From Acidobacteriota bacterium (lineage in GTDB: Bacteria; Zixibacteria; MSB-5A5; GN15; FEB-12): DNA of 43,787 nt. This document shows, in pieces, positions 1-43,787 of the stretch (position 1 is the first letter of the stretch; each line of letters opens with the position of its first letter). The stretch covers positions 1-43,787 of the forward strand of contig DATKXK010000002.1 of NCBI GenBank assembly GCA_035529075.1, read 5' to 3'. The notes beneath the pieces are model-generated. The model saw nothing but the letters and a program-made list of their open reading frames with translations. It was not told the DNA's origin and ran no database searches. The position numbers and the translations under genes are program-made.

Positions 1-2533
1 TGCGCACCAGGTCGCCATCCAGCGAATATATCCGGATCGTGCACTTCGGCGGCAGGTTGGCGAAATGAATCCGCCGCGTCCGGTCGACCGGACGGTCACG
101 CTCGTTCTCGCCCAGCCCCTCAAAGCCCGCTGCGCTGTACCCGGCGTCAAGACGGTACGGGTTCGGATATATGTACACCTCGAGCTTGTCCCGCGACATT
201 ATTGACTCCGTCGACTCCAAAGCGTAGGTCACCTTCGGCTGTATCGTTGGCGTCGTCTCCAGCGACGGCAACCCGGACTGCGGCGAACCGTAGTCAAAGG
301 CCGTCACGTTAATCCAGTACGGCACCGTCGGCAGCAGGTCCTCGATCTCAAACTGGTACTCGTAGTACAAGAACAGCGAGTCGTCGGCCAGCACCCTGGC
401 CCGAAGCGAGTCCGGAATCGTACTCGCGTCCTCAATCCACTCCACCGTCGGTTTGATGGCCGTGGTGTCGCGCTTGCGTATCCGCGTCAGGGCGTTCTGA
501 TAGTTGCCCAATACCGAGCGGTTGAAATCCTGCGGCTCAAAGTAGTAGACGGCCGGCGGCCCTGATCCCGTGTCGACCACCAGCGGCTTGCTCCGAGGAT
601 GCTGGTCGGGATGCCACAGTTCGTCCCCGCAGCCCAACGGCGCATACAGGCAGCGCAACTCGTCGAGCGTGAAGGGACTGACCCGCAACACAAAAGCGCC
701 AATGGTACCGCCTACGGCCACCGAGTCGTCCCACTCCCACCGGTTGTAGTTCTCAAAGTCGAACGACTGCAGCGTTGTGTAGCTGTCCCGCCGCTCGTCA
801 CGGGCCAGGTACACCCGGTAGCCCTCGAAGTCGAGTTCGCGGGAAAAGTTGTCGATGGCCCTCTCCGAGCGCAAGCCGTTCCAGCGCACCATGACGGCTC
901 CGGTTCGCGGCTCCACGCGCACCAGCGGCGCCGGCGGAGGATTGGCCCCCCGAAAGTCCGGCACCCCGTCACCCTGACGAGGTATTACCGTATCGTTCTC
1001 GTAGTCCCAGATATCCACGATAGTCGTGTCGATGATACCGCCAAAGGTGTCGATGGTGGTCTCGCTGCCCGCAAAGGACGAGTCGCCGCCCAGGTTACAG
1101 ACGTAGAACAGGCCGGAATCGCCGTCACCGTCCGTGTCGACTCCCGGGTTGTCGTAGATCCAGTCCGCCCAGGTGGCGTTATCACCGAGATCATTGAAAC
1201 TCACGTTTTCGTAGTACGCAATCGGGTTCGCCGGGAGGTTATCCGCTTCGTTGTTCGGATCTCGGTGGAAATCCTCGCCGGCAACGTATGCGAGGGACAA
1301 GGGCAGGGTTTGGCCCGATTCGATATCGAACGGTCCGAACGACAGCAGATAGCGGGTGTCATATCCGTCCGCCAAATCCTCCTTGAGAATCGGGTTGGGC
1401 GGAAGCCAGACCGGGTCAAGCGGCGAAATACTGGCCGTGAAAACCTGGTCGTAGTCGAACTCACCGTTGCTGAGAAACCAGTACTTGTTCCGGTCACCCT
1501 CCGGCGTTCCCTGGCCGCCGGTACCCAGATCGCGCTGCTTTGCCCACGTCTGGGGACCAAAGTCAACGGACGGATCGGTGTTCCCGATCCACCAGTTAAA
1601 TGACACCTCCAGGTTCTTCTTGGGGGCTCGAACCACCCGCACGCCGGTTACGTGCGGAACCTCCTGGCCGGGAGGCGCGGTGAGGTCGCCGTCGTTATCG
1701 GCGATCCATGCCAGGTTCACAATATCGCTGTCGGGGCACTGCACCGGAAGGTAGGCCGCGGGAATGCTGTGCAGAAAGCCGCATATGTCGTCCTGCGCAC
1801 CGGTCGGGTCGGCCTCGGTATGCACATCGGCGTCAACGTAAACGCCCAGGAAGACCCTCTTGAGCCGTTCTTCCCCGATGTTCTTGATAGCGTAATCAAA
1901 CAGCACGAAGTCTTCAGCGTAGGAATAGGACCAGGCAAATGACCGCTGGGTCACCTCGATGTTCAGCGGGATATGCGGCCGCTGATCTATGAAGTCATTG
2001 GCCAGGCCCCCGACCCCGGACGTGAACGTGTCCGTGTAAACCGCTACGTAGTCCTGCTCTGATATCGCGCCCTCGTATTCCGGCTTAGACGGGTCGATTG
2101 AGGATCGGTATATCATGTTACCGAACGGGGCCTCGTCCGGATGAAAGTCCGCCACGTTAGGTTGCCAGCCGTCCTGACCGACTGATACCAGGGTATCGCG
2201 CCCCACCACGGCGCCGATCCAGAACGCTGCGCCGAAAAGGTAGCGCGTGCTGGAGCCTTTAGGGTACTCAAAGTTCGGTACCGGATTTCCAGTGAAACAG
2301 TCCTGTGGGCCGGACAAGGAATACTGGGTCCCGATGGTGCCGTTGTTGTTCACGCCCACCGCGAATCTGCCAATGTCATGGGCAGCCAGGCAATAGGCCG
2401 GTGATACGCGCACCGCGCCGGGTTCCCATCTCGTCGGGTCGAGATCAGGGCCGGTCCGAGCGGCGGCTGGTTCAGGCTGGAGGATTAACACCAGCGTTAG
2501 CAGGGCGAACAAACATGTAACAGATGTTTTCAT
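1..2533 (-). CDS. Large exported protein with probable C-terminal sorting tail (partial, C-terminus beyond left edge)
   Basis: The minus-strand frame opens with ATG at 2533 and stays open to base 1, giving 844 complete codons and no stop. The N-terminus is a signal peptide (MKTSVTCLFALLTLVLIL, then a PAAA cleavage-like site). The body is rich in Gly, Asp and aromatic residues and has stretches typical of large FCB-group surface proteins, such as GAAFWIGAVVGRDTLVSVG. A fibronectin-III-like stretch (LVRVEPRTGAVMVRWNG) and a following VYIYPNPY-type motif near the cut end suggest that a Por/FlgD-like tail begins there: the last visible residues, TIRIYSLDGDLVR, match the first strand of such tails. 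No catalytic motif was recognised. The start has only a weak, distant Shine-Dalgarno (GAGGG about 13 nt upstream). Frame continuity was checked at 2533, 1012 and 1. The protein is probably a surface or extracellular structural protein; its function is unknown. Confidence 0.8.
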   Translation of the reverse strand, partial: MKTSVTCLFALLTLVLILQPEPAAARTGPDLDPTRWEPGAVRVSPAYCLAAHDIGRFAVGVNNNGTIGTQYSLSGPQDCFTGNPVPNFEYPKGSSTRYLFGAAFWIGAVVGRDTLVSVGQDGWQPNVADFHPDEAPFGNMIYRSSIDPSKPEYEGAISEQDYVAVYTDTFTSGVGGLANDFIDQRPHIPLNIEVTQRSFAWSYSYAEDFVLFDYAIKNIGEERLKRVFLGVYVDADVHTEADPTGAQDDICGFLHSIPAAYLPVQCPDSDIVNLAWIADNDGDLTAPPGQEVPHVTGVRVVRAPKKNLEVSFNWWIGNTDPSVDFGPQTWAKQRDLGTGGQGTPEGDRNKYWFLSNGEFDYDQVFTASISPLDPVWLPPNPILKEDLADGYDTRYLLSFGPFDIESGQTLPLSLAYVAGEDFHRDPNNEADNLPANPIAYYENVSFNDLGDNATWADWIYDNPGVDTDGDGDSGLFYVCNLGGDSSFAGSETTIDTFGGIIDTTIVDIWDYENDTVIPRQGDGVPDFRGANPPPAPLVRVEPRTGAVMVRWNGLRSERAIDNFSRELDFEGYRVYLARDERRDSYTTLQSFDFENYNRWEWDDSVAVGGTIGAFVLRVSPFTLDELRCLYAPLGCGDELWHPDQHPRSKPLVVDTGSGPPAVYYFEPQDFNRSVLGNYQNALTRIRKRDTTAIKPTVEWIEDASTIPDSLRARVLADDSLFLYYEYQFEIEDLLPTVPYWINVTAFDYGSPQSGLPSLETTPTIQPKVTYALESTESIMSRDKLEVYIYPNPYRLDAGYSAAGFEGLGENERDRPVDRTRRIHFANLPPKCTIRIYSLDGDLVR

Positions 2534-2803
2534 TATATCCGAATTCCCTCTAAAGACACGCTATGTGTCAACATTCTACTTCAAAAGACGTTTCCGGTCA
2601 AGTTAATGTGCAGAATTTGGTGCCGCGTCACGGGCCGTCGACGGCCGGGTTCGCACTCGACAAGGGCCGGCACGCGCCCCCAAGACACCGGAGCTTGTCC
2701 CGCAGGGGTGTCACCGGCGCAGAGTCCGTGTATCGCCCGGCCGTACGCCCAGCGTTTCTGTAACGGCCCGTGCGGCAGGCAGTTAGCGCCTTCGCGTAAA
2801 GCA
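2534..2803. other. Gene-free spacer upstream of the partial exported-protein gene
   Basis: Between the start at 2533 and the hairpin at 2804 no open frame has a ribosome site or protein-like composition. A perfect TTGACA hexamer lies on the minus strand (2571-2566), but no convincing -10 box follows at 16-18 nt. The promoter of the 2533 gene should lie here but cannot be fixed. Confidence 0.4.
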
Positions 2804-2831
2804 AAAGACCAGCCGGTGTCGGCTGGTCTTT
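2804..2831 (-). terminator. Hairpin terminator after the M16 operon
   Basis: A perfect 11-bp inverted repeat (AAAGACCAGCC, 6-nt loop, GGCTGGTCTTT) lies 28 nt beyond the stop of the minus-strand M16-like gene. The stem ends in AAA/TTT, so the minus transcript finishes in a short U run. It is the only strong hairpin in the gap. Confidence 0.65.
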
Positions 2832-2859
2832 CCAGTTCAGACTCACAGTCGTAAGGGCG

Positions 2860-5007
2860 TCACTGAGGTTGGTCAAAAGCTCCGGGCGGTATGTCGGCGT
2901 TGACCAGGAACTCGGTGTATTCAACGGCACCGATCTTCTGCCCGCTGAGGTTTCTCACGGTGCCTGTCGGTATGCGAACCCCGGCCACCTCGGTGAACTT
3001 GACGAAGACCTCCTCGACGGTTCCCTGGCCGGCCGGCGTGATGTCCGTGTAATACCTGCAGACCAGTTGGTGGCTGTCGGCGTCAAATCCCAGGCGGCAG
3101 ATGGTCTCACCATCGGCGTCCACGAGGGTCACGAATTCGACACTGGTGCCGTTGACCTCGCCGGTGCCGTCGTACACGGGCCGATAGTCCGGATTGTCCG
3201 ACTGGCGGAAGATTACAACGTTGTTGCGCGCCGTACTTTTCATGTCGTCGGCGATATCCTCTTCAGTTTTGGCCACGACCTGCATGGACGCCTGGTCGGT
3301 CTTCCAGCCCTGCCGGCCGTTCTGGATATCGAACATCTTCTGACCGAAGACCGTGAGCACCTGGGCGCGCTTGTCCGGGAAAATAGAGACCTCCTCGAAG
3401 GCTATTGGGAACTCTCCCTGTGGGGTCATGAGCGTGAGGGTCCCTTTGACGGACGTGGACTTGATGCTCTTGAAATTGTCCAGACCGCCGTGGGCGGTGA
3501 CGGCCGCGCCGAGAAGGTCCTTACCCTTGGCAAGCGTCTCCGGCGTAATGACCAGCTCTCGTTTCTCCTCGGCCGCCGGAATTGTGACGTCGATCTCCTC
3601 AACCGGGCCCAGGCCCAGCTCCTCCAGCGGGATGTCGAAATCGTCCACGTTGCCGACCACAAGGATGCGCAGCTTGTCCGCGCGAAGGTTCGCTTTTGAC
3701 GCCGCCACGACGTCGTCCGCGGTGACCGTTTCAATCCGTTCCTTCTGCTGCTGCAGGAAGTCATCGGGCAGGCCGTAGAAGTCATAGTTCATTATGCGGT
3801 TGACCACTTCCTGCTTGCTGTCGAAGTTGAAGACGAACGAGTTGAGATAACCGTCTTTGGCCCGGCGCATCTCGTCCTTGCTGGGCGGCTCGGTGTGCAT
3901 GCTCTCGATGACCTTGATTATCTCCTTGATCGCCTTGCCCGTCGACTCAGACTTGGTTGCAGCGTAGTTATAGAAAACGCCCGGGTAACTGATATTCGCG
4001 ATGTAGACACCGAACGCGGCGTAGGCCAGTCCCTCTCGTGAACGCACGGCGGCAAACATGCGATTACTGTAACCGCCGCCCATCACCCGGTTCATCACGA
4101 CCCGCGCCGGGTAGTCCGGGTCGGTGACCCGGCCGCCGATATGGCCGACGTAGACGTTTGACTGGTTGACATCGGGCTTGTTCACGAAGTACACCTTACT
4201 GTCGTACTCGTAGTCGACCTGGGGGAGAGGGGGGATCGGGCTGACTCCGCGTTCCCAATCGCCGAAGTACTGTCGTATCTTGTCGACGATGCCGGCCTTG
4301 TCGAAGTCGCCCCAGATGGCCAACTGGACATTCTCCGGCCTGATATACGTGGCGTGGAAAGCGACCAGGTCGTCACGCGAAACGGCGTCGATCGTCCGAT
4401 ACTCCGTGTGCCGGGCATAAACGGACTCCGGGCCGTAAATCACCTTGTCGAACTCGCGGTCGCCGATCTCATCTGGTTCGTCGTTACGCCGTGCGATGGC
4501 CGATCGTTCCTGAACTTTGGCCAGATCAATCTTATCCTGATCGAAGACCGGCCGGCGGAGGATTTCAGCCAGCACCTCAAGGCCGAGGTCGGTATACTCG
4601 GAGAGGGCGTTTACTTGAGCATTGCAGTTGACGAGCCCGCCCGACGTTTCAACCGTGGCTCCCACACCTTCCAGCATCTCGTCGATCTCGTCTCCGGACC
4701 ATTTTTGCGTGCCCCCCGTCCGGAGTGTCCGGCCCAGGATGGAAACCAGACCGACCTTGTCGGCCGCCTCGATGTAAGCCCCGGCGTTGATGCGGACCGA
4801 CATATTGAACACCGGAAGACTCCGGTCCTGCACCAGATAGAGGCGAAGCCCGTTCTCGAGTGTCACCCGTTCGATCTCGGGCATTTTCAACTCGTTCAGC
4901 TTCGGGTACTTCAGTTCATCGAGATCCTGTGCGTTGACGGCCGCGCCGATACTCAGCAGCAACGCGGCAACTGAGACAAGACATAGTATTGGCCTGTTCA
5001 TATTCAC
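2860..5007 (-). CDS. M16-family non-catalytic partner peptidase with C-terminal extension
   Basis: This is a 715-residue exported protein (signal peptide MNMNRPILCLVSVAALLLSI, cleavage near VNAQ). Residues 45-480 have the two-domain M16 (insulinase/processing peptidase) layout: NGLRLYLVQ, then a core ending in the second-domain YSNRMFAAVRSREGLAY motif. Where active members carry HxxEH, this protein reads GLVSILGRTLRTGG (residues 86-99), so it lacks the zinc ligands and should be inactive by itself. About 200 further residues (from around 500) form a beta-rich segment (AHGGLDNFKSIKSTSVKGTL onward) resembling outer-membrane-lipoprotein carrier-like domains. Its start is 10 nt after the stop of the catalytic M16 gene upstream, so the two are almost certainly one operon. 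Known bacterial M16B heterodimers pair one active with one inactive chain; the partnership here is inferred. Confidence 0.88.
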   Translation of the reverse strand: MNMNRPILCLVSVAALLLSIGAAVNAQDLDELKYPKLNELKMPEIERVTLENGLRLYLVQDRSLPVFNMSVRINAGAYIEAADKVGLVSILGRTLRTGGTQKWSGDEIDEMLEGVGATVETSGGLVNCNAQVNALSEYTDLGLEVLAEILRRPVFDQDKIDLAKVQERSAIARRNDEPDEIGDREFDKVIYGPESVYARHTEYRTIDAVSRDDLVAFHATYIRPENVQLAIWGDFDKAGIVDKIRQYFGDWERGVSPIPPLPQVDYEYDSKVYFVNKPDVNQSNVYVGHIGGRVTDPDYPARVVMNRVMGGGYSNRMFAAVRSREGLAYAAFGVYIANISYPGVFYNYAATKSESTGKAIKEIIKVIESMHTEPPSKDEMRRAKDGYLNSFVFNFDSKQEVVNRIMNYDFYGLPDDFLQQQKERIETVTADDVVAASKANLRADKLRILVVGNVDDFDIPLEELGLGPVEEIDVTIPAAEEKRELVITPETLAKGKDLLGAAVTAHGGLDNFKSIKSTSVKGTLTLMTPQGEFPIAFEEVSIFPDKRAQVLTVFGQKMFDIQNGRQGWKTDQASMQVVAKTEEDIADDMKSTARNNVVIFRQSDNPDYRPVYDGTGEVNGTSVEFVTLVDADGETICRLGFDADSHQLVCRYYTDITPAGQGTVEEVFVKFTEVAGVRIPTGTVRNLSGQKIGAVEYTEFLVNADIPPGAFDQPQ

Positions 5008-5017
5008 CCACTCCTGA

Positions 5018-6544
5018 TCAGCTTTTCACCGTGTTCATCATAGCCACGACACGGTTCTTCTTAGTGAAGTACAATTTCGCCACGCGCTGGACGTCTTCGG
5101 CGGTGACGGCGTTTATTCGATCGAGGGTTTTGAACATCTCCCGCCAGTCGCCGTAGAGGTTCTGGAAGTACCCGAGCTGGATGGCCAGCCCGAGATTGCT
5201 GTTCAGGCCGCCGCCGAAGCCTCCCCCGGCGATGAACTCGGCCTTGGCGCGGGCCTTGATTTTGTCGATATCTTCAGGCGACAGAAGCTCCTCTTTCATC
5301 CGCTCGATCTCGGCCAGGATCTGTTCCTCGCATTCATAGTTGTCATGATCCTGTGAGGGCACGGCATACACTATGGCCATGGTCGGATACTTGTCTCCCA
5401 CGTAAGCCGGTACGAGACTGGTCGCCACCAGGGCGATCTTCTTCTCTTTAACCAGGTTCTTGTACAGCAGGGAGGTGCGGCCCTGGGCAAGGTAGTCCAT
5501 CATGGCATCGAGGGCCGGTCGATCCGGGTGGGTAATCTCCGGGATATGCCAGCCGGCGATGAAGAGCGGCTGCGAGGGGTCCTCTATGACCACCCGTCGC
5601 TCCCCGGGCTGTTCCGGTTCGACGGTCGCAATCGGGTCCGGGGCGGGACGGTACGGAATCCGGCCCCAGTACTTCTCGGCCATCTTGAAGATGTCCTTTG
5701 CCTTGACGTCGCCGACTATCACAACGGTCAGATTCGATGGTCCGTAGTACTTTTCGAAATAGGCCTCGGCCGTGCCCCGTGTGAAATTCTGTATGTCCGA
5801 CATATGGCCCACGCCTTCAATGCCGTACGGGTGCGCCTTGTAACTCAGGCCCAGGAACTCCTCGAGCAAACGACCAAACGGGCTCGTCTCGGTCCGCATG
5901 CGCCGTTCCTCGGCGATCACGTCGCGTTCCCGGTACATTTCGCGCAGGACGGGGTTGAGGAACCTGTCAGATTCCATGGCGGCCCACAATTCCACCTTGT
6001 TGGACGGCAGGCTGAAGAAATACACGGTGAAGTCACTGGCGGTCCCGGCGTTGATGGCAACTCCACCCTCCCGGCTTATCAGGTCAGTGTACGCTTCCGG
6101 TACGACCACCTGGTACGCGGCCTCCCGTGCCTCCTCAAAGGCGGCCTGCAGTGCGCTGACTCTCGCCGTGTCAGCCAGGCTGCCTTTGACCCGCTCCGCC
6201 TGTAGTTCGGTTATAAGCGAGTCCTCGACGGCCATAAGTTTGAGTTCCTTGTCGATGTCCTCGGAGCCGATGGACTCAGTGCCCTTGAACGACATGTGTT
6301 CGAACATGTGGGCCATCCCGGTGGCTCCCTTGGGGTCATCCACCGATCCTACGTCGGCCCATGTCACAAATGACGCCACGGGAGCATCGTGGCGCTCCAT
6401 GACGATCACTTTCAGACCGTTGTCGAGCGTTTTTTCGGTGATTTTCTCCTGCAGTTCGGAGAAATCGAAGGCCGAGACCGCCGAGATGCCCATAAACAAC
6501 AGGCAAGTGACAGCAACGACCAGTCTCGCAGGAATTCTGCTCAT
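5018..6544 (-). CDS. M16-family zinc metallopeptidase, catalytic subunit
   Basis: This is a 508-residue exported peptidase. ATG at 6544 is chosen because GGAGGT lies 6 nt upstream and the protein then begins with a clean signal peptide (MSRIPARLVVAVTCLLF, cleavage near SAVSA); an in-frame ATG 18 codons earlier lacks both. The inverted zinc motif HMFEH sits at residues 79-83 (H79, E82, H83), and the downstream acidic ligand lies in VIAEERRM. Between them is an insertion of about 50 helical residues, unusual for the family. The second M16 domain contains RTSLLYKNLVKEKKIA. It acts outside the cytoplasm, probably on peptides or small proteins. It is first in a two-gene operon with the inactive homologue. 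The spacer before it (6545-6854) is shared with a divergent gene. Confidence 0.92.
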   Translation of the reverse strand: MSRIPARLVVAVTCLLFMGISAVSAFDFSELQEKITEKTLDNGLKVIVMERHDAPVASFVTWADVGSVDDPKGATGMAHMFEHMSFKGTESIGSEDIDKELKLMAVEDSLITELQAERVKGSLADTARVSALQAAFEEAREAAYQVVVPEAYTDLISREGGVAINAGTASDFTVYFFSLPSNKVELWAAMESDRFLNPVLREMYRERDVIAEERRMRTETSPFGRLLEEFLGLSYKAHPYGIEGVGHMSDIQNFTRGTAEAYFEKYYGPSNLTVVIVGDVKAKDIFKMAEKYWGRIPYRPAPDPIATVEPEQPGERRVVIEDPSQPLFIAGWHIPEITHPDRPALDAMMDYLAQGRTSLLYKNLVKEKKIALVATSLVPAYVGDKYPTMAIVYAVPSQDHDNYECEEQILAEIERMKEELLSPEDIDKIKARAKAEFIAGGGFGGGLNSNLGLAIQLGYFQNLYGDWREMFKTLDRINAVTAEDVQRVAKLYFTKKNRVVAMMNTVKS

Positions 6545-6854
6545 CAGTACCTCCGTGAGTGGTGAGTTCGACAGAATCAATGTGCGAATTACGCCCAACT
6601 CAGGGTTTCCGTCAAGCCCTTATTGAAATGCGGGCCCAACAGGGATCAAAGGTCCGAAGGTCAAATCGGGGCGGGGTCGGGGAAATGTCCCGGGTGCTAC
6701 GTGAATTCGGCAAATGCAGCAATTACTTACGGCAGTGCCTGCTCAAGGCGGGGGAGGCGCGAGGCGCAACCGGGATTTTCGGGAAGAATCTGTCCACTCG
6801 ACGGTAGATAGCTCAGAGAAAGCGAGAAAACGACCAAAAACAGGAGAGTGGAGC
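6545..6854. other. Divergent intergenic region, M16 operon and vWA gene
   Basis: This 310-nt spacer separates two divergent starts, each with its own ribosome site. It must hold two promoters. The only hint is TTGACG on the minus strand (6615-6610), whose expected -10 region is poor. No structured RNA or small gene was seen. Confidence 0.35.
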
Positions 6855-8894
6855 ATGGCACGAGGTCGGGTTATTACCCTGGTGGCGCTTGTGACTATTG
6901 CGGTCCTGGCAGCCGGTGATTCTCAGGCGACAGTGAACGGGGCCATCAGCGGGAGCGTTTTAGACGCCCGGAGCGGCCAGCCGGTTGTCGGCGCCAGCCT
7001 CGAGCTTCTGGGCACGGGTAAACACGTCGTGACCGATTCATTGGGCGGCTTTGCGTTCGAGGAGGTCAGCCCGGGTGTGTACTCAGTGGAGATCACGTAC
7101 CAGGATTCGCGGGGACGCACGTGTCAGTCGACTGTCGAGGTCACGGTTCGGGCGGCGGTTACCGCCACCCTTGCGGTCCCGCTGGCGGTGACCCCGGACA
7201 CAGATCTTTCGGAGAACCACGCCCGACCGCTTGACGGCGCCGGGAAGGCGGCAGGGGAAAGTGACCAGGAAGGCAAGTCGTCCGACTCGCACAAGAAACT
7301 TCAATCCGATATCCTCGATATCTTGACGCCGGAGTACGCGCCGGGGTCAGGCGTACAGTCATTTCGCGGGGGCCGGACCGGAGAGGTCTCCGGCCTGGAT
7401 CGGATGCCCCCGGCGAAGCGATACGAAGAGCAAGAGTATGAAGTCGACCGGTTCGACGAGTACCCGACCGATCTGCCGCCCTTTGACATGTTTTTCAAGA
7501 ACTACGGGACAAACAGATTCGTGGAGACCCGTCGGGACCGTCTGTCAACCTTTGCGCTGGACGTCGACGACGCCTCTTACAACCTGGCCCGCCGGTATCT
7601 TCAGCAGGGGCGCGTTCCGCCTCCTGAGGCAATCAGGGTGGAGGAGTTCATCAACCATTTCAACTATGGGTATAATCCGCCCCGCGACAGCAAGTTTCGG
7701 ATTTTCAGCGAACTGCTGCCGTCGCCCTTCAACCGCGACGTCACCGTTATGAAGATCGGTGTCAAGGGCAGAGAGGTAGCGGCCTCGGCGCGAAAACCGC
7801 TGAACCTGACTTTCGTCATCGACGTCTCGGGATCGATGGGCTATGACGATCGCCTGGAGGTCGTAAAGCAGGCCCTTGAGATGCTTATCGCACAACTGGG
7901 CCGCCACGACAGGGTTGGCATGGTTGCCTACGGATCACAGGCATTCGTCGTCCTGGAACCGGTCTCGGCCGATCAGCGGCAGCATATCGTGCGAGCCGTC
8001 AGATCATTGCGCCCGGAGGGGAGGACGTACGCCGAGGCCGGGCTGGAACTCGGGTACCGAATGGCCGGCCGGCAGTACGTCAACGGCCACAGCAATCGGG
8101 TCATTCTTATCAGCGACGGCGTGGCCAACGTCGGACGGACGTCCGCGGATGACATCATGAGACGGATCGAGCACTCGGCGGTCAAGGGCATTACGCTGTC
8201 ATGCTTCGGCGTAGGCATGGGCAACTACAACGACGTATTGCTGGAACAACTGGCCCGGCAGGGAAACGGCCGTTATGCGTATATCAACAGCGTGTCCGAG
8301 GCCCGCAGGCAGTTCGTGGACGGTTTCGTCGGCAACGTGGAAGTGCTGGCCCGTGACGTCAAAGTGCAGGTGAATTTCAACCCGGACATCGTCGAAGCTT
8401 ACCGGCTTCTCGGATATGAGAATCGTGACATCCCTGATGACCGGTTCAGGGACAGGCACCAGGACGGCGCCGAGATCGGGGCCGGCCACGAGGTCACGGC
8501 CGTCTACGAGTTGCGCCTGCGTAAACGTGCCGGGTCGGCCTCGCTGGCGACCGTCCATGTGCGCTGGAAGAATCCAGATGAGACCGAGATCACCGAGATA
8601 AGCCGGGAAGTTGCGTCTAGCGGGGAAGTTCACAGGTTCGAGCGTGCCCGTCCCGAACCCAGGCTGGCTTTCGTGGCGGCGCAGTTTGCGCAACTACTCA
8701 AAAGGAACGAATACGCGCAAACTGACTACGACGGTCTCCTGTCCGTGGCCGAGCCGCTTGTCGGCCAGATGCCCGGTCCGCAAGTCAGAGAGCTCGTGGA
8801 TCTGATCCGGCAGGCCCGTGATCTCTCGACGTACTACACGGGCCGGAAGCCGTACCGGGACGACGACGATAATTACCAGGCGGATCGGCGGTAA
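6855..8894 (+). CDS. Exported von Willebrand factor A protein, YfbK-like
   Basis: The protein has 679 residues. ATG 6855 follows GGAGAGTGG and gives a signal peptide (MARGRVITLVALVTIAVL, cleavage near SQA). Residues 30-110 form a carboxypeptidase-regulatory-like beta-sandwich (GSVLDARSGQPVVGASLELL). After a low-complexity linker comes the conserved N-terminal region of the YfbK family (FALDVDDASYNLARRYLQQG, then RVEEFINHFNY). The VWA domain starts near residue 315 with an intact MIDAS, DVSGSM at 323-328, and has the later TYAEAGLELGY and ISDGVANVG strands. The C-terminal 170 residues match the DUF3520-type region of this family. VWA domains bind protein ligands through a metal ion; the substrate or partner here is unknown. 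The regulatory-like N-terminal domain suggests surface display. The gene stands alone and ends at a shared hairpin. Confidence 0.9.
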   Translation: MARGRVITLVALVTIAVLAAGDSQATVNGAISGSVLDARSGQPVVGASLELLGTGKHVVTDSLGGFAFEEVSPGVYSVEITYQDSRGRTCQSTVEVTVRAAVTATLAVPLAVTPDTDLSENHARPLDGAGKAAGESDQEGKSSDSHKKLQSDILDILTPEYAPGSGVQSFRGGRTGEVSGLDRMPPAKRYEEQEYEVDRFDEYPTDLPPFDMFFKNYGTNRFVETRRDRLSTFALDVDDASYNLARRYLQQGRVPPPEAIRVEEFINHFNYGYNPPRDSKFRIFSELLPSPFNRDVTVMKIGVKGREVAASARKPLNLTFVIDVSGSMGYDDRLEVVKQALEMLIAQLGRHDRVGMVAYGSQAFVVLEPVSADQRQHIVRAVRSLRPEGRTYAEAGLELGYRMAGRQYVNGHSNRVILISDGVANVGRTSADDIMRRIEHSAVKGITLSCFGVGMGNYNDVLLEQLARQGNGRYAYINSVSEARRQFVDGFVGNVEVLARDVKVQVNFNPDIVEAYRLLGYENRDIPDDRFRDRHQDGAEIGAGHEVTAVYELRLRKRAGSASLATVHVRWKNPDETEITEISREVASSGEVHRFERARPEPRLAFVAAQFAQLLKRNEYAQTDYDGLLSVAEPLVGQMPGPQVRELVDLIRQARDLSTYYTGRKPYRDDDDNYQADRR

Positions 8895-8919
8895 GAAACC
8901 TGCCGCTCAGTAAAAACAG

Positions 8920-8948
8920 GCGGCGGGAGGGGAAAATCCTCTCGCCGC
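8920..8948. terminator. Bidirectional hairpin between vWA and glycogen phosphorylase genes
   Basis: An 11-bp stem with one wobble (GCGGCGGGAGG paired with CCTCTCGCCGC, 7-nt loop) lies in the 115-nt gap between two converging genes. There is no strong T run on either side, so termination efficiency is uncertain. Confidence 0.45.
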
Positions 8949-9009
8949 TATCTTCTCCGTCTTCTGTTGAATCTGCGGTCGGATTTCTCTTGCAGCCGAC
9001 GGTTGAACC

Positions 9010-11571
9010 CTACCACCAGCTTATCAGCTTGGGTTTGCGCGTGTGGATGAGGTGTTCGTTTTTGGGCACGACCCGGGCGGCCACGCCGAATCGGCCGGAC
9101 TCGCGGCATGTCACCTCACCGGTATATATGTAGGTGCCGTCGGGCAGAGGCTCGGAACCGTCAAGATCGGCCTTGGCGGAGTTGAAGTCGGTAAACTGCT
9201 CCTGTGAATTCAGTCTGCCGGCTATGATCTCGACCGACACGTCGTCCGGGGTAACATCGCCCAGCCGTACCGTCATCCGCACCGGTATCTTCTGGCCTAC
9301 CTTGACGGTTGCGCCGAGGTCAGGCAGATCGATGTTCGCGATTGTAATCTTGTCCCAGCTGCCGGTGATCCTGTCGAGCCATGCGGCCACCTGGCGGTCG
9401 ACCTCGAAGTTGTTGGCCCGCATCTGCTGGGCGCCCTTGACCGCCGGGATGTAGAAGTTGTTGGTGTAGTCCATGAGCATCCGCTGGGCCGAGAAGCGCT
9501 GCCCGGCCATGTGGATCGAGGCCTTCATTTTCTCAATCCACCGGTCGGGCAGGTCGATTTCGTTCCGGTTGTAGAACGTCGGCACGATCTCGCGCTCCAG
9601 CGAGTTGTACAACGCCTCCGATTCCAGTTGATCCTGTACCGTGACGTTGTCGTACTCCTCGCCGTTGCCGATCTTGAACCCGATGTCGTCGCTATATCCC
9701 TCGCACCACCACCCGTCGAGGATCGACAGGTTCAGGGCGCCGTTCAGCGCCGCCTTCATGCCGGAGGTGCCCGAGGCTTCCTGCGGGCGGCGAGGGTTGT
9801 TCAGCCAGATATCAGCCCCCTGGACCAGGTACCGGGCGACGTTGATGTCGTAGTCCTCGAGGAACACGATGTGGTTTCGGAACCGCTCCTCTGAGGAATG
9901 CTTGACGATGGAACGGATAATCTCTTTGCCGGGATTGTCCAACGGGTGGGCTTTGCCGGAAATGATTACCTGTACCGGCCGTTCCTTGTCGTTAATGATC
10001 TTTTCCAGGCGGTCGCAGTCGTGAAACAGCAGGTGGCCGCGTTTGTACGTCGAGAATCGCCGCGCGAACCCGATCGTCAGGATATGCGGGTCCAGGAGCT
10101 GATCGACCCGCTGGATTTCAATCTGCGTGGCACCGCGCTGCTGCAACTGCAGCCGCAGCTTCTTGCGGGCAAAATAGACCAGGCGTTCACGCCGCCGGTT
10201 GTGTACCCTCCAGAGCTCGGCGTCCGGAATCTTGTACACCTTCTCCCAGATCTCCGGAGCACCGGGCCTTTCCACGTAACGCGGCCCGAAGTACGACACG
10301 TACAGGTCGTCCATATCGTGGGAGATCCAGGATGACGGATGAACGCCGTTCGTGATGGCCCTGATGGGCACCTCGCTGCTCGGCAGACCCGGCCAGATGT
10401 TGCGCCACATGTTCCGTGACACCTGCCCGTGAAGCTCGGAAACACTGTTGGCAAAAGCAGAGGACCGCAGTGCCGCGACCGTCATCCCGAAGTGCTCCGT
10501 CTCGTCTTCGGGATTGACGCGGCCGATGGCCAGGAACTCCTTCCAGCTCAAACCAAGCTGCTTGACCAGGTCGCCTAGGTAGCGGTGAACGAGCACCGGG
10601 TCAAACTTCTCGTTTCCCGCCGGAACCGGCGTATGGGTGGTAAAGATCGTGGTCGACCAGGTGAAATGTGCCGCCTCGCTGAAGCTGAGCTGGTGCCGCT
10701 CCATGAGGCCTCGGATCCGTTCCAGGGTCAGGAACCAGGAATGCCCCTCGTTACAATGAAATATGCACGGCTCTATCCCGAGTGCTCTCAGCGCCCGGAT
10801 ACCGCCGACTCCAAGGACAATCTCCTGCCGGATACGCATGTCCTTGTCACCGCCGTACAGGACCGACGTGATCTCGCGGGCCTTCGACGAGTTCTCAGCG
10901 ATATTGGTGTCCAGCAGGTACAGGGGCGTCAGACCGACCATGACTTTCCATATCTGGATCTGGACCGGGACGTTGTCCAGAACCAGGGACACCTTAAGCG
11001 GTTGATCGTGCTCGTCCTTGACGAGGGTAACCGGCATGTGATACCAGTCGTTTTCTTCGTACCGCTCCTGTTGCCATCCGTCGCTGGACAAGAACTGACG
11101 GAAGTAGCCGTAGCGGTAAAGCAGCCCGACGGCCGTCATGGGCAGGCCCAGATCCGAAGCCGATTTCAGGGTATCTCCCGACAGGACGCCCAGCCCCCCC
11201 GAGTAAACCGGCAAACCCGTGTCCAGACCGTACTCAAGAGAAAAATAGGCGGCTTTTTCCTGTTCGAAGTCGCCGTACTTGTAATGGAACCATTTCCTGC
11301 GCTTCAGGTAGTCCTGGTATTTGTCGTAGACTTTGTGCAGCGACGACAGGAAAGCTTCATCTTCGGATGCCTTCAGAAGCGTATGCTGGGGGAGAAGCGA
11401 CAGCATTTCCACCGGGTTCTGGCTGGTCTTCTCCCAGGTGTCGGGATCAAGCCGGATGAACAGCCTGACCACTTCCCAGTTCCAGGAGTACCACAGGTTA
11501 TGGGCCATCTCCTGAAGCGGCCTGAGCTTGTCCGGTAGCGTGGGGAGGACGAAAAGCTGTTTAACCCGCAT
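9010..11571 (-). CDS. glgP: Glycogen/alpha-glucan phosphorylase (DUF3417-type)
   Basis: This 853-residue protein cleaves alpha-1,4-glucans with phosphate to give glucose-1-phosphate. The N-terminal 120 residues (PLQEMAHNLWYSWNWEVVRL) are the DUF3417 region that marks the more_P_ylases branch of alpha-glucan phosphorylases. The catalytic core contains EYGLDTGLPVYSGGLGVLSG, HCNEGHSWF and ITNGVHPSSW. The pyridoxal-phosphate lysine is K606 in GTSGMKAALNGALN. The last 110 residues form a beta domain seen in this subgroup. The length is standard. It is cytoplasmic. It is divergent from phosphofructokinase, so stored glucan breakdown and glycolytic entry sit side by side. The ribosome site is weak: GGAAGG lies about 18 nt before the ATG. 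Confidence 0.95.
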   Translation of the reverse strand: MRVKQLFVLPTLPDKLRPLQEMAHNLWYSWNWEVVRLFIRLDPDTWEKTSQNPVEMLSLLPQHTLLKASEDEAFLSSLHKVYDKYQDYLKRRKWFHYKYGDFEQEKAAYFSLEYGLDTGLPVYSGGLGVLSGDTLKSASDLGLPMTAVGLLYRYGYFRQFLSSDGWQQERYEENDWYHMPVTLVKDEHDQPLKVSLVLDNVPVQIQIWKVMVGLTPLYLLDTNIAENSSKAREITSVLYGGDKDMRIRQEIVLGVGGIRALRALGIEPCIFHCNEGHSWFLTLERIRGLMERHQLSFSEAAHFTWSTTIFTTHTPVPAGNEKFDPVLVHRYLGDLVKQLGLSWKEFLAIGRVNPEDETEHFGMTVAALRSSAFANSVSELHGQVSRNMWRNIWPGLPSSEVPIRAITNGVHPSSWISHDMDDLYVSYFGPRYVERPGAPEIWEKVYKIPDAELWRVHNRRRERLVYFARKKLRLQLQQRGATQIEIQRVDQLLDPHILTIGFARRFSTYKRGHLLFHDCDRLEKIINDKERPVQVIISGKAHPLDNPGKEIIRSIVKHSSEERFRNHIVFLEDYDINVARYLVQGADIWLNNPRRPQEASGTSGMKAALNGALNLSILDGWWCEGYSDDIGFKIGNGEEYDNVTVQDQLESEALYNSLEREIVPTFYNRNEIDLPDRWIEKMKASIHMAGQRFSAQRMLMDYTNNFYIPAVKGAQQMRANNFEVDRQVAAWLDRITGSWDKITIANIDLPDLGATVKVGQKIPVRMTVRLGDVTPDDVSVEIIAGRLNSQEQFTDFNSAKADLDGSEPLPDGTYIYTGEVTCRESGRFGVAARVVPKNEHLIHTRKPKLISWW

Positions 11572-11622
11572 GATAATCCGTACTGTTACCTTCCGGCAGC
11601 CGATTGCCGTTAAATTTAAGGT

Positions 11623-11651
11623 ATCATAAGTTCTATCGGATCGAGCAGCAA
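11623..11651 (-). promoter_or_regulatory. Candidate sigma-70 promoter for glycogen phosphorylase
   Basis: The minus strand carries TTGCTG (11651-11646), a 17-nt spacer and TATGAT (11628-11623), about 50 nt upstream of the start at 11571. The -10 matches 5 of 6 bases and the -35 only 3 of 6. Confidence 0.35.
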
Positions 11652-11763
11652 GAAATTTATGGTGGGCCGTGCCCGAGGTCTGCGGCCTTCACGGCACCGG
11701 CTGAAGATACAATTTCGTGGAAATCCGTTGCGCCGACACATGTGATATGCGATCTTCTCAATC

Positions 11764-12894
11764 ATGCCCAAGTCAATAAAACGTATCGGGATCCTCACCG
11801 GAGGCGGCGACTGCCCCGGTCTGAACGCCGCCATACGAGCCGTCGTCAAAACGGCCGACAATGACTACGACATCGAGGTCGTAGGCTTTGAGGACGGCTA
11901 CGAAGGCCTTGTTGAGAACCGCTTCCGGACGATCGGTCTGAAGGACGTCTCCGGCTTGCTGGCACAGGGCGGCACCATCCTGGGTACCTCCAATCGGGCC
12001 GACCCCTTCAAGTTCCCCGTGTTGCAGGGTGAGGAGTACGTCTATCTTGATCGCTCTTCGCAGGCCATCAGGAACTTTGAATCGCTCGGGCTGAACGCCC
12101 TCGTGGCCATCGGCGGCGATGGCACCATGGCGGCGTCGGCGGCGATGCTGGAGAAGGGACTGCCGGTGATAGGCGTGCCCAAGACGATAGACAACGATCT
12201 GTGGGGTACGGATGTTACGTTCGGGTTCGACTCGGCGCTGGCCACGGCCACCCAGGCGGTGGACAAGATTCACACCACGGCCCAGTCGCATCACCGGGTT
12301 ATGATCGTGGAAGTCATGGGCCGGTATGCGGGCTGGCTGGCTCTGGGCACGGGACTGGCCGGCGGCGGCGACATTATTCTCATGCCGGAGATCCCGTACG
12401 ACATCGAGTGCGTTGTTGAACAGATCCGCAGCCGTAACTCTCTGGGCAAGAACTTCTCGATCGTCGTGATCGGCGAGGGGGCCATGCCCGTGGGCGGAGA
12501 AATAGTGGTCAGCCGCACGGTTGCGACCTCGCCCGACGCCATCAGGCTTGGCGGCATTTCGAACCATCTGGCCCTGCAGCTCGAGGGATTGACCAACCTG
12601 GAATGCCGTGTCACGATTCTCGGTCATCTCCTTCGCGGCGGGGAACCGACCGCCTTTGACCGCCTGCTGGCCACCCGCCTGGGCAGTGAGGCGGTCCATA
12701 TGGTCGTGCGCGGTGAGATCGGTCGCATGGTCGCACTGAGAGGGTTTGACCTGACGAGCGTTCCGCTGGCCGACGTTGCCGGCAAAATTCGCAAGGTCAC
12801 TCCTGATCACGCCTGGATCAAAGTGGCCCAATCGCTCGGTGTCTGCCTGGGCAACCCGAGTGACGTCCCGTTGAGTGAGTACCTGAAAGCATGA
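11764..12894 (+). CDS. pfkA: 6-phosphofructokinase, mixed-substrate group III type
   Basis: The 376-residue enzyme phosphorylates fructose-6-phosphate, the committed step of glycolysis. Family motifs are complete: GGGDCPGLNA near the N-terminus, GGDG at 117-120, and PKTIDND at 139-145 with catalytic Asp143. Gly after GGD is the ATP-type residue, while Lys in PKTIDND is the residue usual in PPi-dependent enzymes. This Gly/Lys combination defines the group III or mixed-substrate subfamily, so the phosphoryl donor cannot be settled from sequence. MGRYAGWLAL and the C-terminal GGEPTAFDR loop are also present. No clear Shine-Dalgarno precedes ATG 11764. The stop overlaps the next gene by 4 nt (ATGA), suggesting translational coupling. 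Confidence 0.93.
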   Translation: MPKSIKRIGILTGGGDCPGLNAAIRAVVKTADNDYDIEVVGFEDGYEGLVENRFRTIGLKDVSGLLAQGGTILGTSNRADPFKFPVLQGEEYVYLDRSSQAIRNFESLGLNALVAIGGDGTMAASAAMLEKGLPVIGVPKTIDNDLWGTDVTFGFDSALATATQAVDKIHTTAQSHHRVMIVEVMGRYAGWLALGTGLAGGGDIILMPEIPYDIECVVEQIRSRNSLGKNFSIVVIGEGAMPVGGEIVVSRTVATSPDAIRLGGISNHLALQLEGLTNLECRVTILGHLLRGGEPTAFDRLLATRLGSEAVHMVVRGEIGRMVALRGFDLTSVPLADVAGKIRKVTPDHAWIKVAQSLGVCLGNPSDVPLSEYLKA

Positions 12895-13838
12895 CAAACG
12901 CCCGCCGACGGACGGCTGCCTCATATCGACAATCGCAAATCCCTGCAAGCAGACGTGGAAGAATAGGACTTGAACAGCAGATGAGAATGAACAATAACGA
13001 CCGAAAGAAAATGGTAGCCAGAATCAAACGCGCTCCGGCCTACCGGGTGGCTTACCGGGACCTGGATTTCCTTGCCACCGACGAGCTTCGGCCGGTCCGC
13101 CTGCAACTCGAACTGCGTAAACCGGAGCTAATTCTGCACCAGCAGAAGGTCCGGTCAACCATCGTCGTGTTCGGCGGCACGCGGATTCCCGAGCCAAAGG
13201 CTGCCCTGTCTCAGGTCAGGGCGATCGAACGCAAGCTCCAAAAGAAGCCCCTGGATCGCTCGCTGAAGCGTCGGCTGGCCATCGCCAGGTCGCTTCAGGA
13301 AAAGTCCTGCTACTATGACGAGGCTCGCGAGTTCGGCCGCCTGGTCTCGGCCGAGTGTCAGATTCGTGACCACCACGAGTACGTCATCGTCACCGGCGGC
13401 GGCCCGGGCATCATGGAGGCGGCCAACCGCGGGGCCTTCGATATCGGAGCCAAGTCGATCGGCATGAACATCACTCTGCCCATGGAACAGGAACCGAACC
13501 CGTATATCTCACCGGAACTCTGCATGCAGTTCCATTACTTTGCCATCCGCAAGATGCATTTCATGCTTCGCGCTAAAGCGTTGGTGGCCTTCCCGGGCGG
13601 ATTCGGCACCATGGACGAACTTTTTGAGGCTCTGACGCTTGTCCAGACGGAAAAGATGGGTCCCCTGCCCATCGTTCTGTTCGGCGAGAAGTTTTGGAAA
13701 CACGTGATAGATTTCGACTTCCTCGTGAGCGAAGGCACCATTGCCGAGGAAGACACCAAACTCTTCGTATATGCCGACAAGGCAATCGACGCCTGGAACT
13801 ACATTAAGTCCTTCTACACCGCCAAGGACGAAGGATAA
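12891..13838 (+). CDS. LOG-family protein (TIGR00730-like, putative nucleotide phosphoribohydrolase)
   Basis: From ATG 12891 the protein has 315 residues. The Rossmann-type core has FGGTRIPEP, GGGPGIMEAANRGA (169-182) and the LOG signature PGGFGTMDE (from residue 235). Characterised LOG enzymes hydrolyse nucleoside monophosphates such as cytokinin precursors or AMP; the substrate of this larger subfamily, with a helical insertion after the first strand, is not known. ATG 12891 gives the 4-nt ATGA overlap with phosphofructokinase, but the first 30 residues (very Arg- and Gln-rich) look non-native. ATG 12981 (MRMNNNDRKK) is an equally good start with a weak AGGA upstream. Co-transcription with the glycolytic gene is likely. 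Confidence 0.85.
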   Translation: MTNARRRTAASYRQSQIPASRRGRIGLEQQMRMNNNDRKKMVARIKRAPAYRVAYRDLDFLATDELRPVRLQLELRKPELILHQQKVRSTIVVFGGTRIPEPKAALSQVRAIERKLQKKPLDRSLKRRLAIARSLQEKSCYYDEAREFGRLVSAECQIRDHHEYVIVTGGGPGIMEAANRGAFDIGAKSIGMNITLPMEQEPNPYISPELCMQFHYFAIRKMHFMLRAKALVAFPGGFGTMDELFEALTLVQTEKMGPLPIVLFGEKFWKHVIDFDFLVSEGTIAEEDTKLFVYADKAIDAWNYIKSFYTAKDEG

Positions 13839-13856
13839 GCCTGCTTACCGGCTCGT

Positions 13857-14633
13857 CTACTTTCGCAACCACCCGCGAGACTGCAAAAACTCGAGCAACT
13901 GCGGCCGCAGGGCTGTCTCGGTGGTACTGGCCATCCGTCGCGCCGAGTGTTCCGACCACGAATACGGCCCATTGAAGTCCGGGTAGTTGTCGGTCTCTAT
14001 TTCGCGCCCTTTCAGATGACCGGCACGGTCGATCACGCTGTCGTATGCGGTTATGCTTCGGGCCAAGGCGCCGGCGTCGTAGCTCTCGCTGAAATGCACG
14101 GCCTCGGCAGGCAGACGCGGTTTGATTTTTGACGGCGAGGCCGGCCAGCCGATGGACATGCCCATCACCGGGTAGACCAGGTCGGGAAGATGCAGCAGCT
14201 TTGTGACCGCGTCCGGGTGATTGCGGATACCTCCCACCATGACCCCCCCGAGGCCGAGAGCCTGGGCCGCCATCAACGCTCTGCCCGCAGCCAGGGCGGT
14301 GTCAACGGTGGCGACAATGAAGGCTTCCGCATACTCACCGTGAAACTCGTAACCGCGCGCCCGGGCGATCGTCCTGAGCCGGAACAGATCGGCACAGAAA
14401 ACGACAAACAGCGGGCATTCCCGCACGTGTCCCTGGTCGCCGGCGAGCCGGGCGAGTTGCTTCTTCTTTGCCGCATCGCGAACGGCGATTGTGGAATACG
14501 CCTGAAGGTTTGACGACGTCGGTGATCGCTGGGCAGTCGTGAGAATTATCCGCTGCTGATCAGCCGTCACCGGCTGATCGGTGAAATGCCTTACGGAGCA
14601 ATGGCTGTTGAGGAAATCCAGGATAGCGTTCAT
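13857..14633 (-). CDS. Nitroreductase-family (NfsA/FRP-like) flavin oxidoreductase
   Basis: The protein has 258 residues. ATG 14633 is preferred to an upstream in-frame TTG at 14654 because GGGGA lies about 8 nt before it. The N-terminus has the FMN-phosphate signature of the family (NSHCSVRHFTDQPV), followed by AQRSPTSSNLQAYS. The central GLGGVMVGGIRNHPD and the later YPVMGMSIGWP are typical of NAD(P)H-dependent NfsA/FRP-type enzymes that reduce nitroaromatics, quinones or flavin. It is cytoplasmic. It converges on the LOG gene with only 18 nt between stops. The hairpin at 14664 separates it from the metzincin gene upstream. Confidence 0.9.
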   Translation of the reverse strand: MNAILDFLNSHCSVRHFTDQPVTADQQRIILTTAQRSPTSSNLQAYSTIAVRDAAKKKQLARLAGDQGHVRECPLFVVFCADLFRLRTIARARGYEFHGEYAEAFIVATVDTALAAGRALMAAQALGLGGVMVGGIRNHPDAVTKLLHLPDLVYPVMGMSIGWPASPSKIKPRLPAEAVHFSESYDAGALARSITAYDSVIDRAGHLKGREIETDNYPDFNGPYSWSEHSARRMASTTETALRPQLLEFLQSRGWLRK

Positions 14634-14663
14634 ATCTGTGTCCCCGCTTCTCAAATAAACGAA

Positions 14664-14686
14664 GGCCGGACCATTCAGGCCCGGCC
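14664..14686 (-). terminator. Possible terminator after the metzincin gene
   Basis: GGCCGGACC and GGCCCGGCC form a 9-bp stem with one mismatch. On the minus strand it is followed by the T-rich TTCGTTTATTTG. It lies between two minus-strand genes, just upstream of the nitroreductase start. Confidence 0.3.
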
Positions 14687-14733
14687 CGCAATATAATCGA
14701 GACTGTGATAATCCGTCAAACTACGGGCAGCGC

Positions 14734-17421
14734 CTACTTCGTCGTGAATTCCCTCTGCGCCTTCTTGGCGGACTCGATCTGCCGGAGCACTTCCTTGAAA
14801 TGTGCCGCCGTCATGCCGCCGACCGATGACGAAGCAACGGCTTGCCGAGCCGCCCGTTCAAGGACGTCCAGGTCGTTTGCCGCCAGCGTAACGGCGTCGG
14901 ACGGGAATGCCCCGGTCTTGGAAAGATAGAGACCGACCAGCTGGGACAGGTGAGCCAGTTGCAGAGGTCTCCGATAGCTGTTGACGTTTGCGGGCTGCTC
15001 TACCTCCTGCCAGATGGCCTGCCGAACGTCGGTGAACATGTCATACATCGTGTATTTCTCTTCGCCCTCGGCCAGTCGTTCCTGGTTGTTCATCAGCCGT
15101 CCCAGCACGTAAGAGCTGTACAGATTGCGCAAGGCCAGGCTCTGTACCGCGAGGACCGTCTGGTGCCAAGGAAAGTCGACCTGCGGCACACTATAGGCGG
15201 AGAAGGAGAAATCCTCGAGGTTCTCCTGCTGTAGCTTATTGAGCAGATCCGCCGGCAGGTCGAAGGCGTCCGGCGCGAAAAGGTAGTCGCTCAGGAAGGC
15301 GATAGCGGCTCGCTGCTCCGAGGCAGGAACCGGGACAAACGGCAGCTTGCCGCCGGGATCCCCGATGTGGCTGCGGTGCCGGTACAGGCCGCCCACGTAC
15401 TTGGGCACGATCTGTGCGGCCGTCCGGTACGATCGCCAGCCTGTCGAGAAGACCGAGTAAATCTTCTGGTACCGCTGGCCGTCCGTCTCGAATTTCCTGA
15501 TGGCGTTCTGCCACAGTTCGCGAGTCAGATCAACTTGGTGCCTGGCAAATCGGAGCGGGCTGCTGCCCATGTCGTGCGCGTTGGCCAGCGGATCCGGTGA
15601 CTTTGCGCTGCGCCCGAAGGTGTCCTCATCGGTGGCGTAGACGAGGTCGGGATCGCCCGACCGTGAAGCGATCTCCTGAAGCTTCGGCAACTCTTCATCG
15701 GGCGCGGCGGCCCCGAAATCGGAGTAGCCGTACTCAACGAGCCAGTAGTCGTACGGCCCTGGCACCGAGGCGTAGAACTCGCCCTGTGGATAGCCCGGGA
15801 CCTTGATGTTCGGCGGGCCGTAATCCATGATCGACCCGGTCAGACCGTACCGCCGCGTGAATTCACGGTCGCTGATCTCTTCCAGGGAATGGATCGTGGA
15901 ACCTTTGAAGTTGTGCCTGAACCCCAGGGTATGTCCCACCTCGTGTGCCACCAACTCGACGATGTAGGCATGAACGTATTCCTGCGTAAGCGAGTCCTTG
16001 TCGGCCAGGTCGCCGGTACCGACCAGGTACGAAAGGCCGAAAGCGGCCTCGCGCGCCGACTGGTAGGCATAATCATACGCCCAGGGAGAGGCCGGATCGG
16101 CCGGTGGCCGGTTCTCCGGTTCAAACAGGTCGCGGCCCTCGGGCAGGGCGCCGTCAAACGACACGGGCGAGACCCACATCTCGGCGTTATTGAACATGAA
16201 GCGAATGAAGTCGGCCGAGACACGTACGTCGGCATCGAAAATCTCGCCGGTGAAGGGATTGGCGCGACTCGGGCCGACCGCGTATCCGCCTCCCGGCCGC
16301 ACCATCCACTGAACCGTGCTGTAGCGAACGTCGGCCGGGTCCCAGTCGGCGTCGTCCGGCATCTGCTTGGCCACGACCGCGTTCCGAAAACCGATCTTCT
16401 CGAAAGCGGGATTCCAGAACTCGATCCCCTCGGCCACGGCGTCGCGATATTCCTCGGGAATCGTATTCTCAACCCAGTACACGATCGGCTTGACCGGCTC
16501 CGAAATGCGGGCTCCCGGGTTCTTTTTCTTGAGATCCCAGCGCTCGATATACCGAACGTAAGGGCTCTGCTGGTCCAATCGACTGTAATCCTGGTAGAGA
16601 GACAGGAAATAGCCTACCCGGTCGTCACCCAGCCGGGGGATATAGTCGCTCTCGGGAATCTCCGACAGGGAAAAATGGTACGTGTGAAAGAAACTGTAGT
16701 TGTTTTGCAGCGTCGTCGCCGACTGCGGATTCGTGGTCTTGAAGTGCAGCTTGACGTCGATCTCGCTGTTAGCCGGGAACGACTTGATAAGGTCGAAATA
16801 ACTGTTCTTGCTGTCGAAGGCGACGCCCGTTTTGCGCCTTTGGCCCACGAAATAACCCGTATTGGAGGCGTCGCGAACGAAGAGGGACGCCGCATCGACC
16901 AGCACGGCGCTGGTTTCCTTGTCGGGCTTCGAATTGATCTCGGCGACGGCAATCAGATGATCCGAGATAGCGGATCCTACGGCCCGGTGCAGGGCCGAAG
17001 TGGAGTCGGCCCGGATGCGCAGGTTCTTTTCCAGGAGCATGATACGGTTACCGACCCGCTTGAAGTAGAACGGGAAAGTGCGTCCCATACTGCCGTTGTC
17101 GTAAAAGTACCCATCGGACTGCGTTCGCGACTCGCCGCACAGGTATACCGGACCGAGCTGCTCCGGCTTGATCGACATGAGCACGGAGTTGTCCACCGTA
17201 TCCCTGTAAAACGTAAACAGGCCCTCGATCTCAACCTTGTCCTTAATGAGCGTCGAGAACGGTTTCTCCTTGCCCTTTGCGGACGTCTTATCTGCGGTCG
17301 CGCCCGCACCTTTTTTCTTCCAGTACGAGTGATCACCGACGGCAGCGGGCGCCTGGACCGCCGACGCGAGCATCAGCATCAGGCACACCACGACGACGGC
17401 AGTGATTCGACTGAGTTTCAT
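14734..17421 (-). CDS. Exported zinc metalloprotease, metzincin-like (DUF5117/DUF5118/DUF4953 type)
   Basis: This is an 895-residue secreted protein with a signal peptide (MKLSRITAVVVVCLMLML, cleavage near VQAPAA). The extended metzincin site HEVGHTLGFRHN is complete: H493, E494, H497 and H503 bind zinc and activate water. A downstream Met in GSIMDYGPPN supplies the expected Met-turn. The N-terminal half (FYRDTVDNSVLMSIKPEQLG and the region around residues 100-300) and the C-terminal half match the three DUF regions that flank this domain in FCB-group proteins. AAGGAG precedes the start. It probably degrades extracellular or periplasmic protein; no substrate is known. It is the only gene in its transcription unit, with its own promoter-like sequence. 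Confidence 0.88.
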   Translation of the reverse strand: MKLSRITAVVVVCLMLMLASAVQAPAAVGDHSYWKKKGAGATADKTSAKGKEKPFSTLIKDKVEIEGLFTFYRDTVDNSVLMSIKPEQLGPVYLCGESRTQSDGYFYDNGSMGRTFPFYFKRVGNRIMLLEKNLRIRADSTSALHRAVGSAISDHLIAVAEINSKPDKETSAVLVDAASLFVRDASNTGYFVGQRRKTGVAFDSKNSYFDLIKSFPANSEIDVKLHFKTTNPQSATTLQNNYSFFHTYHFSLSEIPESDYIPRLGDDRVGYFLSLYQDYSRLDQQSPYVRYIERWDLKKKNPGARISEPVKPIVYWVENTIPEEYRDAVAEGIEFWNPAFEKIGFRNAVVAKQMPDDADWDPADVRYSTVQWMVRPGGGYAVGPSRANPFTGEIFDADVRVSADFIRFMFNNAEMWVSPVSFDGALPEGRDLFEPENRPPADPASPWAYDYAYQSAREAAFGLSYLVGTGDLADKDSLTQEYVHAYIVELVAHEVGHTLGFRHNFKGSTIHSLEEISDREFTRRYGLTGSIMDYGPPNIKVPGYPQGEFYASVPGPYDYWLVEYGYSDFGAAAPDEELPKLQEIASRSGDPDLVYATDEDTFGRSAKSPDPLANAHDMGSSPLRFARHQVDLTRELWQNAIRKFETDGQRYQKIYSVFSTGWRSYRTAAQIVPKYVGGLYRHRSHIGDPGGKLPFVPVPASEQRAAIAFLSDYLFAPDAFDLPADLLNKLQQENLEDFSFSAYSVPQVDFPWHQTVLAVQSLALRNLYSSYVLGRLMNNQERLAEGEEKYTMYDMFTDVRQAIWQEVEQPANVNSYRRPLQLAHLSQLVGLYLSKTGAFPSDAVTLAANDLDVLERAARQAVASSSVGGMTAAHFKEVLRQIESAKKAQREFTTK

Positions 17422-17449
17422 TACGTGCTCCTTATGTAGACAAAGTTAC

Positions 17450-17478
17450 AGTATACATGATACATGATATGGCATAAA
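17450..17478 (-). promoter_or_regulatory. Candidate promoter for the metzincin gene
   Basis: TATACT lies on the minus strand at 17455-17450, with TTTATG 17 nt upstream (17478-17473). The -10 is good and the -35 weak. The predicted leader is about 22 nt and contains AAGGAG before ATG 17421. Confidence 0.35.
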
Positions 17479-17569
17479 CAGATGACACGGCTGATTGTTC
17501 GAGGATATCGGCCGGGCACCGGCCGAAAGCGGCGCCGTGAAATGCCGGTCGCAGGCCGCGCAATTTCTG

Positions 17570-18079
17570 TCACGCCTGGTCCTGCGAGAGGCTGTAGTCA
17601 AGATATCGGTGACCCTTACCGGTGAGTTCATAGTACGTGTGATTCCGATGTTTGATCCATTTGTTGTCCGTGATCCCCTTGCGGTACTGTACCATAACGG
17701 CTTCGACACGGCACAGCAAGCCCATAGAGCGCAGTTTTCGATGCCTGTCAAAGGCGGTCTGTTTGTCCGTACCGACCGATCGGGCAACCACCAGGGAGTA
17801 GTCGATACCACAGTCCCGGTGGTGCTTCAAAACGGCGATGTCGAGCGCATCAAGCTGGTCATAATCTTCTCCCGGGGGCGGTACTTCCGGCTCCAGGATG
17901 TCCTCCCACGCAAGCGTCACGAGCCGGGACGGCTCGGTCTTTCTCAGATTGGGGCAGTCGCGGCGGTGCACTTTCAGGGACTCGCCGTGGCTGTGGTAAC
18001 CGGTGATATCGTCACCGGTCGCGGGGGAGCAGCAGCGGGCCAGAATGTAATGCTCTTTGAGGCTGATTCGATCGGCCAT
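17570..18079 (-). CDS. RelA/SpoT-type RIS zinc-finger domain fused to a DUF2250-like winged helix
   Basis: The 169-residue protein is cytoplasmic, with no signal peptide. Residues 14-45 reproduce the zinc-finger/RIS motif from the regulatory half of long RelA/SpoT enzymes: ARCCSPATGDDITGYHSHG, then VHRRDCPNL, with C16, C17, H38 and C42 in the expected spacing. No synthetase, hydrolase, TGS or ACT domain is present. Residues 75-165 (LDALDIAVLKHHRDCGIDYS, then FDRHRKLRSMGLL and a Tyr-rich wing) look like a DUF2250-type winged helix. The architecture suggests a DNA-binding regulator carrying a sensory module borrowed from alarmone enzymes. No Shine-Dalgarno precedes ATG 18079, and a TATATT box ends 5 nt before it, so a leaderless mRNA is possible. 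It is divergent from the DUF819 gene. Function is inferred only. Confidence 0.75.
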   Translation of the reverse strand: MADRISLKEHYILARCCSPATGDDITGYHSHGESLKVHRRDCPNLRKTEPSRLVTLAWEDILEPEVPPPGEDYDQLDALDIAVLKHHRDCGIDYSLVVARSVGTDKQTAFDRHRKLRSMGLLCRVEAVMVQYRKGITDNKWIKHRNHTYYELTGKGHRYLDYSLSQDQA

Positions 18080-18084
18080 GCGAT

Positions 18085-18113
18085 AATATACGCATCCGGC
18101 GGCCGATATGGAA
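18085..18113 (-). promoter_or_regulatory. Possible leaderless promoter of the RIS/winged-helix gene
   Basis: TATATT at 18090-18085 on the minus strand would place transcription start at or within 1-2 nt of the ATG at 18079. The -35 position (18113-18108, TTCCAT) is weak. No ribosome site exists for this start. Confidence 0.3.
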
Positions 18114-18179
18114 TTTCAATTTGTATTCTGCGGTCTGATCGTGTAAATTGGTCGCGATCCGTATGACATCGGGAGACCT

Positions 18180-19370
18180 ATGGACAGCGCGCTGATATCT
18201 TCACCGGCCGGGATTCTGGCGATCCTTGCAGCCGTAACGTCGCTCTTCTTTTTCCTCGAAAAGAAGACCGGCTGGACGCTGTTCAACTACTTTCCACCCT
18301 TGCTGTTCATCTACCTGGTGCCGGTGGGGCTTTCCAACTCAGGGCTGATTCCCAGCAGTGCGCCGGTCTATGATTTCATGGGCGACAACGTGCTGCCGAT
18401 GTTCCTGGTAATCATGTTGCTGAAGGTCGACCTCCTGGCCACCGTCAGGGTGATGGGTAAGGGAATCTTCGTGATGCTGATGGGAACGCTCGGGGTGATG
18501 GTGGGGGCTCCGATCGCGTACTTTCTGGTCAGCCACGGCCTCGGCCCGGAAGCCTGGAAGGCGTTCGGAGCACTGGCCGGAAGCTGGATCGGCGGCACCG
18601 GCAACATGCTGGCCGTCGGACAGATGGTAGATCTCGACGAAAGCTCCGTGGAGTTCGGGTACGCCGTTATCGCGGATAACGCCGTGTATCTGATCTGGCT
18701 GCCCATAATGCTCGGTTCGAAGAACCTGGCGCGGTGGTTTCACCGGTTCACCAGGGTGTCATCGCAGCGGCTTGAGCGGATGGAGCGCGCGGCCAAAGAG
18801 TTGACCGTCGACAAGGGCCCCATGGAAATGAGGCACTTCCTGTACCTGATCTTCATCGGTTTTGCCGTCACCGTTTTGTGCATCTTTCTGTCCGGACACA
18901 TCGAGCCGGTCAGAACCTCTTCAGGGCAGATAATTGTGTCGGCCAACACGTATAAGATCCTGCTCGTGACCGTCTTCGGAGTAGGGCTGTCCTTTACCGG
19001 GGCCAGCAGGATCCCCGGATCGCATGCCTTTTCCATGGCGCTTGTTTACCTGTTCGTGGCGCGGATGGGAGCCAAGGCCGACCTGAGCGGCCTGGACGCC
19101 TCGGTTCTCTGGTTTCTTCTCGGTGCCTACATCTGGATTTTCATTCACGGTGGCGTGCTGCTGGGAGCGGCAAGGCTCTTTCGCGTTGACGTTCACACGG
19201 CGGCCATATCGTCAGCAGCCAACATCGGCGGCGCGGCATCGGCGCCGATTGTGGCCGCATATCATAAACCGGCCCTGGTCCCGGTGTCCGTCCTGATGGC
19301 CCTGCTGGGCTACGCCATCGGCAATCCCGCAGCTTACGCCGCCGCCCTCTTATGCCGCTGGGTAGGGTAA
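18180..19370 (+). CDS. DUF819-family integral membrane protein
   Basis: The 396-residue protein is mostly hydrophobic, with about eleven predicted membrane spans. It matches the DUF819 (YjcL-like) family: FNYFPPLLFIYLVPVGLSN, the glycine-rich AGSWIGGTGNMLAVGQ and, near the C-terminus, AANIGGAASAPIVAAYH. These two glycine-rich re-entrant-like segments recall secondary transporters, but no substrate is known. GGGAGACCT precedes ATG 18180. It is divergent from the RIS/winged-helix gene, a pairing that would fit local regulation but is not proof of it. It converges with pcm, 18 nt between stops. Confidence 0.9.
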   Translation: MDSALISSPAGILAILAAVTSLFFFLEKKTGWTLFNYFPPLLFIYLVPVGLSNSGLIPSSAPVYDFMGDNVLPMFLVIMLLKVDLLATVRVMGKGIFVMLMGTLGVMVGAPIAYFLVSHGLGPEAWKAFGALAGSWIGGTGNMLAVGQMVDLDESSVEFGYAVIADNAVYLIWLPIMLGSKNLARWFHRFTRVSSQRLERMERAAKELTVDKGPMEMRHFLYLIFIGFAVTVLCIFLSGHIEPVRTSSGQIIVSANTYKILLVTVFGVGLSFTGASRIPGSHAFSMALVYLFVARMGAKADLSGLDASVLWFLLGAYIWIFIHGGVLLGAARLFRVDVHTAAISSAANIGGAASAPIVAAYHKPALVPVSVLMALLGYAIGNPAAYAAALLCRWVG

Positions 19371-19388
19371 GAATCTTTTGCCGCCCGG

Positions 19389-20054
19389 TTATTCTTCCAC
19401 CTGGCCGCGCATCGGCACGAATCGCACGTCGTACAAGAAGTGCTTCGTGATGCCTTCCGGTGTTCGGCAGATCAGGTACAACTCCTGGCAGTAGCTATTG
19501 CCGGCCGACAGGGGGATGACCAGCCGGCCGGACGGCGCCAGTTGCTCGGTCAGCATGGCGGGTACCTGCGGGGCGGCGGCCGTGACGATAATGCCGTCGT
19601 AGGGGGCGTGCTCCGGCCAGCCGCCCGAACCGTCACTGAGCCTGGCAGTGATATTCCCATAACCCAGACGGTCCAGCAGTTCACAGGCCCGGTCGTGTAA
19701 TTCCGGGATGACCTCGACCGTGAACACTTCGCGGACGATTTCCGCCAGAACCGCCGATTGGTAGCCGGAGCCCGTGCCGACTTCAAGTACCCGGCTGTTT
19801 GCGCTCAGGTTCAGATGTTCCGTCATCGAGCCGACGATATAGGGCTGCGAGATGGTCTGTTCGTGACCGATCGGCAGGGGGCAGTCCTGGTAGGCCTCAT
19901 CGATGTATTCAGGCGGGACAAAGAGGTGCCGGGGAACCGTGCGCATGGCGGCAAGCACCGCCGAGTCTCGCACGCCTCGCCGGGCTATCTGCTCATCTAC
20001 CATGCGGAGGCGCCGGGAGATGAAAGCTGCCTCATGTGAGTTCTCGTCTGACAC
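19389..20054 (-). CDS. pcm: Protein-L-isoaspartate O-methyltransferase
   Basis: The enzyme transfers a methyl group from S-adenosylmethionine to isoaspartyl residues in damaged proteins, starting their repair. Family motifs are complete: RVPRHLFVPPEYIDEAYQD, the TISQPYIVGSMTE substrate loop, and the SAM-binding EVGTGSGYQSAVLA. I place the start at GTG 20054 (221 residues, close to the usual 208-220). The frame opens further upstream to an ATG at 20159, but that route translates through two hairpins, one a clear terminator of the preceding gene. ATG 20003 is the other possible start; neither has a good ribosome site. Confidence 0.88.
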   Translation of the reverse strand: MSDENSHEAAFISRRLRMVDEQIARRGVRDSAVLAAMRTVPRHLFVPPEYIDEAYQDCPLPIGHEQTISQPYIVGSMTEHLNLSANSRVLEVGTGSGYQSAVLAEIVREVFTVEVIPELHDRACELLDRLGYGNITARLSDGSGGWPEHAPYDGIIVTAAAPQVPAMLTEQLAPSGRLVIPLSAGNSYCQELYLICRTPEGITKHFLYDVRFVPMRGQVEE

Positions 20055-20074
20055 TGCCGTTGCCGGAACATAGG

Positions 20075-20092
20075 AAAAACCCCCCGCGGGGG
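20075..20092 (-). terminator. Second terminator-like hairpin before pcm
   Basis: On the minus strand a CCCC/GGGG stem with a CGCG loop is followed by GGTTTTTCC. It lies 20 nt before the preferred pcm start and about 25 nt beyond the stronger terminator. It could be a backup terminator or an attenuator for pcm. Confidence 0.35.
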
Positions 20093-20116
20093 CATCGACT
20101 TTTGTTGACCGTCCGC

Positions 20117-20146
20117 AAAAAAAAGGACCGATCACGCGATCGGCCC
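20117..20146 (-). terminator. Strong rho-independent terminator of the dockerin subtilase gene
   Basis: On the minus strand a 9-bp stem (GGGCCGATC, loop GCGT, GATCGGTCC) is followed by eight T. One G-U wobble pairs only in the minus-strand RNA, which fixes the direction. It begins 31 nt after the stop at 20178. Confidence 0.88.
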
Positions 20147-20177
20147 TCTTTCTGTGCAAAATTCTGCCTTCTCGGAA

Positions 20178-23100
20178 TCACTGGCAGCAGGGATCAGGCC
20201 CGTCTATAAACAGGAATCCGATGAGGTACGTAACATCCCCGATGTCAACCAACTCGTCGCAGTCCACCGATCCCGCCTCATACGGCACGGGTTCGGGACC
20301 GTCCACGAACAGATACCCGATCAGGTACGTCAGATCGCCGATATCCGGGCCCTCCCGGTTACCGTCGACGTCGCCGCAAGTAAACGTATGGTACCCGAAG
20401 CTGAAGGGCTGGCTGTACTCAGTGGAGAACCCGGCCGAGTCAAAAGCCTTCGCCCGCCACCAGTACGTCCTGCCCTCTTCCAGGGCGGAGGGCGGAAGCA
20501 CCTTCACTGTATCCCAGATATAGCCCTGGAAAGTCGAGAAATCGACGAAGTCAGGCCGGTTCGATACGTGCAGGTAGTAGTACTCGGGGGATTCCTCGTG
20601 CGGCGCCGGCTGATCGGGCCGCCAGATGATTGACACCGAGTCGGTATCCAGGACGGCATCATTCTCAGGCAGGACGAGCGTAGGCAGGGCCGGAGCCTCC
20701 GTGTCGATAACAAACGTGGCTCCGGACGAGAAGGCTGAGAAATTGTCCGCCAGGTCAAAGCGCTGGACGCGCCAGAACCAGCGGCCGTCGTCCGTCGGGT
20801 CCGGTAACTCCATGCTGAAACTGCTTATCGAGTCATACTGGAACACACCGGCCACGAAATCCGGATCCTGCGAGAGCTGCAACAGGGCGAACTCGGGAGC
20901 GTCGCCGAACGGCCCCGTGACCGACTCGCTGAAGGCAAAGGTGAATATCTTCGTCTTTACGTACACGTCGCTGGGCCAGTCGGCGATCGGATCGGCGGGC
21001 GCCTGGTTATCCACGACGATTTCCCGTGGGCTGAGCTGCAGCGATGACGAGTCGCCCTCCACGTACCGGCGTACCGCCCAGAAGTACGTGTCGTCCGCCA
21101 GCGAGTCGGCCTGGGGCATCGCGAACGTGGTGCCCGGGATCCCCGTATATAAGCGCACCGGGCTGCTCATCTGGGCATTCGTTGCAATATACAGATTGTA
21201 AGAGACGGAAGGTTCGCTCGACCACTCGAAGGTGTGGACGCGCTGCCCCGTGTAAACCACCGGCTCCGGTGACACCAGGGTCGGTGGAAAGACACCATTT
21301 TCGGCAACGATCGGGAATACGACCGTATCTGCCGCGTCGCCGGAGCTTTCCGCTACCAGCGTGACGTGATTGACGGCCATGTCCGGAACTTCCGGAGGAA
21401 CCGATACGGTAAAGCCTACAACCGTGTTCGTCAGCGAGGCAAGCGGTACATCCTGTGAGGGTGGCATAAAGGACCAACCCAGTTCGTCGTCGGGCGTGAC
21501 GGTGATGACGTCCGTAGCGTTCCCCTCGTTGCCCACCGTGGTCTCAAACCAGTACGAGTCGGGTGAAGTCACGGTATCTTCCGGGGGTGTCGTCAGGCTG
21601 ACCACATAAACGGCGCTGGCGGATACGGTGACCGTACCCTGGTCGACCGCCTGGGGGCTTGTCAGGCTGGCGGTATGGCAGGTTACGTGAGTCTCCAGAC
21701 CGGCCGGAGCGTCCCCGGGGACGTCGGCCAGCAGAACAAAGTAGGCGGAGTCATACGGGTTCAGGTAAACCACCGTGTCAACGGTCGACTGCAGCCAGAG
21801 GGAATCATCGTTGATCTGGACCTGCAGCGAGTCAAACATTTCGCCGACGTTTGACACCCAGAACTCCACCGTGGCGGGAGTACCCGGGTCGGCCGAGACG
21901 TCGCCGCCGGGGTAGGCCGCCACGGCCCTCAGGTTGCCCGGGGTGTACGACGAGTCGGGAGTAAAGATCAGTGAATATGACTGCGGCCCGTACGGGACGT
22001 TGTACCCTCTGACCGCGGCTTTCCACAGGCCGGCCACAGGGTTGACCACCTCGACCGTCTCAACATTGTTTAAGTGGTCTTCGCCTCTGGTGGCCGGCGC
22101 ACTCGGGCTGGAGGGGTTAAGCACCCAGGGCTGCCTTTCGGAGTCGAAAGGATCAATTAGAATCAGGTCGAGATCGTTTTTCAACGCCTGGCTGGAACTG
22201 GCTATGCCGCCCGGGTCATCCCACACCAGCGTGACCTTCAGCACCTCGGCGCTGCCGGTAACGGTAATGTCATAAACGTCCGTTTCACCCGTGGACATCT
22301 CATCCTGAACCCACGACGGTTCGCCGATACCCATCTTGGTAGCGGCCCCGACCGCATTCACCTTGCCGTTCCCGTAGGAGTAGTCCGGCCCGGTGTTGCC
22401 AAGGTCGATGGCCGTGTTGATGAGAATGCCACGGACGGTCGAAGACAGCAGCGCGCCGCCGCCGATCTCACGGTTGTACTGCTCCTGGAGGAGGGCGACG
22501 ACACCGGCCACGGCCGGACACGACATCGAGGTGCCGCTCATGGTGGTGTAGCCGGAGGTCAGTCGACAACTGGTAATATTGTACCCCGGGCCGACGACGT
22601 CGGGCTTGATGCGGCCGTCATCGGTCGGACCCCAGGAGGAAAAGCTCGTCATGGCATCGCTGAAGGACGTAATGGCTCCGATAGTGATGACATTCTTGGC
22701 CGACGGCAGCGCCGTTACCGTGTTGTATTCCCACCCGATGGAACCGCAATAGTCGGAGCCGTGGGATCGCTGGTTGCCGGCGGACCAGCAGATAGTGATG
22801 GGAGCTCCGGCGGCCCCTCGGACGAGGTTGTCGATCGTCGTGTTCACGCTGAAGTAGTTGCCGAGCATGCTTGCGCAGTTTGACGGTGACACCGGATCCA
22901 CGCCGTAGCCCCAGGAATTTGTTGACACGGAGGCCCCGTACGCACTGATAACGGCAGCATACTCGCTGGACATTTCCGAGGACGAGCTCCACCAGAGCTG
23001 GGTGGCCAGTTCCGCACCGGGAGCCATCCCACGGTACAATCCGGCCGACTGCTCGCCGGTGCCCATGACCGTCCCCGCCACGTGCGTGGCGTGCGTTGCA

Positions 23101-23885
23101 AGCCCGGCGTTATCCATTGAATGCACCCGGCGCGTGCCGAGGTCAGGGTGTGACTGGTCGGCCCGCCCGCCGTCCCACTCGGCCACGACTATGCCGGAAC
23201 CGGTCAGGCTGAACGGCGGCTCCTGGACAATATCCGCGCCGGTGTTCAGGCGGGCCGAGTTGTTGAACTCCACCGGGTACGGCATGGCCTGCTCAATCCA
23301 GACGACGGCATCCAGCTCCGAGAATCGATAGTACATCATCTCATCGGCGACTAGGTCTATTACGCCGCTGAAAGGCACCGTACCGATGACTTCAGCGCCG
23401 AAATCCCGTTCAAATGTGCTCGCCCAGTCATCGATGTCTTCATCGGGGTGAATAACGATGGCGAACTGGACCCGGTCGTCCCCGCGGCGGGCCCACTCGG
23501 CAATGCCCAGTTCGGTAATCATTGGAGAAATCTTGTACTCGGGCTTCAAGGGACCGACGAATCGTATCCCGAAATCTTCCATCGTTTCCTGTGTGACGGC
23601 TTTGTTGAGTCTGGCCGTGTACGCGAAGTTGGGTACAAAGTCAAGCAACTCGATGCCTCTGCCGGAGAGTTGGTATTTCCGGGAGTCAGTAACCGGGCCC
23701 TCAAACTGGACAAGGATATGCTTACCTTCCAGTGCCGCGGCCGCCGACGGTACGCCGCGCATGGGGGCGGGCACTATATCACCGGTCAGCAGTTTGATTG
23801 TGTATTCCGAATCCGCAGCAGCGGCGGACGTCGCCAATACCAACACAAGAAGGGCTGTAAGTAATCTGCCTGGAGAAATTTGCAT
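20178..23885 (-). CDS. Secreted subtilisin-like serine protease with dockerin-like C-terminus
   Basis: This is a 1235-residue S8 protease with a signal peptide (MQISPGRLLTALLVLVLATS). The catalytic triad is complete: Asp238 in VVAEWDGGRADQ, His268 in ATHVAGTVMG and Ser453 in SGTSMSCPAVAG, with the oxyanion region WSAGNQRSHG between. Residues 120-220 are probably the propeptide. After the catalytic domain comes a jelly-roll-like domain (VLKVTLVWDDPGG), then several fibronectin-III/CARDB-like beta domains with SYNLYIATN and YWWRAKAFDSAG. The last 65 residues are two dockerin-like repeats (DIGDLTYLIGYLFVDG and DIGDVTYLIGFLFIDG) with Ca-binding DVDGN-type loops. Unlike its neighbours it has no Por-type tail. 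It has its own strong promoter and terminator, so it is a single-gene unit. Confidence 0.93.
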   Translation of the reverse strand: MQISPGRLLTALLVLVLATSAAAADSEYTIKLLTGDIVPAPMRGVPSAAAALEGKHILVQFEGPVTDSRKYQLSGRGIELLDFVPNFAYTARLNKAVTQETMEDFGIRFVGPLKPEYKISPMITELGIAEWARRGDDRVQFAIVIHPDEDIDDWASTFERDFGAEVIGTVPFSGVIDLVADEMMYYRFSELDAVVWIEQAMPYPVEFNNSARLNTGADIVQEPPFSLTGSGIVVAEWDGGRADQSHPDLGTRRVHSMDNAGLATHATHVAGTVMGTGEQSAGLYRGMAPGAELATQLWWSSSSEMSSEYAAVISAYGASVSTNSWGYGVDPVSPSNCASMLGNYFSVNTTIDNLVRGAAGAPITICWSAGNQRSHGSDYCGSIGWEYNTVTALPSAKNVITIGAITSFSDAMTSFSSWGPTDDGRIKPDVVGPGYNITSCRLTSGYTTMSGTSMSCPAVAGVVALLQEQYNREIGGGALLSSTVRGILINTAIDLGNTGPDYSYGNGKVNAVGAATKMGIGEPSWVQDEMSTGETDVYDITVTGSAEVLKVTLVWDDPGGIASSSQALKNDLDLILIDPFDSERQPWVLNPSSPSAPATRGEDHLNNVETVEVVNPVAGLWKAAVRGYNVPYGPQSYSLIFTPDSSYTPGNLRAVAAYPGGDVSADPGTPATVEFWVSNVGEMFDSLQVQINDDSLWLQSTVDTVVYLNPYDSAYFVLLADVPGDAPAGLETHVTCHTASLTSPQAVDQGTVTVSASAVYVVSLTTPPEDTVTSPDSYWFETTVGNEGNATDVITVTPDDELGWSFMPPSQDVPLASLTNTVVGFTVSVPPEVPDMAVNHVTLVAESSGDAADTVVFPIVAENGVFPPTLVSPEPVVYTGQRVHTFEWSSEPSVSYNLYIATNAQMSSPVRLYTGIPGTTFAMPQADSLADDTYFWAVRRYVEGDSSSLQLSPREIVVDNQAPADPIADWPSDVYVKTKIFTFAFSESVTGPFGDAPEFALLQLSQDPDFVAGVFQYDSISSFSMELPDPTDDGRWFWRVQRFDLADNFSAFSSGATFVIDTEAPALPTLVLPENDAVLDTDSVSIIWRPDQPAPHEESPEYYYLHVSNRPDFVDFSTFQGYIWDTVKVLPPSALEEGRTYWWRAKAFDSAGFSTEYSQPFSFGYHTFTCGDVDGNREGPDIGDLTYLIGYLFVDGPEPVPYEAGSVDCDELVDIGDVTYLIGFLFIDGPDPCCQ

Positions 23886-24024
23886 CGCACTCCTCAGAGT
23901 TGTCGCAAAGTTATTTCCATGTTTACTCGAACGGTGAAGGGTACCGCCAGTACACGGCTGCCTTTTCTCATTGCCTTAACCGCCGATAAGCCTGAAACGT
24001 TCCCGAATCAGCGGTCATCACATT

Positions 24025-24052
24025 AGTATAACAGCTTTTTGGCTTTTGTCAA
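24025..24052 (-). promoter_or_regulatory. Near-consensus sigma-70 promoter for the dockerin subtilase
   Basis: On the minus strand a perfect TTGACA (24052-24047), a 16-nt spacer and TATACT (24030-24025) lie about 133 nt before the start at 23885. The rest of the 23886-24217 gap holds no gene that I can support. Confidence 0.65.
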
Positions 24053-24192
24053 ACACTATCCTGTTGTTGTGCCTACCATTACGGACACGCCGCCAATGGC
24101 GCTTCATATCCCGCGTTGCGAACTCAACCCTGTATGTATCGGCTGCTTTGACCCGGCCATGAAGGTTTCGATATGTGAGGACGAGTATAGCG

Positions 24193-24208
24193 GGCCGGAG
24201 CCCCGGCC
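24193..24208 (-). terminator. GC hairpin after the beta-helix gene
   Basis: A perfect GGCCGG/CCGGCC stem with a 4-nt loop lies 10 nt beyond the stop at 24218. No T run follows, so it may only stabilise the 3' end. Confidence 0.25.
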
Positions 24209-24217
24209 GTTCGGTGC

Positions 24218-26788
24218 TTACTTCAGCAGCAGCATTTTGTGCGTCGCTGAAAATTCACCGGCTGTCAGCCGTGAAATGTAGGTGCCGCTCGCGACCGGGC
24301 TGCCCCCGTCGTCGGTACCATCCCACGTGACCGTGTGAACCCCGGCCGGGAAGCGCCGGTGCCTGAGCGTTCGTACTCTCCGGCCCAGGACGTTGTAGAC
24401 AAGGAGATCAACGTCAGCCGCGCGCGGCAGCGAAAAACGAATAGTGGTGGCCGGGTTGAACGGATTGGGGAAGTTCTGCGACAGGTTGTACGTGACCGGA
24501 TGCCCGCTTTCGTCCTCGTTTACGGACGTGACATCGGTGACCGGGAGGTTCTCCGAGAACTCCGACGTGTTATTGTCGGAGTCGACAGCCACCGCGCTCA
24601 CCGTATCGCCTTCGGCCAGACCGGCCGGCGTGACTCGGAAGGAACCATCCGGGCCCGCCAAGGCGCTTCCGACCAGGCTGACACCTTCGCCCCGATTGGA
24701 CGGATCCGGCGCCACGAGGTAGACGTCGACCCGGCCGTCCGGCGGCGCACCAAAGCCCGCGATCTCGTCGGCGGAAGCGCTGGTTATAACCGGGGGAGTG
24801 ACGCCGTCCTGCGCACCGTCGCGGACCGCAATAGCGAGGCTGTCGTTTTCAAACGTGCTGTTGTACCGGACCAGGTTGGAACGGCATGATTGCCCGCTGA
24901 TCACGATACCGTGAGCGCCGTTCATGGCCACCAGGTTGCCTGATTCCGGCCCGCCGCCCCCGATGTCGTTGTCCGCGGCAGCGGCGAAAAGCCCGATGCC
25001 ATGGCCGATGTTTTCGACCCGCGAGTCGCCGTCAACGCTGGTGCCGATGAAATTGCCGATGATTCGGTTGAACGAAGTGCCCGGCCCGAATATGTGCACG
25101 CCGCGCCCCAGGCTGGTCGAGAAGCTGCCCACCCCGTTGCCGGAGATGATATTGCGCTGCCCGGTCGTTTCGCCGCCGATCGTGTTGTGGGCAGCTCCGT
25201 GACCGATAACGACGCCGGCGCTGCCGTTGCGCAGAGCCCGTGTGCCGGTGAGATCGAGGCCGATATAGTTGCCGCTGACAACATTGGAGGCCGTACCCGG
25301 GTCGCTGATCAGCACACCGCACCCGAACGGGAAGATGTCGCCGCGATTGCCGGAGATCAGGTTGCCGTCATCCGACGTCAAGCCGCCAATCACGTTACCA
25401 CTGGCGGCGTCGCGAATCATTACACCGGTCCCGTTCGGCAGGGAACTCGTGCCGTAGACGTTGACGCCGATAAAGTTGCCTGTCACGCGGTTGTTGTTGC
25501 TGCCGGCTCCCGTGATGCAGACTCCGGCGCTCACGTTGCCGGATATAACGTTCCCGCTGCCGACTTCAGGACCGCCGATAACGTTGTTGCTGGCGCCCGA
25601 GTCGACTCTCACCCCGTGGCCGGCGTTGACACCGTTACCGAGCGGACTAACTCCGTTGATACCGACACCGATGTAGCTGCCGCTAACGATGTTTCCGGCA
25701 GTGCCTCGCCCGCGAATAAGGATGCCGTCGCCGAGGTTACCGGAGACCACGTTGACCTCCTCCGAGGTCGTCCCGCCGATGACGTTCTCCGTGGAACCGT
25801 CCGCAATGCAAATGCCCGCTCTTCCGTTGCCGATGGCGTGTCGCCCCGAAAGGTCCACTCCGATTCTGTTGCCTGACACCGCGTTTCCGTGTGCCCCCAC
25901 GATGCTGATCCCGTTACCGCCGTTCAGGGAGATCAGGTTGCCTCCGGCCGTCAACTCGGAGCCGATCCGGTTCTCGTCGGCATTGCCCTCGATCAATATA
26001 CCGTCTTTGGCATTGCCCGGACCGAGCGAGGCGGTAACATCCGGGCCGATAGTGTTTGACGTCACTGTATTGTCGAAAGCACCGCCGGACAGGATAAGGC
26101 CGCAGTCCTCGTTGCCTGAGATGACATTACCGTCAATCAGGTTGTCATGCGCGCTTGCCGACAGGTACACGCCGTTGCGGTTCGGCCGAACCGTCGTGCC
26201 GTTTTCGGCCAGACCGATATAATTGCCTTTGATCCGGTTTCCGGCAGCCGCCGTACCGATAATGGCGATGGCCGCGCTGCCGGTAACGTCCTGGCCGTTG
26301 GAAATCAGGATGTTCCTGTCAGCATCGGTCTCGCCCCCGATAACGTTGTCCGCGCCCTCGATCAGGACACCGTGATGCCGCGACCGGCGGATTGTCAGCC
26401 CGGCGATGCGGTTGCCGTTCGACAGGACGTGAAACAGGTGCGAGGCGAAGGGGGTATCGGTGCCGTCGACGGCCGGAAACGAGCCGTCACCCCTGACGAC
26501 CGTGCTGTCGCCGGTGCAGACCAGGGGGCCGAGCGAGACGTAGATGGGGGAGACCGCCCCCGGTATCACCACGGTGTCGGGTCCGGCCAGCGCACTTGCC
26601 TCCTCGAGCGCCGACCGCAGCGTGCAACGAGAGACCGACGGGTCTGAATCGTTCGAGCATACGCCGTCCCCGGGCACGACGTCGTGGCTGTCACCGGCGT
26701 CATCGACCGCAAAAGTGGCCGCACGGGCCGGCGGTCCAAGGAACGCCAGGATTATGAGCACCGTGAAGATGGGAGATTTGACGCTCAT
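24218..26788 (-). CDS. Exported parallel beta-helix protein with CSLREA-like start and Por-type tail
   Basis: The 856-residue protein begins with a signal peptide (MSVKSPIFTVLIILAFLG). Residues 25-80 resemble the CSLREA domain (FAVDDAGDSHD, then CTLRSALEEASAL), a known N-terminal marker of surface beta-helix proteins. Residues 100-680 are right-handed beta-helix coils made of repeated short units such as NVISGN, NRIGVD and VIGG, of the NosD/pectate-lyase-like type. No lyase active site was identified. The end is a Por/FlgD-like tail: SQNFPNPFNPATTIRFSLP, then VTWDGTDDGG and a final KMLLLK. AAGGTGA precedes the start. It lies 38 nt downstream of the beta-propeller gene and is probably the third gene of that operon. 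It is likely an adhesin or glycan-binding surface protein. Confidence 0.88.
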   Translation of the reverse strand: MSVKSPIFTVLIILAFLGPPARAATFAVDDAGDSHDVVPGDGVCSNDSDPSVSRCTLRSALEEASALAGPDTVVIPGAVSPIYVSLGPLVCTGDSTVVRGDGSFPAVDGTDTPFASHLFHVLSNGNRIAGLTIRRSRHHGVLIEGADNVIGGETDADRNILISNGQDVTGSAAIAIIGTAAAGNRIKGNYIGLAENGTTVRPNRNGVYLSASAHDNLIDGNVISGNEDCGLILSGGAFDNTVTSNTIGPDVTASLGPGNAKDGILIEGNADENRIGSELTAGGNLISLNGGNGISIVGAHGNAVSGNRIGVDLSGRHAIGNGRAGICIADGSTENVIGGTTSEEVNVVSGNLGDGILIRGRGTAGNIVSGSYIGVGINGVSPLGNGVNAGHGVRVDSGASNNVIGGPEVGSGNVISGNVSAGVCITGAGSNNNRVTGNFIGVNVYGTSSLPNGTGVMIRDAASGNVIGGLTSDDGNLISGNRGDIFPFGCGVLISDPGTASNVVSGNYIGLDLTGTRALRNGSAGVVIGHGAAHNTIGGETTGQRNIISGNGVGSFSTSLGRGVHIFGPGTSFNRIIGNFIGTSVDGDSRVENIGHGIGLFAAAADNDIGGGGPESGNLVAMNGAHGIVISGQSCRSNLVRYNSTFENDSLAIAVRDGAQDGVTPPVITSASADEIAGFGAPPDGRVDVYLVAPDPSNRGEGVSLVGSALAGPDGSFRVTPAGLAEGDTVSAVAVDSDNNTSEFSENLPVTDVTSVNEDESGHPVTYNLSQNFPNPFNPATTIRFSLPRAADVDLLVYNVLGRRVRTLRHRRFPAGVHTVTWDGTDDGGSPVASGTYISRLTAGEFSATHKMLLLK

Positions 26789-26826
26789 GATGTCTCACCT
26801 TGCCTGCCGGAATCGGGGCGACTGCT

Positions 26827-29004
26827 TTACCTGACAAGCAGCATTTTTCGAGATTCGGTCTGGTCCCCAACCGTCAGCCGGTAGAAGTATATTCCCGTGG
26901 CTACCCCCCGGCCATCGCTCTTAAGCGCCGTCCATACGACCCTGTGGGGTCCGGCGGTCTGGAACTCGTCCACGATGGTAGCGACGTGCTGACCCAGAAG
27001 ATTGTACACGGTCAGCCGGACGTGACCGGCCTTCGCCAGGTTGTATGCGACGGCCGTCGACGAATTGAACGGATTGGGATAGTTACGCAGCTGGAACACG
27101 TCGGCGCTCCGGACCGCCACGGCCGTCCCGGCCGTGGAATATTCACGCAGATCGAACAAGTGTACGCCCTCGCCGTCCGACACGGCGACAATGCCGTCTT
27201 CGGCTGCGATCAGGCTGCCGCCCAGGCCGCCGTAGTCCAGCAGGACCGGCACCGTGTCTGTAATGTCGAAGATGCCGATCCCCGCCGCTGAGATTGTGTA
27301 CAGCAACTCGTCTTCAACGACCGATGCCGCCGCACCGACCGGCAGGAGGATCACGTCGTCAATCGACGGATGGGCCGGATCGGCGAGGTCGAAGAGCCAC
27401 ATCTGGTTGTAGTCGAATCCGACCAGTCGACTCGGGAGGCCCCCGGCCGTATCCGGCGGCAGCGGGACGAGGTCCGTAATCCGGGTACCGATGTGAAGGG
27501 TGGAGCGGAATTCCAGCGAGAAATCGTCGTAGATGCGATATACCCACAGCTCGAATTTGGCCGTCGAGAACACGAGCAGGGAATCGAAGATTTCCACGTC
27601 AAGGATGGGGGCCAGGGCGGTGAGGATGTCCAGCTTGGTGATGTCAACCGTATCCGAGAAAACATACACGTCCAGGTGGCTGCTTCCGATACCGAAGACG
27701 GACCGGAATTCACCTACCTGCTGGCGGTTGTACTTGACGTTCCAGGTCAGTTCGGGATGAGCCGGCAGCAGCGTGTCGAGGACGAGGTCGTCCGGCGTGA
27801 TCGCCATGAGGAAAATCGCCTCGGCCTCGGGATAGAGGATGAATACGGAATCCCCCTGGTGCGACGCCGCTCGCACGTCAGTCAGGCCGGGGAACACGGT
27901 GAACTCGGCGGTGGGTGTCAGGTCCGAACCGAGCGAGTACACGTCCAGCGGGTTGCCCGCACCGCCGGTGTAAAGCCGGCCGTCATGGAGAAACAGCGCC
28001 TGGACCGGACCGGGACGGGCATACGCAGGGGCGGCGTTAATGGTACCGGGCTGAATTTCGATGTTCAAAACGCGCAGCCCGCCGTCGGCTGACGGCAAAA
28101 CGACATGCCGATCCCCGCTGAGCGTCATGGTATCCCCTTGCAGTTCGTCGGAAAGTCCAGCGGCCAGCGAATAGCTGTATCGCGCGCCGGTATTGCGGTT
28201 GATCCGGTCGAAATACGAATTCCGCCAGCCGATGGACAACACCAGCGAGTCGAGGAAAAACGCGGTACTCGGGTTGTACTTGGGTCTGACGGTGTCTGAG
28301 ACCACCAGCGCCGAGTCGGACCATTGGGCCATCAGGATATCGCTGGAGGTAGCCAGCAGGATAGCTAGTTCGGGACCCGCACCGATCAGCTCCTTCGCCT
28401 GGCGGGGCAGGTAGAGGAAGTGTTCGAAGACGCCGAATCCGTCTCCCGCAATGTTATATGTCAGCACACCGTTGTAATCGTCGAGCGCGTACATGCGGTT
28501 ACCGTCGATCTGGACTCTTACGTAGTGCGCGCCGATCATGCTGGAATCGACGAACTCCGCCGAGTTGTAATCCCGCAGGCGATAGCGGAACAGCCCCTTG
28601 AATCCGGCGCATATGTACAGATCGTCACCGTCGAGCGCGTAATCGTAGAATTCAACCTCGAGATCGGCCCGTCCGAGCAGCGTGATCTCCGGCAGATCCG
28701 ACAGGTCGAGAAAATAGAGAATGTCAACGGTGGAACGAATCACCAGAATATCACCGAACAACCTGCGCGTCATCGGCCGGGCGGAGAGGAAGAGATGATT
28801 AATCGGCTCAAACATGGCGCTGGAGGAATCGTAACGGCACACTACCACGCCGGCGTCGGCCGTTGCCACCAGAAACGTGTCAATGACGGTGACGCCGCTG
28901 AAGTCGTTCCAGAGCAGCGTCTGGTCAGGCTCGCTGCTGATAAGCGCCTGCGCCGGCGCGGCCAGGGCAAGCGCGACAATGACAATGACTGCCGTCCGTT
29001 TCAT
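26827..29004 (-). CDS. Exported beta-propeller-like protein with Por-type tail
   Basis: The 725-residue protein has a signal peptide (MKRTAVIVIVALALAAPAQA). Most of the chain consists of repeated 40-50-residue beta units with LYTGGAGNPLDVYSLGSD- or DGDDLYICAGFKGLFRY-like blades, matching LVIVD/beta-propeller surface proteins. I saw no catalytic motif. The tail has LRNYPNPFNSSTAVAYNLA, VYNLLGQHV and a final KMLLVR, the Por/FlgD-like sorting module. Its ATG overlaps the stop of the upstream subtilase by one base (TAATG), so translation is probably coupled. It may be a binding partner or scaffold for the protease; that is inference from position. Confidence 0.82.
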   Translation of the reverse strand: MKRTAVIVIVALALAAPAQALISSEPDQTLLWNDFSGVTVIDTFLVATADAGVVVCRYDSSSAMFEPINHLFLSARPMTRRLFGDILVIRSTVDILYFLDLSDLPEITLLGRADLEVEFYDYALDGDDLYICAGFKGLFRYRLRDYNSAEFVDSSMIGAHYVRVQIDGNRMYALDDYNGVLTYNIAGDGFGVFEHFLYLPRQAKELIGAGPELAILLATSSDILMAQWSDSALVVSDTVRPKYNPSTAFFLDSLVLSIGWRNSYFDRINRNTGARYSYSLAAGLSDELQGDTMTLSGDRHVVLPSADGGLRVLNIEIQPGTINAAPAYARPGPVQALFLHDGRLYTGGAGNPLDVYSLGSDLTPTAEFTVFPGLTDVRAASHQGDSVFILYPEAEAIFLMAITPDDLVLDTLLPAHPELTWNVKYNRQQVGEFRSVFGIGSSHLDVYVFSDTVDITKLDILTALAPILDVEIFDSLLVFSTAKFELWVYRIYDDFSLEFRSTLHIGTRITDLVPLPPDTAGGLPSRLVGFDYNQMWLFDLADPAHPSIDDVILLPVGAAASVVEDELLYTISAAGIGIFDITDTVPVLLDYGGLGGSLIAAEDGIVAVSDGEGVHLFDLREYSTAGTAVAVRSADVFQLRNYPNPFNSSTAVAYNLAKAGHVRLTVYNLLGQHVATIVDEFQTAGPHRVVWTALKSDGRGVATGIYFYRLTVGDQTESRKMLLVR

Positions 29005-32000
29005 TACTTCACCAGGACCATCTTGCGTGCCATCTTCCGGTCTCCCGCGCGCAGGCGATAAAAGTACGTGCCCGAGGCATAGGGAGATCCGTCAAACGTG
29101 ACCACGTGTTCTCCGGCCGGAAGCTCCTTGTCCACCAGTGTTGACACAAGCCGGCCGAGAACGTTAAACACCTGTAGCGTAACAACCGACTTGACCGCAA
29201 GCGAGAATTCTATCGTCGTGCTCGGGTTAAACGGGTTGGGGTAGTTCTGCCGCAGCACAAACGCCGCGGGAAGCTGATCCCTGCGGTCGGGCACATGAGT
29301 GGGCACGTGGGGGGGGCCATCGAACTCGCCGTATATTCCGGAGTTCGAGTTATTGACGAAAAGGCGGCCGACGTTGTGGCCGCTATCTGACGAGGCATCG
29401 AAATTCCACACGTACACGTCGTTGGCCCCTCCCACGAGAATCAGCTCCACCAGCCCGTCGCCGTCGATGTCATCCACGAGGGGCGTGTACATGGTTGAAA
29501 AGACGTGCTGGGGCCGTGTGGGTGTGTAAATGGGCCAGCCCGGCAGCGGCGTGCCGGTATGATCCAGAATATGGAGCTGCTCGTGCCCGGTCCCGGGCAG
29601 GATGTAACCGGATCGAATAGCTATCTCGGGGTACTCGTCGCCGTTAAGGTTGGCGACAATGGGCGCACCAAACGTCACCGACCTTCGGTAGACTTCGCCC
29701 ACCGGTCCCTCGCTGGAGGCCATGTAGGGCGAGCCGTCGGCGCGAAATACATACAGCGCCGATACGTCGAATTCGAAAAAAGTACACAGGATCTCGAGGC
29801 CGCCGTCGAGATCAAGATCGGCGACCATCGGGTAGGATCCGCGATATCCGGCCACGTCCGGCAGGTCCACCGGCCAGCCGGGAAGGTCGTCGACCCCCCT
29901 GGTTTTTACATAGATGTGACGCATCCCGACAGAATCGTACCCTACCGAGATTGCCTCCGGCAACTGATCGTGGTTCAGGTCAGCCAGAATCGTACCATAG
30001 GTGCCCGATGTCCTGATCACATCCGGGGTCGGCCGGTCAAAGGCCGGCTGTCCCGTGCGTCCGTCGAAGACGCCCACACCTGAAGACGACTGACTGACCA
30101 CGACCTCGTTCTGGCCGTTGCCGGTGAGGTCAGTGGACGAAACGGCATTGCTGCCCCAGAAGAATGAACCTGCCGGCTGCTGGCTGAATGATGCGAACCA
30201 GCCGCCCAGAGAGTAGAAATACGGAGTGCCGTCGAAATGGTACGCGATAACCGTCCCGTCGTCGACGACGCACATGATCGCCGAGTCCTCGTAAATACCG
30301 AGTTGCGCGATGACCGGCTGCGGGAAACCGGACCCGATATTGTCGATCTCCCAGAATTTGGGCCAGCCCGGGACAGGAGTCCCGTCGTGGTTGACGGCAT
30401 AAATGCCGTCCTTATACGTGAATATGATCTCCCTTCTTCCGTCGCGGTCAATATCGTAAATGGCCGGGACGCAACGGCAGTCGTACTCGGGCAGAACGGG
30501 GAAACCGTCGACGTGCGACCCGTCAAACCGGAATACGTTCAACCCCGCCGCGGTGCCGACGACTATCTCCTTTGTCCCGGACCCGTCCAGGTCGGCGCAG
30601 GCGGCGGTATATGCACCGCGCCCGGTAAGAACCTGGGGCCAGCCGGAGGCAAAGGCCGAGCGGATCACGATCGTGACGGCATCGGAAAGTACCTGCGGAC
30701 CAAAGAAGCCGTCAATGACGACCGTGTAGTCGCCGGGGTCGAGACCTGATGAATTCCAGAGGAAAATGAGAGAATCGAAATACTCACCCGTCAGGGAGGC
30801 AAGCCGGATCAGTGGCTCGCCGAGATGGTTGTACGATATGGTCAGGGAATCCAGGTCGGGCCCGTACACGCTGCCGACAATAGGGATGCTGTAGTCGAAT
30901 TCTTCGCTGGTCTGAGGATACGTGATCTCCAGTCGGGTCCCGTTGACAAACGTGAAACTCGTCACGTGCTCGGAGCCGAAATCATCGATCAGCCTCAAGT
31001 ATATGTGGCCGCTGGGATCACCGGAGCCGAACGTGTAGGCGACGGAGTCAACCGGCGGCGTGCCGCCCGACGCCAGCGGCAGCCACGGTCCGGCCTGCGG
31101 GTCGAGCGAGTACTCCAGACTCCACCCGCCGGAATAGCCGGCCACGGTGGCGATTTTGACACTTACCTCATCCACGTGCCTCTGGCGATTGACGGGCCAG
31201 GCAATAAAAACACTGCCGCCGTCCAGAAGGGCGAGCGAGGCCTCAATATCGAGGTATCCGTAGCCGGTCACCGTGTCCGGACCGGGCAGGCTGTCACCCC
31301 GGTTCCACGGATCGAGCATGTCATCAGCACCCAGCCGGAGTAAGGTTTCAAGCTCGTTAAGGGCCAGGTCGGGGCGATAGGACAGCAGCAGCGCCGCGGC
31401 TCCGGCCGCCATCGGCGCCGCCATCGACGTCCCGTCGGACAGGTAGTAAAGGCTGTCCTCGCCGATGATGTGCACACCGGGTTCCCCCGCCGCCGTGTAC
31501 ATGTCCGTACCGGCGGCGCGCAGTGACAGGATGTCCTCGCCCGGAGCCACGAGGTCAACGCCCGGACCCCAGGAGGAGAAGGAAGTCATATACCCGTCAG
31601 AGTTGCCGGCGGCTACGGCAAAGGCCGAGTCAAAGGCCGCCGGGTACTGGGGGTCGCTGGAAGCGCTGTTGCCTGCCGCAATGGCGACGAAGACGCCGTT
31701 CCGTCGTGCAAACGTGATGGCATCGTTGAGCAGAAACGATTCATACGGTGAGCCCCAGCTCAGGTTGATCACGTCCGCGCCGGCATTGACCGCATACGCG
31801 ATACCGGCCGCACCCACCGCGCTGGTCGCGTTGGGGCGGATCTTTACCGGCATTATCTCCGCAAGCGGGGCCACCCCGACAATGCCGTAGCCGTCGGCGG
31901 CCGAGGCCACGATTCCCGCGATGTGCGTGCCGTGCCCGACTATATCAGTGGGATCATTGTCCCCAACGTAGTTGAAGTAATCCAGTGAGTCGCCCGATAT

Positions 32001-32678
32001 GTCATAGCCCAGCGTGTCATCCACAAAACCGTTGTGGTCGTCGTCGATCCCGTTACCGGGAATCTCATCCGGATTTTGCCAGAACCGGTTCTGCAGCTCC
32101 GGGTGGGTAAGGTCTGCACCGCCGTCCACGACCGCTACCACCACCGATGCGTTCGGCAGGGGCGGCGTCTCATAGAGAGACGTTAGACCGATGTCGACCC
32201 CCGGAGTCCCCTGCTTGGCTCGAAGGCTGTCATTAAATTGCCCGTCACGGCGTTCGATCCCGAGATAAGCCTGCCCATCGTTGTGCAGGTGCCACTGCAA
32301 CGGGAAAAGGGGATCGGTTGGGAAGCCGAAGAAGGTCAGGACACGGTCCTGCTCGATGTGCTCGACGTTCTCTGCGCCGAGTTTACCAATAATGTCGTCC
32401 GGGGAAATGTCACTTTGACCGCTGTAGAACGTGTACCAGCGATCCCACTCGGCCGACCCGGCCAGCTCGGAGCGCACCTTCACCGGTGACAACTGCTCCA
32501 AACGTTCTTCGCCGGCCAGAGCCAGTCGAAGCACCGAGGCCTGGGCGCGGGGGGAGAGCTTGACCAGGAATTTCCCGGGCACGACTCCGCCGGCAGGTAA
32601 ACCCTCGCCTTGCGAACGGGCTGCCGGATTGAGCGCCGTAACCAATACGCTCAGACAAAATATACCCAGGTATTTCAT
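29004..32678 (-). CDS. Secreted subtilisin-like serine protease with FG-GAP/VCBS-type repeats and Por-type tail
   Basis: This is a 1224-residue S8 protease with a signal peptide (MKYLGIFCLSVLVTAL). The triad is complete: Asp185 in VAVVDGGADLTHPE, His252 in GHGTHIAGIVAS and Ser418 in DGTSMAAPMAAGAAAL. The region before residue 170 is an I9-like propeptide (VPGKFLVKLSPRAQAS). After the protease and an Ig-like segment come FG-GAP/VCBS-type repeats (CADLDGSGTKEIVVGT, DIDRDGRREIIFTY, DIDGDGLVELILVG), which fold as a Ca-binding beta-propeller. The C-terminus is a Por/FlgD-like tail (NYPNPFNPSTTIEFSL, final KMVLVK). It is first in a probable three-gene operon with the propeller and beta-helix genes. 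The ribosome site is weak. Confidence 0.93.
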   Translation of the reverse strand: MKYLGIFCLSVLVTALNPAARSQGEGLPAGGVVPGKFLVKLSPRAQASVLRLALAGEERLEQLSPVKVRSELAGSAEWDRWYTFYSGQSDISPDDIIGKLGAENVEHIEQDRVLTFFGFPTDPLFPLQWHLHNDGQAYLGIERRDGQFNDSLRAKQGTPGVDIGLTSLYETPPLPNASVVVAVVDGGADLTHPELQNRFWQNPDEIPGNGIDDDHNGFVDDTLGYDISGDSLDYFNYVGDNDPTDIVGHGTHIAGIVASAADGYGIVGVAPLAEIMPVKIRPNATSAVGAAGIAYAVNAGADVINLSWGSPYESFLLNDAITFARRNGVFVAIAAGNSASSDPQYPAAFDSAFAVAAGNSDGYMTSFSSWGPGVDLVAPGEDILSLRAAGTDMYTAAGEPGVHIIGEDSLYYLSDGTSMAAPMAAGAAALLLSYRPDLALNELETLLRLGADDMLDPWNRGDSLPGPDTVTGYGYLDIEASLALLDGGSVFIAWPVNRQRHVDEVSVKIATVAGYSGGWSLEYSLDPQAGPWLPLASGGTPPVDSVAYTFGSGDPSGHIYLRLIDDFGSEHVTSFTFVNGTRLEITYPQTSEEFDYSIPIVGSVYGPDLDSLTISYNHLGEPLIRLASLTGEYFDSLIFLWNSSGLDPGDYTVVIDGFFGPQVLSDAVTIVIRSAFASGWPQVLTGRGAYTAACADLDGSGTKEIVVGTAAGLNVFRFDGSHVDGFPVLPEYDCRCVPAIYDIDRDGRREIIFTYKDGIYAVNHDGTPVPGWPKFWEIDNIGSGFPQPVIAQLGIYEDSAIMCVVDDGTVIAYHFDGTPYFYSLGGWFASFSQQPAGSFFWGSNAVSSTDLTGNGQNEVVVSQSSSGVGVFDGRTGQPAFDRPTPDVIRTSGTYGTILADLNHDQLPEAISVGYDSVGMRHIYVKTRGVDDLPGWPVDLPDVAGYRGSYPMVADLDLDGGLEILCTFFEFDVSALYVFRADGSPYMASSEGPVGEVYRRSVTFGAPIVANLNGDEYPEIAIRSGYILPGTGHEQLHILDHTGTPLPGWPIYTPTRPQHVFSTMYTPLVDDIDGDGLVELILVGGANDVYVWNFDASSDSGHNVGRLFVNNSNSGIYGEFDGPPHVPTHVPDRRDQLPAAFVLRQNYPNPFNPSTTIEFSLAVKSVVTLQVFNVLGRLVSTLVDKELPAGEHVVTFDGSPYASGTYFYRLRAGDRKMARKMVLVK

Positions 32679-32766
32679 AGCTTTCGTACCCGGTCACCGA
32701 TAGCCGGATAGGTGACCTTTTCTACTGACGGTCCGGGGCTATACTTTGTGGAAGCATTCGTGCTTA

Positions 32767-32794
32767 AATATAGTATAGTTAACAGGTTATGCAA
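32767..32794 (-). promoter_or_regulatory. Candidate promoter of the subtilase/propeller/beta-helix operon
   Basis: On the minus strand TTGCAT (32794-32789), a 16-nt spacer and TATATT (32772-32767) lie about 90 nt before the start at 32678. An overlapping TATACT (32778-32773 region) offers an alternative -10. Confidence 0.4.
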
Positions 32795-32866
32795 CCAAAA
32801 TGTTCCGCCGGGCAGGTCCGGTGGCTCCGAAATCGGTGCGGGGCCGCTTTGAAGAAGGACTGATGA

Positions 32867-35686
32867 CTAGGGGCACGGCGAAAGCGGGGTCGCACTGATA
32901 AACAGAAAGTCGATAAGCACGGTCAAGTCACCAATGTCAATATCGCCCGGCGAATCACCGTTCGTGTTGGCCTCGGCGGGGCAGGGGAGAGGATCTCCGG
33001 CGATGAACAGGTAGCCGATCAGGCGCGTCAGGTCACCGATGTCGGTCACATCCTGCGGATCGGCATCGATATTGCCCGTCAGTCCGGTGCAGCAGCAGGC
33101 ATCCCCGGTCCCGTCGTTGTCGGCGTCATCCTGGTCCGGATTGTAGTCCTCCGGACAGTTGTCCACCGGGCAGGTGTTCAGGGCAAAACCCGGGTCGCCG
33201 AAACCGTCCGCGTCTTTGTCCGTGCATGTATCACAACTGTCGCCGATTCCGTCGCCGTCGGCGTCGTCCTGGCCCGGATTGTACACGGCGGGGCAGTTGT
33301 CCGGCGGGCAGGTAGTGGCAGGAAAACCGGGACTGCCGAGGCCGTCGCCGTCCGGATCGGTGCAAACGTCGCAACTGTCTCCAATACCGTCACCGTCAAG
33401 GTCCGTCTGCCCGGGATTATATGCCCCAGAGCAGTTGTCGCACGAGTCCCCCACGCCGTCGCCGTCCGCGTCCGCCTGGCCCGGGTTGGCCATCGAGGGG
33501 CAGTTGTCTTCCTCGCACGTGGCGGCCGGATAACCGGGATCACCGTAACCGTCGCCGTCGGTATCGGTGCAGGTATCACAGGCGTCACCGACCCCGTCAC
33601 CGTCGGCGTCTTCCTGGTGAGGGTTGCTGACATTCGGGCAGTTGTCGAATTCATTGCACTCGTGGTCGTTGTCGCGGTCATCACAAATGTACGCATCGCG
33701 AATCGAGACGGTCGGATCACCGAACAGGTTGAGTTCATAGTAGCACCAGCGCATGGCATTCTCGTTGATTCGGAAGAGATTGTCTTCCTTGGAATCCTGG
33801 TTGGCGCGGCCGAGTTCGGTCTTCGCCTCCAGCGGGTTATACACGGCGTCCCAGAACTCCCGGGCAAAGCGCTGGGATGGACCATCGGTCGTCTCATGTC
33901 CCCCCCAGCCGTACCGGGCGTTCAAAATCGCCGCGAAGGCGCCGTGATCGGTCTTGATCGTCAGGTACTCTCCGTTGCACTCCAGGCAGTCCTGGAGCCA
34001 GGGGGCGAAGTCACAGAAATAGTCAAACGCCCCGGCGTGACAACCGATGGAGTAGAGGAACGGGTGGTGAACGTTAGTGAGCTGCTGCATCACTGTTTCC
34101 CTGGTCATCTTCATGCATATGTCGGGATTGCAGTGGCCGTAGTGGGAGATAAGATGTACTCCGCGATTGATACGTTCCACGATCTCCGAGACCGGCCATC
34201 CCGGTTCCGACGGATCGGGCCACGTCAAGTCGTACAGTTTGTCGATCTCATAGCTGGATGACGGAATGCCGATTGTCGAGTATCCGTTGGCGGTGCAACT
34301 GTCCACAAGTTCGTCGAGAAAATTCGCGCCCCAGTCTCCGTCACCGCCGTGGCCTATCCACTCGCCGGGCAGGAGCGCGTCGGCCAGGTAGGGGGTCAGG
34401 CAGGTAACGTACTTGATGGTTTTGTCGACAAATCGCCTGGCCTCGGCGGTATCGTCGACCGGCGCCCGGCCCACGTACACTTCGGCCATGAGGTCAACAT
34501 CTCCGCCGCCTTCGCCGTCGTTCGGCTCCCCCCAGAGAGAGTCGCCGTCGAAGTTGTACGTGCCGTCCAGACACCCGAAGTACAGGTCAGCCGGCATACG
34601 ATATTCCTGACAGCACCCCGGGTCGCCAATGGCTACCGCCTCGGCGTACAGGTCCACCGCCGGCAGGACATCGTCATCAGCACCGATCAGCACGTACTGG
34701 ATGCCGTCGCTGAGATACCGGTCCCTGATATAGTCGCGTATCGCCGAAGGGTCCGTGCTTCCCACCTCATCGATGGTGCGTATCTCCGTCGGCACGCCGG
34801 TGGTGTCATGAAAGATCTTCAACTCCTGAAAGGCGGGCGCCATTTCGGAGGTGGTGAGTATGAGCAGATCGACACTGCCCGCCCCTTGCAGTCCGGTCTG
34901 GTGATAGCTCAGTGCTTCCGGATTGTCCACTCTGTCACGGACTTCGGAGACGTCATCCACTCGATCCCGTAACAACGGGTTCAGCGTGCCGCTGCCCGTG
35001 GTATTGACGACTACGCTCATCTGAGGGAAGTAGTAAAGCTCGCCGGTTGACGGGACCCACTGGACCGGCTGGAGTTTCAGTATCAGGATTCGATAGCCTC
35101 GGAAGCTGTAGGTGCCTGTTGCTTCATAGGGTGCTTGCGGCCAGGCAATGTCGAGAGAGTAGACGGTGCTATCTGTCAGGGGCAGAGTGATCCCCTGAAG
35201 GGGCCGTGAGAGCCTTACGGGATGAGGTACGGGTTCAACGGTAAAGCCGCTGCCGACCAGTACTGCCTCGCCCGGCTCGACTTCGATGTCCGCTGCGTCG
35301 GTGCCCGGCGGCAGCAAAATCCGCGCGGCCCGGGCAGGAAGCGCGGGTTGTCCCGGGTTGCCGCAGGGCTGTGCCTGTGGCATGGTGACTCTGTGAAATA
35401 CCTGCCCGGCCCGGGTGACGGTCTCAACACGCGGTCGTTCCGAGAAGTACTCCAGCGACAGCTTTGCCGTCTCGCCACTGGCCGGAAATGCCAGGATTAG
35501 TATGAGAGCAGGAACGATCAGGGAGGGAAACACTCCGCCGAGCGTGATTGTCCGTTTCCTGCCCCCGGGGTTTGATTCCGGTCCAGGGGCGTGGTGACCC
35601 GCCAGGGGCGATCGGGTGGGCCTGCGCCGCGCCACCGTAATCCGTTCAGGACCTGCGGAGAGATTCGGGAATAAGTGCCTGCGCAT
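32867..35686 (-). CDS. Gingipain-like C25 cysteine protease with thrombospondin type 3 repeats and dockerin-like end
   Basis: From ATG 35686 the protein has 939 residues. A hydrophobic signal segment (PSLIVPALILILAFPASG) starts only at about residue 53, after an Arg/Pro-rich stretch with no other ATG; GTG at codon 52 is an alternative start but lacks a ribosome site. A C25 propeptide-like region follows. The catalytic dyad is His518 in SHYGHCNP and Cys549 in SIGCHAGAFD, a 31-residue gap like that of gingipains. Residues about 668-872 are five Ca-binding thrombospondin type 3 repeats (DADGDGVGDACD and similar, alternating with DNCP). The last 60 residues are two dockerin-like repeats (DIGDLTRLIGYLF, DIGDLTVLIDFLF). 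It is secreted and probably Arg/Lys-directed by family analogy. Confidence 0.9.
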   Translation of the reverse strand: MRRHLFPNLSAGPERITVARRRPTRSPLAGHHAPGPESNPGGRKRTITLGGVFPSLIVPALILILAFPASGETAKLSLEYFSERPRVETVTRAGQVFHRVTMPQAQPCGNPGQPALPARAARILLPPGTDAADIEVEPGEAVLVGSGFTVEPVPHPVRLSRPLQGITLPLTDSTVYSLDIAWPQAPYEATGTYSFRGYRILILKLQPVQWVPSTGELYYFPQMSVVVNTTGSGTLNPLLRDRVDDVSEVRDRVDNPEALSYHQTGLQGAGSVDLLILTTSEMAPAFQELKIFHDTTGVPTEIRTIDEVGSTDPSAIRDYIRDRYLSDGIQYVLIGADDDVLPAVDLYAEAVAIGDPGCCQEYRMPADLYFGCLDGTYNFDGDSLWGEPNDGEGGGDVDLMAEVYVGRAPVDDTAEARRFVDKTIKYVTCLTPYLADALLPGEWIGHGGDGDWGANFLDELVDSCTANGYSTIGIPSSSYEIDKLYDLTWPDPSEPGWPVSEIVERINRGVHLISHYGHCNPDICMKMTRETVMQQLTNVHHPFLYSIGCHAGAFDYFCDFAPWLQDCLECNGEYLTIKTDHGAFAAILNARYGWGGHETTDGPSQRFAREFWDAVYNPLEAKTELGRANQDSKEDNLFRINENAMRWCYYELNLFGDPTVSIRDAYICDDRDNDHECNEFDNCPNVSNPHQEDADGDGVGDACDTCTDTDGDGYGDPGYPAATCEEDNCPSMANPGQADADGDGVGDSCDNCSGAYNPGQTDLDGDGIGDSCDVCTDPDGDGLGSPGFPATTCPPDNCPAVYNPGQDDADGDGIGDSCDTCTDKDADGFGDPGFALNTCPVDNCPEDYNPDQDDADNDGTGDACCCTGLTGNIDADPQDVTDIGDLTRLIGYLFIAGDPLPCPAEANTNGDSPGDIDIGDLTVLIDFLFISATPLSPCP

Positions 35687-35728
35687 GCCGATGACCTAAC
35701 TTCCTCGTCGGTGCTGCGTCGGTGGGTG

Positions 35729-35767
35729 GTGCCGGACGGCGAAGCCCACCGAGCCGTAATCCGGCAC
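35729..35767 (-). promoter_or_regulatory. Long stem-loop in the 5' leader of the C25 protease gene
   Basis: GTGCCGG/CCGGCAC (7 bp) and an inner ACGGC/GCCGT (5 bp) form one hairpin with a 12-nt loop and a 3-nt bulge. It falls between the predicted promoter and the start codon. It does not match any riboswitch I recognise. Confidence 0.4.
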
Positions 35768-35803
35768 GCAGCCTGGCGGTAAGACATACGTACCCTCTAA
35801 TAA

Positions 35804-35832
35804 AGTATCGACATAGTTTGTCGTGCTGTCAA
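35804..35832 (-). promoter_or_regulatory. Near-consensus sigma-70 promoter for the C25 protease
   Basis: On the minus strand a perfect TTGACA (35832-35827), a 17-nt spacer and GATACT (35809-35804) lie about 110 nt before ATG 35686. Confidence 0.65.
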
Positions 35833-35936
35833 CTACTTCTTACCGGACGGGGCCGTGCGCAGGATGAAAGAGTCCCGGCACCTGTTGGGGGAGCGGCGGC
35901 CGAGGAATCCCCGGGGATTTACTCTGCACAAAGTCC

Positions 35937-35965
35937 TTGAAGCGCCAGGGACGTCGTTGTATACT
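35937..35965 (+). promoter_or_regulatory. Candidate promoter for the small membrane protein/methyltransferase operon
   Basis: TTGAAG (35937-35942), a 17-nt spacer and TATACT (35960-35965) lie about 80 nt before ATG 36049. Together with the opposing promoter at 35804 this explains most of the 362-nt divergent spacer. Confidence 0.5.
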
Positions 35966-36048
35966 GGCAGCAATATGGCCCTTCAGAGTTTCATCATCAA
36001 TCGTGTTTTTGGGCGGTCCCTCACGTCAACTGTGGCGGGTGGCCCGAC

Positions 36049-36282
36049 ATGAAGCAAACCGGCAGGGTTGTTCTCTTACTGCTTTCAGTGTTTTGCCTGG
36101 TCCTGGTGACCTACGACCGCGCGTACGCCTATATCGACCCGTCATCAGGCAGCTATTTCCTGCAGTTGCTCCTGGCCGGTCTTCTCAGCGCGCTCTTCGT
36201 GCTCAGGATGTACTGGCGGCGAGTCAAGAGTTTCCTTCTGAATCTGTTGTCACGGAGCCGCCGCGCCGAGGGTCATGACTAA
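36049..36282 (+). CDS. Small YIDP-motif membrane protein
   Basis: The 77-residue protein has a signal-like hydrophobic N-terminus (VVLLLLSVFCLVLVT) cleaved or turned near AYA, then the short conserved-looking motif YIDPSSGSYFLQ. A second membrane span (LLLAGLLSALFVL) and a basic tail (RMYWRRVKSF) follow. I recognise this as a recurrent unnamed small-protein type in bacterial envelope loci, but no function is known. It overlaps the next gene by 8 nt, so the two are co-translated and probably work together. The gene is far too well organised (promoter, signal, motif, overlap) to be a chance frame. Confidence 0.78.
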   Translation: MKQTGRVVLLLLSVFCLVLVTYDRAYAYIDPSSGSYFLQLLLAGLLSALFVLRMYWRRVKSFLLNLLSRSRRAEGHD

Positions 36283-37660
36283 GAAGGCGCCTGTGCGAGG
36301 TTCGTTTCGAGACCCCAGCGGCTTCGTCTTCTTTCGCGACGGCGTCCTTTACCGGCAGGTCAATCAGCGTTACCGGCGGCATTATGACCACCTGATGACG
36401 TCCGGCCTGTACGGGCATCTGGTGGATGCCGGACTGCTGGTGCCGCACGAGCGTGCTGATGATTCACGGGTGCAGACGGCCGAGGCATACCGCGTTCTCA
36501 AGCCGCTCATCGTACCGTTCATTTCGTATCCCTATGAGTGGAGTTTCAGCCAGTACCGCGATGCCGCGCTGGCGACTCTGGCTGCACAACAGGCCGCCCT
36601 CAGGCACGGTATGTGCCTTAAGGATGCGTCCGCATACAACGTGCAGTTTCTTGACGGTCGGCCGGTCCTGATCGATACGCTGTCCTTCGAGACTTACCGT
36701 GAGGGTGAGCCGTGGGTGGCCTACGGCCAGTTCTGCCGGCATTTTCTCGCTCCGCTGGCGCTGATGGCGCACGTCGATCTGCGGCTTGGCCAACTGGCTC
36801 GCGTGCATATCGACGGCATCCCGCTGGACATGGCATCGTCGATGCTGCCCCTGAAAACGCGCCTGCGGTTCTCGCTCCTGGCGCACGTCCACGCGCACGC
36901 ACGGTCGCAGCGACGGTACGCCGATCGCGGCACCAGGACGGCGAAAGGTCGCATGTCGCTCCGTGCTATGGAGGGCCTTGCCGACAGCCTCGTCTCGGCC
37001 GTTTCCCGCCTGGCTCCGCGCGGCGGCAGGACAGTCTGGTCGGAATACTACGACCAGGCCAGTTACTCTCAAGCAGCCATGACCCACAAGACCGAAATCG
37101 TGACGGAGTACTTAAGCCGTCTCAAACCGGCGGTCGTGTGGGATCTGGGGGCTAACACCGGTCGGTTCAGCCGGCTGGCCGCGCAGGGGGGAAGCTTGAC
37201 GGTTTCATTCGACAGCGATCCTCTGGCCGTTGAACTGAACTACCGTCGCTGCCGACAGGACAACGAGACGCGCATCCTTCCGCTGGTTGTCGACCTGTTC
37301 AACCCCAGCCCCGCTATCGGCTGGGAGAACAGCGAACGCATGTCTCTCGCCGAACGCGGGTCCGCCGATGCCGTCATGGCGCTCGCTCTGGTGCATCACC
37401 TGGCCATTGCCAACAACGTGCCGCTGGAAAGACTGGCGGTGTTTTTCGCGGGCCTGGCCGATACCCTGATGATCGAGTTCGTGCCCAAGACCGATTCTCA
37501 GGTACAACGCCTCCTGGCTTCGCGGGAAGACGTTTTTGACCGCTATGATCGGACAAACTTTGAGCAGGCGTTCGGACGCCGCTTCGAGTTTGTCGACGTT
37601 CGCGAAATACGTGACTCCGAGCGGACCATGTATCTGATGCGACGCCGGTCGGCACGGTAA
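36275..37660 (+). CDS. NoeA-like class I SAM methyltransferase with kinase-like N-terminal domain
   Basis: The protein has 461 residues. The C-terminal half carries a class I methyltransferase core: motif I VWDLGANTGRFSRLAAQGG (from residue 288), then VSFDSDPLAVE for the ribose-binding acidic residue, and a later LALVHHLAI. The overall length and shape match nodulation-protein NoeA-like methyltransferases. The N-terminal 200 residues hold KDASAYNVQF and VLIDTLSF. D117, N122 and D134 have the spacing of the catalytic Asp, metal-binding Asn and DFG-type Asp of aminoglycoside/protein kinase-like folds. That suggests a kinase-like domain, active or degenerate, in front of the methyltransferase. 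There is no signal peptide, so it is cytoplasmic. It overlaps the small membrane protein gene by 8 nt. The substrate is unknown; polysaccharide or lipid modification is the family-based guess. Confidence 0.85.
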   Translation: MTKKAPVRGSFRDPSGFVFFRDGVLYRQVNQRYRRHYDHLMTSGLYGHLVDAGLLVPHERADDSRVQTAEAYRVLKPLIVPFISYPYEWSFSQYRDAALATLAAQQAALRHGMCLKDASAYNVQFLDGRPVLIDTLSFETYREGEPWVAYGQFCRHFLAPLALMAHVDLRLGQLARVHIDGIPLDMASSMLPLKTRLRFSLLAHVHAHARSQRRYADRGTRTAKGRMSLRAMEGLADSLVSAVSRLAPRGGRTVWSEYYDQASYSQAAMTHKTEIVTEYLSRLKPAVVWDLGANTGRFSRLAAQGGSLTVSFDSDPLAVELNYRRCRQDNETRILPLVVDLFNPSPAIGWENSERMSLAERGSADAVMALALVHHLAIANNVPLERLAVFFAGLADTLMIEFVPKTDSQVQRLLASREDVFDRYDRTNFEQAFGRRFEFVDVREIRDSERTMYLMRRRSAR

Positions 37661-37682
37661 AAGCCTGCCCCGGCCGGGCTTT
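37660..37682 (+). terminator. Weak hairpin after the methyltransferase gene
   Basis: AAAGCC and GGCTTT flank a GC-rich centre and are followed by TGTTCTCCTTGTT. It lies immediately after the stop and before the RdhA-like gene, so it may only partly separate the two. Confidence 0.35.
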
Positions 37683-37742
37683 GTTCTCCTTGTTCCGTGC
37701 CCCCTGTGCCCGTAACTTCAGGCAACCGTATGAGGTCGGCAT

Positions 37743-39077
37743 ATGATGAACATCTTTGATTTGGCTTATCACCTTGTCGGCGGACTCGTGTGCCTTTTTC
37801 TGGCTTTATTTTCCGTCAGCTCCGTCAGTGAACGAAAGCCCCGGGCGGCAATCGTAGCCGTGACTGCCCTTATGCTGTTCGGCCTTGTCTGGTCCGGCGG
37901 CTATTACTTGCTGCGCCCGCCGGGCTGGGTGCCGGCGGCGGCCGTTATCGCAATCCTGCTCCTGGCGGCCCTGTATTTCGCCCCGATCGGATCGAAGGAA
38001 TTACTGCAAATCGGATCTATCGATCAGAAGTTTGATGAACGCGACGTCGTGTTCGCCAGAGAAGAATATGTACCCGGAACCGAGAAGTATGAGCGCTATT
38101 ACGGCAGCCACCCCGAAAGGAAGGCCGCCGACGACAAGATGCGCAGCCTGCCGGAATTGTTACGGCCCGGCGGACGGTATTATGATGCCGTCCGCTCGCC
38201 CCGCGTGGAGGCTGTCTTCACAGTGATAGAGAGCCTGACAACGGCGGTCGATGGCGACGTCAACGCTGACCGCGCGCCCGTCGATCCCGCTGAAACGGCG
38301 CGGCAAGTAAAAGACCTGCTGGGCCGTTTCGGTGCCGGCGAGGTCGGGATTGCCAGGCTTAATCCCATGTACGTATACTCGCACGTTGGGCGCGGGCCCG
38401 AGCCGTGGGGCACTCCGATAAACAACGACCATCCTTTTGTCATCGTGTTCACCCTGGAAATGGATTATCACCGGGTCGAGGCAGCGCCTGACCTGCCCAT
38501 CATCGAGGAATCGGCGTTTCAGTACCAGCGGGGAGCGCAAATATCCATTGCTGTGGCCCGCCTTATTCGTGCTCTCGGCTACCGGGCCAGGGCGCATATA
38601 GCCGGCAGCAACTACCAGATAATACTCCCGGCCGTGGCACACGATGCCGGCCTGGGTGAACTGGGGAGAATCGGCTACCTGATATCACCGAAGCTGGGCC
38701 CGCGTATTCGCCTGGGAGCTATCACGACCGACATGCCGCTGGCGGTTGACAGGCCGCTGTCGTTCGGCGTACAGAATTTCTGTGAGAAATGCCTCAAGTG
38801 TGCCGACAACTGTCCCTCGGCGGCCATTCCCAAGGGGGCCGGGTGCGATGTTCGGGGCGTGAAGAAGTGGCCGCTCGATGCCGAAAGGTGTATCCACTAC
38901 TGGCGATCGATCGGCACCGACTGTGGTCTGTGCATGAAAGTCTGCCCGTACAGCCATCCCCCGACGTTTGTCCACAACCTCGTCAGAGCCGGTATCCGGC
39001 GTTCATCGCCGGCCCGCACGATATCCCTCTACGGGGATAACTTGCTGTACGGCAAGCGCGTCCGTAACTTCGTATAA
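37743..39077 (+). CDS. Membrane-anchored reductive-dehalogenase-like (RdhA family) iron-sulfur protein
   Basis: The protein has 444 residues (ATG 37743, or 37746 in tandem; GAGGT upstream). Three hydrophobic spans occupy about residues 5-27, 36-57 and 63-80. There is no twin-arginine signal. The middle region has the RdhA-type corrinoid-domain signature LGRIGYLISPKLGPRIRLG, followed by ITTDMPL. Two [4Fe-4S] motifs follow: C347, C350, C353 and C357 (CEKCLKCADNCP), and C383, C394, C397 and C401 (CGLCMKVCP). This order is that of reductive dehalogenases and, more distantly, epoxyqueuosine reductase. No RdhB membrane-anchor gene adjoins it; the N-terminal spans may replace that subunit. Cofactor and substrate are not shown by the sequence; a dehalogenating role is only one possibility. 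Confidence 0.85.
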   Translation: MMNIFDLAYHLVGGLVCLFLALFSVSSVSERKPRAAIVAVTALMLFGLVWSGGYYLLRPPGWVPAAAVIAILLLAALYFAPIGSKELLQIGSIDQKFDERDVVFAREEYVPGTEKYERYYGSHPERKAADDKMRSLPELLRPGGRYYDAVRSPRVEAVFTVIESLTTAVDGDVNADRAPVDPAETARQVKDLLGRFGAGEVGIARLNPMYVYSHVGRGPEPWGTPINNDHPFVIVFTLEMDYHRVEAAPDLPIIEESAFQYQRGAQISIAVARLIRALGYRARAHIAGSNYQIILPAVAHDAGLGELGRIGYLISPKLGPRIRLGAITTDMPLAVDRPLSFGVQNFCEKCLKCADNCPSAAIPKGAGCDVRGVKKWPLDAERCIHYWRSIGTDCGLCMKVCPYSHPPTFVHNLVRAGIRRSSPARTISLYGDNLLYGKRVRNFV

Positions 39078-39139
39078 CTTCGACCCGGCGCCCGGGTAAT
39101 CCGGGAAAGCTTCCGACCGATAATATCAATAATAATAAC

Positions 39140-39169
39140 TTGACCGCATCGATCGCCCACGAGTAGACT
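39140..39169 (+). promoter_or_regulatory. Candidate promoter of the DUF5335-like gene
   Basis: TTGACC (39140-39145), an 18-nt spacer and TAGACT (39164-39169) predict a transcript starting near 39176. That makes the leader about 27 nt and supports the downstream ATG 39203 as start. Confidence 0.5.
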
Positions 39170-39202
39170 AAACCGATGGCCCGATCAAGGAGGATGAAGG
39201 AT

Positions 39203-39697
39203 ATGGTTACCGAAATCAGGCGAAACAACTGGGCGCGTTTCTGCCGGAAGTTCAATGCCGGCAATCAATACCGGCAAGCGACCGTTAACCTCGGACAGAA
39301 GAGCAAGGGGGAGGTTGAAATCAACCGCGACGCCCCGTTGATGGGAATCGCCATTGGCAGGAAAGGCCGGCTGATCGACAGCATTGACGTGTTCACCGGC
39401 CGCTACGATCCGGAGAACGTCACGCAACCGGCCGTCTCAGTCCGGGAACCGGTCAAAGTCATGCTGGAAACGACCCCTGATGGTACCGACAACCGCCTCA
39501 GCGTTGAAAGCAAGGACGGAACCAGGGCCAGCATCATTCTCTCAGGAGAAAGCAGCCCCCAGCGGTACCGCAACTTCGTTGAAAAGGTAGCCTATACCCT
39601 CAGCGAACGGCGCGGCTTTGTCCCTGGGAATGACGTAGACGACTGGTGCGAGGCTGAAAACAGGGTCCGTGAGGCTCAACTGCAGTTTACCGGCTGA
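39203..39697 (+). CDS. DUF5335-like small protein
   Basis: The 164-residue protein is cytoplasmic, with no signal or membrane span. I chose ATG 39203 because AAGGAGG lies 9 nt upstream and the predicted transcription start falls at 39176, where an earlier in-frame ATG lies. The N-terminal MVTEIRRNNWARFCRKFNA resembles the xxIPRxxWxxFFxxFSRQH start of DUF5335 proteins. The rest is beta-rich: VEINRDAPLMGIAIGRKG, then DGTDNRLSVESKDGT. No enzyme motif is seen. DUF5335 proteins are of unknown function and often sit near stress or envelope genes. It stands alone and converges on the cysteine-rich lipoprotein gene. Confidence 0.68.
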   Translation: MVTEIRRNNWARFCRKFNAGNQYRQATVNLGQKSKGEVEINRDAPLMGIAIGRKGRLIDSIDVFTGRYDPENVTQPAVSVREPVKVMLETTPDGTDNRLSVESKDGTRASIILSGESSPQRYRNFVEKVAYTLSERRGFVPGNDVDDWCEAENRVREAQLQFTG

Positions 39698-39769
39698 TCA
39701 CGGCTCTGCACGGAACGAATGCTTTACTGCGCCCGTGGGGCAGGCTGCTTGACGACTGGTCACGGGGGT

Positions 39770-39786
39770 GCGGCTGGACAAGCCGC
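39770..39786. terminator. Hairpin between converging genes
   Basis: GCGGCT and AGCCGC form a 6-bp stem with a 5-nt loop midway between two converging stops. There is no T run on either side. Confidence 0.25.
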
Positions 39787-39846
39787 CACAGGCGCAGGCC
39801 GGTCCGACACCCGGGCCGTAAGGGCAGGGGGCTGTTGCCGCGCCTG

Positions 39847-40836
39847 CTACTGCCAGGGGTAATTCTGTCTTTCGACGCAGTAGCCTCCCGAGGCGCAAGC
39901 CGCCAGGTCGACGGTAAACTCAAGCTTCTCGTCGCCTTCAGCCAGCAACGGCTCCGTCACGACGATCTTATACTTCCCCGGCCTCAGATCGCGGATTTCG
40001 TATTGGACGTCAAAGAGACAAAGGCAGAGGCATCCCCCCTCGAACAGGGAATCCTTCTCAGTTATCCGGATCACACCGCCGTCAACGGAGATCTCGGCAG
40101 TAATGACGGGGCAGCAATTGAATCCGGCGTTTATGTGATTCAGTTGCAGTACGCTGCTGCCGTCATATTGATATTGGATACAGTCCTGGGTTGCCGGTGT
40201 GTGTGCGGCCACATGCGGTTCAAACTCCTTGCAGTCGGTGGAGCCGACCAACTGCCCGCTGGGTGCGGGCGAAAGATTCCACGGGTAGAAGTCTCTCTGG
40301 ATACAGTAGCTGCCTGACGAGGAAGGGGTAAGAGATACCGAAAACTCCAGCGGCTCGTCACCCTCCGCCTCATTGACGTAAGGCTCAACCATCTTCAGGA
40401 CGTAGTCACCGGCAGGGACGTCCGGTATCACATAGTCGGCATCGAAAAGGCACAGACACCGGCACCCCTGTTCCGACTCTCTCTCCGTTATCGTGATAAC
40501 CTTGTTCTTGACGCTGACGTGCGCAGATATCTCTCCCGGACAGCAGTTGAACGCCGCGTTGACGTGCTGAATATGAAGAGTGTCGCCCGGACCGTACTGG
40601 TAGACCACACAGTCGCTGTCGGACTGTATGATCTTGTCGGCGTCTCCATCGCTGTAGATCTTGCATTCACCAATGGTGCCGGAGATGTCAAAAGCTATGT
40701 TGTCAGTTGAGGTTGTAGGTGCTGATTTGTCGTCCTGGCAGCCGCCCAGCAGAAGCAGCAGGGCGACAGCGGCCATGCCGACGGCTGCCCTTCCCGGGCG
40801 AGCCCGGCCGGCTGAGTACTGTCCGATTCCGGTCAT
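39847..40836 (-). CDS. Lipoprotein with two tandem eight-cysteine domains
   Basis: The protein has 329 residues. GGAGGT lies 5 nt before ATG 40836. The lipobox LLLLLGGC puts the lipidated cysteine at residue 33. The mature chain is two homologous units of about 130 residues (roughly 52-186 and 193-328). Each has an early pair of single cysteines (58, 76; 202, 219), a CC pair in FNCCP (98-99; 241-242), a CxCxC cluster running into LCLFD (125, 127, 129; 269, 271, 273), a conserved GxYxxxxxEP strand, and a final YC near YPW (178; 320). I recognise the pattern from unnamed FCB lipoproteins but not as a named domain. Disulfide-stabilised beta sandwiches or metal binding are both possible. Confidence 0.83.
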   Translation of the reverse strand: MTGIGQYSAGRARPGRAAVGMAAVALLLLLGGCQDDKSAPTTSTDNIAFDISGTIGECKIYSDGDADKIIQSDSDCVVYQYGPGDTLHIQHVNAAFNCCPGEISAHVSVKNKVITITERESEQGCRCLCLFDADYVIPDVPAGDYVLKMVEPYVNEAEGDEPLEFSVSLTPSSSGSYCIQRDFYPWNLSPAPSGQLVGSTDCKEFEPHVAAHTPATQDCIQYQYDGSSVLQLNHINAGFNCCPVITAEISVDGGVIRITEKDSLFEGGCLCLCLFDVQYEIRDLRPGKYKIVVTEPLLAEGDEKLEFTVDLAACASGGYCVERQNYPWQ

Positions 40837-41085
40837 ATTACACCTCCCCGTATCGGGTCATTTATAAGTCGTATAAAGTGACGTGAGCAGCAGTATCTTT
40901 GTGCAAGCCGCCGTTCACGGTGACTGAGAACCTGACCGCCTGGCAACCCGCTGCCTCCGGACTTTATACGTCTATACTGAAAATATAACCCTTTCCGGGG
41001 AAGACAACACTTAATTCAGGTCAAATCGGAGAGGAATTATCCGGTTTATAAGCCGGACGGCCCTTATCATCAAGCCGAAAGCCTG
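40837..41085. other. Upstream region of the cysteine-rich lipoprotein gene
   Basis: No gene is seen here. CGTATAAAGT (40870-40879) and its inverse ACTTTATACG (40961-40970) form a 10-bp inverted repeat 81 nt apart, which could be a pair of operator half-sites or chance. No convincing promoter was found. Confidence 0.3.
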
Positions 41086-41107
41086 AAAAAAAGAAGTCCA
41101 GCCGGAC
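41086..41107 (-). terminator. Terminator behind the truncated regulator
   Basis: On the minus strand a short GTCC/GGAC hairpin with a 4-nt loop is followed by TTCTTTTTTT, directly after the stop at 41112. It is the natural end of the vanished gene. Confidence 0.5.
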
Positions 41108-41111
41108 GTTT

Positions 41112-41204
41112 TCAAAGCTCATACTTATGCATTCGCCGGTACAGGGAAGCCCGTGTCAGGCCCAGTTCCCGCGCGGTCCGGCTGACGTTGCCGCGATGCT
41201 TTTG
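41112..41204 (-). pseudogene. Severed 3' end of an NtrC-type response regulator (Fis-like HTH)
   Basis: The minus strand reads QKHRGNVSRTARELGLTRAS, then LYRRMHKYEL and TGA, the HTH_8 (Fis-type) DNA-binding end of sigma-54 activators. A full gene would be about 450 codons. Upstream in the same frame the sequence (for example RRIRSS) does not resemble the AAA+ domain, and no start codon with a ribosome site exists, so everything before about 41204 is gone. The stop and terminator are kept. It marks a rearrangement breakpoint close to the first REPIN copy. Confidence 0.7.
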
Positions 41205-41363
41205 GCTACTCCGTATCCGGCGAGGATTGTCCAATGCAATCGCTCGCCCTGATATGTACAGTCTACGCGGGGGGAGAGGAGTTGTTGCATTCGTGGCTGC
41301 CGGGGATGGGTGGTAGGGTTGGTACCTGTTTGAAGATGAGAGGCTGATGATCAGTTGCAGTAG

Positions 41364-41388
41364 GGCGGAACCCCTTGGCGGTCCCGCC
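41364..41388. repeat. Imperfect GC hairpin next to REPIN copy 1
   Basis: GGCGGAACC and GGTCCCGCC pair with one mismatch around a 7-nt loop. It occurs once in the window and may be a leftover of another REP-like unit. Confidence 0.35.
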
Positions 41389-41398
41389 GCATAGCCTC

Positions 41399-41536
41399 GT
41401 AGGTCGGGTTCCGAGTCTGGTAGGTCGGGTTCCGAGTGACGCGAAAGTCACGAGAAACCCGACAATTGCCATTTGACATTTACAGGGAAGGGTGTCGGGT
41501 TTTTCGTCGCCTTCGGCGTCTCCGAACCGGACCTAC
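41399..41536. repeat. REPIN-like element, copy 1 (with an extra partial left arm)
   Basis: Two REP units face each other. The left begins GTAG and folds by GTCGGGTT/AACCCGAC with an inner GTGAC/GTCAC stem. The right mirrors it and ends in CTAC. Here the left arm start is doubled (41399 and 41420), and the right arm has one C-to-G change that breaks its palindrome. Core length from 41420 is 117 nt. Confidence 0.7.
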
Positions 41537-41552
41537 GTGTTGCTGGCGCAAA

Positions 41553-41873
41553 CTACCACTTGTGCGTACAATCGCTAACGATTCCATATTTGGCCGTTGT
41601 CGTCACCGATGGTCGGTCGTCGGCGGAATTGAGAAACCAACCACCTTCTGCGATGAGCTTAATGCGAAGATAGCCCTTCTCGGTTTCCTTTTGGACGACA
41701 ACGCATTCCGGCGGATCATCCGGGATGTCCACCGTCTGGTCACCTTCCCCATCGACTGTCCGGTCGGCGAATATGCCTGACCAGCTGGTATTTGAGGTGA
41801 CTTCGCATTTGTAATCGATCCCACAGCCAGCCAGCAGAATCAGGCACAGACAGCACAATAACAAAAGCCGCAT
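41553..41873 (-). CDS. Small lipoprotein, unknown function
   Basis: The 106-residue protein has a lipobox signal (MRLLLLCCLCLILLAGC, lipidated Cys17). The mature part has two further cysteines far apart (CEVTSNTSWSG and SDCTHKW at the end), which could form a disulfide, plus acidic turns. Beta content looks high. AGAGGG lies upstream of ATG 41873. No family was recognised. It sits between two REPIN copies in the accessory zone, and its composition is less GC-rich than the left part of the window. Confidence 0.62.
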   Translation of the reverse strand: MRLLLLCCLCLILLAGCGIDYKCEVTSNTSWSGIFADRTVDGEGDQTVDIPDDPPECVVVQKETEKGYLRIKLIAEGGWFLNSADDRPSVTTTAKYGIVSDCTHKW

Positions 41874-42014
41874 AGATACCCTCTGCTCTTACTACATCAT
41901 CTTGAACAGCCCTGATCTCGTCAGGGAAAAACCATGAGCATTTGTACAGTATAGCCGGTAGCAGTGCGGTGGGAGTCTTTCGGTTACGGCCCCTACGGCA
42001 TTATATAGCAGGTG

Positions 42015-42096
42015 GTCCACGGCCTGTCAATGGGAAAATTCTCGGTTGCGGGTCAGGGGAATCGACAGTATCTTGTGGAGTCAAACAAGGGGAGGG
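42015..42096 (+). repeat. Duplicated promoter/leader cassette, copy A
   Basis: About 80 nt nearly identical to 42826-42907, starting at GTCCACG and ending in the GGGGAGGG ribosome site. It stands directly before the gene at 42100. Differences are scattered single bases. Confidence 0.75.
42046..42074 (+). promoter_or_regulatory. Candidate promoter in cassette A
   Basis: TTGCGG, a 17-nt spacer and TATCTT. Both hexamers and the spacing are kept in the second cassette although the spacer bases vary. Confidence 0.42.
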
Positions 42097-42099
42097 GTT

Positions 42100-42648
42100 G
42101 TGAGTTATTATGAATGCGCAATGGTCTTGCTTACGGTCGCAGGATTGATCGGCCTGTTTTTGTATGTCAAGAAGACCACCGCTATTGCCAAGGCTACACA
42201 ACTACACAACGAACTTATCAGTAAACCGGCAGTGACTGCAGAGATCGTTTCATATTCGCCTGAGTCATTTGAAGGAATCGACTTATTGCCATTCGAGTGT
42301 GTCCGCATAGCCATAGAGAACCACACCAAAGTACACGCCAACATTAAGATCAAGCTCAAGTATCTCTTACGCACCGGAGATTCTAAAGATTTTGCACAGT
42401 TCGATGTCGGTGGCAATTACGATGGGCAAGCCGTTTGGAATTTAGCAGCCAAGGCCAAATTCATTGGTCATCTCGCGCTACCGGGGTTATCCAGTAAAGA
42501 GATTACTTCGAGTGACGATTTGATCGTAGGTATTGCTCTCGAATCATCACCATTCAACAGGGACGCGTATCAGGCCAACCCGTCGACTCAGTACAAATGG
42601 ATGCATCTTACGAAAGAGTGGGCACAATCGCCCGTGCCCAGTGAATAA
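42100..42648 (+). CDS. Single-span membrane protein, unknown function
   Basis: The 182-residue protein begins at GTG 42100, placed by the strong GGGGAGGGG just upstream; ATG 42121 is too far from it. Residues 7-25 (AMVLLTVAGLIGLFLYVKK) are one membrane span followed by Lys, so the remaining 155 residues face the cytoplasm or the periplasm. That part is a beta-rich domain (VTAEIVSYSPESF, then IAIENHTKVHANIKIKLKY) resembling an immunoglobulin-like fold. No family was recognised. It is expressed from leader cassette A and has lower GC than the core genes. Confidence 0.65.
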   Translation: MSYYECAMVLLTVAGLIGLFLYVKKTTAIAKATQLHNELISKPAVTAEIVSYSPESFEGIDLLPFECVRIAIENHTKVHANIKIKLKYLLRTGDSKDFAQFDVGGNYDGQAVWNLAAKAKFIGHLALPGLSSKEITSSDDLIVGIALESSPFNRDAYQANPSTQYKWMHLTKEWAQSPVPSE

Positions 42649-42679
42649 GCGTTTGGTTTAGATTACACGCTCAGTCCTC

Positions 42680-42817
42680 GTAGGTCGGGTTCCGAGTGAC
42701 TCGCAAGTCACGAGAAACCCGACAATTCTCATGTGCTAATAACGACCTGGTGCTTCTTAATCTGGGGGAAGGGTGTCGGGTTTTTCGTCGCCTTCGGCGT
42801 CTCAGAACCCGACCTAC
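42680..42817. repeat. REPIN-like element, copy 2
   Basis: Same design as the other copies, with perfect GTCGGGTT/AACCCGAC stems in both halves and a 14-bp outer complementarity. Its central spacer is about 21 nt longer and different in sequence, while both REP halves are kept. Confidence 0.75.
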
Positions 42818-42825
42818 GTCAACTC

Positions 42826-42907
42826 GTCCACGCGCTGTCAATGGGAAACTTCTCGGTTGCGGGTCAGGCGGTTCGATAGTATCTTCTGGAGTCAAACATG
42901 GGGAGGG
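42826..42907 (+). repeat. Duplicated promoter/leader cassette, copy B
   Basis: Second copy of the cassette at 42015, directly after REPIN copy 2 and before the lipoprotein gene at 42912. The coding sequences behind the two copies are unrelated. Confidence 0.75.
42857..42885 (+). promoter_or_regulatory. Candidate promoter in cassette B
   Basis: TTGCGG, a 17-nt spacer and TATCTT, as in cassette A. The predicted leader is about 20 nt and carries GGGGAGGG. Confidence 0.42.
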
Positions 42908-42911
42908 CCAT

Positions 42912-43412
42912 ATGAGGGCTATCGCACTGCTTGCTACGCCAGTTGTATGCTGTTTACTGCTGCTTGGGTGTGCCGCCGGTCCGGGTGTCACGCCGGGCGA
43001 AAAGAACGCGCCAGTCGAACGTCCAATTCACGCGTCGTTCGGAGAGGTATACAGAGCTGTGGCATCTGTGCTCGCCGAGTACAATTTCCCTTTTCAGCAC
43101 ACAGATGAAACGCTGGGGATCATCCGTACCGAGTTCACCGAATACAAAGCTGGGGCAAAGGGCTTCTGGGCTGGACTATTCGCTGGCTGGAAAGACTTCC
43201 GTATGCAGATTAACGCTCAAGTCAGCGCAGAATCCGACAGTACCAGTCTTCTGCACCTATACGGGAAAATGAAATACAAAGAGAGCGGTCTATTCAAGGA
43301 CAAGGAACGTGAGGAGAACATCCGGGTTGGTTCGGACAGCTACAGACAAATGGAGGAAATCGCAGAGTTAATCAAAGAGAGAGCCGAAGGCACGGACCCG
43401 TCCTCTAACTGA
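42912..43412 (+). CDS. Lipoprotein, unknown function
   Basis: The 166-residue protein has a lipobox signal (MRAIALLATPVVCCLLLLGC, lipidated Cys20). GGGGAGGG lies 4 nt before ATG 42912. The mature domain starts with an alternating helix/strand pattern (ASFGEVYRAVASVLAEYNF, then GIIRTEF) typical of small periplasmic lipoproteins that pair a swapped helix with a beta sheet, and ends in a charged helix (YRQMEEIAELIKERAEG). No named family was identified. It is driven by leader cassette B and stands between REPIN copies 2 and 3. Confidence 0.7.
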   Translation: MRAIALLATPVVCCLLLLGCAAGPGVTPGEKNAPVERPIHASFGEVYRAVASVLAEYNFPFQHTDETLGIIRTEFTEYKAGAKGFWAGLFAGWKDFRMQINAQVSAESDSTSLLHLYGKMKYKESGLFKDKEREENIRVGSDSYRQMEEIAELIKERAEGTDPSSN

Positions 43413-43462
43413 CCAGACCAGATTCCTTTTGACAAGCGGATGGGGGAGTCCTCGTAGTCCTC

Positions 43463-43579
43463 GTAGGTCGGGTTCCGAGTGACTCGAAAGTCACGAGAAA
43501 CCCGACAATTGCCATTTGACATTTACAGGGAAGGGTGTCGGGTTTTTCGCCGCCGTCGGCATCTCAGAACCCGACCTAC
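43463..43579. repeat. REPIN-like element, copy 3
   Basis: The cleanest copy. Left REP 43463-43506 (GTAG plus hairpin), 30-nt spacer, right REP 43537-43579 (hairpin plus CTAC). Outside the arms the short word CCTCGTAG is repeated just before the element. Confidence 0.78.
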
Positions 43580-43649
43580 GTGTTACCATAGTCGACCATT
43601 GAATAAGAGAAAACAGTGCGGCAGGAAACGGGGGTAATCGCAATCCAAA

Positions 43650-43745
43650 TACCGGGGGGCGGAATCGAACCGCCGACCCCCTGTTCCACAGATTGAAGGT
43701 CACCTCTCTTAAAGGCCCGAATCTAAAGCCTTTACCACCAGAGAG
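43650..43745 (-). other. tRNA T-arm-like sequence with flanking stem-loops
   Basis: The minus strand contains GGCGGTTCGATTCCGCC (43675-43659), a perfect 5-bp T-arm with the TTCGATT loop, followed by CCCCGGTA like an acceptor 3' strand. Upstream a GTCACC..TCTCT/AGAGAGGTGAC stem encloses AAAGGC/GCCTTT. I found no matching acceptor 5' strand and no standard anticodon arm, so this is not called a tRNA. It may be a tRNA fragment or an attachment-site relic. Confidence 0.35.
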
Positions 43746-43787
43746 GGGTGACTGCGAATGCAACACCATCCATTTAGGCGATTAGAG

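Follow-up and report, generated by a model that had tools for sequence, protein, structure and literature searches.

Predicted kinase-like/methyltransferase fusion of the NoeA family and its pairing with a small YxDP membrane protein

The gene noeA is a host-range nodulation gene that has been known since 1995. In the literature found, its product is only hypothesised to modify the Nod factor, and no measured activity was found there for any member of the NoeA family. Krysinska et al. 2022 described the Lani_1194 family, identified NoeA as a homologue and predicted a kinase-like plus methyltransferase architecture, with the methyltransferase carried by 94% of Lani_1194 homologues (PMC9758233). 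In that family, the D/N/D residues were conserved, an Arg took the place of the catalytic Lys (R38 of Lani_1194 was proposed as the equivalent of PKA K72) and no ion-pair Glu was found (PMC9758233). Among 816 gene neighbourhoods, Lani_1193 was present in 65% and Lani_1195, a NoeB homologue, in 38%, and Lani_1194 was included in a list of putative effector kinases of Legionella (PMC9758233).

WbdD, the O-antigen chain terminator of E. coli O9a, also combines a kinase and a methyltransferase in one polypeptide. It works at the inner membrane, adding a phosphate to the terminal mannose of the lipid-linked O9a glycan and subsequently methylating this phosphate (PMC3482155). The WbdD kinase has a eukaryotic-type fold, yet acts on a sugar, and mutation of D351 abolishes activity (PMC3482155). 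In the methyltransferase, methylation requires H132, H133 and R203, which were identified as conferring the use of phosphate as acceptor; H132-H133 bind the phosphate, R203 is the third residue of the same site, and NodS or RebM, which do not act on phosphate, have HH or YY (PMC3482155).

In this study, a gene pair was analysed in a 43,787-nucleotide stretch of DNA (hereafter, the window; GenBank assembly GCA_035529075.1, contig DATKXK010000002.1). An earlier note, made from the sequence alone, had proposed that the pair encodes a kinase-like/methyltransferase fusion and a tiny membrane protein, which may together form a two-component envelope-modification system. The kinase-methyltransferase reading is already in print and hence not new: Krysinska et al. 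2022 predicted the same architecture, so the headline idea of the note is not novel. Added here are the widespread small partner, its orphan copies before alkaline-phosphatase (AP)-superfamily genes and the correspondence to the WbdD phosphate site.

The gene pair and the NoeA/Lani_1194 family

The pair consists of the following features:

36049..36282, + strand: small single-pass membrane protein of the YxDP family, 77 aa (open reading frame)
36275..37660, + strand: NoeA-family kinase-like/methyltransferase fusion protein, 461 aa (identity to NoeA, AlphaFold2 model)
36275..36282, + strand: 8-nt overlap ATGACTAA common to both genes (sequence, assuming the ATG start)

The overlap with a 77-residue YIDPSSGSY membrane protein had been pointed out before, and both open reading frames were indeed present and shared ATGACTAA. 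The 8-nt overlap is true only if the ATG at 36275 is the start of the downstream gene, for which an in-frame GTG at 36293 is an alternative candidate; given the ATG start, it suggests translational coupling of the two genes. The genes also overlapped in 59 of 73 homologous pairs, with starts picked by alignment to the window protein.

The neighbouring genes (32867-35686, divergent upstream on the - strand, and 37743-39077, an Fe-S protein gene on the + strand that begins 82 nt past the stop codon of the noeA-like gene) were not recurrent partners in the neighbour clusters of noeA-like homologues. Judged by eye, the upstream product is a secreted protein of 939 aa whose Asp-rich repeats resemble those of thrombospondin type 3 and whose C-terminus resembles a dockerin. 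The downstream product is a membrane-anchored protein with a C-terminal 4Fe-4S dicluster domain (Fer4_7), and its co-transcription with the noeA-like gene is possible. Farther along the window, 39847-40836 encodes a predicted lipoprotein with two tandem domain copies carrying Cys-x-Cys-x-Cys (CRCLC and CLCLC).

The window protein matched Sinorhizobium meliloti NoeA with 37% identity over 98% of its length (residues 7-457, E 4e-62). A translated search of plasmid records returned 65 homologues, mostly Sinorhizobium NoeA, and the relatives closer than NoeA came from Singulisphaera, Gemmatirosa and a deltaproteobacterium. A profile scan using one genome per species revealed at least 550 relatives across many phyla, 80 of which were kept for the alignment. 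Judged by full-length homology, the kinase-like N-terminal fold, the D/N/D residues and the C-terminal class I methyltransferase, the window protein is a member of the NoeA/Lani_1194 family. It retains all of the proposed catalytic residues of S. meliloti NoeA and, like it, has a YxDP open reading frame directly upstream, whereas the window genome has neither an adjacent noeB nor a nodulation context. The Lani_1194 family has in common with it the kinase-methyltransferase architecture, D/N/D, Arg for Lys and conserved neighbours; the differences are the WbdD phosphate-site correspondence and the YxDP protein, as the main text of Krysinska et al. 2022 contains neither this correspondence nor a description of the small protein sequence (PMC9758233). 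The small YxDP protein may well correspond to Lani_1193.

Two predicted catalytic domains and their comparison with WbdD

The domains and residues considered in the fusion protein are as follows:

36275..37015, + strand: kinase-like domain, residues 1-247 (AlphaFold2 and Foldseek PDB matches)
36353..36355, + strand: Arg27, invariant, probably taking the place of the kinase beta3 Lys (80/80 homologues)
36623..36625, + strand: Asp117, putative catalytic Asp (80/80; aligned with the catalytic-loop Asp of WbdD)
36638..36640, + strand: Asn122, putative metal-binding Asn (80/80; aligned with the Asn of WbdD HDDVRPWN)
36674..36676, + strand: Asp134, DFG-type Asp (80/80; aligned with WbdD D351)
37022..37657, + strand: class I SAM-dependent methyltransferase domain, residues 250-461 (weak Pfam Methyltransf_11 match, Foldseek, hhalign)
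37394..37399, + strand: His374-His375, aligned with WbdD H132-H133 (80/80; profile alignments)
37622..37624, + strand: Arg450, aligned with WbdD R203 (80/80; hhalign, low-confidence alignment region)

The AlphaFold2 model of the full-length protein had a pLDDT of 90.7 and a pTM of 0.91. The N-terminal half was modelled separately for the fold search because the full-length search was dominated by methyltransferases, and the model of residues 1-247 had a pLDDT of 90.2 and a pTM of 0.88. Kinase-type folds made up all of the best 50 PDB matches of this half in Foldseek (best E 1e-4, probability 1.00; MSK1, PAK1, ROCK, PknG, the isocitrate dehydrogenase kinase AceK and homoserine kinase among them), with TM-scores of only 0.33-0.50. 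D117, N122 and D134 were invariant in 80/80 homologues, and were also kept in S. meliloti NoeA (37% identity) and a 35%-identical Chloroflexota homologue; R27 and E88 were likewise invariant in the alignment (n = 80), and R27 is the probable one-to-one match of R38 of Lani_1194. The kinase-fold reading is supported because both the fold search and the residue conservation, which were set beforehand as checks, came out in its favour. The three residues lie where they had been reported, with spacings of +5 and +12, and the helix and hinge-like segment described ahead of the catalytic loop appear in the predicted structure as strand 71-77, linker 78-90 and long helix 91-110. The argument from kinase-like spacing fared less well: the spacing is present but weak by itself and was dropped as stand-alone evidence, because D-x4-N-x10..13-D arose in 12.5% of shuffled versions of the window protein and was also found in 44 of 299 unrelated neighbour open reading frames.

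A kinase family was not reliably reached by sequence profile, which is a supporting and not a defining feature of the PKL superfamily. Pfam gave no match on the kinase half of the window protein, the N-terminal profile had no match among PDB sequences up to E 5, and a RIO1 Pfam match occurred in 3 of the 80 relatives (best E 0.08). Overall, a kinase-like fold of the PKL superfamily is supported for the N-terminal half by the predicted structure. In the C-terminal half, motif I, already described as clear, reads DLGANTG and was invariant at D290/G292/N294/G296 across the 80 homologues, and WbdD (4azs) ranked second in the full-length Foldseek search. The proposed fusion of a kinase-like domain and a methyltransferase in one polypeptide is supported.

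The NoeA-family profile was aligned with one WbdD sequence by hhalign. The methyltransferase halves aligned with Probab 94 over a core of 110 columns, and H374, H375 and R450, each invariant in 80/80 homologues, fell on WbdD H132, H133 and R203. D117, N122 and D134 fell on the WbdD catalytic loop and D351; the kinase half gave a Probab of 0.07, which is not significant, with the catalytic motif alone lining up. The two proteins resemble each other in joining a kinase and a methyltransferase in one chain and in the alignment of D/N/D, HH and, at low confidence, R. They differ in domain order (methyltransferase-kinase in WbdD, kinase-methyltransferase in the window protein), in the C-terminal coiled-coil extension of WbdD, in place of which the window protein ends with the methyltransferase domain, and in kinase halves that are not detectably related by sequence. 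We read the likeness as probably one of similar working, not of family membership.

On this basis, we propose that the enzyme is bifunctional and recruited to the membrane, where it would phosphorylate a glycan, lipid-linked or not, and also add a methyl group to it, perhaps to the phosphate just attached. We consider this proposal to have an even chance of being right. The small YxDP protein would be translated just ahead of the NoeA-family enzyme. Working from the cytoplasm, the enzyme would then transfer phosphate from ATP to a hydroxyl group at the inner membrane, the acceptor being a glycan, a lipid-linked glycan or a lipo-oligosaccharide. Its methyltransferase half would methylate the product, plausibly at the phosphate so introduced, and yield a methyl-phosphate cap like the one that WbdD makes on the O9a antigen. 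The small protein (N-out, C-in, with Y-x-D-P-G-x-G-S at the outer-face membrane-water interface and the basic tail on the cytoplasmic side) would either hold the enzyme at the membrane or pass the substrate to it there, and in many genomes an AP-superfamily enzyme (NoeB) would contribute to this pathway from the outer side. We infer the order of steps, the glycan substrate, phosphate as the methyl acceptor, catalysis and anchoring alike. Family identity, predicted folds, invariant active-site residues, the WbdD phosphate site, the gene pairing and glycan-linked neighbours were counted for the model; the reduced N-lobe, the TM-scores of 0.33-0.50, a kinase half unlike WbdD by sequence, the unspecific HH and the Anaerolineales gene context were counted against it.

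The phosphate acceptor was weighed with 26 other class I methyltransferases of the same genome, gathered by family searches. HH plus Arg occupied the WbdD phosphate-site places in 1 of these 26 controls, which, together with the invariance of H374, H375 and R450, argues against a methyltransferase that would methylate another sugar hydroxyl or carboxyl beside an active kinase-like domain and make no methyl-phosphate. This alternative is somewhat improbable but survives best, as class I methyltransferases mostly methylate O, N or C rather than phosphate, and HH alone is not specific. Moreover, Arg alone aligned at the R203 position in 11 of the 26 controls, so that the equivalence of R450 and R203, which lie in a low-confidence part of the alignment, is uncertain. 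A stand-alone class I methyltransferase on contig 9 of the same genome (G000:C9:18196-18489) also aligned HH and R with the WbdD site.

The proposed phosphorylation depends on the kinase-like half, in which the N-lobe is reduced and LKD stands in place of the usual HRD motif. These features, with Arg for the beta3 Lys and no ion-pair Glu, would also suit a pseudokinase or ATP-binding regulator that presents the substrate and leaves methylation as the sole catalysis. We consider this unlikely, given that none of the three residues for catalysis or metal binding varies across a broad range of taxa, which would be unusual for a pseudokinase.

The small YxDP protein and its genomic partners

The motif of the small protein is located as follows:

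36130..36156, + strand: YIDPSSGSY motif (residues 28-36), which immediately precedes the membrane helix and is predicted to face outward (conservation, topology statistics)

The small protein of the window has a predicted signal sequence ending ...DRAYA, followed by YIDPSSGSY, one hydrophobic segment and a basic tail; Y28, D30, P31, G34 and Q39 were invariant in an alignment of 25 homologues. Two N-terminal types were distinguished among 73 homologues, namely, a signal-like leader ending in A-x-A before the Tyr (46/73 fit the -3/-1 rule) and a leaderless form with only 7-12 residues, mostly uncharged, before the motif (15/73). The basic segment after the hydrophobic helix contained a median of six K/R in the 73 homologues. 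Both types yield the same predicted topology, N-out/C-in with the motif outside and the basic tail inside. Pfam and NCBIfam gave no family for the small protein, and none of the motif strings YLDPGTGS, YIDPGTGS, YIDPGSGS and YLDPGSGS was found in the literature of the one text library searched. In S. meliloti, the operon order is nodL, a 71-aa hypothetical protein, noeA and noeB, and the 71-aa product (pSymA record, L029:7754-7969) belongs to the YxDP proteins and contains the segment AHAYLDPGTGSMLVQ and the motif YLDPGTGS. This open reading frame is annotated only as hypothetical and is missing from the usual three-gene nodL-noeA-noeB description.

The YIDPSSGSY protein is a widespread partner of the noeA-like gene. 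It was directly upstream in 73 of the 80 loci with enough flanking DNA and nearby in 5 more, a conserved pairing stronger than the earlier note could have known. The co-occurrence survey that the note had suggested pointed the same way: among 132 genomes of the window's phylum, 24 contained the noeA-like gene, 23 the small protein and 20 both (hypergeometric 7e-17), and in the four noeA-only genomes all four genes lay at contig edges. In 301 Chloroflexota genomes, each gene was present in 44 and both in 42. At one contig edge (G051:C215, locus L127), a small YxDP protein has as its neighbour a subtilisin-like gene that resembles the one at window 29004-32678, which suggests a gene order in common with the window.

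The idea of a two-component system held with respect to the pairing, and missed a third common partner, the NoeB-like AP-superfamily gene. A noeB homologue (PF00884) followed immediately downstream in 36 of 75 loci and was present somewhere in the region in 44. No NoeB gene stands beside the pair in the window; the noeB homologue of this genome is on contig 9, with 35% identity to the query. Sugar-nucleotide genes accompanied some noeA-like homologues, and in many Anaerolineales the pair lies among housekeeping genes outside any glycan cluster.

Extra small-protein copies were found ahead of NoeB-like genes in Zixibacteria, and 6 of the 7 orphan small proteins inspected in Chloroflexota precede PF01663 phosphodiesterase or sulfatase-like genes (one partner gene assigned by Pfam, the others by shared N-terminal sequence). 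Because extra and orphan copies precede such genes, the small protein looks like a general companion of envelope phospho- or sulfo-transfer enzymes. The AP-superfamily envelope enzymes (PF00884 sulfatase/LTA synthase-like NoeB; PF01663) share the YxDP companion gene, but have another enzyme fold and are partner genes rather than homologues of the window protein. The Chloroflexota orphans of loci L140, L142:4175-6166, L143, L144 and L145 lie directly upstream of a type I phosphodiesterase (PF01663) of about 605 aa, without noeA. Loci L136 (G065:C137) and L026 each carry a second small protein ahead of a NoeB-like gene and next to a 30-residue noeA-like remnant, about 4.7 kb upstream of a complete small protein-noeA pair.

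The build of the small protein (signal sequence, short motif, one helix and basic tail) resembles a sorting signal, with almost nothing separating the motif from the predicted cleavage site of the signal peptide, and its invariant Y, D, P, G and Q, as well as a weak Gram_pos_anchor match in one orphan copy (E 0.008), would agree with a peptide acceptor that NoeA/NoeB-type enzymes modify or are guided to. Against this very unlikely role, the predicted topology places the motif outside, away from the cytoplasmic kinase, we noticed no sortase-like gene among the genes listed, and orphan copies pair with phosphodiesterases.

Implications for the NoeA family

The least credible reading, a protein kinase acting on proteins as an effector of the kind considered for Legionella, has in its favour that the best fold matches are protein kinases and that Lani_1194 appears in a list of putative effector kinases. 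Against it stand the distribution over environmental bacteria from many phyla, the operons that include NodL and NoeB, and WbdD, which acts on a sugar although its kinase fold is also of the eukaryotic type. Under the proposed phosphorylation and methylation of a glycan, a broader and more doubtful suggestion follows. NoeA and its relatives may be a second class of kinase plus phosphate-methyltransferase, with a different arrangement, which attaches methyl-phosphate to glycans that are lipid-linked or secreted, rhizobial signals among them, and works together with an undescribed family of tiny N-out Y-x-D-P-G-x-G-S proteins that would also serve AP-superfamily enzymes; nodL-noeA-noeB would then be a four-gene operon. 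We offer this suggestion tentatively and consider it more likely wrong than right.

The YxDP family, of which the libraries searched gave no description, is apparently a shared accessory of several envelope-modifying enzymes. The active-site match to WbdD gives NoeA a testable chemistry, and the kinase-like site, the WbdD-like residues and the tiny partner turn the Nod-factor hypothesis into specific tests.
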